Of a stretch of DNA of 45,018 nucleotides, positions 1 to 45,018 are shown in pieces. The notes below the pieces were generated by a model. That model saw only the letters and a list, made by a program, of their open reading frames with translations. It made no database searches and was not told the origin of the DNA. Position numbers and translations under genes: made by a program. Source of the stretch: Desulfomonilaceae bacterium (lineage in GTDB: Bacteria; Desulfobacterota; Desulfomonilia; Desulfomonilales; Desulfomonilaceae); NCBI GenBank assembly GCA_031082285.1, contig JAVHLK010000035.1, forward strand, positions 1,432 to 46,449, in the 5' to 3' direction. How positions within the stretch are numbered: the stretch's first letter is position 1; every line of letters starts with the position of its first letter.

Positions 1-25
1 ATGTTTTACTTCAAGAAGTGAAACT

Positions 26-54
26 AACATACCAAGATAAGAATGATTTGTCAA
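26..54 (-). promoter_or_regulatory. Sigma-70 type promoter reading out of the left edge
   Basis: On the minus strand a perfect -35 TTGACA (49-54) is followed by a 17-bp spacer and a -10 TATGTT (26-31). It points leftwards, so it would drive a gene lying just beyond base 1. Seen directly; activity is inferred. Confidence 0.55.
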
Positions 55-185
55 CAACTTTTCTGAGCCGGTCCCAACTGTTCACTCCTGCGGGAACGAA
101 ACTCAACGACCATTGTGTCATGCCGGATCCGGGCTTGAACCGGAGGAACCAACCGATCTCGCTGATTTGGTTGCGCCGGCAGAGA

Positions 186-218
186 GATTGCTTCGCCGCT
201 CCGCTCTTCGCAATGACG
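186..218 (+). repeat. Dispersed palindromic repeat, CEERSxEAI type, copy 1
   Basis: The 33-bp element begins GATTGC and ends GCAATGACG, with ATTGC/GCAAT as terminal inverted arms and a GC-rich centre. Related copies lie at 25539-25569 and, inverted, at 25583-25612. This kind of element is known in many proteobacterial genomes, where it gives spurious ORFs reading CEERSDEAI on one strand and ARSAATKQS on the other; both readings are visible here. Confidence 0.75.
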
Positions 219-355
219 CAGTTGGATCGACGGCCTTCGGCAACCGAACGCGTGCGGCCTGCCCGGACGTGCGTACCCTTCGCCCTCATGGACAGAGGAC
301 TGCGGACGGTCTTCACCGCTTCGCGAGGTCTCACGTGCAAGTGCGCCCAGGGGGC

Positions 356-817
356 CTATTGTCGGGCGAGCCGTGTTGCTCCGGATCCCGCTCGGTACTT
401 GATGAGCCAACCGACCGCGGTCACGTTCAGCACAAGACTGCCGAACTCCAGTGCACGGGTGAGGCCTGATTCGAGGAATCCGGCCTCGGCCAGACGGAGC
501 ACGTGGAACAGCAAGAGGGGGGTGTCGAGCACGAGGAAGACGATGGCTGGTATGACCGCCCATTTCTTCTCATTCCACAGCGCGAGACCCAGGCACAGTG
601 ACGGAAGAAGGGCAATGCCGAAATAGACGGCTTCGACGACTTCCGAATCGGTATAAGGGGGGGGTTCGGTGCCGATCATGTAGAGGTAGCACAAGTACAG
701 GAAACTCTTGAGGTTAAACCAGAGGCCTGCAAACCAGAATGCCAATGGAAAGTCGGGATCGAATCGTCTCTTGGGAAACCAGGAAAACGACCACCATTTT
801 CGTTCGGAAGAACTCAT
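356..817 (-). CDS. Small polytopic membrane protein, unknown function
   Basis: A 153-residue protein with about four hydrophobic segments, roughly: WFAGLWFNLKSFLYLCYLYM, VYFGIALLPSLCLGLALW, WAVIPAIVFLVLDTPLLLF and ALEFGSLVLNVTAVGWLI. The N-terminus is polar (MSSSERKWWSF). The frame opens further upstream to 865, but that would overlap the end of glyA, so the ATG at 817, 14 bp after the glyA stop, is preferred. It is the last gene of the glyA transcript by spacing. I do not recognise the family; a role in the inner membrane is all that can be said. The C-terminal end runs into repeat-like DNA. Confidence 0.6.
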   Translation of the reverse strand: MSSSERKWWSFSWFPKRRFDPDFPLAFWFAGLWFNLKSFLYLCYLYMIGTEPPPYTDSEVVEAVYFGIALLPSLCLGLALWNEKKWAVIPAIVFLVLDTPLLLFHVLRLAEAGFLESGLTRALEFGSLVLNVTAVGWLIKYRAGSGATRLARQ

Positions 818-831
818 AGAATCGTACCGTT

Positions 832-2073
832 TCAGTGTTGGACGTAGAGGGGAAACCGGCTGCACAAATCCGTCACGTCTTTCCCAACTGCGGAGATGAT
901 CCTTTCATCCGTAGGGTTTGTCAAGACTTTGGACATGAAGGAGCCGATGAGGCGCATCTCGTCTTCGCCCATGGAGCGGGTGGTCACGGCTGGAGTTCCG
1001 ATCCGAATGCCCGAGGCCTTGGTCGGCGGCAACGGGTCAAAGGGGATGGAATTCTTGTTCACCGTGATGCAGGCACGTTCGAGAGTTTCCTGTGCCTCCA
1101 TGCCGGTAATTCCCTTGTCGGTGAGATCCACGAGAATGAGATGGTTGTCCGTTCCTCCGGAGACAAGTGTGAATCCTTCTTCCAAGAGAGCGTTTGCCAG
1201 GGCTTTGGCGTTACGGACAACCTGATCCTGATATGAGCGGAATTCGGGCGTTGCGGCCTCGGCCAGTGCGACGGCCTTGGCGGCGATGACGTGCATCAGG
1301 GGTCCTCCCTGCATTCCCGGGAAGATGCAGGAGTCCAGCGCCGGGCCGTACTCTCCTCGGCACAAGACCATCCCTCCTCGGGGGCCCCTGAGGGTCTTGT
1401 GCGTGGTGGTCGTGACAAAGTCCGCATGAGGCACCGGCGAGGGATGCCGGTCGGCCACGATGAGTCCGGCAATGTGGGCCACATCGGTCATAAGTATCGC
1501 GTCGACTTCTCGGGCGATGTCCGCGAAGATATCGTAGTGGATGATCCTGGGGTAGGCACTGGCCCCTGCGATGATCATCCTCGGACGATGCTTCCGGGCA
1601 AGGTCCCTCACTTGATCGTAGTCGATTCTGTGGTCTTCGCTGCGAACGGAATAGGGCACCACATGATAGATCATGCCGGAGAAGTTCTTGGGATGGCCCA
1701 TGGAAAGGTGCCCGCCGTGGCGAAGATCCATTCCCAGGTATGTGTCGCCGGGTTTCATGACCGAGAAGTAGACGGCCATGTTTGCCTGGGTGCCGGAGTG
1801 GGGCTGGACGTTGACGTGATCGGCTCCGAACAGCTGTTGTGCACGCAGGCGAGCCAGGTTCTCAACGACGTCCATGTGGACGCAGCCGCCGTAGTATCGT
1901 CTGCCGGGATAGCCTTCTGCATACTTGTTTGTGAGGACGCTGCCTTGGGCTTCCATAACGGCCCGGGACGCGAAGTTCTCCGAAGCGATCAACTCCAGGC
2001 GTCGTTCCTGGCGCTCCATTTCATCGGCGATAATCCGAAAGACTTGCGGGTCGGTCTGCTCAAGCGGGCTCAT
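832..2073 (-). CDS. glyA: Serine hydroxymethyltransferase
   Basis: PLP enzyme of the cytosol that interconverts serine and glycine with tetrahydrofolate, supplying one-carbon units. The 413-residue length is normal for bacterial GlyA. Visible motifs are the substrate-binding stretch LIASENFAS near residue 28, the PHSGTQAN loop near 91, TDVAHIAGL near 196, and the PLP-lysine motif [14 protein letters not shown] with Lys226. The ATG at 2073 is preceded by AAGGAAAG. It lies 169 bp after fabF in the same direction, the usual end position in the fab-glyA order of Deltaproteobacteria. No frame damage is seen. Confidence 0.97.
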
Positions 2074-2242
2074 GACTTTCCTTCATAACGAATAGCGGGG
2101 ACACGTCAGGACTCTCGTCCCGGAACCGTCTTACGGGGGAGTACCCTCCGCAAGGTTCGACGTCGGTGCCGACACAGGTCGGAGTACGGCGCTTCCCATC
2201 TCTCATCAGTGCCGCCGATGTCCTCGCATGACGTTTCATGCG

Positions 2243-3481
<1,239 letters not shown>

Positions 3482-3520
3482 GGCATCCTCCAACGAGTCG
3501 AAAATGCCGGTCCGCCGACT

Positions 3521-3766
3521 TCAGGAAGCTTTCCGGTGGTTCCGAATGAAATTAGCCACATCCTTGACGGTCTGGATCTGTTCGACTTCCTCGTCGGTAA
3601 TCTCCATGCCGAATTCGTCTTCCAGAAGGGCTATCATGTCGTAAATGTCCAAGGATTCCGCCCCCAGATCCTCCACAATCTTCGAATCCAGCTGGATATT
3701 TTCCTTGTTGACGTCAACCAGCACTTCAGCAATCAGATCGACGACTTTCTTTTCGAGATCATCCAT
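3521..3766 (-). CDS. acpP: Acyl carrier protein
   Basis: An 81-residue acidic helical carrier that holds fatty acyl chains on a 4'-phosphopantetheine arm. The attachment site is Ser38 in LGAESLDIYDM; the residue before the serine is Glu rather than the usual Asp, a variant known in some Deltaproteobacteria. The start is clear: GGAGG lies about eight bases before the ATG. It sits between fabG and fabF, the standard order. A 113-bp gap to fabG may hold its own promoter, as acpP is often expressed above its neighbours, but no strong hexamers were identified. Confidence 0.97.
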   Translation of the reverse strand: MDDLEKKVVDLIAEVLVDVNKENIQLDSKIVEDLGAESLDIYDMIALLEDEFGMEITDEEVEQIQTVKDVANFIRNHRKAS

Positions 3767-3879
3767 ATTTGGTTTCCTCCGCGACGTGTTTCGTTTTCCG
3801 CTCCGGTGGGTTCGTTGACGCTCCCGTTCGAGTTTGTCTTATGGTGCCCCCGAACAGGGGGTTCCGGGGAATTTCGGCT

Positions 3880-4647
3880 CTACATGTAAAGCCCGCCGTT
3901 GACTCGTATCACCTGCCCGGTCACATAGCCGGACATGTCCGAACAGAGAAAAAGCACCGCTGCGGCGACATCTTCGGGCAGACCCAACCTGCCCAACGGG
4001 ACGTGATCGACGATGGCGTTCACTTGTTCTTGAGTAAGCCGCTCGCTCATGCCTCCGCTGATGATTCCGGGCGAGACCGCGTTGACAAGGATGTTACGGG
4101 GTGCCAGCTCCCGGGCCAGAGCCCTGGTAAAGCCGATGAGACCTGCTTTGGCGGCCGAATAGTTGGCTTGACCGGCGTTCCCCACCTCGCCCGCGGTTGA
4201 CGCTACGTTGACGATTCTTCCGCTGCGATTCCGAATCATACGTCTGCCTACTGCACGACAGACGTGAAACGTCCCGGTCAGGTTCACCGACAGGACGTCC
4301 TCCCAGTGCTCGTCCTTCATCCTGCCCAACAGTCCGTCTCTCGTGATCCCCGCGTTGTTTACCAGAATGTGGATGGCGTCGCAGTCGTTGAGAATATCCG
4401 TAATCCCTTGATCGACGGCCTCGGAATTCCTTACGTCGAATTGTGCCGTTCTCCCGCTCCCGCCCGCGTCTCGTATCTTCTCGAGGGTTTCCTCCGCCTC
4501 GGCCGATGAACGCGCGTAGTTCACCACGACGAAGGCGCCGGCTCGTGCCAGACAGAGGCAGATCGCTCTGCCCAGTCCTCGCGATCCTCCCGTAACAAGA
4601 GCCGTCTTTCCCTCAAGAGACAGCATGTGGTTCACGTCACGGTTCAT
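3880..4647 (-). CDS. fabG: 3-oxoacyl-[acyl-carrier-protein] reductase
   Basis: NADPH-dependent short-chain dehydrogenase that reduces 3-ketoacyl-ACP during fatty acid elongation. The Rossmann motif TGGSRGLGRAI lies near residues 19-29, NNAG near 97-100, and the catalytic Ser150, Tyr163 and Lys167 are in NVASTAG and ANYSAAKAG. The C-terminus GYVTGQVIRVNGGLYM is typical. The ATG at 4647 overlaps the fabD stop in an ATGA arrangement and has GAGG upstream, giving 255 residues; a second ATG at 4626 would also give a complete enzyme. The frame is open upstream into fabD but that part is a shadow. Confidence 0.95.
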   Translation of the reverse strand: MNRDVNHMLSLEGKTALVTGGSRGLGRAICLCLARAGAFVVVNYARSSAEAEETLEKIRDAGGSGRTAQFDVRNSEAVDQGITDILNDCDAIHILVNNAGITRDGLLGRMKDEHWEDVLSVNLTGTFHVCRAVGRRMIRNRSGRIVNVASTAGEVGNAGQANYSAAKAGLIGFTRALARELAPRNILVNAVSPGIISGGMSERLTQEQVNAIVDHVPLGRLGLPEDVAAAVLFLCSDMSGYVTGQVIRVNGGLYM

Positions 4648-5609
4648 GCGGATTGAGCCTCGAGAGAACCGACGCTTGGGACGTCGGAGATATTGGCTGA
4701 CGGAAGTTGCTTGTCGATCCGCCGAAGCAACCCGGTCAAAACTTTGCCCGGGCCGATCTCGACAAATTTCGTGGGTCCGCTTTCTTTCATGGAAGTCACG
4801 CAATCCTCCCAGAGCACCGGTCGGACCACCTGATCGACGAGATTTCGGCGAATCTCCTGAGGTGAGGCGGGATAGGGCCGTGCATTCAGATTGGCTATGA
4901 CCGGAAACCGGGCCTCTCCGAACGACACGCCTTCGAGGCGGCTGTTCAGTGCGTCCTTTGCAGGCTCCATCAGTGCGGTATGAAAAGCTGATGACACCGG
5001 CAGGAGTACCGCCTTGGTGCGTCTGAGCTTACCGGCTGCTTCCACCACTCTGGTCAGAGCGGTCATTACTCCCGAAACCACCACCTGGTCGGGGGAATTG
5101 AAGTTTGCAGCTTCCAGCACATCGGCACCTCGGGTGCCCTCGATCAACTCCAACACTCGGTCTTTCGTCAGTCCGATGATCGCGGCCATGCCGCAGGTGC
5201 CGGCGGGTTGCGCCTGGTCCATACCCCGGGCTCGAATTCGGATGATGTCCACTGCATCGGCAAAATCGAGAATGCCGGCCGCGCACAAGGCCGAGTACTC
5301 GCCAAGAGAATGTCCTCCGGCAACCACCGGGCAAAGCGCATATCGCTCCTCCAGAATCCCCAGCAGCGCCATGGAATGCACGAAGACCGCAGGCTGCGTG
5401 TGAACCGTACGATTCAGCTCGTCGCCTCGATCGTCGAACATGATCCTCGTAAGCGAATATCCAAGGATATCGTTCGCCCGCTCAAATATTTGTCGCGCTT
5501 TGGAACTTTCCGCGGCGAGGTCGGCTCCCATTCCGGGATACTGCGATCCCTGACCCGGAAACATCAACGCCGCCGATCGAAGGGTCTCTGTGCTGATGGC
5601 GCTGGACAT
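4644..5609 (-). CDS. fabD: Malonyl-CoA:ACP S-malonyltransferase
   Basis: Transfers malonyl from CoA to AcpP to supply the extender unit of fatty acid synthesis. The 321 residues show MFPGQGSQYPGMG near 16-28, the nucleophile motif GHSLGE with Ser101, Arg in IIRIRARGM, and the catalytic His210 in SSAFHTALM. It begins ten bases after the rpmF stop and its own stop overlaps the fabG start, so it is translationally tied to both. The normal neighbours plsX and fabH are not present between rpmF and this gene. Confidence 0.96.
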   Translation of the reverse strand: MSSAISTETLRSAALMFPGQGSQYPGMGADLAAESSKARQIFERANDILGYSLTRIMFDDRGDELNRTVHTQPAVFVHSMALLGILEERYALCPVVAGGHSLGEYSALCAAGILDFADAVDIIRIRARGMDQAQPAGTCGMAAIIGLTKDRVLELIEGTRGADVLEAANFNSPDQVVVSGVMTALTRVVEAAGKLRRTKAVLLPVSSAFHTALMEPAKDALNSRLEGVSFGEARFPVIANLNARPYPASPQEIRRNLVDQVVRPVLWEDCVTSMKESGPTKFVEIGPGKVLTGLLRRIDKQLPSANISDVPSVGSLEAQSA

Positions 5610-5619
5610 GCTTTCCGAC

Positions 5620-5799
5620 TTAAGACTCCGTTTCGATTACCGTTCTGTCCTTGTAAAACCCGCACGAAGGGCAGACTCGATGCGGCAACATCGCTTCAGA
5701 ACACTGGGGGCACCGGCTCAAATTCACCGGCGACAGTTTCTTATGGGTCCGTCGTTTGTCTCTTCTCGTCCGTGAGACCCGCTTTTTTGGTACAGGCAT
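5620..5799 (-). CDS. rpmF: 50S ribosomal protein L32
   Basis: A 59-residue basic protein reading MPVPKKRVSRTRRDKRR at the N-terminus, which is diagnostic for L32. A zinc ribbon follows: CPQC (residues 30-33) and CPSC (43-46). GAGGAT lies about six bases before the ATG. It is followed directly by fabD, and DUF177 is upstream, the conserved yceD-rpmF pairing. The gap to DUF177 is unusually long (302 bp). Confidence 0.95.
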   Translation of the reverse strand: MPVPKKRVSRTRRDKRRTHKKLSPVNLSRCPQCSEAMLPHRVCPSCGFYKDRTVIETES

Positions 5800-6101
5800 C
5801 TGATATCCTCATCTCTTCCCGTAAATCATTCTCCGTGGAAACGGTGCCGCGGTCTTCCGCTCACATTTCGGCGGCCCGGCGGCCTCCGAGCCTCAACTTG
5901 CCGGGGCACCGGGCTCAGCCGTTTCAGTGACACACCAACGGTCGTGGGGTTTGCTGCAATTCCCGTCTCGTTTCCTGTGCGCATCGGGGGCCGGGGCCAT
6001 ATCCATTTCTGAAACGTCTGCCGTTCGTCGCGTTCCCGCACCGACACAAACCAAGTCCTTAGAGTTCCCGAAGATCGGGTTCTCGGCATGAGTCACTCGG
6101 G
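5800..6101. other. 302-bp gap between DUF177 gene and rpmF
   Basis: No gene is supported; the short minus-strand frames have no family resemblance. Just downstream of the DUF177 stop a small stem CCCGA-tct-TCGGG is seen, without a T-run. In most genomes yceD and rpmF are nearly contiguous, so the space may hold an independent rpmF promoter or leader, but no convincing hexamers were found. Confidence 0.5.
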
Positions 6102-6644
6102 TCATCGGCCTGCCCGGTCCTTCAGCTTGGCCAATGCGTGCCACCTGGGATCCGTCTCATGTTCCTCCCGGCACGTACATTGATCGGAACCCTTCAAAGC
6201 CCCACACCGCGGGCACAGTCCGGCGCAATCCTGGGAACAGAGCGGTTTCATCGGCATTTCAAGAAGAAGCTCCTGCGCGAGAAGCGTTCCGAGGTCCAGT
6301 TCAGGCCCTTCGGTCCAGACTTCGTTGGCCCCGGAATCCACGACTTCGTCGTCGCCGGGACTTTCCTTGTCCTTTCGGCGAACGATGACATCCATCTCGA
6401 TTTCATGGTCCGAGTCGAACTCTCTCAAGCATCTGAAGCATGACAGATGCATCCTTGCTTGTATTCGCACCGAGAGAAGAAGGTTTTCTCCGCTCTCGAA
6501 AAGTCTTACGTGACCGCTGAGGCGAGGGGCCATGCGTCCACCTTGCGGCGTTTGGAGGTCGGCGAGCACCGGCGCCGGAACGTCTTCGTCCGAAAAGACG
6601 AGGTCCAAACCCTCTTCAGGTATCTCGTCCATGCGAATCTTCAT
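6102..6644 (-). CDS. DUF177 (YceD) family protein
   Basis: A 180-residue member of the YceD/DUF177 family, conserved next to rpmF and implicated in 23S rRNA or ribosome-related processes in other organisms. The N-terminus MKIRMDEIPEEGLDL is typical, a CFRC pair is near residue 70, and the C-terminal part has the family cysteine pattern CSQDCAGLCPRCG...CTC. It is the first gene of the fab cluster and has a good promoter upstream at 6684-6711. Confidence 0.88.
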   Translation of the reverse strand: MKIRMDEIPEEGLDLVFSDEDVPAPVLADLQTPQGGRMAPRLSGHVRLFESGENLLLSVRIQARMHLSCFRCLREFDSDHEIEMDVIVRRKDKESPGDDEVVDSGANEVWTEGPELDLGTLLAQELLLEMPMKPLCSQDCAGLCPRCGALKGSDQCTCREEHETDPRWHALAKLKDRAGR

Positions 6645-6683
6645 GGCCTGCGACGGACCGTCCCTTCAAGAGTAAACTGCAAG

Positions 6684-6711
6684 AATATAGCTGCTTATTC
6701 GTTCAAGTCAA
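6684..6711 (-). promoter_or_regulatory. Promoter for DUF177-rpmF-fab cluster
   Basis: On the minus strand -35 TTGACT (6706-6711), a 16-bp spacer and -10 TATATT (6684-6689) lie about 40 bp upstream of the DUF177 start. A second -35-like TTGACC is at 6779-6784 with no clear -10. Confidence 0.65.
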
Positions 6712-6789
6712 GCAAAAAAAGTCGGCACGGACACCGCTTCACACAGTCACGGGATTTCATAAACTAGTTTATTTTTTAGGTCAAGCCAA

Positions 6790-6819
6790 TTGACATTTAA
6801 CGGGATAATAGGCTATACT
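6790..6819 (+). promoter_or_regulatory. Promoter for small secreted protein gene
   Basis: Perfect -35 TTGACA (6790-6795), 18-bp spacer, -10 TATACT (6814-6819). It lies about 130 bp upstream of the ATG at 6953, so a leader of around 125 nt is expected. It is back to back with the fab cluster promoter. Confidence 0.7.
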
Positions 6820-6952
6820 ACAGTCCGAGTACCGGCTGCCGAAGAGCGTTCCCCGTGCGAACCTCGAACCCGGGATCTTGCAAGCCCTTCATCGGTTCAT
6901 TCCGTGCACGGCTTCCGGCACATGCCGGACGGACTCACCGGAGGTGACTTTC

Positions 6953-7231
6953 ATGAATGCGATCCGCATAATCTGCGTGACCGGAGTCTTACTGATGCTA
7001 ATCGGCACGGGGGCCGTGGTCTCCGGCCAGATGCTCAATCCGTACCTGCCGCACAATGCCCCGGCAGCCGAACCTCCGGACCCGTACAACATCGATTTTT
7101 GGCCGAAGTCATCGCGGACGTGGTATCACCCTTGTCCGACCTGCGGCATCGTGTCCATGCAGTTCCTTGAGTTGCCGCCGATCTGCGAGCCTTTCCCCGG
7201 TCCTTTTGGAATCCCGGTTCCGGTACCCTAG
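6953..7231 (+). CDS. Small proline-rich secreted protein, unknown
   Basis: A 92-residue protein. The start is set by GGAGGTGA nine bases before the ATG. Residues 1-25 form a signal peptide (MNAIRIICVTGVLLMLIGTG, then AVVSGQ), leaving a mature part of about 65 residues rich in proline and aromatic residues, with CPTC and a third cysteine in PPICEPFPG. The final PVPVP is a proline run. A near-perfect promoter stands upstream. No family is recognised; an envelope role is inferred from the signal peptide. A disulphide between the CPTC cysteines is possible. Confidence 0.7.
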   Translation: MNAIRIICVTGVLLMLIGTGAVVSGQMLNPYLPHNAPAAEPPDPYNIDFWPKSSRTWYHPCPTCGIVSMQFLELPPICEPFPGPFGIPVPVP

Positions 7232-7288
7232 GAAGAAAGAATCTCCGGCGGCACGCGGTCGACAGGGCGAGACCGCGGTTTTCGCGGT

Positions 7289-8395
7289 TCACTCTCGATC
7301 CTGAACCGCGTCATGCTTTCGAAGCCAATCCAGTATGACGGGGTACACCTCCGTCTCCGCGTCCTTCCCGATCAAAAGGTCTATGTGACCGTAGTCTTCC
7401 TTGCACCCCGCGTCTCGCCCGCACGTAACGCATTGACGCTCTCCTTGGTCGTATCCGGGCTGAGAGGCCCCACACACTGAAGCGGGCGGCGCCATCACGT
7501 CTTTCGATCCGCTGATCAGCAGCAGGGGCACCGTGGAGTGCGGAAGGTTTTTCAGGTAGGGCTCACCGTTCTTGTCCGCAGGATACCCCTTTTCCAGGAA
7601 CCAGGCGAGGTCGAGCCACAGTTCACTCGGTATCAGCATGGGAGAACCCACGGCAACGATCCTCTTGGCGACGACCGGGTCTATGTTGGGTGGATGGAAG
7701 AGCCCTTGCACCGCAGGAGGCAGTCGATGAACGATCGGAACGACCAGTTTCGCCATGTATGTCATGGGAGCGAACGGCAAGAGACGCAGAACCCATCGGA
7801 GCCCCATGAGTCCGTCGAAAACGGGCCGAAGGATCTTGGAGAAGTCGGCAGGGGATCCGATGGCCGTGGCTGAGGCGATCCGATGATCGTTCCGACGGGA
7901 AAGGTATGCTTCCGCCAACATTCCTCCCATACTGTGGCCCACCCAGTGCACTGCAGGAGCTCCGGTTCTTTCCAGAACGTAGTCGATGGCCGCGGGTACG
8001 TCGTACTCCAGGTGATCGTCAAAACCCCATGAATGCGGCACGTTGGAGATCCATACGCCGGGCCGGTCCGAGGAGCCGGACCCGCGGAGTTCCAAGGCCC
8101 ATACGTCGCGACCCGCTTTTTTCAGGAACTGGGCCGGCGAGGGGGCTCCCTGAAGATCGAAGCAGTGGAGGTTGCCGCCCAGTCCGTGACACAGTATGAC
8201 CGGGAATCCCGCGGCCTTCTCCGATGGTTGATATCTGTGGACGGCAAGCCGCCGGCCGTCGCTCGTACGAAAGAACCCCGTCTCATCCTGACGGGTGGGA
8301 GCCTGGTGGAACCATGTCCAGAAATAGCAACTCGCCACGAGACCCGCCAAAATCAGGAACGAAGTGAAGAATACGTTCAATAGAGTTTCCAACAT
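7289..8395 (-). CDS. Membrane-anchored alpha/beta hydrolase, lipase-like
   Basis: A 368-residue protein with an N-terminal membrane segment (residues about 5-27) followed by an alpha/beta hydrolase fold. The oxyanion region reads LCHGLGGN near 68-74, the nucleophile elbow is VGHSMGG with Ser154, and the catalytic His is in DYGHIDLLIG near the end, with an Asp in SGSKDVMAPP as the likely third member. The start has GGAGG six bases upstream. It resembles acid-lipase-like hydrolases; the true ester substrate is unknown. A short cysteine-bearing insert (CVTCGRDAGC) precedes the catalytic His. It converges with the small secreted protein gene. Confidence 0.8.
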   Translation of the reverse strand: MLETLLNVFFTSFLILAGLVASCYFWTWFHQAPTRQDETGFFRTSDGRRLAVHRYQPSEKAAGFPVILCHGLGGNLHCFDLQGAPSPAQFLKKAGRDVWALELRGSGSSDRPGVWISNVPHSWGFDDHLEYDVPAAIDYVLERTGAPAVHWVGHSMGGMLAEAYLSRRNDHRIASATAIGSPADFSKILRPVFDGLMGLRWVLRLLPFAPMTYMAKLVVPIVHRLPPAVQGLFHPPNIDPVVAKRIVAVGSPMLIPSELWLDLAWFLEKGYPADKNGEPYLKNLPHSTVPLLLISGSKDVMAPPASVCGASQPGYDQGERQCVTCGRDAGCKEDYGHIDLLIGKDAETEVYPVILDWLRKHDAVQDRE

Positions 8396-8609
8396 GTTTC
8401 CTCCGGCAGTCGGCCCGATTCGTCCAAAAGGATATTTCCCGCGGTCGAAGAATTCAAGAGGTTATCCGGAATCGCACGGCAAGGATGCTCGGATTGTCGG
8501 GTGCGCATCGCGAAGGGCCTCACTGTGGCCCGTTCACCATCCGTTCTCGATACATACGAGATGACGAGGGGGAACCCGTCGAGCGTGCGACGGCATCTTC
8601 ATGGCCGGG

Positions 8610-9065
8610 TTACCCGGCGGGCCACACGAGTCGTACCACCCATAAGGCAATGAGCCCTCCGCAAACCGGCCACACCGCAGCTCCGAGGCCGTTGTTCAGA
8701 CGCACCCAGAAGGGCCGGGAACGCCATAGGCCCACGTACCGAATAGCCCTGTAGGGTATCTGGAACAAGACGATAATGAAAAGGACCGGCCCCATGGGAT
8801 TCCAACGGAAGGCCGCCAGGGGATCGCCGTGCGCAATGCACACAAAACTCCTCGTGAGTCCGCATCCCGGGCACGAAATTCCGAGCACACGGTGACTCAT
8901 GCATACCTCGGGCAAAGCCATCTGTTTTTCCGTGAACGCAATAGGCAAGCTGAGGCCCCCGGAGGCATTCGGCTGAAGGATGAATGAACCTGCGAGTGCG
9001 GCGAGGGCAAGAACGAGCAACAGGATCTCTTCAAAGGCTCGCGTATCTTTGCGGAGGTTTCCCAT
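8610..9065 (-). CDS. DUF2752 family membrane protein
   Basis: A 151-residue inner-membrane protein with three hydrophobic segments (about residues 14-31, 92-106 and 128-147). The family signature CPGCGLTRSF is in the middle, preceded by CMSHRVLGIS. DUF2752 function is not established. There is no ribosome binding site before the ATG at 9065; instead a promoter at 9072-9099 places the transcript start at the ATG itself, suggesting a leaderless message. Confidence 0.82.
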   Translation of the reverse strand: MGNLRKDTRAFEEILLLVLALAALAGSFILQPNASGGLSLPIAFTEKQMALPEVCMSHRVLGISCPGCGLTRSFVCIAHGDPLAAFRWNPMGPVLFIIVLFQIPYRAIRYVGLWRSRPFWVRLNNGLGAAVWPVCGGLIALWVVRLVWPAG

Positions 9066-9071
9066 GGGTCA

Positions 9072-9099
9072 AGAATAGATTCTACTAAACGGTTGTCAA
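9072..9099 (-). promoter_or_regulatory. Promoter giving a leaderless DUF2752 transcript
   Basis: Minus strand -35 TTGACA (9094-9099), 16-bp spacer, -10 TATTCT (9072-9077). Only six bases separate the -10 from the ATG, so transcription should begin at the A of the start codon (9065). Confidence 0.6.
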
Positions 9100-9136
9100 G
9101 TTCTGAGGATACCTCAAGGGTATTTTATTATAATTC

Positions 9137-9165
9137 TTGACAATCTTCACATCCTCTGCTAATTC
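9137..9165 (+). promoter_or_regulatory. Promoter for vWA-OmpA gene
   Basis: Plus strand -35 TTGACA (9137-9142), 17-bp spacer, -10 TAATTC (9160-9165). It is divergent from the promoter at 9072-9099. Between the two lie an inverted pair TTGTCAA (9093-9099) / TTGACAA (9137-9143) and a palindrome TGAGG-ata-CCTCA (9104-9116), so both genes may share control. Confidence 0.55.
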
Positions 9166-9222
9166 CACCCAAATCACCCAGTCTCGCATGCGTGCGGTGA
9201 CTGAAATCGCAGGAGGAAGGTC

Positions 9223-10296
9223 ATGGCACCCTTTTTCAGGGATAGGTTCTATCGAGGACTGACACTATGCCTGACCGCGCTCCTGGTCGTTTCTGCAGCC
9301 CACTCGGTCCGAGCTGATGACTGCAAGAGAGTCTCCAACATCCTCGTGCTGTTCGATGCCTCGGGATTCATGAAAGACAAGGAGCGGTATCAGCAGCTCT
9401 TGGTACAGATGCGCTTCTTCGAAAGAGCCATGCCGCTGACCGCGGACGGCCTTTTCAACGTCGGGCTCAGGCACTATGGGCTGAAAGTGGGCTTGGGATG
9501 CGAGAACACCGAGAGCGTTTTGGCAATTCAACCGTGGGACCCGGAGAAATTCATCAATGCATTTCCGAGAAGTGTGTCTTACGGCGTGAGTTCCCTGTCG
9601 GCGGGACTGAGAGCGGCCGCGACCGAGATCAGCACAGATGTCGACGGCAAGAGCATTCTCGTGCTCGTCGGGGGAGGCGTTGAATCGTGCAATGCCGATC
9701 CCGTTAAGATAGCGGATCAAATTTGCCGCAACAATCCCGATCTCGAGATTCATACGTTCCAGATTGGGAACGCTCAGGACGGACGGTATTATCTCAGGGC
9801 CATAGCTCAAAAGGGCCGCGGAGTGTACATCAACGCGAACGATATCAATTCTCCCGCCCCTTGGCACGCGTGGATGAAACGGTACCTCGTTGAACCGTGC
9901 AGTCAATCGCAAGCGCCTCCCGTCGGTTCCCTCCCGCAACAGTCGGTGGGACCGGTGACATTCGATTTCAACAGTTTTTCGGTAAGATCTAAAGACCCGG
10001 AGGCCGATCGGGCGAATGCTGCATCACTGGCGGCCGCGGCACAAGCCTTGAAACAGGATGCCACGCTTCGGTTGGTGCTCCACGGCTTTGCGGACGGCAG
10101 AGGAAAGCCGGAATACAACCAGAAGATTTCGGTCAAACGGGCCGAGGCCGTGGCACGGGAGTTGATCGCCGGCCACGGCATTCCTTTGTCGCAACTGCAG
10201 ATCGTGGGGCACGGAAGCACACAGTCCATGCTGCAGCCACCCGGAACCGTGCCCGACAGAATGGGTAGGAGGGTGGAATTCGAGTTCACCCGGTAG
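9223..10296 (+). CDS. Secreted vWA-like / OmpA-like fusion protein
   Basis: A 357-residue envelope protein. A signal peptide (about 1-31) is followed by a von Willebrand A-like domain (about 38-225) and an OmpA C-terminal-like domain (about 245-357) expected to bind peptidoglycan. The OmpA part shows GFADGRGKPEYNQ, the NxxxSxxRAxxV stretch (NQKISVKRAEAV) and MGRRVEFEF. In the vWA part the metal site is degraded: DASGF replaces DxSxS, and VGGGVESC stands where a D-G-E/x-ESC is usual. The start has AGGAGG upstream. It likely tethers an adhesion-type domain to the cell wall; ligand unknown. Confidence 0.82.
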   Translation: MAPFFRDRFYRGLTLCLTALLVVSAAHSVRADDCKRVSNILVLFDASGFMKDKERYQQLLVQMRFFERAMPLTADGLFNVGLRHYGLKVGLGCENTESVLAIQPWDPEKFINAFPRSVSYGVSSLSAGLRAAATEISTDVDGKSILVLVGGGVESCNADPVKIADQICRNNPDLEIHTFQIGNAQDGRYYLRAIAQKGRGVYINANDINSPAPWHAWMKRYLVEPCSQSQAPPVGSLPQQSVGPVTFDFNSFSVRSKDPEADRANAASLAAAAQALKQDATLRLVLHGFADGRGKPEYNQKISVKRAEAVARELIAGHGIPLSQLQIVGHGSTQSMLQPPGTVPDRMGRRVEFEFTR

Positions 10297-10503
10297 ATCT
10301 CCCTTCGCGGCCTGAACTGGGGATGCCGCTCCCGTCATGTGGGACTGAGACGGCGAGTAATCGGATCCGGGGCAGTGTAGTCCTGCGAGAGGCGATGTGG
10401 TTTTTCCCTTGTCCGGCATGCATTCATCCTGAAAATCGTGTATACTGGAGCACTCAAGGCGACTCGCCGTTCCGAGTATTTCTCGTCTGCGAGGCGGTGC
10501 ATC

Positions 10504-11031
10504 GTGCGCTGGTTGATATTGTACATTCAGGCCGCATCGATCATACCGGCCCTGGCGGTGCTGTTGTGTCCGGGTACGCCCCTCGCCGGACAGGATGCAA
10601 AGAGCCTGCTGAACACGGGCACGATACTGGTGGATCGGACCCACTACCTCGAGGCTCTGGATTTACTCGAAGAGGCCAAGGACGTTCTCGATCATGACGG
10701 GTTGAAGGAAACCGCGTTGTACGCCGACGTTCTTCACGCACTGGCCGAAGCCAAGATCAAGGGAAGGCTCTATCAGAGTTTCTCCGCGTATTACGTGAAA
10801 ACCGCTCTGCAGGACATAAAGGCCGCGAACCGAATCAGAGAGAAGCTTGGGGGAATACTGCCCCAGACGATGGCCCAGGGGTATTATCTCGAAGGTTTCA
10901 TCCACAAACGATTCTTCATGGACAAGGAGAAAGCCAAGTCGTGTTTCATGAAGGCGGTGAGCGTGGACTCGAGTTCCGCGGCAGCGAAGCGAGAATGGAG
11001 TGAACTCATTATCGGCGATCGCTGGGAATAG
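10504..11031 (+). CDS. Secreted TPR-like protein, unknown
   Basis: The preferred start is the GTG at 10504 with GAGG nine bases upstream, giving 175 residues with a hydrophobic signal segment (about 3-28, ending near PLAGQ) and a helical mature part. An ATG at 10438 is in frame but lies next to a -10-like TATACT (10441-10446), so it would be untranscribed if that promoter is used. Stretches such as YLEALDLLEEAKDVLD and YYLEGFIHKRFFMDKEKAKSCF followed by KAVSVDSSSAAAKREW look like TPR repeats. Function is unknown; periplasmic location is inferred. Confidence 0.6.
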   Translation: MRWLILYIQAASIIPALAVLLCPGTPLAGQDAKSLLNTGTILVDRTHYLEALDLLEEAKDVLDHDGLKETALYADVLHALAEAKIKGRLYQSFSAYYVKTALQDIKAANRIREKLGGILPQTMAQGYYLEGFIHKRFFMDKEKAKSCFMKAVSVDSSSAAAKREWSELIIGDRWE

Positions 11032-11078
11032 GACATGCGAGGCGGGGCCCATATGCGTTCACATAAGCGCTTCGGACA

Positions 11079-11185
11079 CCCGGCACTGAAGTACCGGGCT
11101 ACTCTCAGCCGCCCCCGTCGGGGGTCGGGAGTGCATACGTCCCAGAGGGACGGTATGAAAGTAGACCGGTCTTTCAAGGCCGGGT
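11079..11185. repeat. Array of four intergenic hairpins
   Basis: Four stems lie in about 107 bp: CCCGGcACT-ga-AGTaCCGGG (11079-11098), CCCCC-gtc-GGGGG (11112-11124), CGTCCC-aga-GGGACG (11138-11152) and CCGGtCTT-tc-AAGgCCGG (11166-11183). This modular layout matches interspersed intergenic repeats known from diverse bacteria. The sequence TTCAAGGCCGGGTCG recurs near 44605, supporting dispersal within this genome. It may also serve as an RNA processing or termination site between 11031 and xseB. Confidence 0.6.
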
Positions 11186-11267
11186 CGAGGGCATTGTTGC
11201 ATTAAATTAACGCGATGGGCCGGGGCCGATGCGGTAGCCAAGGAGAACTCGAAAAGAGAAGCCGACC

Positions 11268-11513
11268 ATGGTGAAGAAGGCCAGAGACAAAGATGAAGCT
11301 CCGGAAAACTTCGATCAAGCCCTGGAAAAACTCCGAAGCATCGTGGAGAAAATAGAACAGGGCGGACTGAGCCTGGACGAAAGTCTCTCGCTCTTTGAAG
11401 AGGGGATAGGTTTGTCCCGTCGCCTGTTTGAGATATTGAATCGGTCGGAAGGACGCGTGGAGGAATTGCTGGCCACGTTGGAAAAAGTCCCGTTTGAGAG
11501 AGCAGGGGAATAG
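11268..11513 (+). CDS. xseB: Exodeoxyribonuclease VII small subunit
   Basis: An 81-residue subunit of the cytosolic single-strand exonuclease VII. The family core FDQALEKLRSIVEKIEQGGL and SLDESLSLFEEGIGL is clear, followed by the coiled coil LFEILNRSEGRVEELL. It is the first gene of the xseB-ispA-dxs cluster, separated from ispA by 12 bp. The large subunit xseA is not in the window. Confidence 0.95.
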   Translation: MVKKARDKDEAPENFDQALEKLRSIVEKIEQGGLSLDESLSLFEEGIGLSRRLFEILNRSEGRVEELLATLEKVPFERAGE

Positions 11514-11525
11514 GACGCCTCTTCA

Positions 11526-12416
11526 GTGAATCTGCAGGAATATTTGACGGAAAACCGCCGGACAGTGGATAAGGCTCTTGACGAGATGCTCCCGGCTGAG
11601 GATAATGAGCCGACGCTTCTGCATCAGGCCATGAGATACAGTGTCTTTGCCGGTGGAAAGCGACTTCGGCCCATACTGGCCATGACCGCGGCGGAGATCG
11701 TGAGCGGGGACGGGGAATGCGTCATGCCTTTGGCGGTGGCCCTGGAATGCATTCACACGTACTCGCTGATTCACGATGACCTTCCCGCCATGGATGATGA
11801 CGACGTGCGAAGGGGGAAGCCGACCGCACACAAGGTATTCGGCGAGGCGGTCGCCATTCTGGCGGGCGATTCTCTGCTGACGTTCGCCTTTGGCGTCTTG
11901 GCCGGCCCGGGAAGTATTCGGATCTATCGACCGGATCGCCTGCTCGCCACAATTGGAGAGTTGGCCGTTGCCGCAGGTCCCGAGGAGCTCATCGGGGGTC
12001 AGTTTCTCGATATCATGAGCGAGAACAAACCGGTGGAGGCACAAACGGTCGAGCGGATCATGCTGAGCAAGACGGCTGCACTCATCAGCGCATCGTTGAC
12101 GTGCGGAGCCCGACTTGCCGGAGGATGCGAGGAAGAGATACGCATCTTGGGGCGCTACGGAAAGATGTTGGGATCGGCCTTTCAGATGAAGGACGATCTC
12201 CTGGATCTCGAAGGCGACGCCGCAAAACTGGGGAAGGCGGTCAAGAAGGATCACGAACACGGAAAAGCCACCTACCCAAAGCTGTTGGGAAAAAGTAAGA
12301 CCAAGGACATGATGCGCGAGCTGATCGACTTGGCCCTTGACGTGATCCGGCCGTTCGGTGCAAGAGCGGCCATTCTGGCCGATATAGGACGATACGTCGT
12401 CGAACGGGTTCATTGA
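11526..12416 (+). CDS. ispA: Polyprenyl synthetase (geranyl/farnesyl diphosphate synthase)
   Basis: Short-chain trans-prenyltransferase of 296 residues that condenses IPP with DMAPP/GPP. The first aspartate-rich motif is DDLPAMDDDD (residues 84-93), GGKRLRP near 43-49 binds IPP, and the second motif is QMKDDLLD. The start is a GTG 12 bp after xseB with a weak ribosome site, suggesting coupling to xseB. Product length (C15 versus C20) cannot be fixed from sequence alone. Confidence 0.93.
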   Translation: MNLQEYLTENRRTVDKALDEMLPAEDNEPTLLHQAMRYSVFAGGKRLRPILAMTAAEIVSGDGECVMPLAVALECIHTYSLIHDDLPAMDDDDVRRGKPTAHKVFGEAVAILAGDSLLTFAFGVLAGPGSIRIYRPDRLLATIGELAVAAGPEELIGGQFLDIMSENKPVEAQTVERIMLSKTAALISASLTCGARLAGGCEEEIRILGRYGKMLGSAFQMKDDLLDLEGDAAKLGKAVKKDHEHGKATYPKLLGKSKTKDMMRELIDLALDVIRPFGARAAILADIGRYVVERVH

Positions 12417-12445
12417 AGCATTTTGTCGCGCGAGAAGCAGATCAG

Positions 12446-14389
12446 ATGACCGACCATGAAACCTCAATCCTGAAGCAAATCGAATCCCCCCAAGACCTCA
12501 AGGACCTCTCTCTGGAGTCCATGCAGGTCCTGGCCGACGAACTCCGTGACCTGATCATCCGTACGGTTTCCCAGCGAGGAGGGCATCTGGCTTCCAGTCT
12601 TGGAGTCGTTGAGCTTACGCTGGCCCTTCTTAAGGTCTTCTCGCCTCCCGAGGACCGCATCGTCTTCGACGTCGGCCATCAGGCATACGCGTACAAGATT
12701 CTCACCGGCCGACGAGACGCTTTTCACACCCTGAGAACAAGAGGCGGCCTGGCCGGCTTCCCGAAGCGTGAAGAGAGCGATTACGATTTTTTTGACGTGG
12801 GGCATGCGGGCAATGCCATCAGCGCGGCGGCTGGATTGGCCCAGGCAAGGTGTTTCGGGGGGAGCAACCACAAGGTCATAGCGGTGGTGGGTGACGGGTC
12901 CCTCACATGCGGCGTGTCGTATGAGGGTCTCAATCAGGCGGGTGCCGCAAAGAAGGATCTCATCATTATTCTCAACGATAATGAGATGTCCATCTCACCC
13001 AATGTGGGAGCCATGGCCGCATACCTCAATCGAATCATGACCGGCCAAATCGTGACGCGTTTCCGCGACGAGGTGAAGAACATTCTCAAGAACATACCGG
13101 GCGTCATGGGGCGATCCATGTACGTCCTTGCCAAGCAATTCGAGGATGCGTTCAAGGGCTTTATTACCCCCGGAAAACTTTTTGAGGAACTCGGATTCAA
13201 CTACGTGGGACCCATCGACGGCCATCGGATAAAGCACCTGGTGGACACGTTGAACAATGTCAAGCGATTCCGAGAACCCGTCTTGATCCACGCGATCACA
13301 TGCAAGGGGAAGGGGTACAGCCAGGCGGAACAGAAGCCCAGCCTGTACCACGGTGTCGGCCCTTTTGACATCGACACGGGCAAAGTCAAGTCCGAGGACG
13401 GTCCCCCATCGTATACGAAAGTCTTCGGTCAGACGCTGATCAAATTGGCCGCGTCGGATCCCAAGGTGGTGGCCATCACGGCCGCCATGGAGTACGGAAC
13501 CGGTCTGGCGGAATACGGGCGCCTGTTTCCGGACCGCTTCTTTGATGTGGGAATAGCCGAACAGCACGGGGTGATCTTCGCCGCGGGATTGGCCGCGGAG
13601 GGCTACCGGCCGGTTGTAGCGATTTATTCAACGTTCATGCAGCGGGGGTACGATCACATCGTTCACGATGTCTGCATGCAGAAGCTTCCCGTCGTCATGG
13701 CAATGGACCGTGCCGGCATCGTGGGAGAGGACGGGCCTACCCACCACGGCGTCTTTGACATCGCGTTTACCAGGACCATTCCCAATCTGGTGGTTATGGC
13801 ACCAGCCGATGAAGACGAACTGGCCGACATGCTGGCAACCGCGGTAACAACCGTCGACGGCCCGAGCGCGATACGGTATCCCCGAGCCAAGGGCCAAGGG
13901 GTTGAAATCAAGAAGACCGCGTCGGTTATTCCCATCGGCACGGCACGAATGCTGAGGGAAGGTCACGACTTACTCATCATTGCAGTTGGATCCATGGTTC
14001 CGCCGGCCGTGGCGGCATCTCGGATGCTCGCCGAGGAGGGAATCGGCGTAGGGGTCATGAACGCACGCTTTGTGAAGCCCTTGGACCGAGATATGATCGT
14101 CGAAAAGGCATCCGCCGTCCCCAATGTCTTGACGGTTGAGGAAGGAGTGCTGGCAGGCGGATTTGGCGGCGCCATAACTGAATTACTTGCCGACAACGGC
14201 CTAAGTCACGTCAAGGTCCTCCGCATGGGGATAGGTGACGCATTTGTGGAGCACGGTACCCGTGAAGAGCTTCTCGCCGATCTGGGGCTGACGGCGGACG
14301 GCATCGCGGATATGGCGCGTTGTCTGGTGGTGAAGACCCCGAAATCCACGCCGCGCTCCGTATCCTTCGTGAGAAGCCGCACCAGTTGA
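12446..14389 (+). CDS. dxs: 1-deoxy-D-xylulose-5-phosphate synthase
   Basis: Thiamine-diphosphate enzyme that opens the MEP isoprenoid pathway by joining pyruvate and glyceraldehyde-3-phosphate. Motifs: HQAYAYKILTGRRD near the N-terminus, the ThDP/Mg motif GDGSLTCGVSYEGLNQAG...ILNDNEMSISPN, and DRAGIVGEDGPTHHGVFDI in the pyrimidine-binding domain, followed by the C-terminal transketolase domain. The ATG at 12446 gives 647 residues, slightly above the usual 620-635. An in-frame TTG at 12413 overlaps the ispA end and is less likely. Confidence 0.96.
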   Translation: MTDHETSILKQIESPQDLKDLSLESMQVLADELRDLIIRTVSQRGGHLASSLGVVELTLALLKVFSPPEDRIVFDVGHQAYAYKILTGRRDAFHTLRTRGGLAGFPKREESDYDFFDVGHAGNAISAAAGLAQARCFGGSNHKVIAVVGDGSLTCGVSYEGLNQAGAAKKDLIIILNDNEMSISPNVGAMAAYLNRIMTGQIVTRFRDEVKNILKNIPGVMGRSMYVLAKQFEDAFKGFITPGKLFEELGFNYVGPIDGHRIKHLVDTLNNVKRFREPVLIHAITCKGKGYSQAEQKPSLYHGVGPFDIDTGKVKSEDGPPSYTKVFGQTLIKLAASDPKVVAITAAMEYGTGLAEYGRLFPDRFFDVGIAEQHGVIFAAGLAAEGYRPVVAIYSTFMQRGYDHIVHDVCMQKLPVVMAMDRAGIVGEDGPTHHGVFDIAFTRTIPNLVVMAPADEDELADMLATAVTTVDGPSAIRYPRAKGQGVEIKKTASVIPIGTARMLREGHDLLIIAVGSMVPPAVAASRMLAEEGIGVGVMNARFVKPLDRDMIVEKASAVPNVLTVEEGVLAGGFGGAITELLADNGLSHVKVLRMGIGDAFVEHGTREELLADLGLTADGIADMARCLVVKTPKSTPRSVSFVRSRTS

Positions 14390-14497
14390 CCGATCGCCGA
14401 GTCTATTTCAGATCGTGTCTTTGTACAACGAGTGCCGGCACCAGAATGCGTGCAGGCAGGACGCACAAGCCGTCGCGGACCTTTCCGAGAACTCCGG

Positions 14498-16066
14498 ATG
14501 ACTGATGATACCCTCCGACAGGATTCAGGGGTACGGAGTCCGTACTCCGGTCCTCGCCACACAGCGGGAGCGACGAGGCGCGATCCGATCGACCCCGCGA
14601 AGATGATCCTGTTGTTCAACGCTTCCAAGGCGCTGGCTTCTACTACCGATCTCGATCATCTCCTCAGCGTCATCGTGGGCGAAGTTCAAGGGGTGCTCGA
14701 TTGCGAGGGAGCAGGGGTGCTGCTCTACGACGAGGACCACGATGAGTTCTACTGGAGAACGGTTGAGGACAAGGAGAGCTATCTCTCATCGGCAAGTCGG
14801 GAGATACGAATTCCTCGCGATCAGGGCGTATGCGGGTGGGTGTTCAACACCGGCGAGCCCGCGCTCGTGCACGACGCGGCCAATGATCCCAGACTGTACC
14901 GGGAAGTAGATAACAAGTCCGGATTCACTACGAGAAACATGATCTGCGTCCCGCTTCAGACCAGAGATAAGCGACAAGGAGTGCTGTACGCGCTGAACAA
15001 GGAGGACGGGGCGTTCACGGATGAAGATGTCGAGATAATGACCGCGCTGGCCGGAAATGTGGCTTTGGCCCTTGAAAATGCCGCCTACTTTGAGAGTCTG
15101 GTCAACTCTCACAAGGAACTGGAGCGCCTCAACGTCGTAAAGAACAAGATACTCAATCATCTTTCCCATGAGCTGAAGACGCCTCTGGCCATAATCGAAG
15201 CTTCACTCAGAATCCTGGAACGCAAGCTGGAAGCAATGGGGCTCGATGTCGATGAGCTTCCCTTCCAACGGATAGTGCGAAATCTTGGCCGACTGAAAAC
15301 CATCGAGAAACAGGTCGGTCACATCGTTGAAGAGAAGGACTATCCGGAACGGGAAATCATCCTCGGATTTCTCGATCACCTGAGGGACTTGATTGAGATC
15401 GAGCAGGAGGAGGAGCCGCGTCTGGCCGAAGCCATGGACGCGCTCAGGGCCCGGATCGAGTCACAGTTTCCCGGTAAGATCGAGGAAACGGAGCGTGTAT
15501 CGGTCACAGCCGCCTTCCAAGCAGCGGAATTCCGCGTCAACCAGATGACCGCGGATCGGGTCTTGGATATCCGATTCGGAGTGCCCGATCCTGCCATTAT
15601 CAAGATGCAGCCCCAAATCCTGATGTCGGTGATGGGAGGATTGCTCCGCAATGCAGTGGAGAACACGCCGGATCACGGAAGAATCGTGATCGAGGGGACA
15701 AGGTCTCCCTCGGGATACACGATCGCCATCCGCGACTATGGAGTAGGCATCCCGGAGGCCGAACAGAAGAATCTGTTCGAGTGCTTCTGTCCGGTGCGGG
15801 AAACCGACCTGTACACCTCCGGCAGGCGTTACGAATTCAACGCAGGGGGTACCGGGACCGACCTGATGAAGATCAAGATATTCTCCGAACGGTTCGGATT
15901 CGGTATCCACTTTCGGAGCACTCGTTGCTCATGTATTCCGACCGTGAGAGACGTGTGTCCGGGGGACGTTACCCGATGCCGGTTTTGTGAAAAGATCGAG
16001 GACTGCCTGGACGACGGGGGGACCGAATTCCTTATAGAGATCCCGTCGGATCGTGTGGAAGCCTAG
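14498..16066 (+). CDS. GAF-domain sensor histidine kinase with cysteine cluster
   Basis: A 522-residue soluble kinase with no membrane segment. A GAF domain (about 38-195) is followed by a short coiled coil and the phosphoacceptor motif LSHELKTPL with His224. The ATPase domain shows the N box LLRNAVENTPDHG (382-394), G1 box RDYGVGIP (412-419) and GGTGTDLM (450-457). Unusually, eight cysteines fall in 75 residues across the lid and C-terminal end: C429, C431, C477, C479, C487, C494, C497, C503. They would suit a metal or Fe-S site, which is inference. The frame opens 22 codons upstream; the ATG at 14498 was chosen. No response regulator is adjacent on this strand. Confidence 0.85.
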   Translation: MTDDTLRQDSGVRSPYSGPRHTAGATRRDPIDPAKMILLFNASKALASTTDLDHLLSVIVGEVQGVLDCEGAGVLLYDEDHDEFYWRTVEDKESYLSSASREIRIPRDQGVCGWVFNTGEPALVHDAANDPRLYREVDNKSGFTTRNMICVPLQTRDKRQGVLYALNKEDGAFTDEDVEIMTALAGNVALALENAAYFESLVNSHKELERLNVVKNKILNHLSHELKTPLAIIEASLRILERKLEAMGLDVDELPFQRIVRNLGRLKTIEKQVGHIVEEKDYPEREIILGFLDHLRDLIEIEQEEEPRLAEAMDALRARIESQFPGKIEETERVSVTAAFQAAEFRVNQMTADRVLDIRFGVPDPAIIKMQPQILMSVMGGLLRNAVENTPDHGRIVIEGTRSPSGYTIAIRDYGVGIPEAEQKNLFECFCPVRETDLYTSGRRYEFNAGGTGTDLMKIKIFSERFGFGIHFRSTRCSCIPTVRDVCPGDVTRCRFCEKIEDCLDDGGTEFLIEIPSDRVEA

Positions 16067-16079
16067 CGGTTGAGCGACC

Positions 16080-16328
16080 TCATTTGGTGCATGTGGTCCT
16101 GCGGCGCCTTCCCAGCACTTCCTGCAGTCTCTTGTCCATTTCCCGAAGTGAATCCATCATCAGGTTGTGGATGATGACCAAGCGGTTGTGTGTGGTGGAA
16201 GCATTGCTGAGTTTGTGATCGATGGTACTCTGGAGCCTGGCGAGTTCCGGATGATCCTGCAGAAAGCGGTCCCTCTGCTCGAGGGCTCGGGCATGCTCTT
16301 TCGTCTTGATTGACGACAAATTTCGCAT
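16080..16328 (-). CDS. Small helical protein, unknown
   Basis: An 82-residue charged protein, predicted almost all helical (RDRFLQDHPELARLQSTIDH, then VIIHNLMMDSLREMDKRLQE). AGGTGGAG lies four to five bases before the ATG, and a good promoter is at 16360-16388. It converges with the GAF kinase, the two stops being 13 bases apart. No family is recognised. Its own strong start signals argue it is real. Confidence 0.65.
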   Translation of the reverse strand: MRNLSSIKTKEHARALEQRDRFLQDHPELARLQSTIDHKLSNASTTHNRLVIIHNLMMDSLREMDKRLQEVLGRRRRTTCTK

Positions 16329-16359
16329 GACGCTCCACCTCTGCGCGTAATGTGAACAT

Positions 16360-16388
16360 ATCTTAGCTCACAAACGGCTTTTTGTCCA
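16360..16388 (-). promoter_or_regulatory. Promoter for small helical protein gene
   Basis: Minus strand -35 TGGACA (16383-16388), 17-bp spacer, -10 TAAGAT (16360-16365), with the ATG about 30 bp downstream. Confidence 0.55.
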
Positions 16389-16448
16389 GCCGGCGATCCC
16401 GACCCCGCCACGCTTGGCGCCCGATAGAAGCACTCCCATCCGCAGCGG

Positions 16449-17831
16449 TCATGTCGTGGGCTGATCGATGTCGTATTCCTTGAGCTTGTGTTGCAGGGTT
16501 CTTCTCGTAATTCCGAGAACGCGTGCGGTGCGTGTCCGGTTGCCGTCATTGTCCTCAAGAGTCTTGACGATAAGTTCCTTTTCCATCTCCTTAATGGTCA
16601 TCCCGGGCCGAATGCCCTCCCTGATCTCTTTGGACAGAGGATCGTCGCCGGCCCCGCGAATCGCTTCAGGAAGCTCTGAAAAGGGGACGTAATCCTCACG
16701 GGTCAAGATGACCGATCGTTCCACGACGTTTTCCAACTCGCGGATGTTGCCGGGCCACGCATATCGCATGAGCGCGTCGAGGGCTCGAGGATGAAAGCCC
16801 TGCAGGTTTCTCTTGTTCCTTTCGTTGTAAATCTTGAGGAAATGGTCGATCAATAGGGGGATATCTTCTCTCCTTTCCCTCAACGGCGGCAAGTCAATCG
16901 GTACTACATTCAGGCGGTAGAAGAGGTCTTCCCGAAAGGCCCCCCTCTTCACCTCCTCCTCCAGGTTCCTGTTGGATGCCGCAACAATGCGTATGTCTAC
17001 TTTGACCGTCTTGGTCGACCCCAGCGGTTCGAATTCGCGTTCCTGGAGTACTCTGAGCAATTTGGCTTGAGTCGCGAAAGTCATCTCCCCGATTTCGTCG
17101 AGGAAAATGGTGCCTCTGTCCGCCAGCTCGAATCTCCCCGGACGCCTTGCCACCGCGCCGGTAAAGGCCCCACGCTCATGCCCGAAGAGCTCGCTTTCCA
17201 AGAGCGTTTCCGGAAGAGCGGCACAATTGACCTTGATGAATCTATTGTCCGAGCGCCCCGATCCCTGATGGATGGCGTTGGCGATAAGTTCCTTTCCCGT
17301 TCCCGATTCGCCCAGGATCAGCACCGACGTCGGCGACGGCGCAACCATTGCGACCCGTTCCAATATCTCTTTCATTCGGTGAGATCGTCCGACAATCTTC
17401 GAGGCATCGAAAAGATTCTCGATCCGTCGCCTCTGAAGGATGTTCTCCTCCTTAAGCCTCCAGAATTCAAGCGATTGCTGAACCTTTATCCGGAGTTCGT
17501 CGATGTCCAAGGGTTTGGTCAGATAGTCGTGCGCCCCCGCCTGTAAGGCTTCCACCGCGGTCTCTACGGACGCGTGAGCCGTTATGATAATGACGGGAAT
17601 TCCGGGCGAGATCTTCTTGATCTCCTTGAGCGCCTCGATTCCGTCAACTTGAGACATCCGGTTGTCCATGAGTATTAAATCGTAGAACTCGTCGGACACC
17701 CTCGCAATGGCATCCGATCCGTCCTCGGCTTCGAAGACCTTGTACCCGTCGAGAGAGAGGTTTGCCTGCAGCATTTTTCTCTGGGAAGGCTCGTCGTCAA
17801 CGACGAGGATCTTTGCTTTGTGTTCTGTCAT
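16449..17831 (-). CDS. NtrC-family sigma-54 response regulator (ZraR-like)
   Basis: A 460-residue regulator: receiver (about 1-120) with phosphoacceptor Asp56 in LILMDNRM and Lys106, AAA+ domain with Walker A GESGTGK (174-180), the sigma-54 contact loop GAFTGA (221-226) and DEIGEM, then a Fis-type helix-turn-helix (about 420-460, NRTRTARVLGITRRTLQHKL). The ATG at 17831 has AGGACGACAA upstream; the frame is open further but into the gap after the kinase gene. It is downstream of the kinase at 17990-19804, its likely partner. It would activate sigma-54 promoters; none was identified here. Confidence 0.93.
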   Translation of the reverse strand: MTEHKAKILVVDDEPSQRKMLQANLSLDGYKVFEAEDGSDAIARVSDEFYDLILMDNRMSQVDGIEALKEIKKISPGIPVIIITAHASVETAVEALQAGAHDYLTKPLDIDELRIKVQQSLEFWRLKEENILQRRRIENLFDASKIVGRSHRMKEILERVAMVAPSPTSVLILGESGTGKELIANAIHQGSGRSDNRFIKVNCAALPETLLESELFGHERGAFTGAVARRPGRFELADRGTIFLDEIGEMTFATQAKLLRVLQEREFEPLGSTKTVKVDIRIVAASNRNLEEEVKRGAFREDLFYRLNVVPIDLPPLRERREDIPLLIDHFLKIYNERNKRNLQGFHPRALDALMRYAWPGNIRELENVVERSVILTREDYVPFSELPEAIRGAGDDPLSKEIREGIRPGMTIKEMEKELIVKTLEDNDGNRTRTARVLGITRRTLQHKLKEYDIDQPTT

Positions 17832-17989
17832 TTGTCGTCCTGTACAACGGTTCGGATCGTCGGTCATGTGCCGGAGATGCTTCAAGAATCGGCGACGGGT
17901 CCTCTTCGCTCCAGCCGGTAGTGTTCGGCTCCATCGGTATCCCGGAAGCTCCGTGTGTGAAAGGTATGCGGGACGGTGTCGCCGGCATT

Positions 17990-19804
17990 TCAATTCCGGG
18001 CCAGGCCGGCCGTACTGTTCATATCTGCCTGCGTCCGGTCCAAACCGCTCTCATCGGGTGCCTGATAGGTAGTGAAGGTTACCGTGAAGCGCGTTCCAAC
18101 TTCAGGTTCGGACTCCACCTCGATTTCCCCTCCATGTCCTTCCACGATACTGCGCACGATTGCGAGGCCGAGTCCCGTCCCCTTCTTCTTCGTGGAAAAG
18201 AAAGGATCGAACAGTTTGTCCAGATTCTCCTTGGGAATGCCCATGCCGGTGTCCTCAATAACGATGTGGAGTCGGCCGTTGTCCACATCGTATTTCACGG
18301 AGACCTGACCTCCTCGAGGCGTGGCCTCTACCGCGTTGATGAGGATGTTGAGGAAGATCTGGGTAATCTGGTCCGTATCCATGAGCACCAGCGGCATGTT
18401 CTCACCCAAAGGAGAATGTACCAGATCGACGCCGGCCTCAGCCGCTTCTCGTTCCACTACGCGCAAGCAATGATCGAGAACCTCTTCAGGAGATCGGATG
18501 TTCAGGCGGGGCTCCCTCGGTTTGGAGTACGCCAGGAGCTTTGAAATAACCCTGTTCAGGCGGTCCACTTCGGTAAGCATCAGCTCGGTGTAGCGATAGT
18601 CCTCCTCTTCCAGAGCGAGTTTCTTCTGGAAATACTGGATGAACCCGCGGATGGAATTGAGCGGGTTGCGAATCTCGTGGGCTACGCCGGCAGACAGCCT
18701 GCCCAGTGCGGCGAATTTCTCGCTTACGATCACCTTTTGTTCCAACTCGCGAATCATCGTCAAATCCCGGAGAATGACCACGGCACCCCTCGGTATCTGT
18801 GAGTCGGGTTCCTTCAGCGGCGACACCGATAGACCGAGGAAGGTCTTCTCTTTGCTTTCGTTGGAGATTTTGACTTCTTTCTCCAGGATGGATTCCGAAT
18901 CCGCGAGCACCCGTTTGATCTCATCTTCCAGCGGCAACAATTCCTTGATGGGGCGCCCGTCCACTTCCTCTCTCGGTTTGCGCAGTATATCCAAAGCCGT
19001 GGAATTAAAGGTGGCCACACGGAGCGATCGATCCACCGTAATGAGCCCGTTGGCCATGCTCTCCTGCACATTCCTCGTGTAAGTCCTCATTTCATCAAGG
19101 GTTCTGCGCACGAGGTAGGCGTTCTGGACTACGAAAATGAAGTACACGCTGGCCGAGCCGATGATGAAGAGGATACCTCCCATGAATATCGCAAGAATGA
19201 TGTCCTGTTGGCGTATTTCCTTGAAGCGGTCCGTGCGGAGGCCCAGGAAGAGAACGTATTTTCTCTCGCGATCGAATACGTCCATGAGATCCTTGCCGAT
19301 GTGCGTCTGGCGTGCAATGAGGTCGCGCTGGGCCAGCTGATCCGGGAACGGGGTGAACGGCTTCCAGATCTCAAAAATAGTTTGCCCCCCGGGAAGTTCG
19401 AGCTTGTACGAAAGAGGCTCCCCCGTACGAATGACGGTCTTCACCGTGTCTAATTCCTTACCGATCAGCAAGCTCAACCCGATCTTGGCAGGCTCACTAT
19501 GCGCCAGTATGGTCCCGTCATCGCTGATGAGCCCGACATACTCCACCTCCGGGTCCTTGGCCGCCTGCTCGATGAGCACTTGCAGATGTTCAATGCCCCA
19601 GTCCCCCTCCATGAAACCCGTCCTGGTACCCGCTTCCAGCGTGCGTATGACCGATATTCCCTGTCGAGCGGTGAACTCTTCCATGCGCTCGTTCTGCGCG
19701 TTGATGTTGCGAAGCGTGAACAGCACAACGATCACGAGCAGCATCCCGGCAACCAAAACAATGGAAAGCACCGGCAGGTATTTTAACAGTGACTTGATTC
19801 TCAT
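17990..19804 (-). CDS. Membrane sensor histidine kinase (ZraS/AtoS-like)
   Basis: A 604-residue inner-membrane kinase. Transmembrane segments are at about 9-31 and 201-226, enclosing a periplasmic sensor region (32-200) with a VGLISDDGTILAHS core typical of Cache-like folds. A PAS domain (about 245-355), the HisKA motif AGVAHEIRNPLNSI with His376, and a complete HATPase domain (N box near 487, DTGMGIP 518-524, GTGLGLAI 542-549) follow. It precedes the NtrC-type regulator by 158 bp. ZraS senses Zn in enterobacteria, but no His/Cys metal site is obvious here, so the signal is unknown. Confidence 0.92.
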   Translation of the reverse strand: MRIKSLLKYLPVLSIVLVAGMLLVIVVLFTLRNINAQNERMEEFTARQGISVIRTLEAGTRTGFMEGDWGIEHLQVLIEQAAKDPEVEYVGLISDDGTILAHSEPAKIGLSLLIGKELDTVKTVIRTGEPLSYKLELPGGQTIFEIWKPFTPFPDQLAQRDLIARQTHIGKDLMDVFDRERKYVLFLGLRTDRFKEIRQQDIILAIFMGGILFIIGSASVYFIFVVQNAYLVRRTLDEMRTYTRNVQESMANGLITVDRSLRVATFNSTALDILRKPREEVDGRPIKELLPLEDEIKRVLADSESILEKEVKISNESKEKTFLGLSVSPLKEPDSQIPRGAVVILRDLTMIRELEQKVIVSEKFAALGRLSAGVAHEIRNPLNSIRGFIQYFQKKLALEEEDYRYTELMLTEVDRLNRVISKLLAYSKPREPRLNIRSPEEVLDHCLRVVEREAAEAGVDLVHSPLGENMPLVLMDTDQITQIFLNILINAVEATPRGGQVSVKYDVDNGRLHIVIEDTGMGIPKENLDKLFDPFFSTKKKGTGLGLAIVRSIVEGHGGEIEVESEPEVGTRFTVTFTTYQAPDESGLDRTQADMNSTAGLARN

Positions 19805-20190
19805 CGGACGTCATCCGCGGCGGTTCAATTTCCATCCGCATCGGTATCTGAAAACCGCGGATGTGCAACCTCACCATCATACACCCGATTTCCCAGCTTT
19901 TCCACTACCGCCTCGGCCCGTTCTTAGAATGATGGATTCAATCGACGACGTGATCGTTCAATCGGAGACGTGGTGAAGACCGACACGGACCACGCCTACC
20001 ATCTTCCACGGCACGCTTCAAGCGGTAAGTCTCCGAATGGGGTCGATTCCGAAGCAGGCCCATGTGTTCGACGAAAACTGGTTGAAAAGCGACGGTGAAT
20101 ATGTTAAGCATTACATTAACAAATTAGGCGAACATGTTAAAACATAAGCCTAATATGACGCGAATAGTCTGATCCCACCGAGAGCGCCCT
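19805..20190. other. Divergent intergenic region with repeats
   Basis: This gap separates the kinase gene (minus) from the TPR-like gene (plus). An 8-bp direct repeat TTCAATCG is at 19937-19944 and 19957-19964, a period of exactly 20 bp, about 130 bp upstream of the kinase start. An AT-rich palindromic stretch lies at 20102-20154. No gene is seen. Confidence 0.6.
20102..20154. promoter_or_regulatory. AT-rich double inverted repeat, operator candidate
   Basis: Two inverted repeats lie in tandem: TGTTAA-N8-TTAACA (20102-20121) and ATTAGGC-N18-GCCTAAT (20123-20154). The inner loop of the second holds the palindrome AACATGTT. The stretch is much richer in A/T than the surroundings and ends 36 bp before the ATG at 20191. 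The inverted repeats are seen directly; operator function is inferred. Confidence 0.5.
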
Positions 20191-20802
20191 ATGATTGAAA
20201 CGAACACAGAAACAGTGGAAGCCTCTATGGTAGCGAAGGGAAGGGAATTTTTGCAGCGAGGCGAGGTATCGGCCGCCGTAGAGTGCTACGGGCAGGCTTA
20301 CGATCCGGATTCCCTCGATGAGACCGAGGCCAGAAGTATGCTGATCGAAGCACGGTCACTTCTCTCCCGAAAGCACCTGCTTGAGGCTCTGGAGAGCTTC
20401 GAGGAAGCCCTCCTCATGGGAACCGACGTTCAGCGGCGTCAGGCGCTGGACGGGATTTCCACAATCGGCGAGATAAAATCGCATCTCGTGTCTCTCACGC
20501 CAAAGCTGAAGAAGAGTTTGAAGGGGGTCGTGGGGAAGAAACGTCTGTCGTCTCTAGGACTGGCGCTCGTCTCGGATGAGGAAAACGTTGTGCTCATTCA
20601 GGATGAAGCGATAGAGAAGTTGGCCGGTCGAATCGCCCTTGGGAAGAAGATGACGAGGCTTCCCCAGCACCTTGTGGACCATCGGCTTCCCATCCGGGCG
20701 GACCGGTGCATTCCGTATACCGACGATGAGGACGTGCAATTCATCATCCAGGTCGCGTTGGAACTATCCGGGCAAAGCACGGGGGAACGAGACGATTCAT
20801 AG
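20191..20802 (+). CDS. TPR-like cytoplasmic protein, unknown
   Basis: A 203-residue soluble protein. The N-terminal half (VAKGREFLQRGEVSAAVECY, then LLSRKHLLEALESFEEALLM) looks like two TPR-type helical repeats; the C-terminal half (SLVSLTPKLKKSLKG onward) is basic then mixed and not recognised. No signal peptide. It stands alone between the kinase gene and ruvX, with an inverted-repeat region upstream. Confidence 0.6.
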   Translation: MIETNTETVEASMVAKGREFLQRGEVSAAVECYGQAYDPDSLDETEARSMLIEARSLLSRKHLLEALESFEEALLMGTDVQRRQALDGISTIGEIKSHLVSLTPKLKKSLKGVVGKKRLSSLGLALVSDEENVVLIQDEAIEKLAGRIALGKKMTRLPQHLVDHRLPIRADRCIPYTDDEDVQFIIQVALELSGQSTGERDDS

Positions 20803-21148
20803 GGCTTGCGGAATGCACGGGTGCGGTGCGTCGAGACTTCAGTGCCGGCACGAGTCGTGCTTAATCAATCATCCGATTCACGTGGGATCCGTGTGCGGTG
20901 GGCCGCGTGTCCGCGGCGGTTCGCCGGCCTCGGCCATGCCGTGACCGACCTTACGAGAAGACCGGCACATTCTTTATACCGTCATGGCCGCGCGGCGGTA
21001 TCGTTCCCCTTGAGCACATCGGCCGTATTCTCGCTCGATTCTCGAGCAGTTTGCACCTCAAAAGCTTGACAGGAAACGGATAATTGACTACAGGTGAGTC
21101 CATGTGCTGCTTGATCGGCCGTTTCCACGCAGAGGAACGTTATCTCCA
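20803..21148. other. Intergenic region with a possible ruvX promoter
   Basis: No gene is supported in these 346 bp; the frames across it are GC-rich shadows. A -35 TTGACA at 21067-21072 with a 17-bp spacer to TACAGG (21090-21095) is a moderate promoter match about 55 bp before ruvX. Confidence 0.45.
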
Positions 21149-21580
21149 GTGAGAATTATGGCGTTAGATATCGGTTCGAAGAGAATCGGAATCGCGATGA
21201 GCGATGAACTCGGGTTCACGGCACAGGGTTTGGAATCCATGCAATGCGCGGGTCTTGAAGCAGACCTGGAACACATCATCGGGTTGGTCGAACGGTATTC
21301 CGTTGACGAGATCGTTGTGGGAATGCCGTATAATATGAACGGGAGCGAAGGCCCTCAAGCGAGTAAGGTGAGGGCATTCATGGAGATGCTGGGCGGGAGG
21401 ATCGACATTCCATTGACGGAATGGGATGAGCGGTTGTCGACCGCGGCTGCGGAACGTACGCTGCTCGAGGCGGATATGAGCCGGTCCAAGCGCCGAAAGG
21501 TCATCGACAAACTCGCGGCCGTCATCATACTCCAGGGATATCTGGACAGGAAACGATTCGAGGATTGGTCGGATTCATGA
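21149..21580 (+). CDS. ruvX: Putative pre-16S rRNA nuclease
   Basis: A 143-residue YqgF/RuvX protein with an RNase H-like fold, linked to processing of the 16S rRNA 5' end. The N-terminus RIMALDIGSKRIGIAMSDE has the catalytic Asp7, IVVGMPYNMNGSEGPQ is the central family motif, and DERLSTAAAER holds further acidic residues. The GTG at 21149 gives the family-typical N-terminus; an ATG nine bases later is an alternative. Its stop overlaps the mltG start (ATGA). Confidence 0.9.
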   Translation: MRIMALDIGSKRIGIAMSDELGFTAQGLESMQCAGLEADLEHIIGLVERYSVDEIVVGMPYNMNGSEGPQASKVRAFMEMLGGRIDIPLTEWDERLSTAAAERTLLEADMSRSKRRKVIDKLAAVIILQGYLDRKRFEDWSDS

Positions 21581-22713
21581 AGATTTCAGTTTTGACCGTG
21601 TTCAAGAGTGTGATCCTGGTAACGGTGCTGGGTGTCATGGCACTTGGAGGTTATGTTGCGTACAAGAATCTTCCCGATCTGTTAAACGAGTTCACCAAGA
21701 GCGTCCGATCGCCCGCGGTCCCTTCGGGACAAGAGGTGATCGTGAGCATTCCGAGGGGATGTTCACTTTCCCAAGTGGGCACGATTCTCGAACAGAAGGG
21801 AGTAATCTCCAGCAGGCTGGTATTCAAGCTTGTTGCTCTGATTCGGGGCGGCCAGTGCAAGATAAAGGCGGGGGACTATTCCTTGAAGACTGGCAGTGAC
21901 GCGGGCGAGGTCCTGGATCTGCTTGTCTCCGGTCAAACCCTTATGTTTTCCGTGACCGTTCCGGAAGGGTACAATCTGTTTCAGACCGCCGATCTTCTTC
22001 ACAAGAAAGGATTGGCGAGCAAAGAGGATTTTCTGAGAAGGGCACAAGATTCGGCCTTTGTCCGGGAACTCGGCCTCGAAGGCACGACCCTCGAAGGATA
22101 TCTCTTTCCCGATACGTATAATTTCAGGTATTCGGACAGGGGCGACGTGACGGCGATAGTCACAAGGATGGTAAGGAGATTCCAAGACGTGTACGACAAA
22201 CACGTCAGAGCCACTGCGGAAAAGTACGGGTGGTCCGAATCCCAGGTTGTCACGTTGGCCTCGCTCATCGAAAAAGAGGCCCGTGCGTCCGAGCACGGCC
22301 TGGTATCGTCCGTTTTTCACAACAGGCTTCGGAAGAATATGAGGCTGCAATGCGACCCTACCGTCATCTACGGCATCAAGCCCATGGGGTCCAAGATCAC
22401 GCGGGAAGACCTCAATCGGAACCATCCGTACAATACCTACCAGAATCCGGGACTCCCGCCGGGACCTATTGCCAATCCCGGAAGGGCATCGCTGATCGCA
22501 GCGATTCAGCCGGATGACAAGCCGTATCTCTACTTTGTTGCAAAGAATGACGGCACGCATCATTTCTCCACAACCCTCAGAGAGCACAACAACGCGGTCA
22601 ACAAGTATCAACGCGGAGTTCCGGGTCCCAGTGTGCCGCCTCAGTCGATTGGTCCGACCGCGGAGCGCGGAAGTGCTTCGGCCGGCGGAGCGGTGCGGGC
22701 AACATCGAACTGA
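21577..22713 (+). CDS. mltG: Endolytic murein transglycosylase
   Basis: Inner-membrane lytic transglycosylase of 378 residues thought to end nascent glycan strands. One N-terminal membrane segment (about 7-26), a LysM-like region (VSIPRGCSLSQVGTILEQ) and the YceG domain with the catalytic glutamate in LIEKEA (230-235) are present, plus NPYNTYQNPGLPPGPI-type sequence (HPYNTYQNPGLPPGPI) near the end. The last 20-30 residues are low-complexity. The start overlaps the ruvX stop, the usual ruvX-mltG pairing. Confidence 0.93.
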   Translation: MKISVLTVFKSVILVTVLGVMALGGYVAYKNLPDLLNEFTKSVRSPAVPSGQEVIVSIPRGCSLSQVGTILEQKGVISSRLVFKLVALIRGGQCKIKAGDYSLKTGSDAGEVLDLLVSGQTLMFSVTVPEGYNLFQTADLLHKKGLASKEDFLRRAQDSAFVRELGLEGTTLEGYLFPDTYNFRYSDRGDVTAIVTRMVRRFQDVYDKHVRATAEKYGWSESQVVTLASLIEKEARASEHGLVSSVFHNRLRKNMRLQCDPTVIYGIKPMGSKITREDLNRNHPYNTYQNPGLPPGPIANPGRASLIAAIQPDDKPYLYFVAKNDGTHHFSTTLREHNNAVNKYQRGVPGPSVPPQSIGPTAERGSASAGGAVRATSN

Positions 22714-22740
22714 CATGATTTCGCGTATCGACGGTATACT
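22711..22740 (+). promoter_or_regulatory. Possible promoter before MoaD-like gene
   Basis: A -10 TATACT at 22735-22740 follows TGACAT (22711-22716) after 18 bp. The -35 is a partial match and overlaps the mltG stop codon. The leader to the MoaD-like start would be about 180 nt. Confidence 0.35.
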
Positions 22741-22927
22741 GGAGGTCCGCCCGAAATGTTGATGTCCGCGTCGGGTCCCGCGAAAACCCGCCGATTCCAG
22801 GGGACCTGGGGATTCCGGTGAGTTCTCCGTTCAAAGCCTGAGAACGGGACTTCCCGTATCGATCGTTTTCTGCGACAATATCCGTGGTTCAATCTGTTCA
22901 TCCAGTGGGGAGGTGCGACCGGAAGCG

Positions 22928-23167
22928 ATGAAAGTCGAGTTGATACTTTATGCGTCCCTGGTCGGCCACATGCCGCCCGGGACGAGTGGAAATTCATGCA
23001 CGATGGAAGTTGAGGAAGGATCCACCGTAGGAGACCTGATGAAACGTCTGGGTCTTCCCGAGCGGGCGGCAAAGGTCATTTTCCTCAACGGCCGGCATGC
23101 AAAAGAGGAACACTCCGTAAAAGAGGGCGACAGGATTGCGTTTTTCCCGCCGGTTGCCGGAGGCTGA
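22928..23167 (+). CDS. MoaD/ThiS-family sulfur carrier protein
   Basis: A 79-residue ubiquitin-like protein ending in the required Gly-Gly (FPPVAGG), which is adenylated and thiocarboxylated in this family to carry sulfur for molybdopterin or other thio-compounds. Core stretches KVELILYASL, EGSTVGDLMKRLGLP and EGDRIAFFPPVAGG fit MoaD-like proteins. The ATG at 22928 is chosen over an in-frame GTG at 22913. No MoaE, MoeB-like or tungsten enzyme gene is adjacent, so its pathway cannot be set. Confidence 0.85.
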   Translation: MKVELILYASLVGHMPPGTSGNSCTMEVEEGSTVGDLMKRLGLPERAAKVIFLNGRHAKEEHSVKEGDRIAFFPPVAGG

Positions 23168-23235
23168 GCAATTCCTGTTCCGCGTCCGGGGACCGATTCA
23201 GAGATCCTTGATCAAGGACTTCTGCAGGGACCGGG

Positions 23236-23943
23236 TCACGGTGACATCTCTCCGATCATCCGGGAAAGCCATTTCTGGATCGGCGACATTAGTTCGAAAC
23301 GTTTGAACGCGTAATCCAACAATTCCTTGGAGTACAACTCCGTGGGAATTTCCGCGGTATGGGCCGCAGTCAAGCCGCTGAAAAGCAGGAATTCGGCGTT
23401 CTCGTGTTCTTTGTCGTATCCGCGGGGGATCATCTTGTAATGTTTGACGCCGATTTCATAGTCACCTTCCTTCCGGACCGACCGTACCGCTTTGGCCAAA
23501 GCCGGGCCCAAGATGGGATCGACTACCGAATCTCGATACATCTGTAGCAATGGCTTGGAAAAACAATGATTTCCCACGCCCAACATCACAATGGGAGGCT
23601 CCAGGTGAAAATAGTACCCCGGGCAATCCATCTTGGCGAGAGTCCCGGTCCACAGGAAGATCCCAAGATGCGTCTTGTACGGGCTCTTGTCTTTACTAAA
23701 ACGCGTGTCACGATAGGGACGGAAAATTGATTTGTTCACCCGCGGATCCGCGACGATATCGGGAGCGATTTCCCGGAGACGCTTACCCATCTCGTACACG
23801 AAATCGCGAGCAGGGCCCATGACGTACTCTTCGAAACGGCTCTTGTGAGCGGAAAACCACTCCTTGTTGTTGTTCCGGGCCAACTCGCGGTAGAACTCCA
23901 CTGACTCCTTGGGAAAACCATTGAATGTACATCCTGTGGGCAT
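23236..23943 (-). CDS. DUF2461 family protein
   Basis: A 235-residue soluble protein of the DUF2461/TIGR02453 family, whose function is not known. Typical stretches are FLxxLxxNNxxWF-like (YRELARNNNKEWFSAHK), NKSIFRPYRDTRFSKDKSPYKTHLG and GYYFHLEPPIVMLGVG. The ATG at 23943 is fixed by a strong AGGAGG nine bases upstream. It converges with the MoaD-like gene; a 14-bp perfect palindrome (23205-23218) lies between the two stops. Confidence 0.88.
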   Translation of the reverse strand: MPTGCTFNGFPKESVEFYRELARNNNKEWFSAHKSRFEEYVMGPARDFVYEMGKRLREIAPDIVADPRVNKSIFRPYRDTRFSKDKSPYKTHLGIFLWTGTLAKMDCPGYYFHLEPPIVMLGVGNHCFSKPLLQMYRDSVVDPILGPALAKAVRSVRKEGDYEIGVKHYKMIPRGYDKEHENAEFLLFSGLTAAHTAEIPTELYSKELLDYAFKRFELMSPIQKWLSRMIGEMSP

Positions 23944-24163
23944 TTTCAGCCGCCTCCTTTCCGGGGGCATGGTGCGGATTTGGGTTCCTCTGCACTTCTA
24001 AAGCATTGAGAAGCCTCAATGCAACCGTTTTGTTTCAGGGCGATCGCAAGGGCCGTCAAGGTCCGGGGAACCTTCATCCCAGGCCCCTTTTCCCGATTCC
24101 GGATTTGTGCTAGAGTGTCTTCCTGAAAGGACCTTCTCTACCTTCACGTCTGAGGGATATACA

Positions 24164-25381
24164 ATGAAAGCTGTTGAAGAAAACCCGGAGCGGATATCCC
24201 AAGCGGACGTCATCGTGGGTATTCCGTCGTACAATGAGGCCGGATCTATCGCGTTCCCCACGACCCAGGTCGACAAGGGCCTTTCAAAGTATTTCGGCGA
24301 CTATTCCCGAGTAATCATCAATTGTGACAACAACTCTCCGGACGGCACCAAACAGGCCTTCATGGACACCATAACGGACAATCCGAAGATTTACTTATCT
24401 ACTCCGGACGGGGTGAGGGGCAAGGGCAACAACTTCAGGAATCTCTTTGCAAAGGCCCTGGAACTGAAAGCTCGAGCCGTCGTCGTGGTTGATGCCGATC
24501 TCAAGAGTATTACCCCCGAGTGGATTCGGAATCTGGGGCGGCCGCTCTTCGAAGAGTTCTCATTTGTCGCGCCCCTGTACGTGAGGCACAAGTACGACGG
24601 AACCATTACCAACAATATCGCGTACCCCCTCACCAGATCGTTGTACGGCAGACGAGTTCGCCAGCCCATCGGAGGAGATTTCGGCTTCTCGGGGGAGTTG
24701 GCGAAGGTGTACATGGAGTCGGACGCATGGACCGAACAGGTTGCCCACTTCGGCATTGACATCTGGATGACCTCACTGGCCATGCTTGACCGCGCTCAGG
24801 TGATCCAGTCTTTCATGGGGAGGCCCAAGATCCATAAGCCCAAGGATCCTGCGGCAGATCTCGGCCCCATGTTTTCAAACGTAGTGGGGACGATCTTCGA
24901 GGTCATGGGTCGTCACGTGGAGTTCTGGCGTGAAGTGAAGTGGAGCCGTCCCACCGCGGTGTATGGATTCGGCCTGGGAGACGTGGAGGTGCCGCCGGAA
25001 GTGTCGGTGAACGTGAAGGCGCTCGGTGAAAAGTTCTTCCGAGGAATCGAAAATGGCTGGGACATCTACCGTGAGTGCCTGTCATCGGTGACGTACGGCA
25101 AGCTCGAGGAGGTCGCGGGATTGCCCATGGGAGGATTCGAGTTCCCGGCCGCTCTGTGGGCGCAAGTCCTGTACGATTATGCATACGCCTACCACCGTGA
25201 AACGGTTCCCAGGACCGATCTGGTGAACAGTCTCGTCCCGCTGTACAACGGCAGAACCCTCTCGTTTGTGCTCGAAACGGAATCCATGAATACTCAGCAG
25301 GTTGAAGAACTCATTGAAGATCAATGCATGCAGTTCGAGAAAACCAAACGTTACCTTCTGGACCGGTGGTTCGGAGCCTAG
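24164..25381 (+). CDS. GT-A glycosyltransferase, glucosyl-3-phosphoglycerate synthase-like
   Basis: A 405-residue cytosolic GT-A enzyme. VIVGIPSYNEAGSI (16-29) binds the nucleotide, VVVVDADLKSITPEW (106-120) holds the DAD metal motif (110-112), and PIGGDFGFS (168-176) with HFGIDIWM follows. This pattern fits the GT81 / mannosylglycerate-synthase-like group that makes glucosyl- or mannosyl-glycerate compatible solutes, or a related retaining transferase. GAGGG lies nine bases before the ATG. No phosphatase partner is adjacent, so the exact acceptor is uncertain. Confidence 0.75.
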   Translation: MKAVEENPERISQADVIVGIPSYNEAGSIAFPTTQVDKGLSKYFGDYSRVIINCDNNSPDGTKQAFMDTITDNPKIYLSTPDGVRGKGNNFRNLFAKALELKARAVVVVDADLKSITPEWIRNLGRPLFEEFSFVAPLYVRHKYDGTITNNIAYPLTRSLYGRRVRQPIGGDFGFSGELAKVYMESDAWTEQVAHFGIDIWMTSLAMLDRAQVIQSFMGRPKIHKPKDPAADLGPMFSNVVGTIFEVMGRHVEFWREVKWSRPTAVYGFGLGDVEVPPEVSVNVKALGEKFFRGIENGWDIYRECLSSVTYGKLEEVAGLPMGGFEFPAALWAQVLYDYAYAYHRETVPRTDLVNSLVPLYNGRTLSFVLETESMNTQQVEELIEDQCMQFEKTKRYLLDRWFGA

Positions 25382-25481
25382 TACAGTTACCTGCACACTT
25401 CTCAATATGCCAAGTCCTCGTGCTCCCTCGCCCTTTGGGAGAGCGCCGGGGAGACCGTGCCGGTAGACGCGACCGTATTTA

Positions 25482-25513
25482 TGCCACAGAGCACTTGTGC
25501 CGTTTCCCAAATA
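25482..25513 (+). repeat. Fragment of composite intergenic repeat
   Basis: The sequence ATGCCACAGAGCAC recurs at 29762-29775, and GTGCCGTTTCCCAA with TAC after it resembles 38581-38599. The two pieces are adjacent here and separate elsewhere, which suggests a mosaic of the same repeat family. Confidence 0.5.
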
Positions 25514-25538
25514 CTGTCAGGTATTCTTAACCCATCGG

Positions 25539-25612
25539 GATTGCCGTGGGCTTCGCCCTCGCAATGACGACCTTGATGCAGGCATTGCGAGGAGCACGGC
25601 GACGAAGCAATC
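25539..25612. repeat. Inverted pair of CEERSxEAI-type repeats
   Basis: One copy runs GATTGC to GCAATGACG at 25539-25569; a second copy is inverted at 25583-25612, leaving a 13-bp loop. The pair could fold into one long hairpin of about 74 nt in RNA. It lies between the stop codons of the convergent glycosyltransferase and acyl-CoA ligase genes and could act as a terminator for both. The rest of the 25382-25682 gap holds no gene. Confidence 0.7.
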
Positions 25613-25682
25613 TCAACGGTCAATAAATGTGCCACCGAACTTACGAATCAGTGTACTCAGGAGTCCGAGAAGACGACGAGAG

Positions 25683-27206
25683 TCATGAAATCCGCTTCAA
25701 GAGGATGTCCTTCCGAAGCTTCCCCATCGCGTTTCTGGGCAATGCGTCCACGAAGACCGCGCGTTTGGGGCATTTGTAACCTGCCAGACGCTCCCTGCAA
25801 TACCTGATAAGATCGTCTGCAGAGACCTCCGCGGATTCCGTCAAGACGACCGCTGCAGTAACTCGCTCGCCGAAATCATGGTCGGGAATGCCCACCACGG
25901 CCGCCTCCCTCACGCCAGGGTGCCCCTCCAGCACGTTTTCGATTTCCTTGGGATATACGTTGTATCCGCCCGAAATGATAAGGTCGTTCGCCCGGCCGAC
26001 CAAATAGAGCCGATTTCCGTCCTCCCGATCCACGTACCCCATATCCCCGGTCCTGAACCAACCGTCTCGGAAGGAATCGGACGTCTTGTCGGGCATTCCC
26101 CAATAGCCTTTGAACACGTTTTCTCCACGAACCCATACTTCGCCCACTTCCAAAGGCGACGCGTCCGTTCCTTGCGCGGACACGATTCGGAGCTGTACTC
26201 CGGGAAGCGCATGTCCGACACTGCCTGCCTTTCTCCCCGCCGGATCGGTCGAATTGGACGCGATCATGCCGGTCTCGCTCGTTCCATAGCGTTCGAGGAT
26301 TCGATATCCCGTATGCTCCTCAAAACGATTGAACAGCGTTTCGGGCAAGGGCGCGGAACCGGATATGAACAGCCTCATGGAACGAAGGTCGGGTTTCGTA
26401 TCCTTGCCCTCCCAATGGGTTACCAGTCGCTGGTACATGGTCGGCACGCCCATAAGAACCGTGCATTTTCCCCTTTCAATGGTTTCCCACGTACGTGACG
26501 GATCGAATCTATCATGCATGATGACCGTTGCGCCGGCGTTGAGCGCTCCGTGAAGCGCGACAAACAAGCCGTGGACGTGGAAGAGGGGCAACACGTGAAG
26601 CAGTATGTCGTCGGATGACCATTCCCAGGTTTCGTGGAGGGCCTGCATGTTGGAGATGAGATTCCGGTGGGTAAGCATGGCGCCCTTGGATCTCCCAGTG
26701 GTCCCGGACGTGTAAATGATTGTTGCGACGTCGTCCCCGCCGGCGGGGTAGGTGCGTTCGAATCGAGTACCGGCGTGAATCGGTTCCCGGGGCATGGCGT
26801 GCGAACCCGCGGGGTCCGGATCGTCGGTGAGCAGGACGCGCACTCCCGGCAACGATCTCAGGACGTGTGCCGCTCGACGGAACCGTTCACGATCGGTGAA
26901 GAAGAAGCGACTGCGCGAGTCGGAGAGGAAATACTCGATCTCGTCGGGCTGGTAGTCGGGATTGAGCGGAAGGGTAACAGCCCCGACCGAGAGGATTGCC
27001 GACTCGAGAAACACAAATTCAATGGTTTTGGGGAGTTGAATCGCGATCCGGTCGGTCGTGCGTACCCCCACTGCATCGAGTACGGCCGCATACCGAGCGA
27101 TCTCACGGTCCAATTCGCCATACGTGTACGTGGTATTCTCTAACACGACGGCAGGTTTGTCCTTGTGCATCCTCGCACGATCCGCACGCAACCGGGCCGT
27201 ATTCAT
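25683..27206 (-). CDS. Acyl-CoA ligase (AMP-forming)
   Basis: A 507-residue ANL-family enzyme that activates a carboxylic acid as acyl-AMP and then acyl-CoA. The P-loop motif IIYTSGTTGRSKGA, ERYGTSETGM, the hinge DGWFRTGDMGY and LVGRANDLIISGGYNVYPKEIE, and the catalytic lysine motif PRNAMGKLRKDIL are all intact. The compact length resembles malonyl-CoA synthetase or medium/long-chain ligases; the substrate is uncertain. AGGA eight bases before the ATG at 27206 sets the start, although the frame is open to 27344. A promoter with an overlapping palindrome is upstream. Confidence 0.9.
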   Translation of the reverse strand: MNTARLRADRARMHKDKPAVVLENTTYTYGELDREIARYAAVLDAVGVRTTDRIAIQLPKTIEFVFLESAILSVGAVTLPLNPDYQPDEIEYFLSDSRSRFFFTDRERFRRAAHVLRSLPGVRVLLTDDPDPAGSHAMPREPIHAGTRFERTYPAGGDDVATIIYTSGTTGRSKGAMLTHRNLISNMQALHETWEWSSDDILLHVLPLFHVHGLFVALHGALNAGATVIMHDRFDPSRTWETIERGKCTVLMGVPTMYQRLVTHWEGKDTKPDLRSMRLFISGSAPLPETLFNRFEEHTGYRILERYGTSETGMIASNSTDPAGRKAGSVGHALPGVQLRIVSAQGTDASPLEVGEVWVRGENVFKGYWGMPDKTSDSFRDGWFRTGDMGYVDREDGNRLYLVGRANDLIISGGYNVYPKEIENVLEGHPGVREAAVVGIPDHDFGERVTAAVVLTESAEVSADDLIRYCRERLAGYKCPKRAVFVDALPRNAMGKLRKDILLKRIS

Positions 27207-27601
27207 CGGCGAATTCCTTTCGTCTACTCGTTCGACCACGATACCAATCGCCCCTCGTTTCGTCGAGTCGTTCTTTCGAGCGAACCCGCGTTTTCCCGCA
27301 CCGCGGCGACGTGCGCAGGAACCGACGACCATATTGAATTTCACGGCTGGTTCAAGTAACCTCTACTACTTGAGGCGAATTTTGCCGACATAATCACGTC
27401 TTGTCTTGCTCAAGACTCTTCGTTCGCGCACGGACGGAGAACGGGACGAGTGAATGTCGGATGACCGCTGAGGCGACGAATTAATCGTTGAGTTCCCGCC
27501 CCGTAAGAGCCACTGGGCATGACCGAGTTTCCGGCTCTTCCGGTGAAGGATCCCATGGGCCGCGCTATGATCGCACGGCGGTCCGTGGAGGATGGGCACG
27601 C
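27207..27601. other. Divergent intergenic region
   Basis: It separates the acyl-CoA ligase (minus) from the sensor kinase gene (plus). It contains the promoter/operator at 27328-27373; the region nearer the kinase gene shows only its ribosome site (GGAGG before 27602). No gene is supported. Confidence 0.5.
27328..27373 (-). promoter_or_regulatory. Acyl-CoA ligase promoter with overlapping palindrome
   Basis: Minus strand -35 TTGAAC (27350-27355), 16-bp spacer, -10 TATGGT (27328-27333). A perfect inverted repeat TCAAGTA-N8-TACTTGA (27352-27358 and 27367-27373) overlaps the -35, the position of a repressor site. A TetR- or GntR-type fatty-acid repressor would be a natural partner, but that is inference and no such gene is adjacent. 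Confidence 0.5.
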
Positions 27602-29530
27602 ATGCAAAAGACGCGGATTGTGGTGGTTGAGGACGACGTCCTGATCCGGAAGGCTCAGTGCGGACGTTTGAGAAAGCTGGGGTATGAGGTGGTCGGCAGC
27701 GCTTCCACGGGAGATGAAGCCGTTGCCGTGGCGAGAGCTCTGCACCCTGATCTCGTACTGATGGATATTGAACTCGGGGGATCCATGGACGGGATCCAGG
27801 CCGCCGCGGCGATCCGATCGCACCTCGACGTGCCCATCGTGTATGTGACCGCTTACGCGGATGAGGGTATCCTTGAGCGGGCCAAGCCGACGGATCCGTT
27901 CGGCTACGTCGTGAAGCCCTACGGTGAACGCGAGCTGCGCACCACCATCGAGATGGCCCTGTACAAGGATAAAGCTGAAAGACGGTTACGGGAGAGTGAG
28001 GCGCAGCTCAAGGATTTTCTGGATAATGCCAATGACCTCATCCAGATCGTTGATACCCGAGGGCGCATCGTGTACACGAACCAAGGGTGGCGAACAGCTC
28101 TGGGCTATTCGGAGGAAGAATCCCGCGGCCTTTCATTTTTCGATGTCGTTCACCCGGACGGCATGTCCCACACCCAAGAAATTTTCCAGCGAGTAATGGC
28201 CGGGGAGACGATTTCCAACGCGGAAATGATTTTCAAGACCAAACAAGGCACCGCCATCTCGGTGGAAGGGAACGTCAACTGTCGGTACGAGCACGGTCGG
28301 CCCGTGAGCGCCAGGGGAATCTTTCGCGATATCACCGAGAGGAAGATCTGGGAGGCCGAGATCATCAAAGCCAAAGATCAATGGGAACGCACCTTCGATG
28401 CAGTGCCGGATCTCGTTATGATCCTGGACGCCGGCCATCGGATCCTTAGGGTAAATCGTGCGACGATCGAGAGGTTGCGCGTGACCAAGGAGGATGCGCT
28501 GGGAAGGTACTGCCATGAAGTCTTCCACGGCACGGACGTTCCCCCCGACATCTGCCCCCATCGCCGACTGCTGACCGATGGCGTCGAGCACAATGCGGAA
28601 CTCTTTGAACCAAGACTGGGGTGTGCGTTTCACGTCAGCGTGTCGCCGTTCTACGATGCAGAGGGAAAACTGTGGGGCGCCGTGCACGTGGCAAGAGATA
28701 TTACCGAGCGCAAACGGCAGGAGGAACGCCAGAAGCAGCTTGTGGAGGAGATCAAACAGTTCGCATACATCGTTTCGCACGATCTTCGCGCGCCGTTGGC
28801 CAACGTAAGAGGCTTTACTCGTGAATTAACCGAGTCATTGGCCGCGATCGAGGCCTCGTTAAGAGAAGCCGCGGAATCCATGCCGGAGGAGACGTGTCTC
28901 GAAATCCTGCGGATCTTGGACGATGACGTCCCCGAAGCCATCCATTTCATAGATTCCTCCGTTTCTCGCATGAACCGACTCGTCGCGGGGATCCTGCAAT
29001 TGTCACGCATCGGATACAATGAACTCCACATGGAACGTTTGAATATGAACGATCTGGTCGTGGAAACCTTCAAGTCGTTCAGCCACGAGATGCAAACCCG
29101 GGGGATCGAGGTCGTTATCGGGGACCTACCGGAAGTGACCGCGGACTATGCTTCAATGGAACATATTCTTGGGAATTTGGTGAGCAACGCGATCAAGTAC
29201 CTCGATCCCGAGCGTGCCGGCAAGATCTCGGTCACGGGAACGCGGACGGGTGACGAGACGATCTACAGGATTGAGGACAACGGTACGGGCGTGGAGGAAT
29301 CCGATCAAGAGAGGATTTTCGACATCTTCAGACGAGCCGGGAGAACAGACGTGCCCGGCGAGGGAATGGGGCTGACGTACGTGAGAACTCTGGTGCGAAG
29401 GCATGGAGGACGCATCTGGTGCGAATCCGAGCCGGGCGTGGGTTCCGCCTTCAGTTTCACCGTACCCGATGTTGCCCCGGCGACAGGCTCGTGCGTCCTT
29501 GCCAAGACACTTGGCGCAGATGCAGGGTAG
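27602..29530 (+). CDS. Receiver-PAS-PAS-histidine kinase
   Basis: A 642-residue soluble hybrid with the receiver at the N-terminus. Order: receiver (about 1-118; phosphoacceptor in LVLMDIELGG, switch lysine in VVKPYGER), PAS 1 (about 135-255, NANDLIQIVDTRGRIVYTNQ), PAS 2 (about 262-385, with CPHRRLL cysteine), HisKA (IVSHDLRAPLANVRGF) with an acidic insert, and HATPase (NLVSNAIKYLDPERAG, EDNGTGVEESD, GEGMGLTYVRTLV). GGAGG nine bases before the ATG at 27602 sets the start. The dimer region resembles phytochrome-type kinases. No output regulator is adjacent. Confidence 0.9.
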   Translation: MQKTRIVVVEDDVLIRKAQCGRLRKLGYEVVGSASTGDEAVAVARALHPDLVLMDIELGGSMDGIQAAAAIRSHLDVPIVYVTAYADEGILERAKPTDPFGYVVKPYGERELRTTIEMALYKDKAERRLRESEAQLKDFLDNANDLIQIVDTRGRIVYTNQGWRTALGYSEEESRGLSFFDVVHPDGMSHTQEIFQRVMAGETISNAEMIFKTKQGTAISVEGNVNCRYEHGRPVSARGIFRDITERKIWEAEIIKAKDQWERTFDAVPDLVMILDAGHRILRVNRATIERLRVTKEDALGRYCHEVFHGTDVPPDICPHRRLLTDGVEHNAELFEPRLGCAFHVSVSPFYDAEGKLWGAVHVARDITERKRQEERQKQLVEEIKQFAYIVSHDLRAPLANVRGFTRELTESLAAIEASLREAAESMPEETCLEILRILDDDVPEAIHFIDSSVSRMNRLVAGILQLSRIGYNELHMERLNMNDLVVETFKSFSHEMQTRGIEVVIGDLPEVTADYASMEHILGNLVSNAIKYLDPERAGKISVTGTRTGDETIYRIEDNGTGVEESDQERIFDIFRRAGRTDVPGEGMGLTYVRTLVRRHGGRIWCESEPGVGSAFSFTVPDVAPATGSCVLAKTLGADAG

Positions 29531-29628
29531 TTCCGCCGCGCTGCCGTTCGCACGCGTGGAGGAAGAGTCCGACCGGCAATATGACGAGAATAGCCAAGGA
29601 AAGTACTTTACTGCCCTATGGCGTCACT

Positions 29629-29775
29629 ACGGTGTCGAATTCACGGCAATCATCCTTGCTTTGGGAGCGCCCCGCGCAGAACGCGGGGTATCTTCCCCGA
29701 ACGCGCCCGGCAGGGACGCCGGGACGCTACTGAGCGTTCACAAGAATGTGCGACCGTTTTCATGCCACAGAGCAC
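29629..29775. repeat. Composite intergenic repeat, copy C
   Basis: Two blocks are shared with 38598-38727: TACGGTGTCGAATTCACGGC at 29629-29648, and GGACGCCGGGACGCTAC at 29714-29730 within a longer match. Between them this copy has a CCCCGCG/CGCGGGG hairpin (about 29669-29688). The end (29762-29775) matches the fragment at 25482. It lies between the sensor kinase gene and cbiJ; open frames crossing it are repeat translations. Confidence 0.65.
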
Positions 29776-29793
29776 AAAGCAAGTCGTCACAGA

Positions 29794-30576
29794 CTATCGT
29801 GTCGCAACGCGGTCGTCCGGCACCAGAGTTGCCGGCATCGAGATGAGCTCGTCAAAGGTCGAGCAGGATGTCTCATCCGTTTCATCGGGCCGACCAACGA
29901 CCACCACGCGGCATTTCTCGAGCCTCGCGGCTTCGATCTTCTCGGGAACTCCGCCGGCAATGCCGCTGTCCTTGGTTACCAGGCATCCTATGCCGAAACG
30001 TCGAATTACCGACCGGTTATCCTGGGTGGAGAAAGGGCCTCGTCCCGTGAGGATGTGGGCCTTCGGGATGCCTGCGTGAAGGCACGCGTTCACCGAGTCG
30101 GGGTGCGCGAGGACTCGCACGATGAGGTCAATACCGGTTCGGCTTGCTTGTGCCGCGTACGGAGCGAGATTACGCGAACCCGTTGTGAGCAGTACCGGTC
30201 GACCGAACGCGAACGCTTGAGCCGCGGCATGCTCGTGATCCGAAGCAAACCGAATAAAATCCTCCGGTTCGACGGCAGGGGGACGAACAAAGCTTACGTA
30301 CGGCACGCCAAGCAGTTGACAGACCTTTCGTGCAGTCGAACGAACAGTGGAAGCGTACGGGTGGGATGCATCCACGACGACGCGAACTCCTCTCTCCGAG
30401 ATCAGCTGCGCCATGGCTTCTTCGTCGAGTTTCCCCGAACGATGCGCAACATTAGGGTGACACCCCACGTCGAGCGGGACGTCGGTCGCGGTGGAAACAA
30501 GAACCTTCCACCCCAGTTGAGCGAGCGCCGATGCCAACGGCCCGGTTTCACTTGTCCCGCCGATAAGCAAGATCAT
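29794..30576 (-). CDS. cbiJ: Precorrin-6A / cobalt-precorrin-6A reductase
   Basis: NAD(P)H-dependent reductase of the corrin macrocycle, 260 residues. The N-terminal MILLIGGTSETGPLASAL is the family nucleotide motif, with VVDASHPYAS near 68-78, LLTTGSRNLAPY and VTKDSGIAGGVPEKIEAA later, all typical of CobK/CbiJ. The ATG at 30576 follows cbiG by 119 bp and ends the operon. The upstream open frame has no family signal and was not used. Named cbiJ because cbiD and cbiG mark the anaerobic route. Confidence 0.92.
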   Translation of the reverse strand: MILLIGGTSETGPLASALAQLGWKVLVSTATDVPLDVGCHPNVAHRSGKLDEEAMAQLISERGVRVVVDASHPYASTVRSTARKVCQLLGVPYVSFVRPPAVEPEDFIRFASDHEHAAAQAFAFGRPVLLTTGSRNLAPYAAQASRTGIDLIVRVLAHPDSVNACLHAGIPKAHILTGRGPFSTQDNRSVIRRFGIGCLVTKDSGIAGGVPEKIEAARLEKCRVVVVGRPDETDETSCSTFDELISMPATLVPDDRVATR

Positions 30577-30695
30577 GCGTGAGATCCGCCTCTTTGGTCC
30601 TTCGCCACAGACAGGGATCCGCGCCGGACGGTCCACGGCACCCGCGTCCCCGGCGGAATTCGCTTTCTTGTGGCGATAGCGTGGAGCATGGGAAC

Positions 30696-31478
30696 TTACT
30701 CCGCCCACAAGACGTTTTCTTTCGCCACCGCGACGGTGACGCCGTCCCGTACCTTCCTCGGGACAATAAGCGTTGTCCTCCGCCCCGCGAGGAGCGCGGC
30801 CGGCTCGGCCACCGCGGGCAGGTCAACCTTGTCCTGCACAAACTCGGAACGGCGAAAATCCCGCGGCGAGTTGCAGATCTCATCGGACGACAGAAAACGA
30901 ATGGGAATGCCCAACTCTCGCGAGGCAATCAGCAACCCGTTTTCATTGGATTTGATGTCTGCTGAAGCGAGCAGCCTGACATCTCCGGCATCCAGACGTG
31001 CGTCGCCCAGTACGGCTCGCACTGCGGAGACGATGGCCGCGCAGTCCGTTCCCTTACGGCATCCGATTCCCACGATGAGGCTCTTCAGCGCCTCGGTGGT
31101 GGTTGATATCACCGGCTCCGCGGACAGGATATTGCTTACGGCCAGAGCAAGATCGTTTGCACCGCGTTCGTGGCCGCCGAGCAGACTCACTGCCCATCGT
31201 CCGCCCACGTCTACCGCCACTACCGCGGGATCCGTCAGTTTATGTCCCACCTGGGGCGCCACCGCGCGCACCGCCACGCCGGTGGGGGCAACGTAAACCA
31301 GGCCGGAATGCGTATGAAAGACACGTGACGTCAACTCGACGATCCGAGCGAATTTCCGTGCGCGACCATCCGTTACGACGCTCTCGTGGGCGTACATTTC
31401 CGCGGCGGGAAGGTTCTCGACCAACCGAGCGGCAACAACGGAACCCTGGTTCGAGAGTGTGATGACCGCGATCTTCAT
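30696..31478 (-). CDS. cbiG: Cobalt-precorrin-5A hydrolase
   Basis: Opens the delta-lactone ring of cobalt-precorrin-5A, releasing acetaldehyde; a marker of the anaerobic cobalamin route. It has 260 residues, shorter than the 351 of Salmonella. The central motif GLVYVAPTGVAVRAVAP and DVGGRWAVSLLGGHERGANDLA are diagnostic, and the CbiG C-terminal domain (VGIGCRKGTDCAAI, IASADIKSNENGLL-like) is present. The ATG overlaps the cbiF stop (ATGA). It is not fused to CbiH, and cbiH is absent nearby. Confidence 0.93.
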   Translation of the reverse strand: MKIAVITLSNQGSVVAARLVENLPAAEMYAHESVVTDGRARKFARIVELTSRVFHTHSGLVYVAPTGVAVRAVAPQVGHKLTDPAVVAVDVGGRWAVSLLGGHERGANDLALAVSNILSAEPVISTTTEALKSLIVGIGCRKGTDCAAIVSAVRAVLGDARLDAGDVRLLASADIKSNENGLLIASRELGIPIRFLSSDEICNSPRDFRRSEFVQDKVDLPAVAEPAALLAGRRTTLIVPRKVRDGVTVAVAKENVLWAE

Positions 31479-32233
31479 GGTCGCTTTCCCGCACGATATT
31501 CGTGACTGAAGGACGGATCGTAGAGCTTCGATGACGGAACGTCGAGGGACAGAGCCTCGCCCACAATGATCATGGCGGTCTTCTTGATCCCCGATGCAGC
31601 GGTCTTGTCCGCTATATCCGCAAGCGTTCCGCGAAAGATCCGTTGATCCGGCCACGATGCACGGTACACAACGGCCGCGGGGCAGGTCGAGCCGTAGTAT
31701 TGTGCCAGACGGAGGGCCACGTCCTTCATCTTGTGAATGGACAGGAATATGCAAAGGGTGGATCGGGTCCGTGCCAACGCTTCCAATTCCTGGAGTTCCG
31801 GCATGGGGGTCCGGCCGGAAGTCCTCGTGAGAATGATGGTCTGGGAGATCTCAGGAGCGGTCAACTCGGTTCGCAGGGCAGCGGCGGAGGCTTGAAACGA
31901 GCTGACTCCCGGGATGACTTCGTAGTCGATGGCCAGTCGCCGCAGTTCACGCATTTGCTCTCTGATTGCTCCGTAGATCGAAGGGTCGCCCGAGTGGAGC
32001 CTCACCACGTCAATATCCCGTTCCCTGGCGTTGCGGAAGATTTCGACGATCTGATCGAGGTCCAGTCCTGCAGAATCGTGTTTCTCCGCGTCCGCGGGGA
32101 GCAACGCCGTCACTCCGGGACTCACCAGGGACCCCGCGTAGATGCAGATGCGACAATTTTCCAGCAGCTTCAAGCCCTTCACCGTCATGAGATCCGGGTC
32201 TCCCGGCCCTGCTCCCACAAAATAGACCTTCAC
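31475..32233 (-). CDS. cbiF: Cobalt-precorrin-4 C11-methyltransferase
   Basis: SAM-dependent methylase of the tetrapyrrole methylase superfamily, 252 residues. MKVYFVGAGPGDPDLMTVKG at the N-terminus, LHSGDPSIYGAIREQM and VIPGVSSFQASAAAL mark the CobM/CbiF group, as does ELTAPEISQTIILTRTSGRTP. The GTG start at 32233 has GGAGG five bases upstream. It lies 39 bp after cbiL and overlaps cbiG. Confidence 0.94.
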   Translation of the reverse strand: MKVYFVGAGPGDPDLMTVKGLKLLENCRICIYAGSLVSPGVTALLPADAEKHDSAGLDLDQIVEIFRNARERDIDVVRLHSGDPSIYGAIREQMRELRRLAIDYEVIPGVSSFQASAAALRTELTAPEISQTIILTRTSGRTPMPELQELEALARTRSTLCIFLSIHKMKDVALRLAQYYGSTCPAAVVYRASWPDQRIFRGTLADIADKTAASGIKKTAMIIVGEALSLDVPSSKLYDPSFSHEYRAGKRP

Positions 32234-32272
32234 GGTGCCTCCATCCTTGGTTTGGTCTTCTCCGGCCGGACC

Positions 32273-33004
32273 CTATGCACGGTCTCGCCCGTGAACCAGT
32301 ATCACCGACAAGTTTCCCGTTTCGTCGCGGGTGTCGTCCCTGAGCTTCCTCAGGTCTTTCTCTACGATCTCATTCTCAAGTCCTGCATGAGAGACGAAGA
32401 CGGCTCTGTCGAGAACTCCTTCTCGATCCAGGAGATTGAGGACCGACTTGAGTCGTTTACCGATTTTCATGAGGATGATCGTGCCTCCGGCGGCGAGTGC
32501 GCGGGTGATGTTCGCAAGATCGTCCGTCCCGGGAACAATGGTTATTGTCTCCCGACCCGTTCCCATGGGAAATTCAGCCAGAGCCGCTACTGCGCTGAAA
32601 GCCGGTACGCCGGGGAGGGTGACCACGGACGCGTCGGGCAACCGCCGGCGCAACGCTCCGAGCATATGCACGTACGTAGAGTAGAGGAGCGTGTCTCCGA
32701 GCGTCACGTAACACGCGTCCAAACCGCGTTGGAGAATCTCTGCGATCGGGCGAACCTGCCGGTCCCATTCTCTCGACAGTTCCACGGGATCGGATGTCAT
32801 GGGAAAGACGATCTCCTCAACGACGGCCCGAGGATTCATGTGGGTTCGTGCGATGCTGAGCGCAAGGCAATCCGACGCCAGGCGTCCTCGGGGGACGAAT
32901 ACGTGCCGGCATTCCGCGAGCAGCCGCGCTCCCTTGACGGTTATGAGCTCCGGATCTCCCGGCCCCACGCCGATTCCATAAAGAGTTCCCAAACTGCGTT
33001 CCAT
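32273..33004 (-). CDS. cbiL: Cobalt-factor II / precorrin-2 C20-methyltransferase
   Basis: SAM-dependent methylase acting on cobalt-factor II, 243 residues. GTLYGIGVGPGDPELITVKG at the N-terminus, VTLGDTLLYSTYVHML (the GDxxxYST motif specific to CobI/CbiL) and LPGVPAFSAVAAL are present. It follows cbiE by 24 bp. Enzymes of this group share the fold with CbiF and CbiE in the same operon. Confidence 0.93.
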   Translation of the reverse strand: MERSLGTLYGIGVGPGDPELITVKGARLLAECRHVFVPRGRLASDCLALSIARTHMNPRAVVEEIVFPMTSDPVELSREWDRQVRPIAEILQRGLDACYVTLGDTLLYSTYVHMLGALRRRLPDASVVTLPGVPAFSAVAALAEFPMGTGRETITIVPGTDDLANITRALAAGGTIILMKIGKRLKSVLNLLDREGVLDRAVFVSHAGLENEIVEKDLRKLRDDTRDETGNLSVILVHGRDRA

Positions 33005-33028
33005 GGCCGCTGTCCGACTCCGGTCATT

Positions 33029-33667
33029 TCACTCAATGAGGCTCCTCTTAACGATCACCACCACGGTGTTCGGTCCCACATTGAGGGTTGAGAGCTCGTC
33101 GTGTCGCACCTCGCGGATGGTTTCATCGTCCAACGTGAGATTCTCCATGACGAAGATTCTTCGGTCGTCGGCAAAGTCCGCAAGGACATGATCCGCGATC
33201 CACTTGAGAGATGGCTTTCGGCCGGCCAGGATCGCGATCTTCTCGGCCGAACGCAAGGACGGGTGGGGTTCCGGGTCCTGCTTGTGAGTACTGACGATCT
33301 TCGCATCAGCCCAATCCAGCCCAATTTGGGCAAAAGCCGCTTGAACCGAACTGATTCCCGGGATAATCCTGCATCGATCCCTGCCGAAACGCTCGATGAC
33401 GAGCTTGGCAAGGCTGAACAGGCCCGGATCGCCGGTGACGAGGATTGTGACGGACGTTGCGCTCAAACGGTTCTCAATTTCTTCCAGGACCTCACTGATG
33501 CCGCCGCCGACAACCACGCGCTCCGCGCTGCTGTTCTGAAACAGATCGAGCAGCCTCTGCGCCCCGACAAGGACTTCCGCTCGGTCCACTGCATTTTCAG
33601 CGGCCCCAGTGACGTAATCCACTGATCCCGGCCCGCAGCCGACGATGGTAATGGTGCGATCGATCAC
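33029..33667 (-). CDS. cbiE: Cobalt-precorrin-7 C5-methyltransferase
   Basis: A 212-residue tetrapyrrole methylase. TITIVGCGPGSVDYVTGAA, LVTGDPGLFSLAKLV and IIPGISSVQAAFAQIGLDW identify CbiE. The GTG at 33667 overlaps the cbiD stop by four bases (GTGA); another GTG two codons earlier is possible. The protein ends without the CbiT (C15-methyltransferase/decarboxylase) domain often fused to CbiE, and no separate cbiT is in the window. Confidence 0.92.
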   Translation of the reverse strand: MIDRTITIVGCGPGSVDYVTGAAENAVDRAEVLVGAQRLLDLFQNSSAERVVVGGGISEVLEEIENRLSATSVTILVTGDPGLFSLAKLVIERFGRDRCRIIPGISSVQAAFAQIGLDWADAKIVSTHKQDPEPHPSLRSAEKIAILAGRKPSLKWIADHVLADFADDRRIFVMENLTLDDETIREVRHDELSTLNVGPNTVVVIVKRSLIE

Positions 33668-34722
33668 TTCCACGGAGAGACGTCCCCACTCGACCCGAGT
33701 AACGAGCCGGATAAAGTCACCAGGACCACGGTTACGGGAAAGCGTTTCTTGATGCGAAACGAAATCGCGTTGCGAATCTCCGCGGCAAGCTCGTCCGCCA
33801 CGCGTTCCCGTTCTTGTGACGGCAGACCGTGGAAGAGGCCTTCCACCGTTGTTGCGTGAGGAACGCTCCTGCCCAGGATCCGACATGCGAGTTCCGCGAC
33901 GTAGGGTACGGCACTGGGGGATCGAGTTGAGTGCGTGTCCCAGTGTCCGGCGGGGAGTTTTGCCGTCTTTCCGGGATGCCCCACCACAAGAAGCCCGTCG
34001 AAGTCTTCTCCCGTTGCCTGGTCCAGCATGAAGCCCCACTCGTTGCTCACTTCGATCAGTTGCTCCGGAGAGAATTGAAAAAGGTTCCCGGCAGCGCGCT
34101 CGCCGATTCTGCCGGGCACAAGAATCGGATATCGGACCCCACACGCAACCGCGACACTGAGCGCGCATCTCAATGAGTCGCGGAGAGCAGTTCCGCTGAA
34201 GGGTCGGACTATTCCCGACGTACCGAGTATGGAAAGGCCGCCCGTCACGCCCAATCTCGGATTGAACGTCTTCTCGGCAAGCTCCCTGCCTCCCGGAATC
34301 GAGACGGTTACGCTCACGTTTCCGTCGGTCACTTCACGAACGGCAGCGCTAATCATATTCCTCGGTACGGGGTTGACCGCAGGCTCTCCGGGAGGGAGGG
34401 CGAGCCCCGGCTTGGTGACCGTCCCGACCCCTTCACCCGCAAAGAACGTGACGCCCTCGGTCCGTGCCCATGTGACCGATGCGACGATGAGCGCACCGTC
34501 GGTCACGTCGGGATCGTCGCCGGCATCCTTCTTGACGGCCGCCTCGCCTCTAGTCCCGTCACCGCCGGCCCGGACGATCGGCAACTCGACCCGTGTTCCG
34601 TCAGGCAGTCCTACTTCCACCCGCTCCGGGACCTTCCTTCCAATGAGGATCATCGAAGCGGCCTTTGCTGCAGCCGCGGCGCAAGTGCCGGTCGTGAAAC
34701 CGGTTCTCTGTGAACTCATCAT
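33664..34722 (-). CDS. cbiD: Cobalt-precorrin-5B C1-methyltransferase
   Basis: Methylates C1 of the contracted ring; found only in the anaerobic pathway. RTGFTTGTCAAAAAKAA is the family N-terminus, GEGVGTVTKPGLALPPGEPAVNPVPR is characteristic, and STSGIVRP-like sequence (GTSGIVRPFSGTALRDSL) follows. The tandem ATG at 34722 is chosen from the family alignment (352 residues); a GTG at 34794 is an upstream alternative and ribosome signals are weak for both. It lies 165 bp after cbiC. Confidence 0.92.
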   Translation of the reverse strand: MMSSQRTGFTTGTCAAAAAKAASMILIGRKVPERVEVGLPDGTRVELPIVRAGGDGTRGEAAVKKDAGDDPDVTDGALIVASVTWARTEGVTFFAGEGVGTVTKPGLALPPGEPAVNPVPRNMISAAVREVTDGNVSVTVSIPGGRELAEKTFNPRLGVTGGLSILGTSGIVRPFSGTALRDSLRCALSVAVACGVRYPILVPGRIGERAAGNLFQFSPEQLIEVSNEWGFMLDQATGEDFDGLLVVGHPGKTAKLPAGHWDTHSTRSPSAVPYVAELACRILGRSVPHATTVEGLFHGLPSQERERVADELAAEIRNAISFRIKKRFPVTVVLVTLSGSLLGSSGDVSPWK

Positions 34723-34887
34723 GCACTCGTTCTGTGTCGCCCCGCGTGTGGCGGGGGTACACTCGGAAGGGACGACCTCCGGGTTCAGAGACACGGACAG
34801 ACGACCGGGGACTGTACAGAGTGTGCCGTGTCCGTCCCGAGGCCCATTTCGATTGCGCGGTAATTGCCCTTGGCGCCTCGTCGTTGC

Positions 34888-35589
34888 TTACTTTCGCTCC
34901 ATTGCGACGGAGCAGAGCGCGTGTACCACGCTCACCGCGATGGGGCTGCCGCCCCTGCGGCCGGTAATGGCCACGTGGGGCACGTTGAGGGACATCAACT
35001 CGTCCTTGCTCTCCGTAACGTGAACAAAACCAACCGGCATGGCCACGACCAACGCGGGTCTGATGCCGTCCTCCATAATCATGCGGTTCAGTTCCATCAA
35101 CGCGACGGGGGCATTACCGAAAAGAGCGATCCCGCCGTGGAGAACGGACCGCGCCTTCCGTACGGCAAACAGGGAGCGCGGGAGACCTTTCTCACGAGCC
35201 TCTATTGCCACTTCCGGGTCGGCGACGAAGCATACGATCCTGTCGGCATCGTACACGGGGCAGACTTGCCTTAGTCTCGAAATGGAAATTCCCGTTCGGA
35301 TCATGTTCGAGTCCGCATAGATCGGGCTGCCGTATCGCAGCGCGACAACCGCGGCATCGATGGCATCATCGGAGAACTTCACAGCATCCATGAGTCCCAA
35401 ATCCGCGGTGGTGTGGAGCATGCGTCGAACCACGTGCCACTGTTCCGGAGGGAAACGATGCGATCCGGTCTCTTGATCGATGATCTCAAAGGACCGGGTC
35501 TCTATGTCCCGGCCGCTCATGGGGTTTTCGTAGAGGGCGTGAATCAACGGTACGCGGCGGTCATTCACATCGAGTGGTTTCTCGCTCAT
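34888..35589 (-). CDS. cbiC: Cobalt-precorrin-8 methylmutase
   Basis: Moves the C11 methyl to C12 to give cobyrinate. The 233 residues include the catalytic histidine His59 in VVRRMLHTTADLGL, IYADSNMIRTGIS and the C-terminal PVGFVHVTESKDEL...GRRGGSPIAVS stretch diagnostic for CbiC/CobH. It starts three bases after the cbiA stop, with the ribosome site inside the end of cbiA. Confidence 0.94.
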   Translation of the reverse strand: MSEKPLDVNDRRVPLIHALYENPMSGRDIETRSFEIIDQETGSHRFPPEQWHVVRRMLHTTADLGLMDAVKFSDDAIDAAVVALRYGSPIYADSNMIRTGISISRLRQVCPVYDADRIVCFVADPEVAIEAREKGLPRSLFAVRKARSVLHGGIALFGNAPVALMELNRMIMEDGIRPALVVAMPVGFVHVTESKDELMSLNVPHVAITGRRGGSPIAVSVVHALCSVAMERK

Positions 35590-35592
35590 CGG

Positions 35593-36993
35593 CTAGTTGT
35601 TCTCCCGGGTTCCGGCACACAATGAAACAAAATGCTCGACCGCGTCGGGTCGTGACGCAAAATGGGCATGAATGTAGCCCGCCAGAATACGGCCATGTTG
35701 GTACCCCTCAAGCTCGGTGGTCTGCAGACGAACTCTTCGCACCTCATACGCGGGATTCCAGTCCGGGTCATCCAACGGGTTTCCCACGAGTTCGGAGTAA
35801 TGGTATTCGTGACCTCGGAGCTGCGTACCCCTTTTCCCGAAGAGCGAGTCTTCGAGCAAGGTCGCTTCCACGTAGCCAAGCGTCTTCAACCGTTGCAACA
35901 TGCGTGTGCGAGCGGGGAGCACGCCGGCCATGTCAAATCGTTTGCCGTCGGTGGACTCGATGCCTTGGGACAAGTACATCAGACCTCCGCATTCCGCGTA
36001 TATGGGCCGTCCGGAACGGGCGAACGCTCTGACTGAATCGAGCATGGGACGGTTCGCCGAGAGTTCTTCCGCGAACTCTTCGGGATATCCTCCTCCGATA
36101 TACAAGCCGTCGAGACCCTGCGGCAATACTTCGTCGCTCAGGGGGGAAAAACGAATCACCCGGCATCCGTGCCGCTCGAGCGCTTCAATGTTGTCCGGGT
36201 AGTAGAAATGGAACGCGGAATCAAATGCCACTCCAAGGATCGCTCGACCCTCTTCGCCCATTGAGGCCCGGTCGGCGGAAGGGGCCGCCAACGAAGGCGC
36301 GGCCCGGGCAATGGCGACTATCTCTTCTACAGAAGCATGTTGTTCGAACACGGCCCCGAGTCGGTCCAGAACTTCACCGGGAAAGCTTCTTTCGTCCGCG
36401 GTCACGAGGCCAAGGTGCCGGCTCGGGAGCTCCGGATAGGCCCCTCTCGGCGTCGCGACAACAATGCCCGGAAGTCCGTAGGCCTTGAAGGCTTCGCCCA
36501 GCCACTGAGCGTGTCGATCGGAACCGCAATGATTCGCCGCAATTCCGGCCACGTTCAGATTGCCGTCGAATTCCGAATATCCCTTCACCAGAGCCGCCGC
36601 GGTTCTGGCCATCCCGTGGACGTTTATGACGAGAAGCACCGGCGCGTCAAGCCATTCCGCAATCTCCGCGGTGCTTCCGTCCGGCTTCACCGGGTCGCTT
36701 CCGTCGAAGAGCCCCATGACTCCTTCGATCACGGAAATGTCCGCATCTTTTGCTTTCCGTACGAACAGGTCGTATATGTACTCCCTGCCGGTCATCCAAC
36801 CGTCCAGGTTATAACACGGTCTCCCGGATGCAATCTGGAGATAGGACGGATCCAAATAGTCCGGTCCGACCTTGAAGGTCTGAACCTTCAGGCCGCGCAC
36901 GGACAATGCGCTGACCAATGCGAGGGTCGTCGAAGTCTTACCCACGCCGCTGTGGGCTCCGGCCACGACGATTCTTGGATACGAGTCGACCAT
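35593..36993 (-). CDS. cbiA: Cobyrinate a,c-diamide synthase
   Basis: ATP- and glutamine-dependent amidation of the a and c side chains of cobyrinate, in the cytosol. The 466 residues have a P-loop (GAHSGVGKTSTTL), VSVIEGVMGLFDGSD-like sequence (ISVIEGVMGLFDG) in the synthetase domain, and a glutaminase domain with GLYIGGGYPEEFAEEL and IYAECGGLMYLSQ containing the catalytic cysteine. AGGAG precedes the ATG. It lies 74 bp after cobU. Confidence 0.95.
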   Translation of the reverse strand: MVDSYPRIVVAGAHSGVGKTSTTLALVSALSVRGLKVQTFKVGPDYLDPSYLQIASGRPCYNLDGWMTGREYIYDLFVRKAKDADISVIEGVMGLFDGSDPVKPDGSTAEIAEWLDAPVLLVINVHGMARTAAALVKGYSEFDGNLNVAGIAANHCGSDRHAQWLGEAFKAYGLPGIVVATPRGAYPELPSRHLGLVTADERSFPGEVLDRLGAVFEQHASVEEIVAIARAAPSLAAPSADRASMGEEGRAILGVAFDSAFHFYYPDNIEALERHGCRVIRFSPLSDEVLPQGLDGLYIGGGYPEEFAEELSANRPMLDSVRAFARSGRPIYAECGGLMYLSQGIESTDGKRFDMAGVLPARTRMLQRLKTLGYVEATLLEDSLFGKRGTQLRGHEYHYSELVGNPLDDPDWNPAYEVRRVRLQTTELEGYQHGRILAGYIHAHFASRPDAVEHFVSLCAGTRENN

Positions 36994-37067
36994 TGTTCTC
37001 CTGCTGCACGCTCGGGCTGGAGACGCCGTTCCCGGAAAGAGCGCGTCTCACTCAACCGTGAAGGACT

Positions 37068-37619
37068 TCACCCTTGGGACGGCTTCTTGAGCTCGAGCGG
37101 GATGCCGCACGATACCAGAGTAACCGCGTCCGCGTGCCGGGCTATGAGTCGGTTGCAGCGACCTACCAAATCCCGATACAATCTCGAAACCTTATCTTCA
37201 GGGACAATGCCGCTTCCTACTTCGTTGGTGACGATTATAACGGTTCCATTCGTTGCCGAACAGGCTTCGATCAATTCCGCGGCCTTTGCGATCATGTCGT
37301 CTTCATTGAATCTCTCGCCCGATTGGTGGGCACGATACATGATGTTGTTGATCCACAAGGTAAGGCAATCAATGAGAACCACCTTGTACCGTCCGGATTC
37401 CCGTACGACCGGTGCCGGATGCATGGGCTCTTCCACCGTGTCCCACAGGGATTCCGATCGCTCCCGCCGGTGTCTCTCTATCCGTTCCGCGGTCTCTTCG
37501 TCCACCACCGGACAGGTCGCCACAAATACCCGCGGCCCGGGTAAGGACTCTGCGAGCAGCCGAGCATAGTCGCTCTTTCCGCTCCGGCTTCCGCCCGTGA
37601 CGAGAAACAAGTTGCCCAT
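37068..37619 (-). CDS. cobU: Adenosylcobinamide kinase / guanylyltransferase
   Basis: Phosphorylates and then GMP-activates adenosylcobinamide for nucleotide loop assembly. MGNLFLVTGGSRSGKSDYAR has the P-loop GGSRSGKS, and HRRERSESLWDTVEEP and VTNEVGSGIVPEDKVSRLYRD are typical. The ATG at 37619 gives 183 residues, the usual size. The frame is open up to 37778, but that extension would cover the promoter and palindromes at 37713-37760 and has no family match. First gene of the cobalamin operon. Confidence 0.94.
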   Translation of the reverse strand: MGNLFLVTGGSRSGKSDYARLLAESLPGPRVFVATCPVVDEETAERIERHRRERSESLWDTVEEPMHPAPVVRESGRYKVVLIDCLTLWINNIMYRAHQSGERFNEDDMIAKAAELIEACSATNGTVIIVTNEVGSGIVPEDKVSRLYRDLVGRCNRLIARHADAVTLVSCGIPLELKKPSQG

Positions 37620-37712
37620 GAAAAGAATGCGTCCTTTTCTTTGCCCGCGTTCTACGGCCCGGTTGCCGATGACTTGTCCGTGAACGACCGGCGAGCAGTA
37701 GTGTCGGTAACG

Positions 37713-37741
37713 AGCGTACCCCCGTTCACGACAATTGTCAA
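37713..37741 (-). promoter_or_regulatory. Cobalamin operon promoter
   Basis: Minus strand -35 TTGACA (37736-37741), 17-bp spacer, -10 TACGCT (37713-37718), about 95 bp upstream of the cobU ATG. The -35 overlaps the first of two palindromes. Confidence 0.55.
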
Positions 37742-37760
37742 CCAACACGACAAATTTGTC
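37730..37760. promoter_or_regulatory. Two tandem palindromes at the cobU promoter
   Basis: Perfect palindromes GACAATTGTC (37730-37739) and GACAAATTTGTC (37749-37760) have centres exactly 20 bp apart, two helical turns, and share the half-site GACAA. The first overlaps the -35. This arrangement suits cooperative binding of two repressor dimers on one face of DNA. The sites are seen directly; the regulator is unknown. Confidence 0.6.
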
Positions 37761-37885
37761 TTGGAAGTATGAATACATAGCCCTTGGGGCTTACCGGGCG
37801 AGATAACGCACATCGAAGGAAACGCTCTCCCTATGGTAATCGTGATCGTGCCGGCAGGCCGCGGACGAGAGCGTCCGGCACTTTC

Positions 37886-37914
37886 TTGTCGAGTTTTTCG
37901 TCGGTTTGTATTAT
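37886..37914 (+). promoter_or_regulatory. Promoter for DUF3467 gene
   Basis: -35 TTGTCG (37886-37891), 17-bp spacer, -10 TATTAT (37909-37914), about 50 bp before the ATG at 37965. It is divergent from the cobalamin promoter. Confidence 0.5.
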
Positions 37915-37964
37915 GAGTAGTCTTGTTCGCAAGACCCAAGTCAACGACTCGAGGAGAGATGGTC

Positions 37965-38288
37965 ATGGCCGACAGCCAAGAACAGAAGGATCAACGGCAA
38001 ACGTTGCCGAAGAAGCTGGCTCTCAAGGAAGAAGCATATTATTCAAACTGCAGTATGGTCGAGACCACGCCGTTCGATATTGCGGTCCTCTTCGGGAAAG
38101 TGCGGCCCATGACCGATCAGGCCGGGCAAAGTTCGCTGGTGGAAGTGTACGAACGCCAGGTGTATCTGTCTCATCTACAGGCGAAGGCCCTGCATGAAGC
38201 GTTGGGAAGAAGCCTTGCCTCGTTGAGTCGCCAGGGTCAGCCGCAACCGGAACAGCGGGCAAAAGGTCAAACCACCCCCACGCAATAG
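37965..38288 (+). CDS. DUF3467 family protein
   Basis: A 107-residue soluble protein. The central part YYSNCSMVETTPFDIAVLFG, then VEVYERQVYLSHLQAKALHEAL fits DUF3467, a small family of unknown function common in Deltaproteobacteria and Bacteroidetes. GAGGAG lies eight bases before the ATG at 37965, favouring it over the ATG at 37959. The Q/P-rich tail is low-complexity. Divergent from the cobalamin operon; no functional link is implied. Confidence 0.8.
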   Translation: MADSQEQKDQRQTLPKKLALKEEAYYSNCSMVETTPFDIAVLFGKVRPMTDQAGQSSLVEVYERQVYLSHLQAKALHEALGRSLASLSRQGQPQPEQRAKGQTTPTQ

Positions 38289-38597
38289 GCTGTAGCGGAA
38301 TCGGAGGGCAACGTCGAAGGCGAGAGATGGTATGGGAGGCATCCCGCGTGCAGCCCATGCCGTTTTGCCGCGCGAGGCGGGAGCATCCGGCCGAAGTAAA
38401 GGATTTCGCACCCCCCGTGATTCGCGGATCACAACTGACCAAATGAACGAACTATTGTTTATGGCCGGCGTTCCCATGGGTTAAGGAAGCCGTCTCAAAA
38501 GTCGGTGCGTGACGTTATTGTGGCACGATTGTTCGGCATATCGCAGCAAATCCTCAGTAAGCCCCATAGGTGCTCACTTAGTGCGCCGTTTCCCAAG

Positions 38598-38700
38598 TAC
38601 GGTGTCGAATTCACGGCGAACTTCCCTGCTTTGGTAGCGCCGGCCTCTGTGCCGGTATGCTTCAGTAGCACCGGCATCCTGCCGGTATCTTCCTCGAACG
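38598..38700. repeat. Composite intergenic repeat, copy D
   Basis: It begins with TACGGTGTCGAATTCACGGC, identical to 29629-29648, continues CTTCCCTGCTTTGGTAGCGC, and contains two GC hairpins of the form CCGGC...GCCGG (near 38640-38655 and 38670-38687), where the copy at 29629 has one different hairpin. It then runs into the 32-bp tandem repeat. Confidence 0.65.
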
Positions 38701-38781
38701 CGCCCGGCAGGGACGCCGGGACGCTACCAGATCGCCCGGCAGGGACGCCGGGACGCTACCAGATCGCCCGGCAGGGACGCC
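38701..38781 (+). repeat. 32-bp tandem repeat, 2.5 copies
   Basis: Two perfect 32-bp units (38701-38732, 38733-38764) are followed by a 17-bp partial unit (38765-38781). Each unit starts CGCCCGGCAGGGACGCCGGG and ends CTACCAGAT. A single unit occurs at 29704-29730. There are no spacers, so this is not a CRISPR. Confidence 0.85.
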
Positions 38782-39043
38782 CGTCCCACGAAGATGGGCG
38801 GCCTTTCGGTAATCTTTCCAAGCCTGTGCCTCAGTGCCCGGAAAACTATGTTTCCGGGTCTCCTACTCGCGAATCGGAGATGGATGTGCGACCATAATCA
38901 TGCAACGGTGCGCCAAGTGAGCCCCCATACCCCTAACCCTCTGTTTCCTACGGGGGAACCGGCTGCTCCGGGTCCGGGCTTGTGACCGATCGGTCCTCCG
39001 TTGTAAGCTGATTCCAAGATACCATGGATAGTGAGATACCTTC

Positions 39044-40096
39044 ATGAACCGTGGACGCATTGTCATGACCGCGGCCGCCATTGTGGTGCTCGGTGCCGTA
39101 GCGACCTTGTTTGTGTGGATGCGGACCGGTGACGAGCCCGGTCACGTTGTGGAGGAACTTCTCGTTCAGGCGGCGGAGCGTGGAGACGCGGAGTCGGTCA
39201 GGACGATCCTGGACACGCGTGCCGGGCTCCGGGCTATGACAACATCAGGCACTACGGCGCTCATCAGCGCAGCGAACAACGGCCGCAAGGAAGTGATCGA
39301 GGTGATTCTCGCAAAGGGAGGCATTGTCGACGACAGAGGCAACTTCGATTGGACTGCTCTCATGGCTGCTGCGGAAAAAGGCCATACGGACGTGGCGACT
39401 TTCCTGTTGAGCAAAGGTGCGGATGCCGATGCGAGAGACATAGACGGCTGGACCGCTCTCATATGGGCCGCCAAAGGCGGATACGCGGACACGGTGAAAG
39501 TGCTATTGAACCGCGGTGCCGATCCAAATGCAAAGGACAAGGACGGTTGGACGGCTCTCACCTGGGCGGCCTGGAGAGGCCGGTCGGACGTGGTTCGGAC
39601 ACTTCTGGAAAACGGTTCCCATATCGGCACCAAAGACAAGTATGGTTGGCAGCCGATCATGTGGGCGGCAAAGAGAGGGCGCTTCCGCGTCGTCAAACTG
39701 TTGGAGGAGTATGGAGCCCAAGTGACGCTCATCATTGCCGCGACGCTCGGGGACTTGCCCGCGGTTCAACGGTTTGTGGACGCCGGCTCCGATGTCAACG
39801 AACAGGCCGGACATAGGGTGACCCCTCTGATCATGGCTTCTGCACGGGGGCACACCAAGGTCGCACGAGTACTCCTGCAGGAGGGTGCACACGTCAATGC
39901 CGCGGATGGGGACGGTTTAACGCCCCTCATGTGGGCCGCGCAAGGAGGGTATGCCGGCTTGGTACACATGCTGCTGAAGTTCGGCGCGGACGCGGCGGTA
40001 AAGGATGAATGGGGCAGGACCGCGCTCCGGCATGCGAAAATGAGAAGGAATGACGACATCGTGGATCTGCTCGAAGCGCACGGCGTCAAGGAATAG
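39044..40096 (+). CDS. Membrane-anchored ankyrin-repeat protein
   Basis: A 350-residue protein with an N-terminal anchor or signal (about 6-26) and then about ten ankyrin repeats to the end. Repeats include DWTALMAAAEKGHTDVATFL, GWTALIWAAKGGYADTVKVL and GLTPLMWAAQGGYAGLVHML, each followed by a GAD-type turn. Tryptophan recurs at the GWTAL and WAA positions. No catalytic domain is attached. It probably projects a protein-binding solenoid into the periplasm; the partner is unknown. It lies between a repeat-rich gap and the hydrolase gene. Confidence 0.9.
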   Translation: MNRGRIVMTAAAIVVLGAVATLFVWMRTGDEPGHVVEELLVQAAERGDAESVRTILDTRAGLRAMTTSGTTALISAANNGRKEVIEVILAKGGIVDDRGNFDWTALMAAAEKGHTDVATFLLSKGADADARDIDGWTALIWAAKGGYADTVKVLLNRGADPNAKDKDGWTALTWAAWRGRSDVVRTLLENGSHIGTKDKYGWQPIMWAAKRGRFRVVKLLEEYGAQVTLIIAATLGDLPAVQRFVDAGSDVNEQAGHRVTPLIMASARGHTKVARVLLQEGAHVNAADGDGLTPLMWAAQGGYAGLVHMLLKFGADAAVKDEWGRTALRHAKMRRNDDIVDLLEAHGVKE

Positions 40097-40143
40097 GATC
40101 CGGCATGTGACGACTTCGCATACCCGCGGCAGGCGGAGCTCGT

Positions 40144-40174
40144 GTTGCCTTTTGTGCAGGCAACGGAGTATAAC
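40144..40174 (+). promoter_or_regulatory. Promoter with overlapping inverted repeat
   Basis: -35 TTGCCT (40145-40150), 18-bp spacer, -10 TATAAC (40169-40174), upstream of the hydrolase gene. A perfect stem GTTGCCT-N7-AGGCAAC (40144-40164) covers the -35 and spacer; it could be an operator or a hairpin ending the ankyrin transcript. Confidence 0.45.
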
Positions 40175-40302
40175 ACGGTAGAGCCCATCGTATGTCCCCC
40201 GTCTCGCGCCGTAAGGGTACGAGGCGGGAATCGGAACTCGCTCCGGGAACTCGGACTTGGGGAGCCGAACCGGGCCGTCAACAAGCACTCAAGGAGTTAC
40301 AG

Positions 40303-41145
40303 ATGCCCTATACTCGGATCAACGGACGATCGATCTATTATGAGTCGCACGGCCATGGCCGGACCGTCGTGTTCCTGCATCACGGCTTCGGCAGCATGCA
40401 GATGTGGAAGGATATCTATCCGAGGTTTCTTGAGGCCGGCTACAGAACGGTCCTGTTCGACAGGAGAGGGTATGGGCGATCGGAACCCGGGGATGATTTT
40501 GAAAACTTCTATGTCCGCGACACGTTTTGCGATGAGAACGTAGATGATTTTCACGCATTGACGGAAATTCTTGACTTGCGTTCGTTTCATATTGTGGGAC
40601 AGTGCGAAGGAGGCGTCATCGGAGTCATGTACGCCGGTCGGTACCCCGACCGGGTTTCTTCCCTGACCATTGCGAGTACGCTCTGCTTTAGCACGGTGAC
40701 CATGCCGGAATTCAACGCGTCGAAATTTCCGGCCTCCTTTGAGGACCTGGAACCCGACCTTCGCGACAAGTTTATTCAATGGCATGGAAAGGATCACGCG
40801 GAGCCGCTCTATGAAATGGCTCGAACAGAGGGAGGAGCCTACGGAATCGGGATGTTCGATCTCAGACCTCGGCTCTCTTCAGTGACCTGCCCCACAATGG
40901 TCTTGTACCCGGATCGAAGCGCTCTGTTTGAGGTGGAACAGGCGGTTCACATGTATCGCGGCCTCCCGAACGCCGAGCTCGCGGTCATTCCTCGATGCGG
41001 TCACAATAGTTACGACCAGAAACCCGACGAATATGTGCGGCACGTCATGAATTTTCTCACCCGGGTAACCGCCGTGAGCGGAACCATGGAGCTCGATTTC
41101 TCCATGACGTGTATCGCTCCCGCGCCCGCAGGATCGGGATCGTGA
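40303..41145 (+). CDS. Alpha/beta hydrolase with cysteine nucleophile
   Basis: A 280-residue cytosolic alpha/beta hydrolase. LHHGFGSMQMW (25-35) is the oxyanion region; the nucleophile elbow reads GQCEGG with Cys101 where serine is usual; Asp204 (LYPDRSAL) and His234 (RCGHNSYDQ) complete the triad. Cysteine at this position is known in dienelactone hydrolase. AAGGAG lies seven bases before the ATG. The last 25 residues are low-complexity. The substrate is unknown; thioester or lactone hydrolysis is possible. Confidence 0.85.
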   Translation: MPYTRINGRSIYYESHGHGRTVVFLHHGFGSMQMWKDIYPRFLEAGYRTVLFDRRGYGRSEPGDDFENFYVRDTFCDENVDDFHALTEILDLRSFHIVGQCEGGVIGVMYAGRYPDRVSSLTIASTLCFSTVTMPEFNASKFPASFEDLEPDLRDKFIQWHGKDHAEPLYEMARTEGGAYGIGMFDLRPRLSSVTCPTMVLYPDRSALFEVEQAVHMYRGLPNAELAVIPRCGHNSYDQKPDEYVRHVMNFLTRVTAVSGTMELDFSMTCIAPAPAGSGS

Positions 41146-41374
41146 TGCCTCGATGGAGGTTCTCTCGTCGGGCTCGGTCGGTATGAACGGGTTCTTGGCG
41201 TTGGGTACGACGGAATGTTCCGTTTCACCAATGCGTCGGCGGACTCCGCCCGGAAACTTCACTCCCGAGCATGACCGACGATATGTCGCTGCTCGAAAAT
41301 CCTCATGTACTGCAAAACCCCTTGATTCTAACATCAAGAGATGATAAAGCAATTTCACGTATAGGAGTGTCCTC

Positions 41375-41539
41375 ATGGAAGACGAGAAAACCATGTGTGT
41401 CATGTGCGCATGGCGACAAACCTGCAACAAGAAATTCCTCATGGACGGAGCCACCACCACGCGGTGCGTGGAATACACGAGGGATCTCACGCTTAAGGCG
41501 CAGCCGGAAGACAAGGAAGAGACGAGGAAAGACAAGTAA
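41375..41539 (+). CDS. Small cysteine-containing protein upstream of argS
   Basis: A 54-residue protein with CVMCAWRQTC (8-17) and a fourth cysteine in TTTRCVEY (Cys31), followed by a charged helical tail rich in Lys and Glu. Four cysteines in a C-x2-C-x5-C-x13-C pattern could bind zinc. AGGAG lies seven bases before the ATG, so translation is likely. It stands 171 bp upstream of argS on the same strand. I do not recognise a named family. Confidence 0.7.
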   Translation: MEDEKTMCVMCAWRQTCNKKFLMDGATTTRCVEYTRDLTLKAQPEDKEETRKDK

Positions 41540-41710
41540 TAGCGATCGGTCGACTTGTGCGACCGTGGTTGAGCCGCTCATCCGGGCTCATTGAAGTCCC
41601 GGGTGCCGGCAGGCGCGGCGACGATGGACAAAACGATAGGCAGAATTATAATGCATCGACCGGGCCGGCGTGTCGCATTGTCCGGAACAAGTATTGAGGT
41701 ACCCGATTTA

Positions 41711-43381
41711 ATGAAGGAACGCATCAGAACGATTGTGAAACGATCTCTTGCAGCTTGTGCCGATAAAGAACGGATTGACATTCCGGACGTGGACTCGCTC
41801 AAGATCGAGGTTTCCCGAAGCAAGGACACGCGTTTCGGCGACTACGCGACGAATGTGGCCCTGACGCTGGCCAAGTCCGTCGGACTGAAGCCCCGCGATC
41901 TTGCGACTTTGATCACGGAAAATCTGCCCTCGGACCGGACTCTATTTGAAACAGTGCACACGGCAGGGCCCGGATTCATCAACTTCTCACTGGCCCGTGA
42001 AGTATGGGAAGACGTGCTTCACAGGATTCACCGCCAAAAGGAGTCCTATGGGCGATCCGAAAAGCCCGAAGCGCCAAGGGTGCTGCTTGAATTCGTGAGC
42101 GCGAATCCCACCGGTCCGTTGCACGTGGGACACGGAAGGGGCGCGGCTGTGGGAGATACTCTGTCCCGACTCCTGAGAACGTGCGGGTACAATCTTTCCA
42201 CCGAGTACTATGTGAACGACGCGGGCAATCAGATGAAGATCCTCGGTCGATCCCTCCTGCTGCGTTACCGGCAACTGATGGGCGTGGAGACGGAGTTTCC
42301 CGAGAACCACTACCGTGGAGACTATATCAAGGATTTGGCGTCGGAGCTCAAAGGAACGGATCTTGGCGGGAATATGGACGAATTGCCCGATGAGCAAGCC
42401 CTGGAGCTTGCTTCGAAGTATGCGTGCGACAGGATACTCGAAGGCATTCAGGACGATCTTTCATCCTTCGGGGTCACGTACGATGCGTACTTCAGAGAGA
42501 CGAAGCTGCACGAGACCGGTGAAATCGCGGCCACTCTGGATGAACTTCGGTCCAGGGGGCGGGTCGAGGAGAAGGAGGGCGCTCTGTGGTTTGTCATGAA
42601 CGGGGACCAAGATGAAAAGGATCGGGTCCTGGTCCGTGCAACGGGAGAACCCACTTACTTTGCGGCCGACGCGGCCTACCACAAGGACAAGCTTGGCCGG
42701 GGTTACGGCCTCCTCGTGGATATCTGGGGGGCGGACCATCATGGGTACATCCCTCGAGTAAGAGCTGCGGTTGAGGCCCTTGGTTACGATCCCGAGGTCT
42801 TGCGCGTACTCCTGGTCCAGTTCGTTACCCTTGTAAGGGAAGGGCGGAAAATCTCCATGTCCACCCGTTCGGGAGAGTTCGTCACTCTGAAGGAGGTCCT
42901 GGACGAAGTAGGATCCGACGCGGCTCGTTTCTTTTTCCTGAGCAAGCGATGCGACAGCCACCTGGACTTTGACCTCGATCTGGCGAAAAAGCAGTCTCGG
43001 GACAATCCAGTGTACTACGTGCAATACGTTCACGCCCGCGTGTGCAGCATCTTCCGCATAGCCGAGGAACGGGGGATCGACGCGGACATGACCGACCCGG
43101 ATCTCTCGGCGCTCTCCCCTCCGGAAGAGCAGCGTTTGATCAAACATCTGGCCGACTTCCCGGATATGCTGGCCGAAGCCGCCGAAGCCCTGGAACCGCA
43201 CCGGGTCACCTTTTACCTGATCGATCTTGCCGAGTTGTTTCATGCGTACTACCACGACAACCGGGTACTCACCGAGGACGCGACCACGAAAAAGGCTCGG
43301 CTTTACCTGGTAGAGGCGGTACGCCGGGTGGTTGCCAACGGACTCGACATTCTGGGGGTTTCCGCCCCCGAGCAGATGTGA
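41711..43381 (+). CDS. argS: Arginyl-tRNA synthetase
   Basis: Class I aminoacyl-tRNA synthetase, 556 residues. The HIGH motif is HVGH (138-141) in SANPTGPLHVGHGRGAAVGD; the KMSKS counterpart is KISMSTRSGEFV; an N-terminal Arg-S domain and the C-terminal DALR anticodon-binding domain (AAEALEPHRVTFYLIDLAEL) are present. The ATG at 41711 with GAGG 11 bases upstream fits the family N-terminus; the frame is open 40 codons upstream without family match. It is followed by a SPOR-domain gene. Confidence 0.96.
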   Translation: MKERIRTIVKRSLAACADKERIDIPDVDSLKIEVSRSKDTRFGDYATNVALTLAKSVGLKPRDLATLITENLPSDRTLFETVHTAGPGFINFSLAREVWEDVLHRIHRQKESYGRSEKPEAPRVLLEFVSANPTGPLHVGHGRGAAVGDTLSRLLRTCGYNLSTEYYVNDAGNQMKILGRSLLLRYRQLMGVETEFPENHYRGDYIKDLASELKGTDLGGNMDELPDEQALELASKYACDRILEGIQDDLSSFGVTYDAYFRETKLHETGEIAATLDELRSRGRVEEKEGALWFVMNGDQDEKDRVLVRATGEPTYFAADAAYHKDKLGRGYGLLVDIWGADHHGYIPRVRAAVEALGYDPEVLRVLLVQFVTLVREGRKISMSTRSGEFVTLKEVLDEVGSDAARFFFLSKRCDSHLDFDLDLAKKQSRDNPVYYVQYVHARVCSIFRIAEERGIDADMTDPDLSALSPPEEQRLIKHLADFPDMLAEAAEALEPHRVTFYLIDLAELFHAYYHDNRVLTEDATTKKARLYLVEAVRRVVANGLDILGVSAPEQM

Positions 43382-43596
43382 GGCATGCGATCCGTTCGTT
43401 GAGGGCGACTGCATCGAGCGTTGTGCGAGATGAGAAAATCCCGTGCGATACCGAGTGCATATCCCGACCCTGAACGATGTGGACCGGTAAAGGGGACTTC
43501 CTCCGGCAAAGCCTGGAAATCGGCCTCGAAGTATCGGTCGCTCGTGTCGACCATAAGGACAATATTCTGAGACAGGTCGGAAAGCGAACATAACAC

Positions 43597-44373
43597 ATGG
43601 TATTTCGCAACACTTTCCGGACAAGACCGAGGGAAGCCGCCCGAAGCGTAGCCAAACGGAAGGATTCGGGGGACGAGACCTCACCGAAGAACGGACGCCT
43701 CACTCTCGCGGTGGCGGCCGCTCTCATCGTCATGTTCGCTTTGGTCGCAGTGAACATCCGATTGCTTCGGGACCCGTCCGTCACCGGTAGAGCTTTTGGG
43801 CCCTCGGTTCCGAGCCGACCGGAGACGAGTGTAACCCCGGCCGGTTCGGAATCCGCAAGCGGAGCGAAAAAGGAGCGGTGCTACGTGCCCCCGCAGGTCA
43901 CGTTTTACCGGCAGCTGACCACAGTGGACGAGACCCGCCAAGATTCTCCCGAAAACTCGGAAGACGTGCCGCCCGCAGCCGTGCAGGGGGCTTTCTTTCA
44001 GGAAGCGACCTCATCCGGTCCGGGGGATAGGGGGAAAGGCGATCCGCCGTCCGTTGTCGGAATGAGCACCGAGGTCCCTGACCGGACAGTCTCGTCAAGA
44101 AGCCTGAACCTTCCTCAAGCGGCACCGGGAAAGAAGAGGTATACCGTCCAGGTGGGGGCTTTCACCAATCCGGGAATTGCCAAACAGTGGGCCCTCAAGT
44201 GGAAGGCGCGAGGATACATGGTTACTCTTAAGCCTGTAGCCAGGCCGAGAACAGGTGTGATCTACCGTCTCTACCTGGGAAGTTTCTCCTCGGAGAACGA
44301 GGCCGATGAATTGGTGAACAGACTCAAATCAAGAGAGGGAATCAGTGCTTTGCGGCTCTTAGTTCGTAATTGA
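43597..44373 (+). CDS. SPOR-domain membrane protein
   Basis: A 258-residue bitopic membrane protein: a basic cytoplasmic N-terminus, one membrane segment (about 36-54), a disordered periplasmic linker rich in Pro/Ser, and a C-terminal SPOR domain (about 181-258, YTVQVGAFTNPGIAKQWALK). SPOR domains bind denuded peptidoglycan at division sites, so a role in cell-wall remodelling or division is inferred. The argS-SPOR order is common in this group. The gap of 215 bp from argS may hold its promoter. Confidence 0.88.
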   Translation: MVFRNTFRTRPREAARSVAKRKDSGDETSPKNGRLTLAVAAALIVMFALVAVNIRLLRDPSVTGRAFGPSVPSRPETSVTPAGSESASGAKKERCYVPPQVTFYRQLTTVDETRQDSPENSEDVPPAAVQGAFFQEATSSGPGDRGKGDPPSVVGMSTEVPDRTVSSRSLNLPQAAPGKKRYTVQVGAFTNPGIAKQWALKWKARGYMVTLKPVARPRTGVIYRLYLGSFSSENEADELVNRLKSREGISALRLLVRN

Positions 44374-44752
44374 AGGAGCGTCCCTGCCTGAAAACAGGTT
44401 GACCTACACTCCGTGGATGACGGAAAATGTACCGGCGCGAAATGTGTCGTGAAACGCGTTCATAGCTGCCGTCGGAATGAATGACCGCTCCTTCCGATCA
44501 GGTAAGAAGGCTTTACATGAACATTTCAGCCCGGTGCCCCGTGCCGCGGGGCCTGGGGGATGTGGCACGATTATTACGCATTACGGTTTCTTGAGACACT
44601 TTCTTCAAGGCCGGGTCGGAGGCTCAAACCGTTTCTCAATGCGAAGGCGACAGAACGGCCTCTTGGCTGCGGCAACTTCACTAAGCGGCACGGCATTATG
44701 AAAGACCGGATATGGCCGGACGGTTGACAGCGACAAGGATCGGCGTGGAATC
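44374..44752. other. Intergenic region before GNAT-like gene
   Basis: No gene is supported in these 379 bp. A GC hairpin lies near 44535-44560. TTCAAGGCCGGGTCG near 44605 repeats a piece of the hairpin array at 11175. The ATG at 44698 closes after nine codons. Confidence 0.5.
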
Positions 44753-45018
44753 GTGAAGTGTTTCGACAAAGAAGGCCGTCCTTTTGAGGTAGAAGAACAG
44801 CGTCTTGACTGCCTGTCCGATTTGATGCAGATGTACGAAAAGTTTTCTCCCCGGGCCATAAGTCAGGGACTCCCGCCGGCAAGGGACGTCGATCTCAATC
44901 GGTGGGTGCGCGGACTGCTGGATTCGGGATGGAACTTTGTGTGTAGACAGGACGGCTTGGTGGTGGGACATGCCGCCGTACTCCCTGACCTGGACAAGTC
45001 GGACGGAGAATATGTGGT
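44753..45018 (+). CDS. Partial GNAT-like acetyltransferase gene
   Basis: The first 88 codons of a gene cut by the right edge. The GTG at 44753 is the only start in this frame after a stop at 44699. The stretch SPRAISQGLPPARDVDLNRW and, further on, NFVCRQDGLVVGHAAVLPDL resembles the N-terminal part of GNAT N-acetyltransferases, where a strand with a D-G-x-x-V-G-H/x-A pattern is common. The acetyl-CoA site lies beyond the window, so the call is tentative. Confidence 0.55.
   Translation, partial: MKCFDKEGRPFEVEEQRLDCLSDLMQMYEKFSPRAISQGLPPARDVDLNRWVRGLLDSGWNFVCRQDGLVVGHAAVLPDLDKSDGEYV

Follow-up and report, generated by a model that had tools for sequence, protein, structure and literature searches.

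A fixed-length cysteine insert, most likely a metal knuckle, in the ATP-binding domain of a clade of histidine kinases from Desulfobacterota

The window (the whole stretch of 45,018 nucleotides of Desulfomonilaceae bacterium DNA that was analysed) carries a histidine kinase gene preceded on the same strand by two biosynthetic genes and followed by a convergent regulatory pair, as listed here:

11526..12416, + strand: polyprenyl synthetase gene, upstream of dxs (found in 11 of 12 ortholog loci; the twelfth stretch, L044, ends in dxs)
12413..14389, + strand: dxs, for 1-deoxy-D-xylulose-5-phosphate synthase, upstream of the kinase (found in 12 of 12 same-family ortholog loci)
14498..16066, + strand: open reading frame of an orphan, GAF-type histidine kinase of 522 aa (translated, no internal stop)
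14648..15073, + strand: GAF domain, residues 51-192 (PF01590, E 4e-20)
15140..15295, + strand: HisKA (DHp) region, residues 215-266 (Pfam PF00512 and alignment)
15614..16045, + strand: HATPase_c (CA) domain, residues 373-516 (PF02518, E 4.4e-9)
15923..16018, + strand: cysteine knuckle, residues 476-507, inserted between the final two CA strands (predicted structure and alignment)
16449-19804, - strand: NtrC-type regulator, then its own PAS kinase, convergent with the query kinase (Pfam)

Across positions 11526-16066, the polyprenyl synthetase, dxs and kinase genes lie consecutively on one strand. In one of the ortholog loci (L041) about 1.2 kb separates the open frames of dxs and the kinase, and dxs was not found in the stretches of other family members, which for most offer a flank of 4 kb or less. 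This row of genes may link the kinase to isoprenoid or quinone supply. The sequence-only reading had remarked that no partner regulator is adjacent, which is true of a partner in the same operon; the convergent NtrC-type regulator starts 382 bases downstream, on the other strand. Three of the 12 ortholog stretches (L042, L043 and L045) contain matches to the NtrC-type pair, 75-85% identical; several of the others end too early to reach it. Within the family at large, a receiver domain is absent within 400 bases in 111 of 117 kinase places, a rough and non-independent count that excludes the window, takes some loci twice and includes some stretches ending near the gene. Two loci (L099, 681-2216, and L120, 646-2085) have a sigma-54-type response regulator (REC, AAA+, HTH_8) just upstream on the same strand, and regulators of this type are candidate partners for the family kinases. 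Two further open reading frames of the window (10438-11031 and 20191-20802) have no Pfam match at E 0.001, yet they are matched in ortholog loci and are conserved proteins. No RNA family reached its gathering threshold in the window, and a scan for promoters and terminators around the kinase gene gave a signal that was, within error, no higher than that of shuffled sequence.

The kinase reading frame has an alternative in-frame start, a GTG at position 14432. Its HATPase_c domain scores 37.2 bits against a cut-off of 26.4, and its HisKA region 24.8 bits, just below the cut-off of 26.9. The phospho-acceptor is His224 in the motif SHELKTP, a position occupied by histidine in 78 of the 80 relatives in alignment A2 and by a gap in the other two. 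The boxes of the CA domain are kept (N385/N389, D413-x-G-x-G417 and G450-G-x-G453), with N385, D413, G415, G417, G450, G451 and G453 identical in all 80 of these relatives. With its H, N, G1 and G2 boxes present, the protein is, as judged from its sequence, a member of the HisKA/HATPase_c kinases, an orphan that looks active and belongs to a distinct clade. The translated frame contains cysteines at positions 69, 112, 150, 429, 431, 477, 479, 487, 494, 497 and 503. Those of the GAF domain, C69, C112 and C150 (14702-14704, 14831-14833 and 14945-14947), are shared by 10, 7 and 9 of 10 orthologs, respectively. The remaining ones are as follows:

15782..15790, + strand: C429 and C431, private to the query and outside the knuckle (alignment A2)
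15926..15928, + strand: C477, kept in 127 of 127 tails
15932..15934, + strand: C479, outside the core five; cysteine in 10 of 127 tails and 8 of 10 orthologs, mostly F, H or Y elsewhere
15956..15958, + strand: C487, kept in 115 of 127 tails
15977..15979, + strand: C494, kept in 126 of 127 tails
15986..15988, + strand: C497, kept in 93 of 127 tails and absent in 34
16004..16006, + strand: C503, kept in 127 of 127 tails

These counts were taken over 127 different full tails, among them that of the query, drawn from own-genome paralogs, same-family genomes, loci of a contig search and loci of a phylum search (169 domain matches, of which one partial match was dropped and duplicates were merged); the profiles used to collect the members include the cysteines, and relatives lacking these could have been overlooked. 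Of the five core cysteines (477, 487, 494, 497 and 503), no fewer than four are present in 126 of the 127 tails, the sole exception being L115, with three; L085 lacks C494 and has the other four. Elsewhere in the tail, any given position is cysteine in at most 2 of 127 sequences, except 479 (10) and 496 (9). C477, C494 and C503 are also invariant in alignment A1, whose 37 C-terminal sequences take in paralogs. The conservation of five of the eight cysteines is far wider than a single sequence could reveal. Chance or an assembly error was rejected as the source of the motif, which is conserved across many genomes including the complete chromosome of Desulfosarcina widdelii (L089).

The sequence-only reading had joined all eight cysteines, from C429 to C503, into one cluster spread across the ATP-lid and the C-terminal end. 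The residue numbers and the spacing C487-x6-C494-x2-C497-x5-C503 are exact in the translated frame; the single unit is not borne out, since C429 and C431 are absent from all ten orthologs of A2 as well as from the 12 ortholog rows of A1 (largely the same genomes), and C479 is found only in close orthologs. Conservation among orthologs, which that reading had itself put forward as the means of refuting it, upholds the five core cysteines and discards C429 and C431, with C479 shared by 8 of 10 orthologs and few other relatives. Position 429 is glycine in 79 and alanine in one of the 80 relatives in A2; position 431 is cysteine in one of them and tyrosine in the orthologs, and a double-GAF relative (L052) has a cysteine there in A1. 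C429 (15782-15784), just past the F box, thus stands at a near-invariant glycine position, and this private cysteine in the catalytic loop might alter kinase activity.

The two core cysteines that vary do so along subgroup lines. In A1, a double-GAF subgroup (L052-L059, L061, L065, L100, L111 and others) lacks C487 and has C497, and a short PAS subgroup lacks C497 and has C487. Among the 12 tails without C487, mostly from the double-GAF subgroup, 11 still have C497. Mutual exclusion of the two losses is not significant over the 127 tails (Fisher P 0.18), and an exchange of C487 and C497 as fourth ligand is suggestive only.

In the AlphaFold model of the full-length protein (mean pLDDT 81.8, pTM 0.59), C477 to C503 fall not across the ATP-lid but in an insert flanked by predicted strands at 469-475 and 508-516. 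A site in the lid was rejected on this ground, the insert coming after the helix of the G2 box. What endures of the earlier claim is a conserved cysteine set inside the kinase core and not in an upstream sensor, with a conservation compatible with the binding of a metal or an Fe-S centre; what falls away is the grouping of all eight cysteines and their placement in the lid. Blocks of the insert have pLDDT values of 84-95, compared with 57-78 for the lid blocks of residues 421-450. Folded alone, the 54 residues 467-520 gave a best model with mean pLDDT 90.3, the other four reaching 81-85, and pTM ranged from 0.54 to 0.59 across the full-length and 54-residue models. The short model has a terminal strand on each side and one short helix ahead of the second strand, and is otherwise mostly irregular. 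The insert is 32 residues long in 123 of the 127 tails, 31 in three and 33 in one. The knuckle is thereby predicted to be an added element of fixed length in the last CA hairpin, one able to fold by itself.

Conservation within the insert extends beyond the cysteines: R476, P481, D485, P488, I491 and G507-G508 are each kept in at least 90% of sequences, and G489 in all of A2. The second strand starts at G508-T509, with threonine or serine at position 509 in 79 of the 80 relatives; we take G508-T509 to be motif IV of the GHKL ATPases, situated near the adenine pocket and, in relatives, lining the pocket that holds the nucleotide. The genome encodes further HATPase kinases, in which the segment between the G2 box and the final G-x-x-F measures 30-34 aa and contains 6 cysteines in 811 residues, as counted over 25 kinases (the 25 of 30 loci with a readable motif pattern, five without the pattern having been dropped). 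At that background rate, six cysteines in 27 residues would have a probability of about 4e-8, for a stretch that was picked after being seen.

Searches for known counterparts of the insert gave little. Pfam returned no family at E 1 for the query insert, although inserts this short are easily missed. Among the other 80 rows the matches were weak and scattered: Opy2 in four (best E 0.05), FIBL-2 in one (E 0.00045), UPF0547 in one (E 0.024), RecR_ZnF in one (E 0.19) and three other families; they look like coincidences of cysteine spacing and were set aside. NCBIfam at E 0.1 yielded, among the listed 25 of 64 families, only broad kinase or GAF models that scored well short of their cut-offs. When the PDB was searched by sequence with the family CA profile, no best stretch extended past profile position 133 of 182, and the insert itself had no credible match there (best E 1.4, a glutamate dehydrogenase). 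Foldseek likewise found no credible solved counterpart of the insert (best E 8.4, a UBR box), and a further fold comparison, made with two chains, gave none at Z 2. In the open-licence literature, as far as titles and the starts of abstracts go, no cysteine or metal insert is described at this position of the CA domain, and to our knowledge metal sites within the ATP-binding domain of such kinases are hardly known.

The knuckle is not peculiar to the query. A search of 17 further genomes of the same family gave orthologs in 12, with 56-72% identity over the last 156 residues; the five lacking one comprise four genomes of no more than 85% completeness and one of 97%. A search of genome contigs, led by two peptide patterns without cysteine, found 467 stretches with a coding sequence related to the CA domain; the knuckle is present in the 80 family reading frames read from the best 80 of these 467 (79 loci). 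Within these best 80, the titles name Desulfobacterota groups, Deltaproteobacteria or unplaced proteobacteria; the nearest relatives are Desulfomonile assemblies and one assembly labelled Deltaproteobacteria, and the hosts named belong to groups of sulfate reducers and syntrophs. A tail-profile search across the phylum recovered members in 55 of 395 sampled genomes and 41 of 246 genera, complete matches having E 1.2e-28 or better and three weaker ones being partial or cut. In this phylum sample no member was found in the listed genomes of another family of the same class (f2), and the spread of the family within the phylum is patchy. Searching 72,556 plasmids with tblastn gave no match.

The query genome alone has five family members among 115 HATPase_c matches. 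Ten further members carry different sensors ahead of the same core: PAS plus GAF in four, GAF in two, double GAF in one, PAS in one, four PAS domains in one and none recognised in one. In a CA-domain tree computed without the insert, the 81 family rows fall on one side of a branch (100/100) opposite 25 kinases of the same genome, in a tree that has few columns, a bootstrap that has not settled and an outgroup from one genome only. This grouping does not support convergent reuse of the motif, and the knuckle kinases would form one clade that comprises the Desulfomonile group and other Desulfobacterota.

Judging from alignments and structural models, we consider the insert most likely to be a Cys4 metal knuckle that forms part of the catalytic domain itself. 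Near-fixed cysteines at 477, 494 and 503, either 487 or 497 as the fourth, a loop that is irregular yet modelled with confidence, and a fixed length are what would be expected of a Cys4 knuckle with a single centre, and the double-GAF and PAS subgroups, each without one of the two variable cysteines, retain four either way. Binding of a metal of some kind is, we infer, probable. In the mechanism proposed here, C477, C494 and C503 would be the near-fixed ligands of one metal centre and C487 or C497 would supply the fourth; the metal would fold the knuckle and brace the last strand at its conserved G508-T509 start. The site would be an intrinsic part of the CA domain, without which the kinase would not be fully active, and the variable signal would come from the GAF domain. 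Zinc would be preferred over an Fe-S centre by a small margin, and a structural metal site, with zinc as the first candidate, is a tentative choice to which we give somewhat less than an even chance. This site is slightly favoured over a sensor because the knuckle is kept under every kind of sensor domain; its occurrence behind GAF, double GAF, PAS, PAS plus GAF and no recognised sensor suits a part of the catalytic domain and not a signal-specific sensor. Cys4 zinc sites are usually built of paired CxxC knuckles, and these appear to be missing here, as illustrated by the absence of C497 from 34 of 127 tails, which would count against zinc. The high pLDDT may reflect strong sequence conservation alone, and L115 with its three core cysteines, together with the non-significant C487/C497 exchange, would likewise weigh against a metal knuckle.

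The same cysteines could instead hold an oxygen-, redox- or metal-responsive Fe-S cluster or a labile zinc-thiolate site, in which a change would move the strand of the nucleotide pocket, switch autophosphorylation and override the GAF or PAS input. Such a sensor is the main rival, though we consider it rather unlikely. The cysteine spacing is without paired CxxC motifs; the hosts named belong to groups of sulfate reducers and syntrophs, organisms of anaerobic life; and the gene of the Desulfomonile group follows dxs in 12 of 12 loci, dxs standing at the head of a pathway that includes two Fe-S enzymes. The spacing C494-x2-C497-x5-C503 equals that of Cys20, Cys23 and Cys29 of FNR, which with a distant fourth cysteine hold a [4Fe-4S] cluster according to the available text of PMC4601167. 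Kinases with Fe-S clusters have precedents in NreB and AirS (available parts of PMC8534201 and PMC4601167), and SrrB offers one for CA-domain cysteines able to tune a kinase (available parts of PMC8774646 and PMC8534201). The FNR-like spacing is, however, not general in the family, given the tails without C497, and a site that recurs beneath so many kinds of sensor domain seems less suited to being a dedicated sensor itself. It is rather unlikely that a clade of Desulfobacterota histidine kinases carries a metal or Fe-S sensor in its ATP-binding domain through which redox or metal state would directly gate the use of ATP and override upstream input.

In a switch between thiols and a disulfide, with no metal, oxidation would join two of the cysteines and kinase activity would fall, as proposed on the model of SrrB, which carries such a disulfide in its ATP-binding domain (PMC8774646 and PMC8534201, in the parts available). 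The SrrB structure 6paj is among the chains matched by the family CA profile (E 9.5e-9, profile positions 4-132), but this match stops before the knuckle, and two cysteines would suffice for a switch whereas 126 of 127 tails retain four or five. The two reviews, in their available parts, also give conflicting accounts of the redox state in which SrrB has the lower activity. We regard such a switch as improbable. In the least probable reading, a response regulator or some other protein would dock on the knuckle, and the cysteines would serve solely as scaffold for that surface: the conserved non-cysteine positions would fit it, and with no receiver near 111 of 117 kinase places the choice of partner must rest on the proteins themselves, but it is normally the DHp domain that decides with which partner a histidine kinase pairs.

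In histidine kinases, sensor and catalyst are usually separate modules. A conserved knuckle in the catalytic domain beneath many sensors would amount to a CA domain of new structural form or else to a direct control of ATP use by redox state or metal. If the sensor reading were true, kinases with unrelated sensors would have in common a redox brake built into their catalytic domain. The bearers are bacteria of the sulfur cycle, and the family is broad within the sampled phylum.

Among known kinases, SrrB of S. aureus comes closest in the location of its cysteines, and its redox-sensitive disulfide, as described in the available parts of PMC8774646 and PMC8534201, is a printed exception to sensing only upstream of the kinase core. 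Both proteins have redox-capable cysteines inside the ATP-binding domain, and the query shares general CA homology with 6paj; SrrB, however, has one intramolecular disulfide, while the query has a 32-residue insert near the C-terminus with four to five conserved cysteines. The staphylococcal kinases NreB, with a [4Fe-4S] cluster in a PAS domain, and AirS, with a [2Fe-2S] cluster in its N-terminal region (PMC8534201 and PMC4601167, in the parts available), resemble the query as histidine kinases with a four-cysteine site and differ from it in that their sites lie upstream of the kinase core and that of the query in the CA domain. An NreB-type Fe-S kinase was rejected as a description of the query, which has no PAS match and whose conserved cysteines are at 477-503 in the CA domain. 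WalK of S. aureus, which binds zinc in a cytoplasmic PAS domain (PMC8534201, in the part available), likewise has a metal site in a histidine kinase, as is predicted for the query, but in PAS and not in CA. In its kinase boxes and in its fold (4zki_B, Z 18.8, rmsd 1.8, 152 residues aligned; 6rgy_B, Z 18.6, rmsd 6.3, 206 aligned), the query matches ordinary HisKA/HATPase_c kinases such as HK853, YycG and ZraS, from which it is set apart by the extra cysteine knuckle in its last hairpin.
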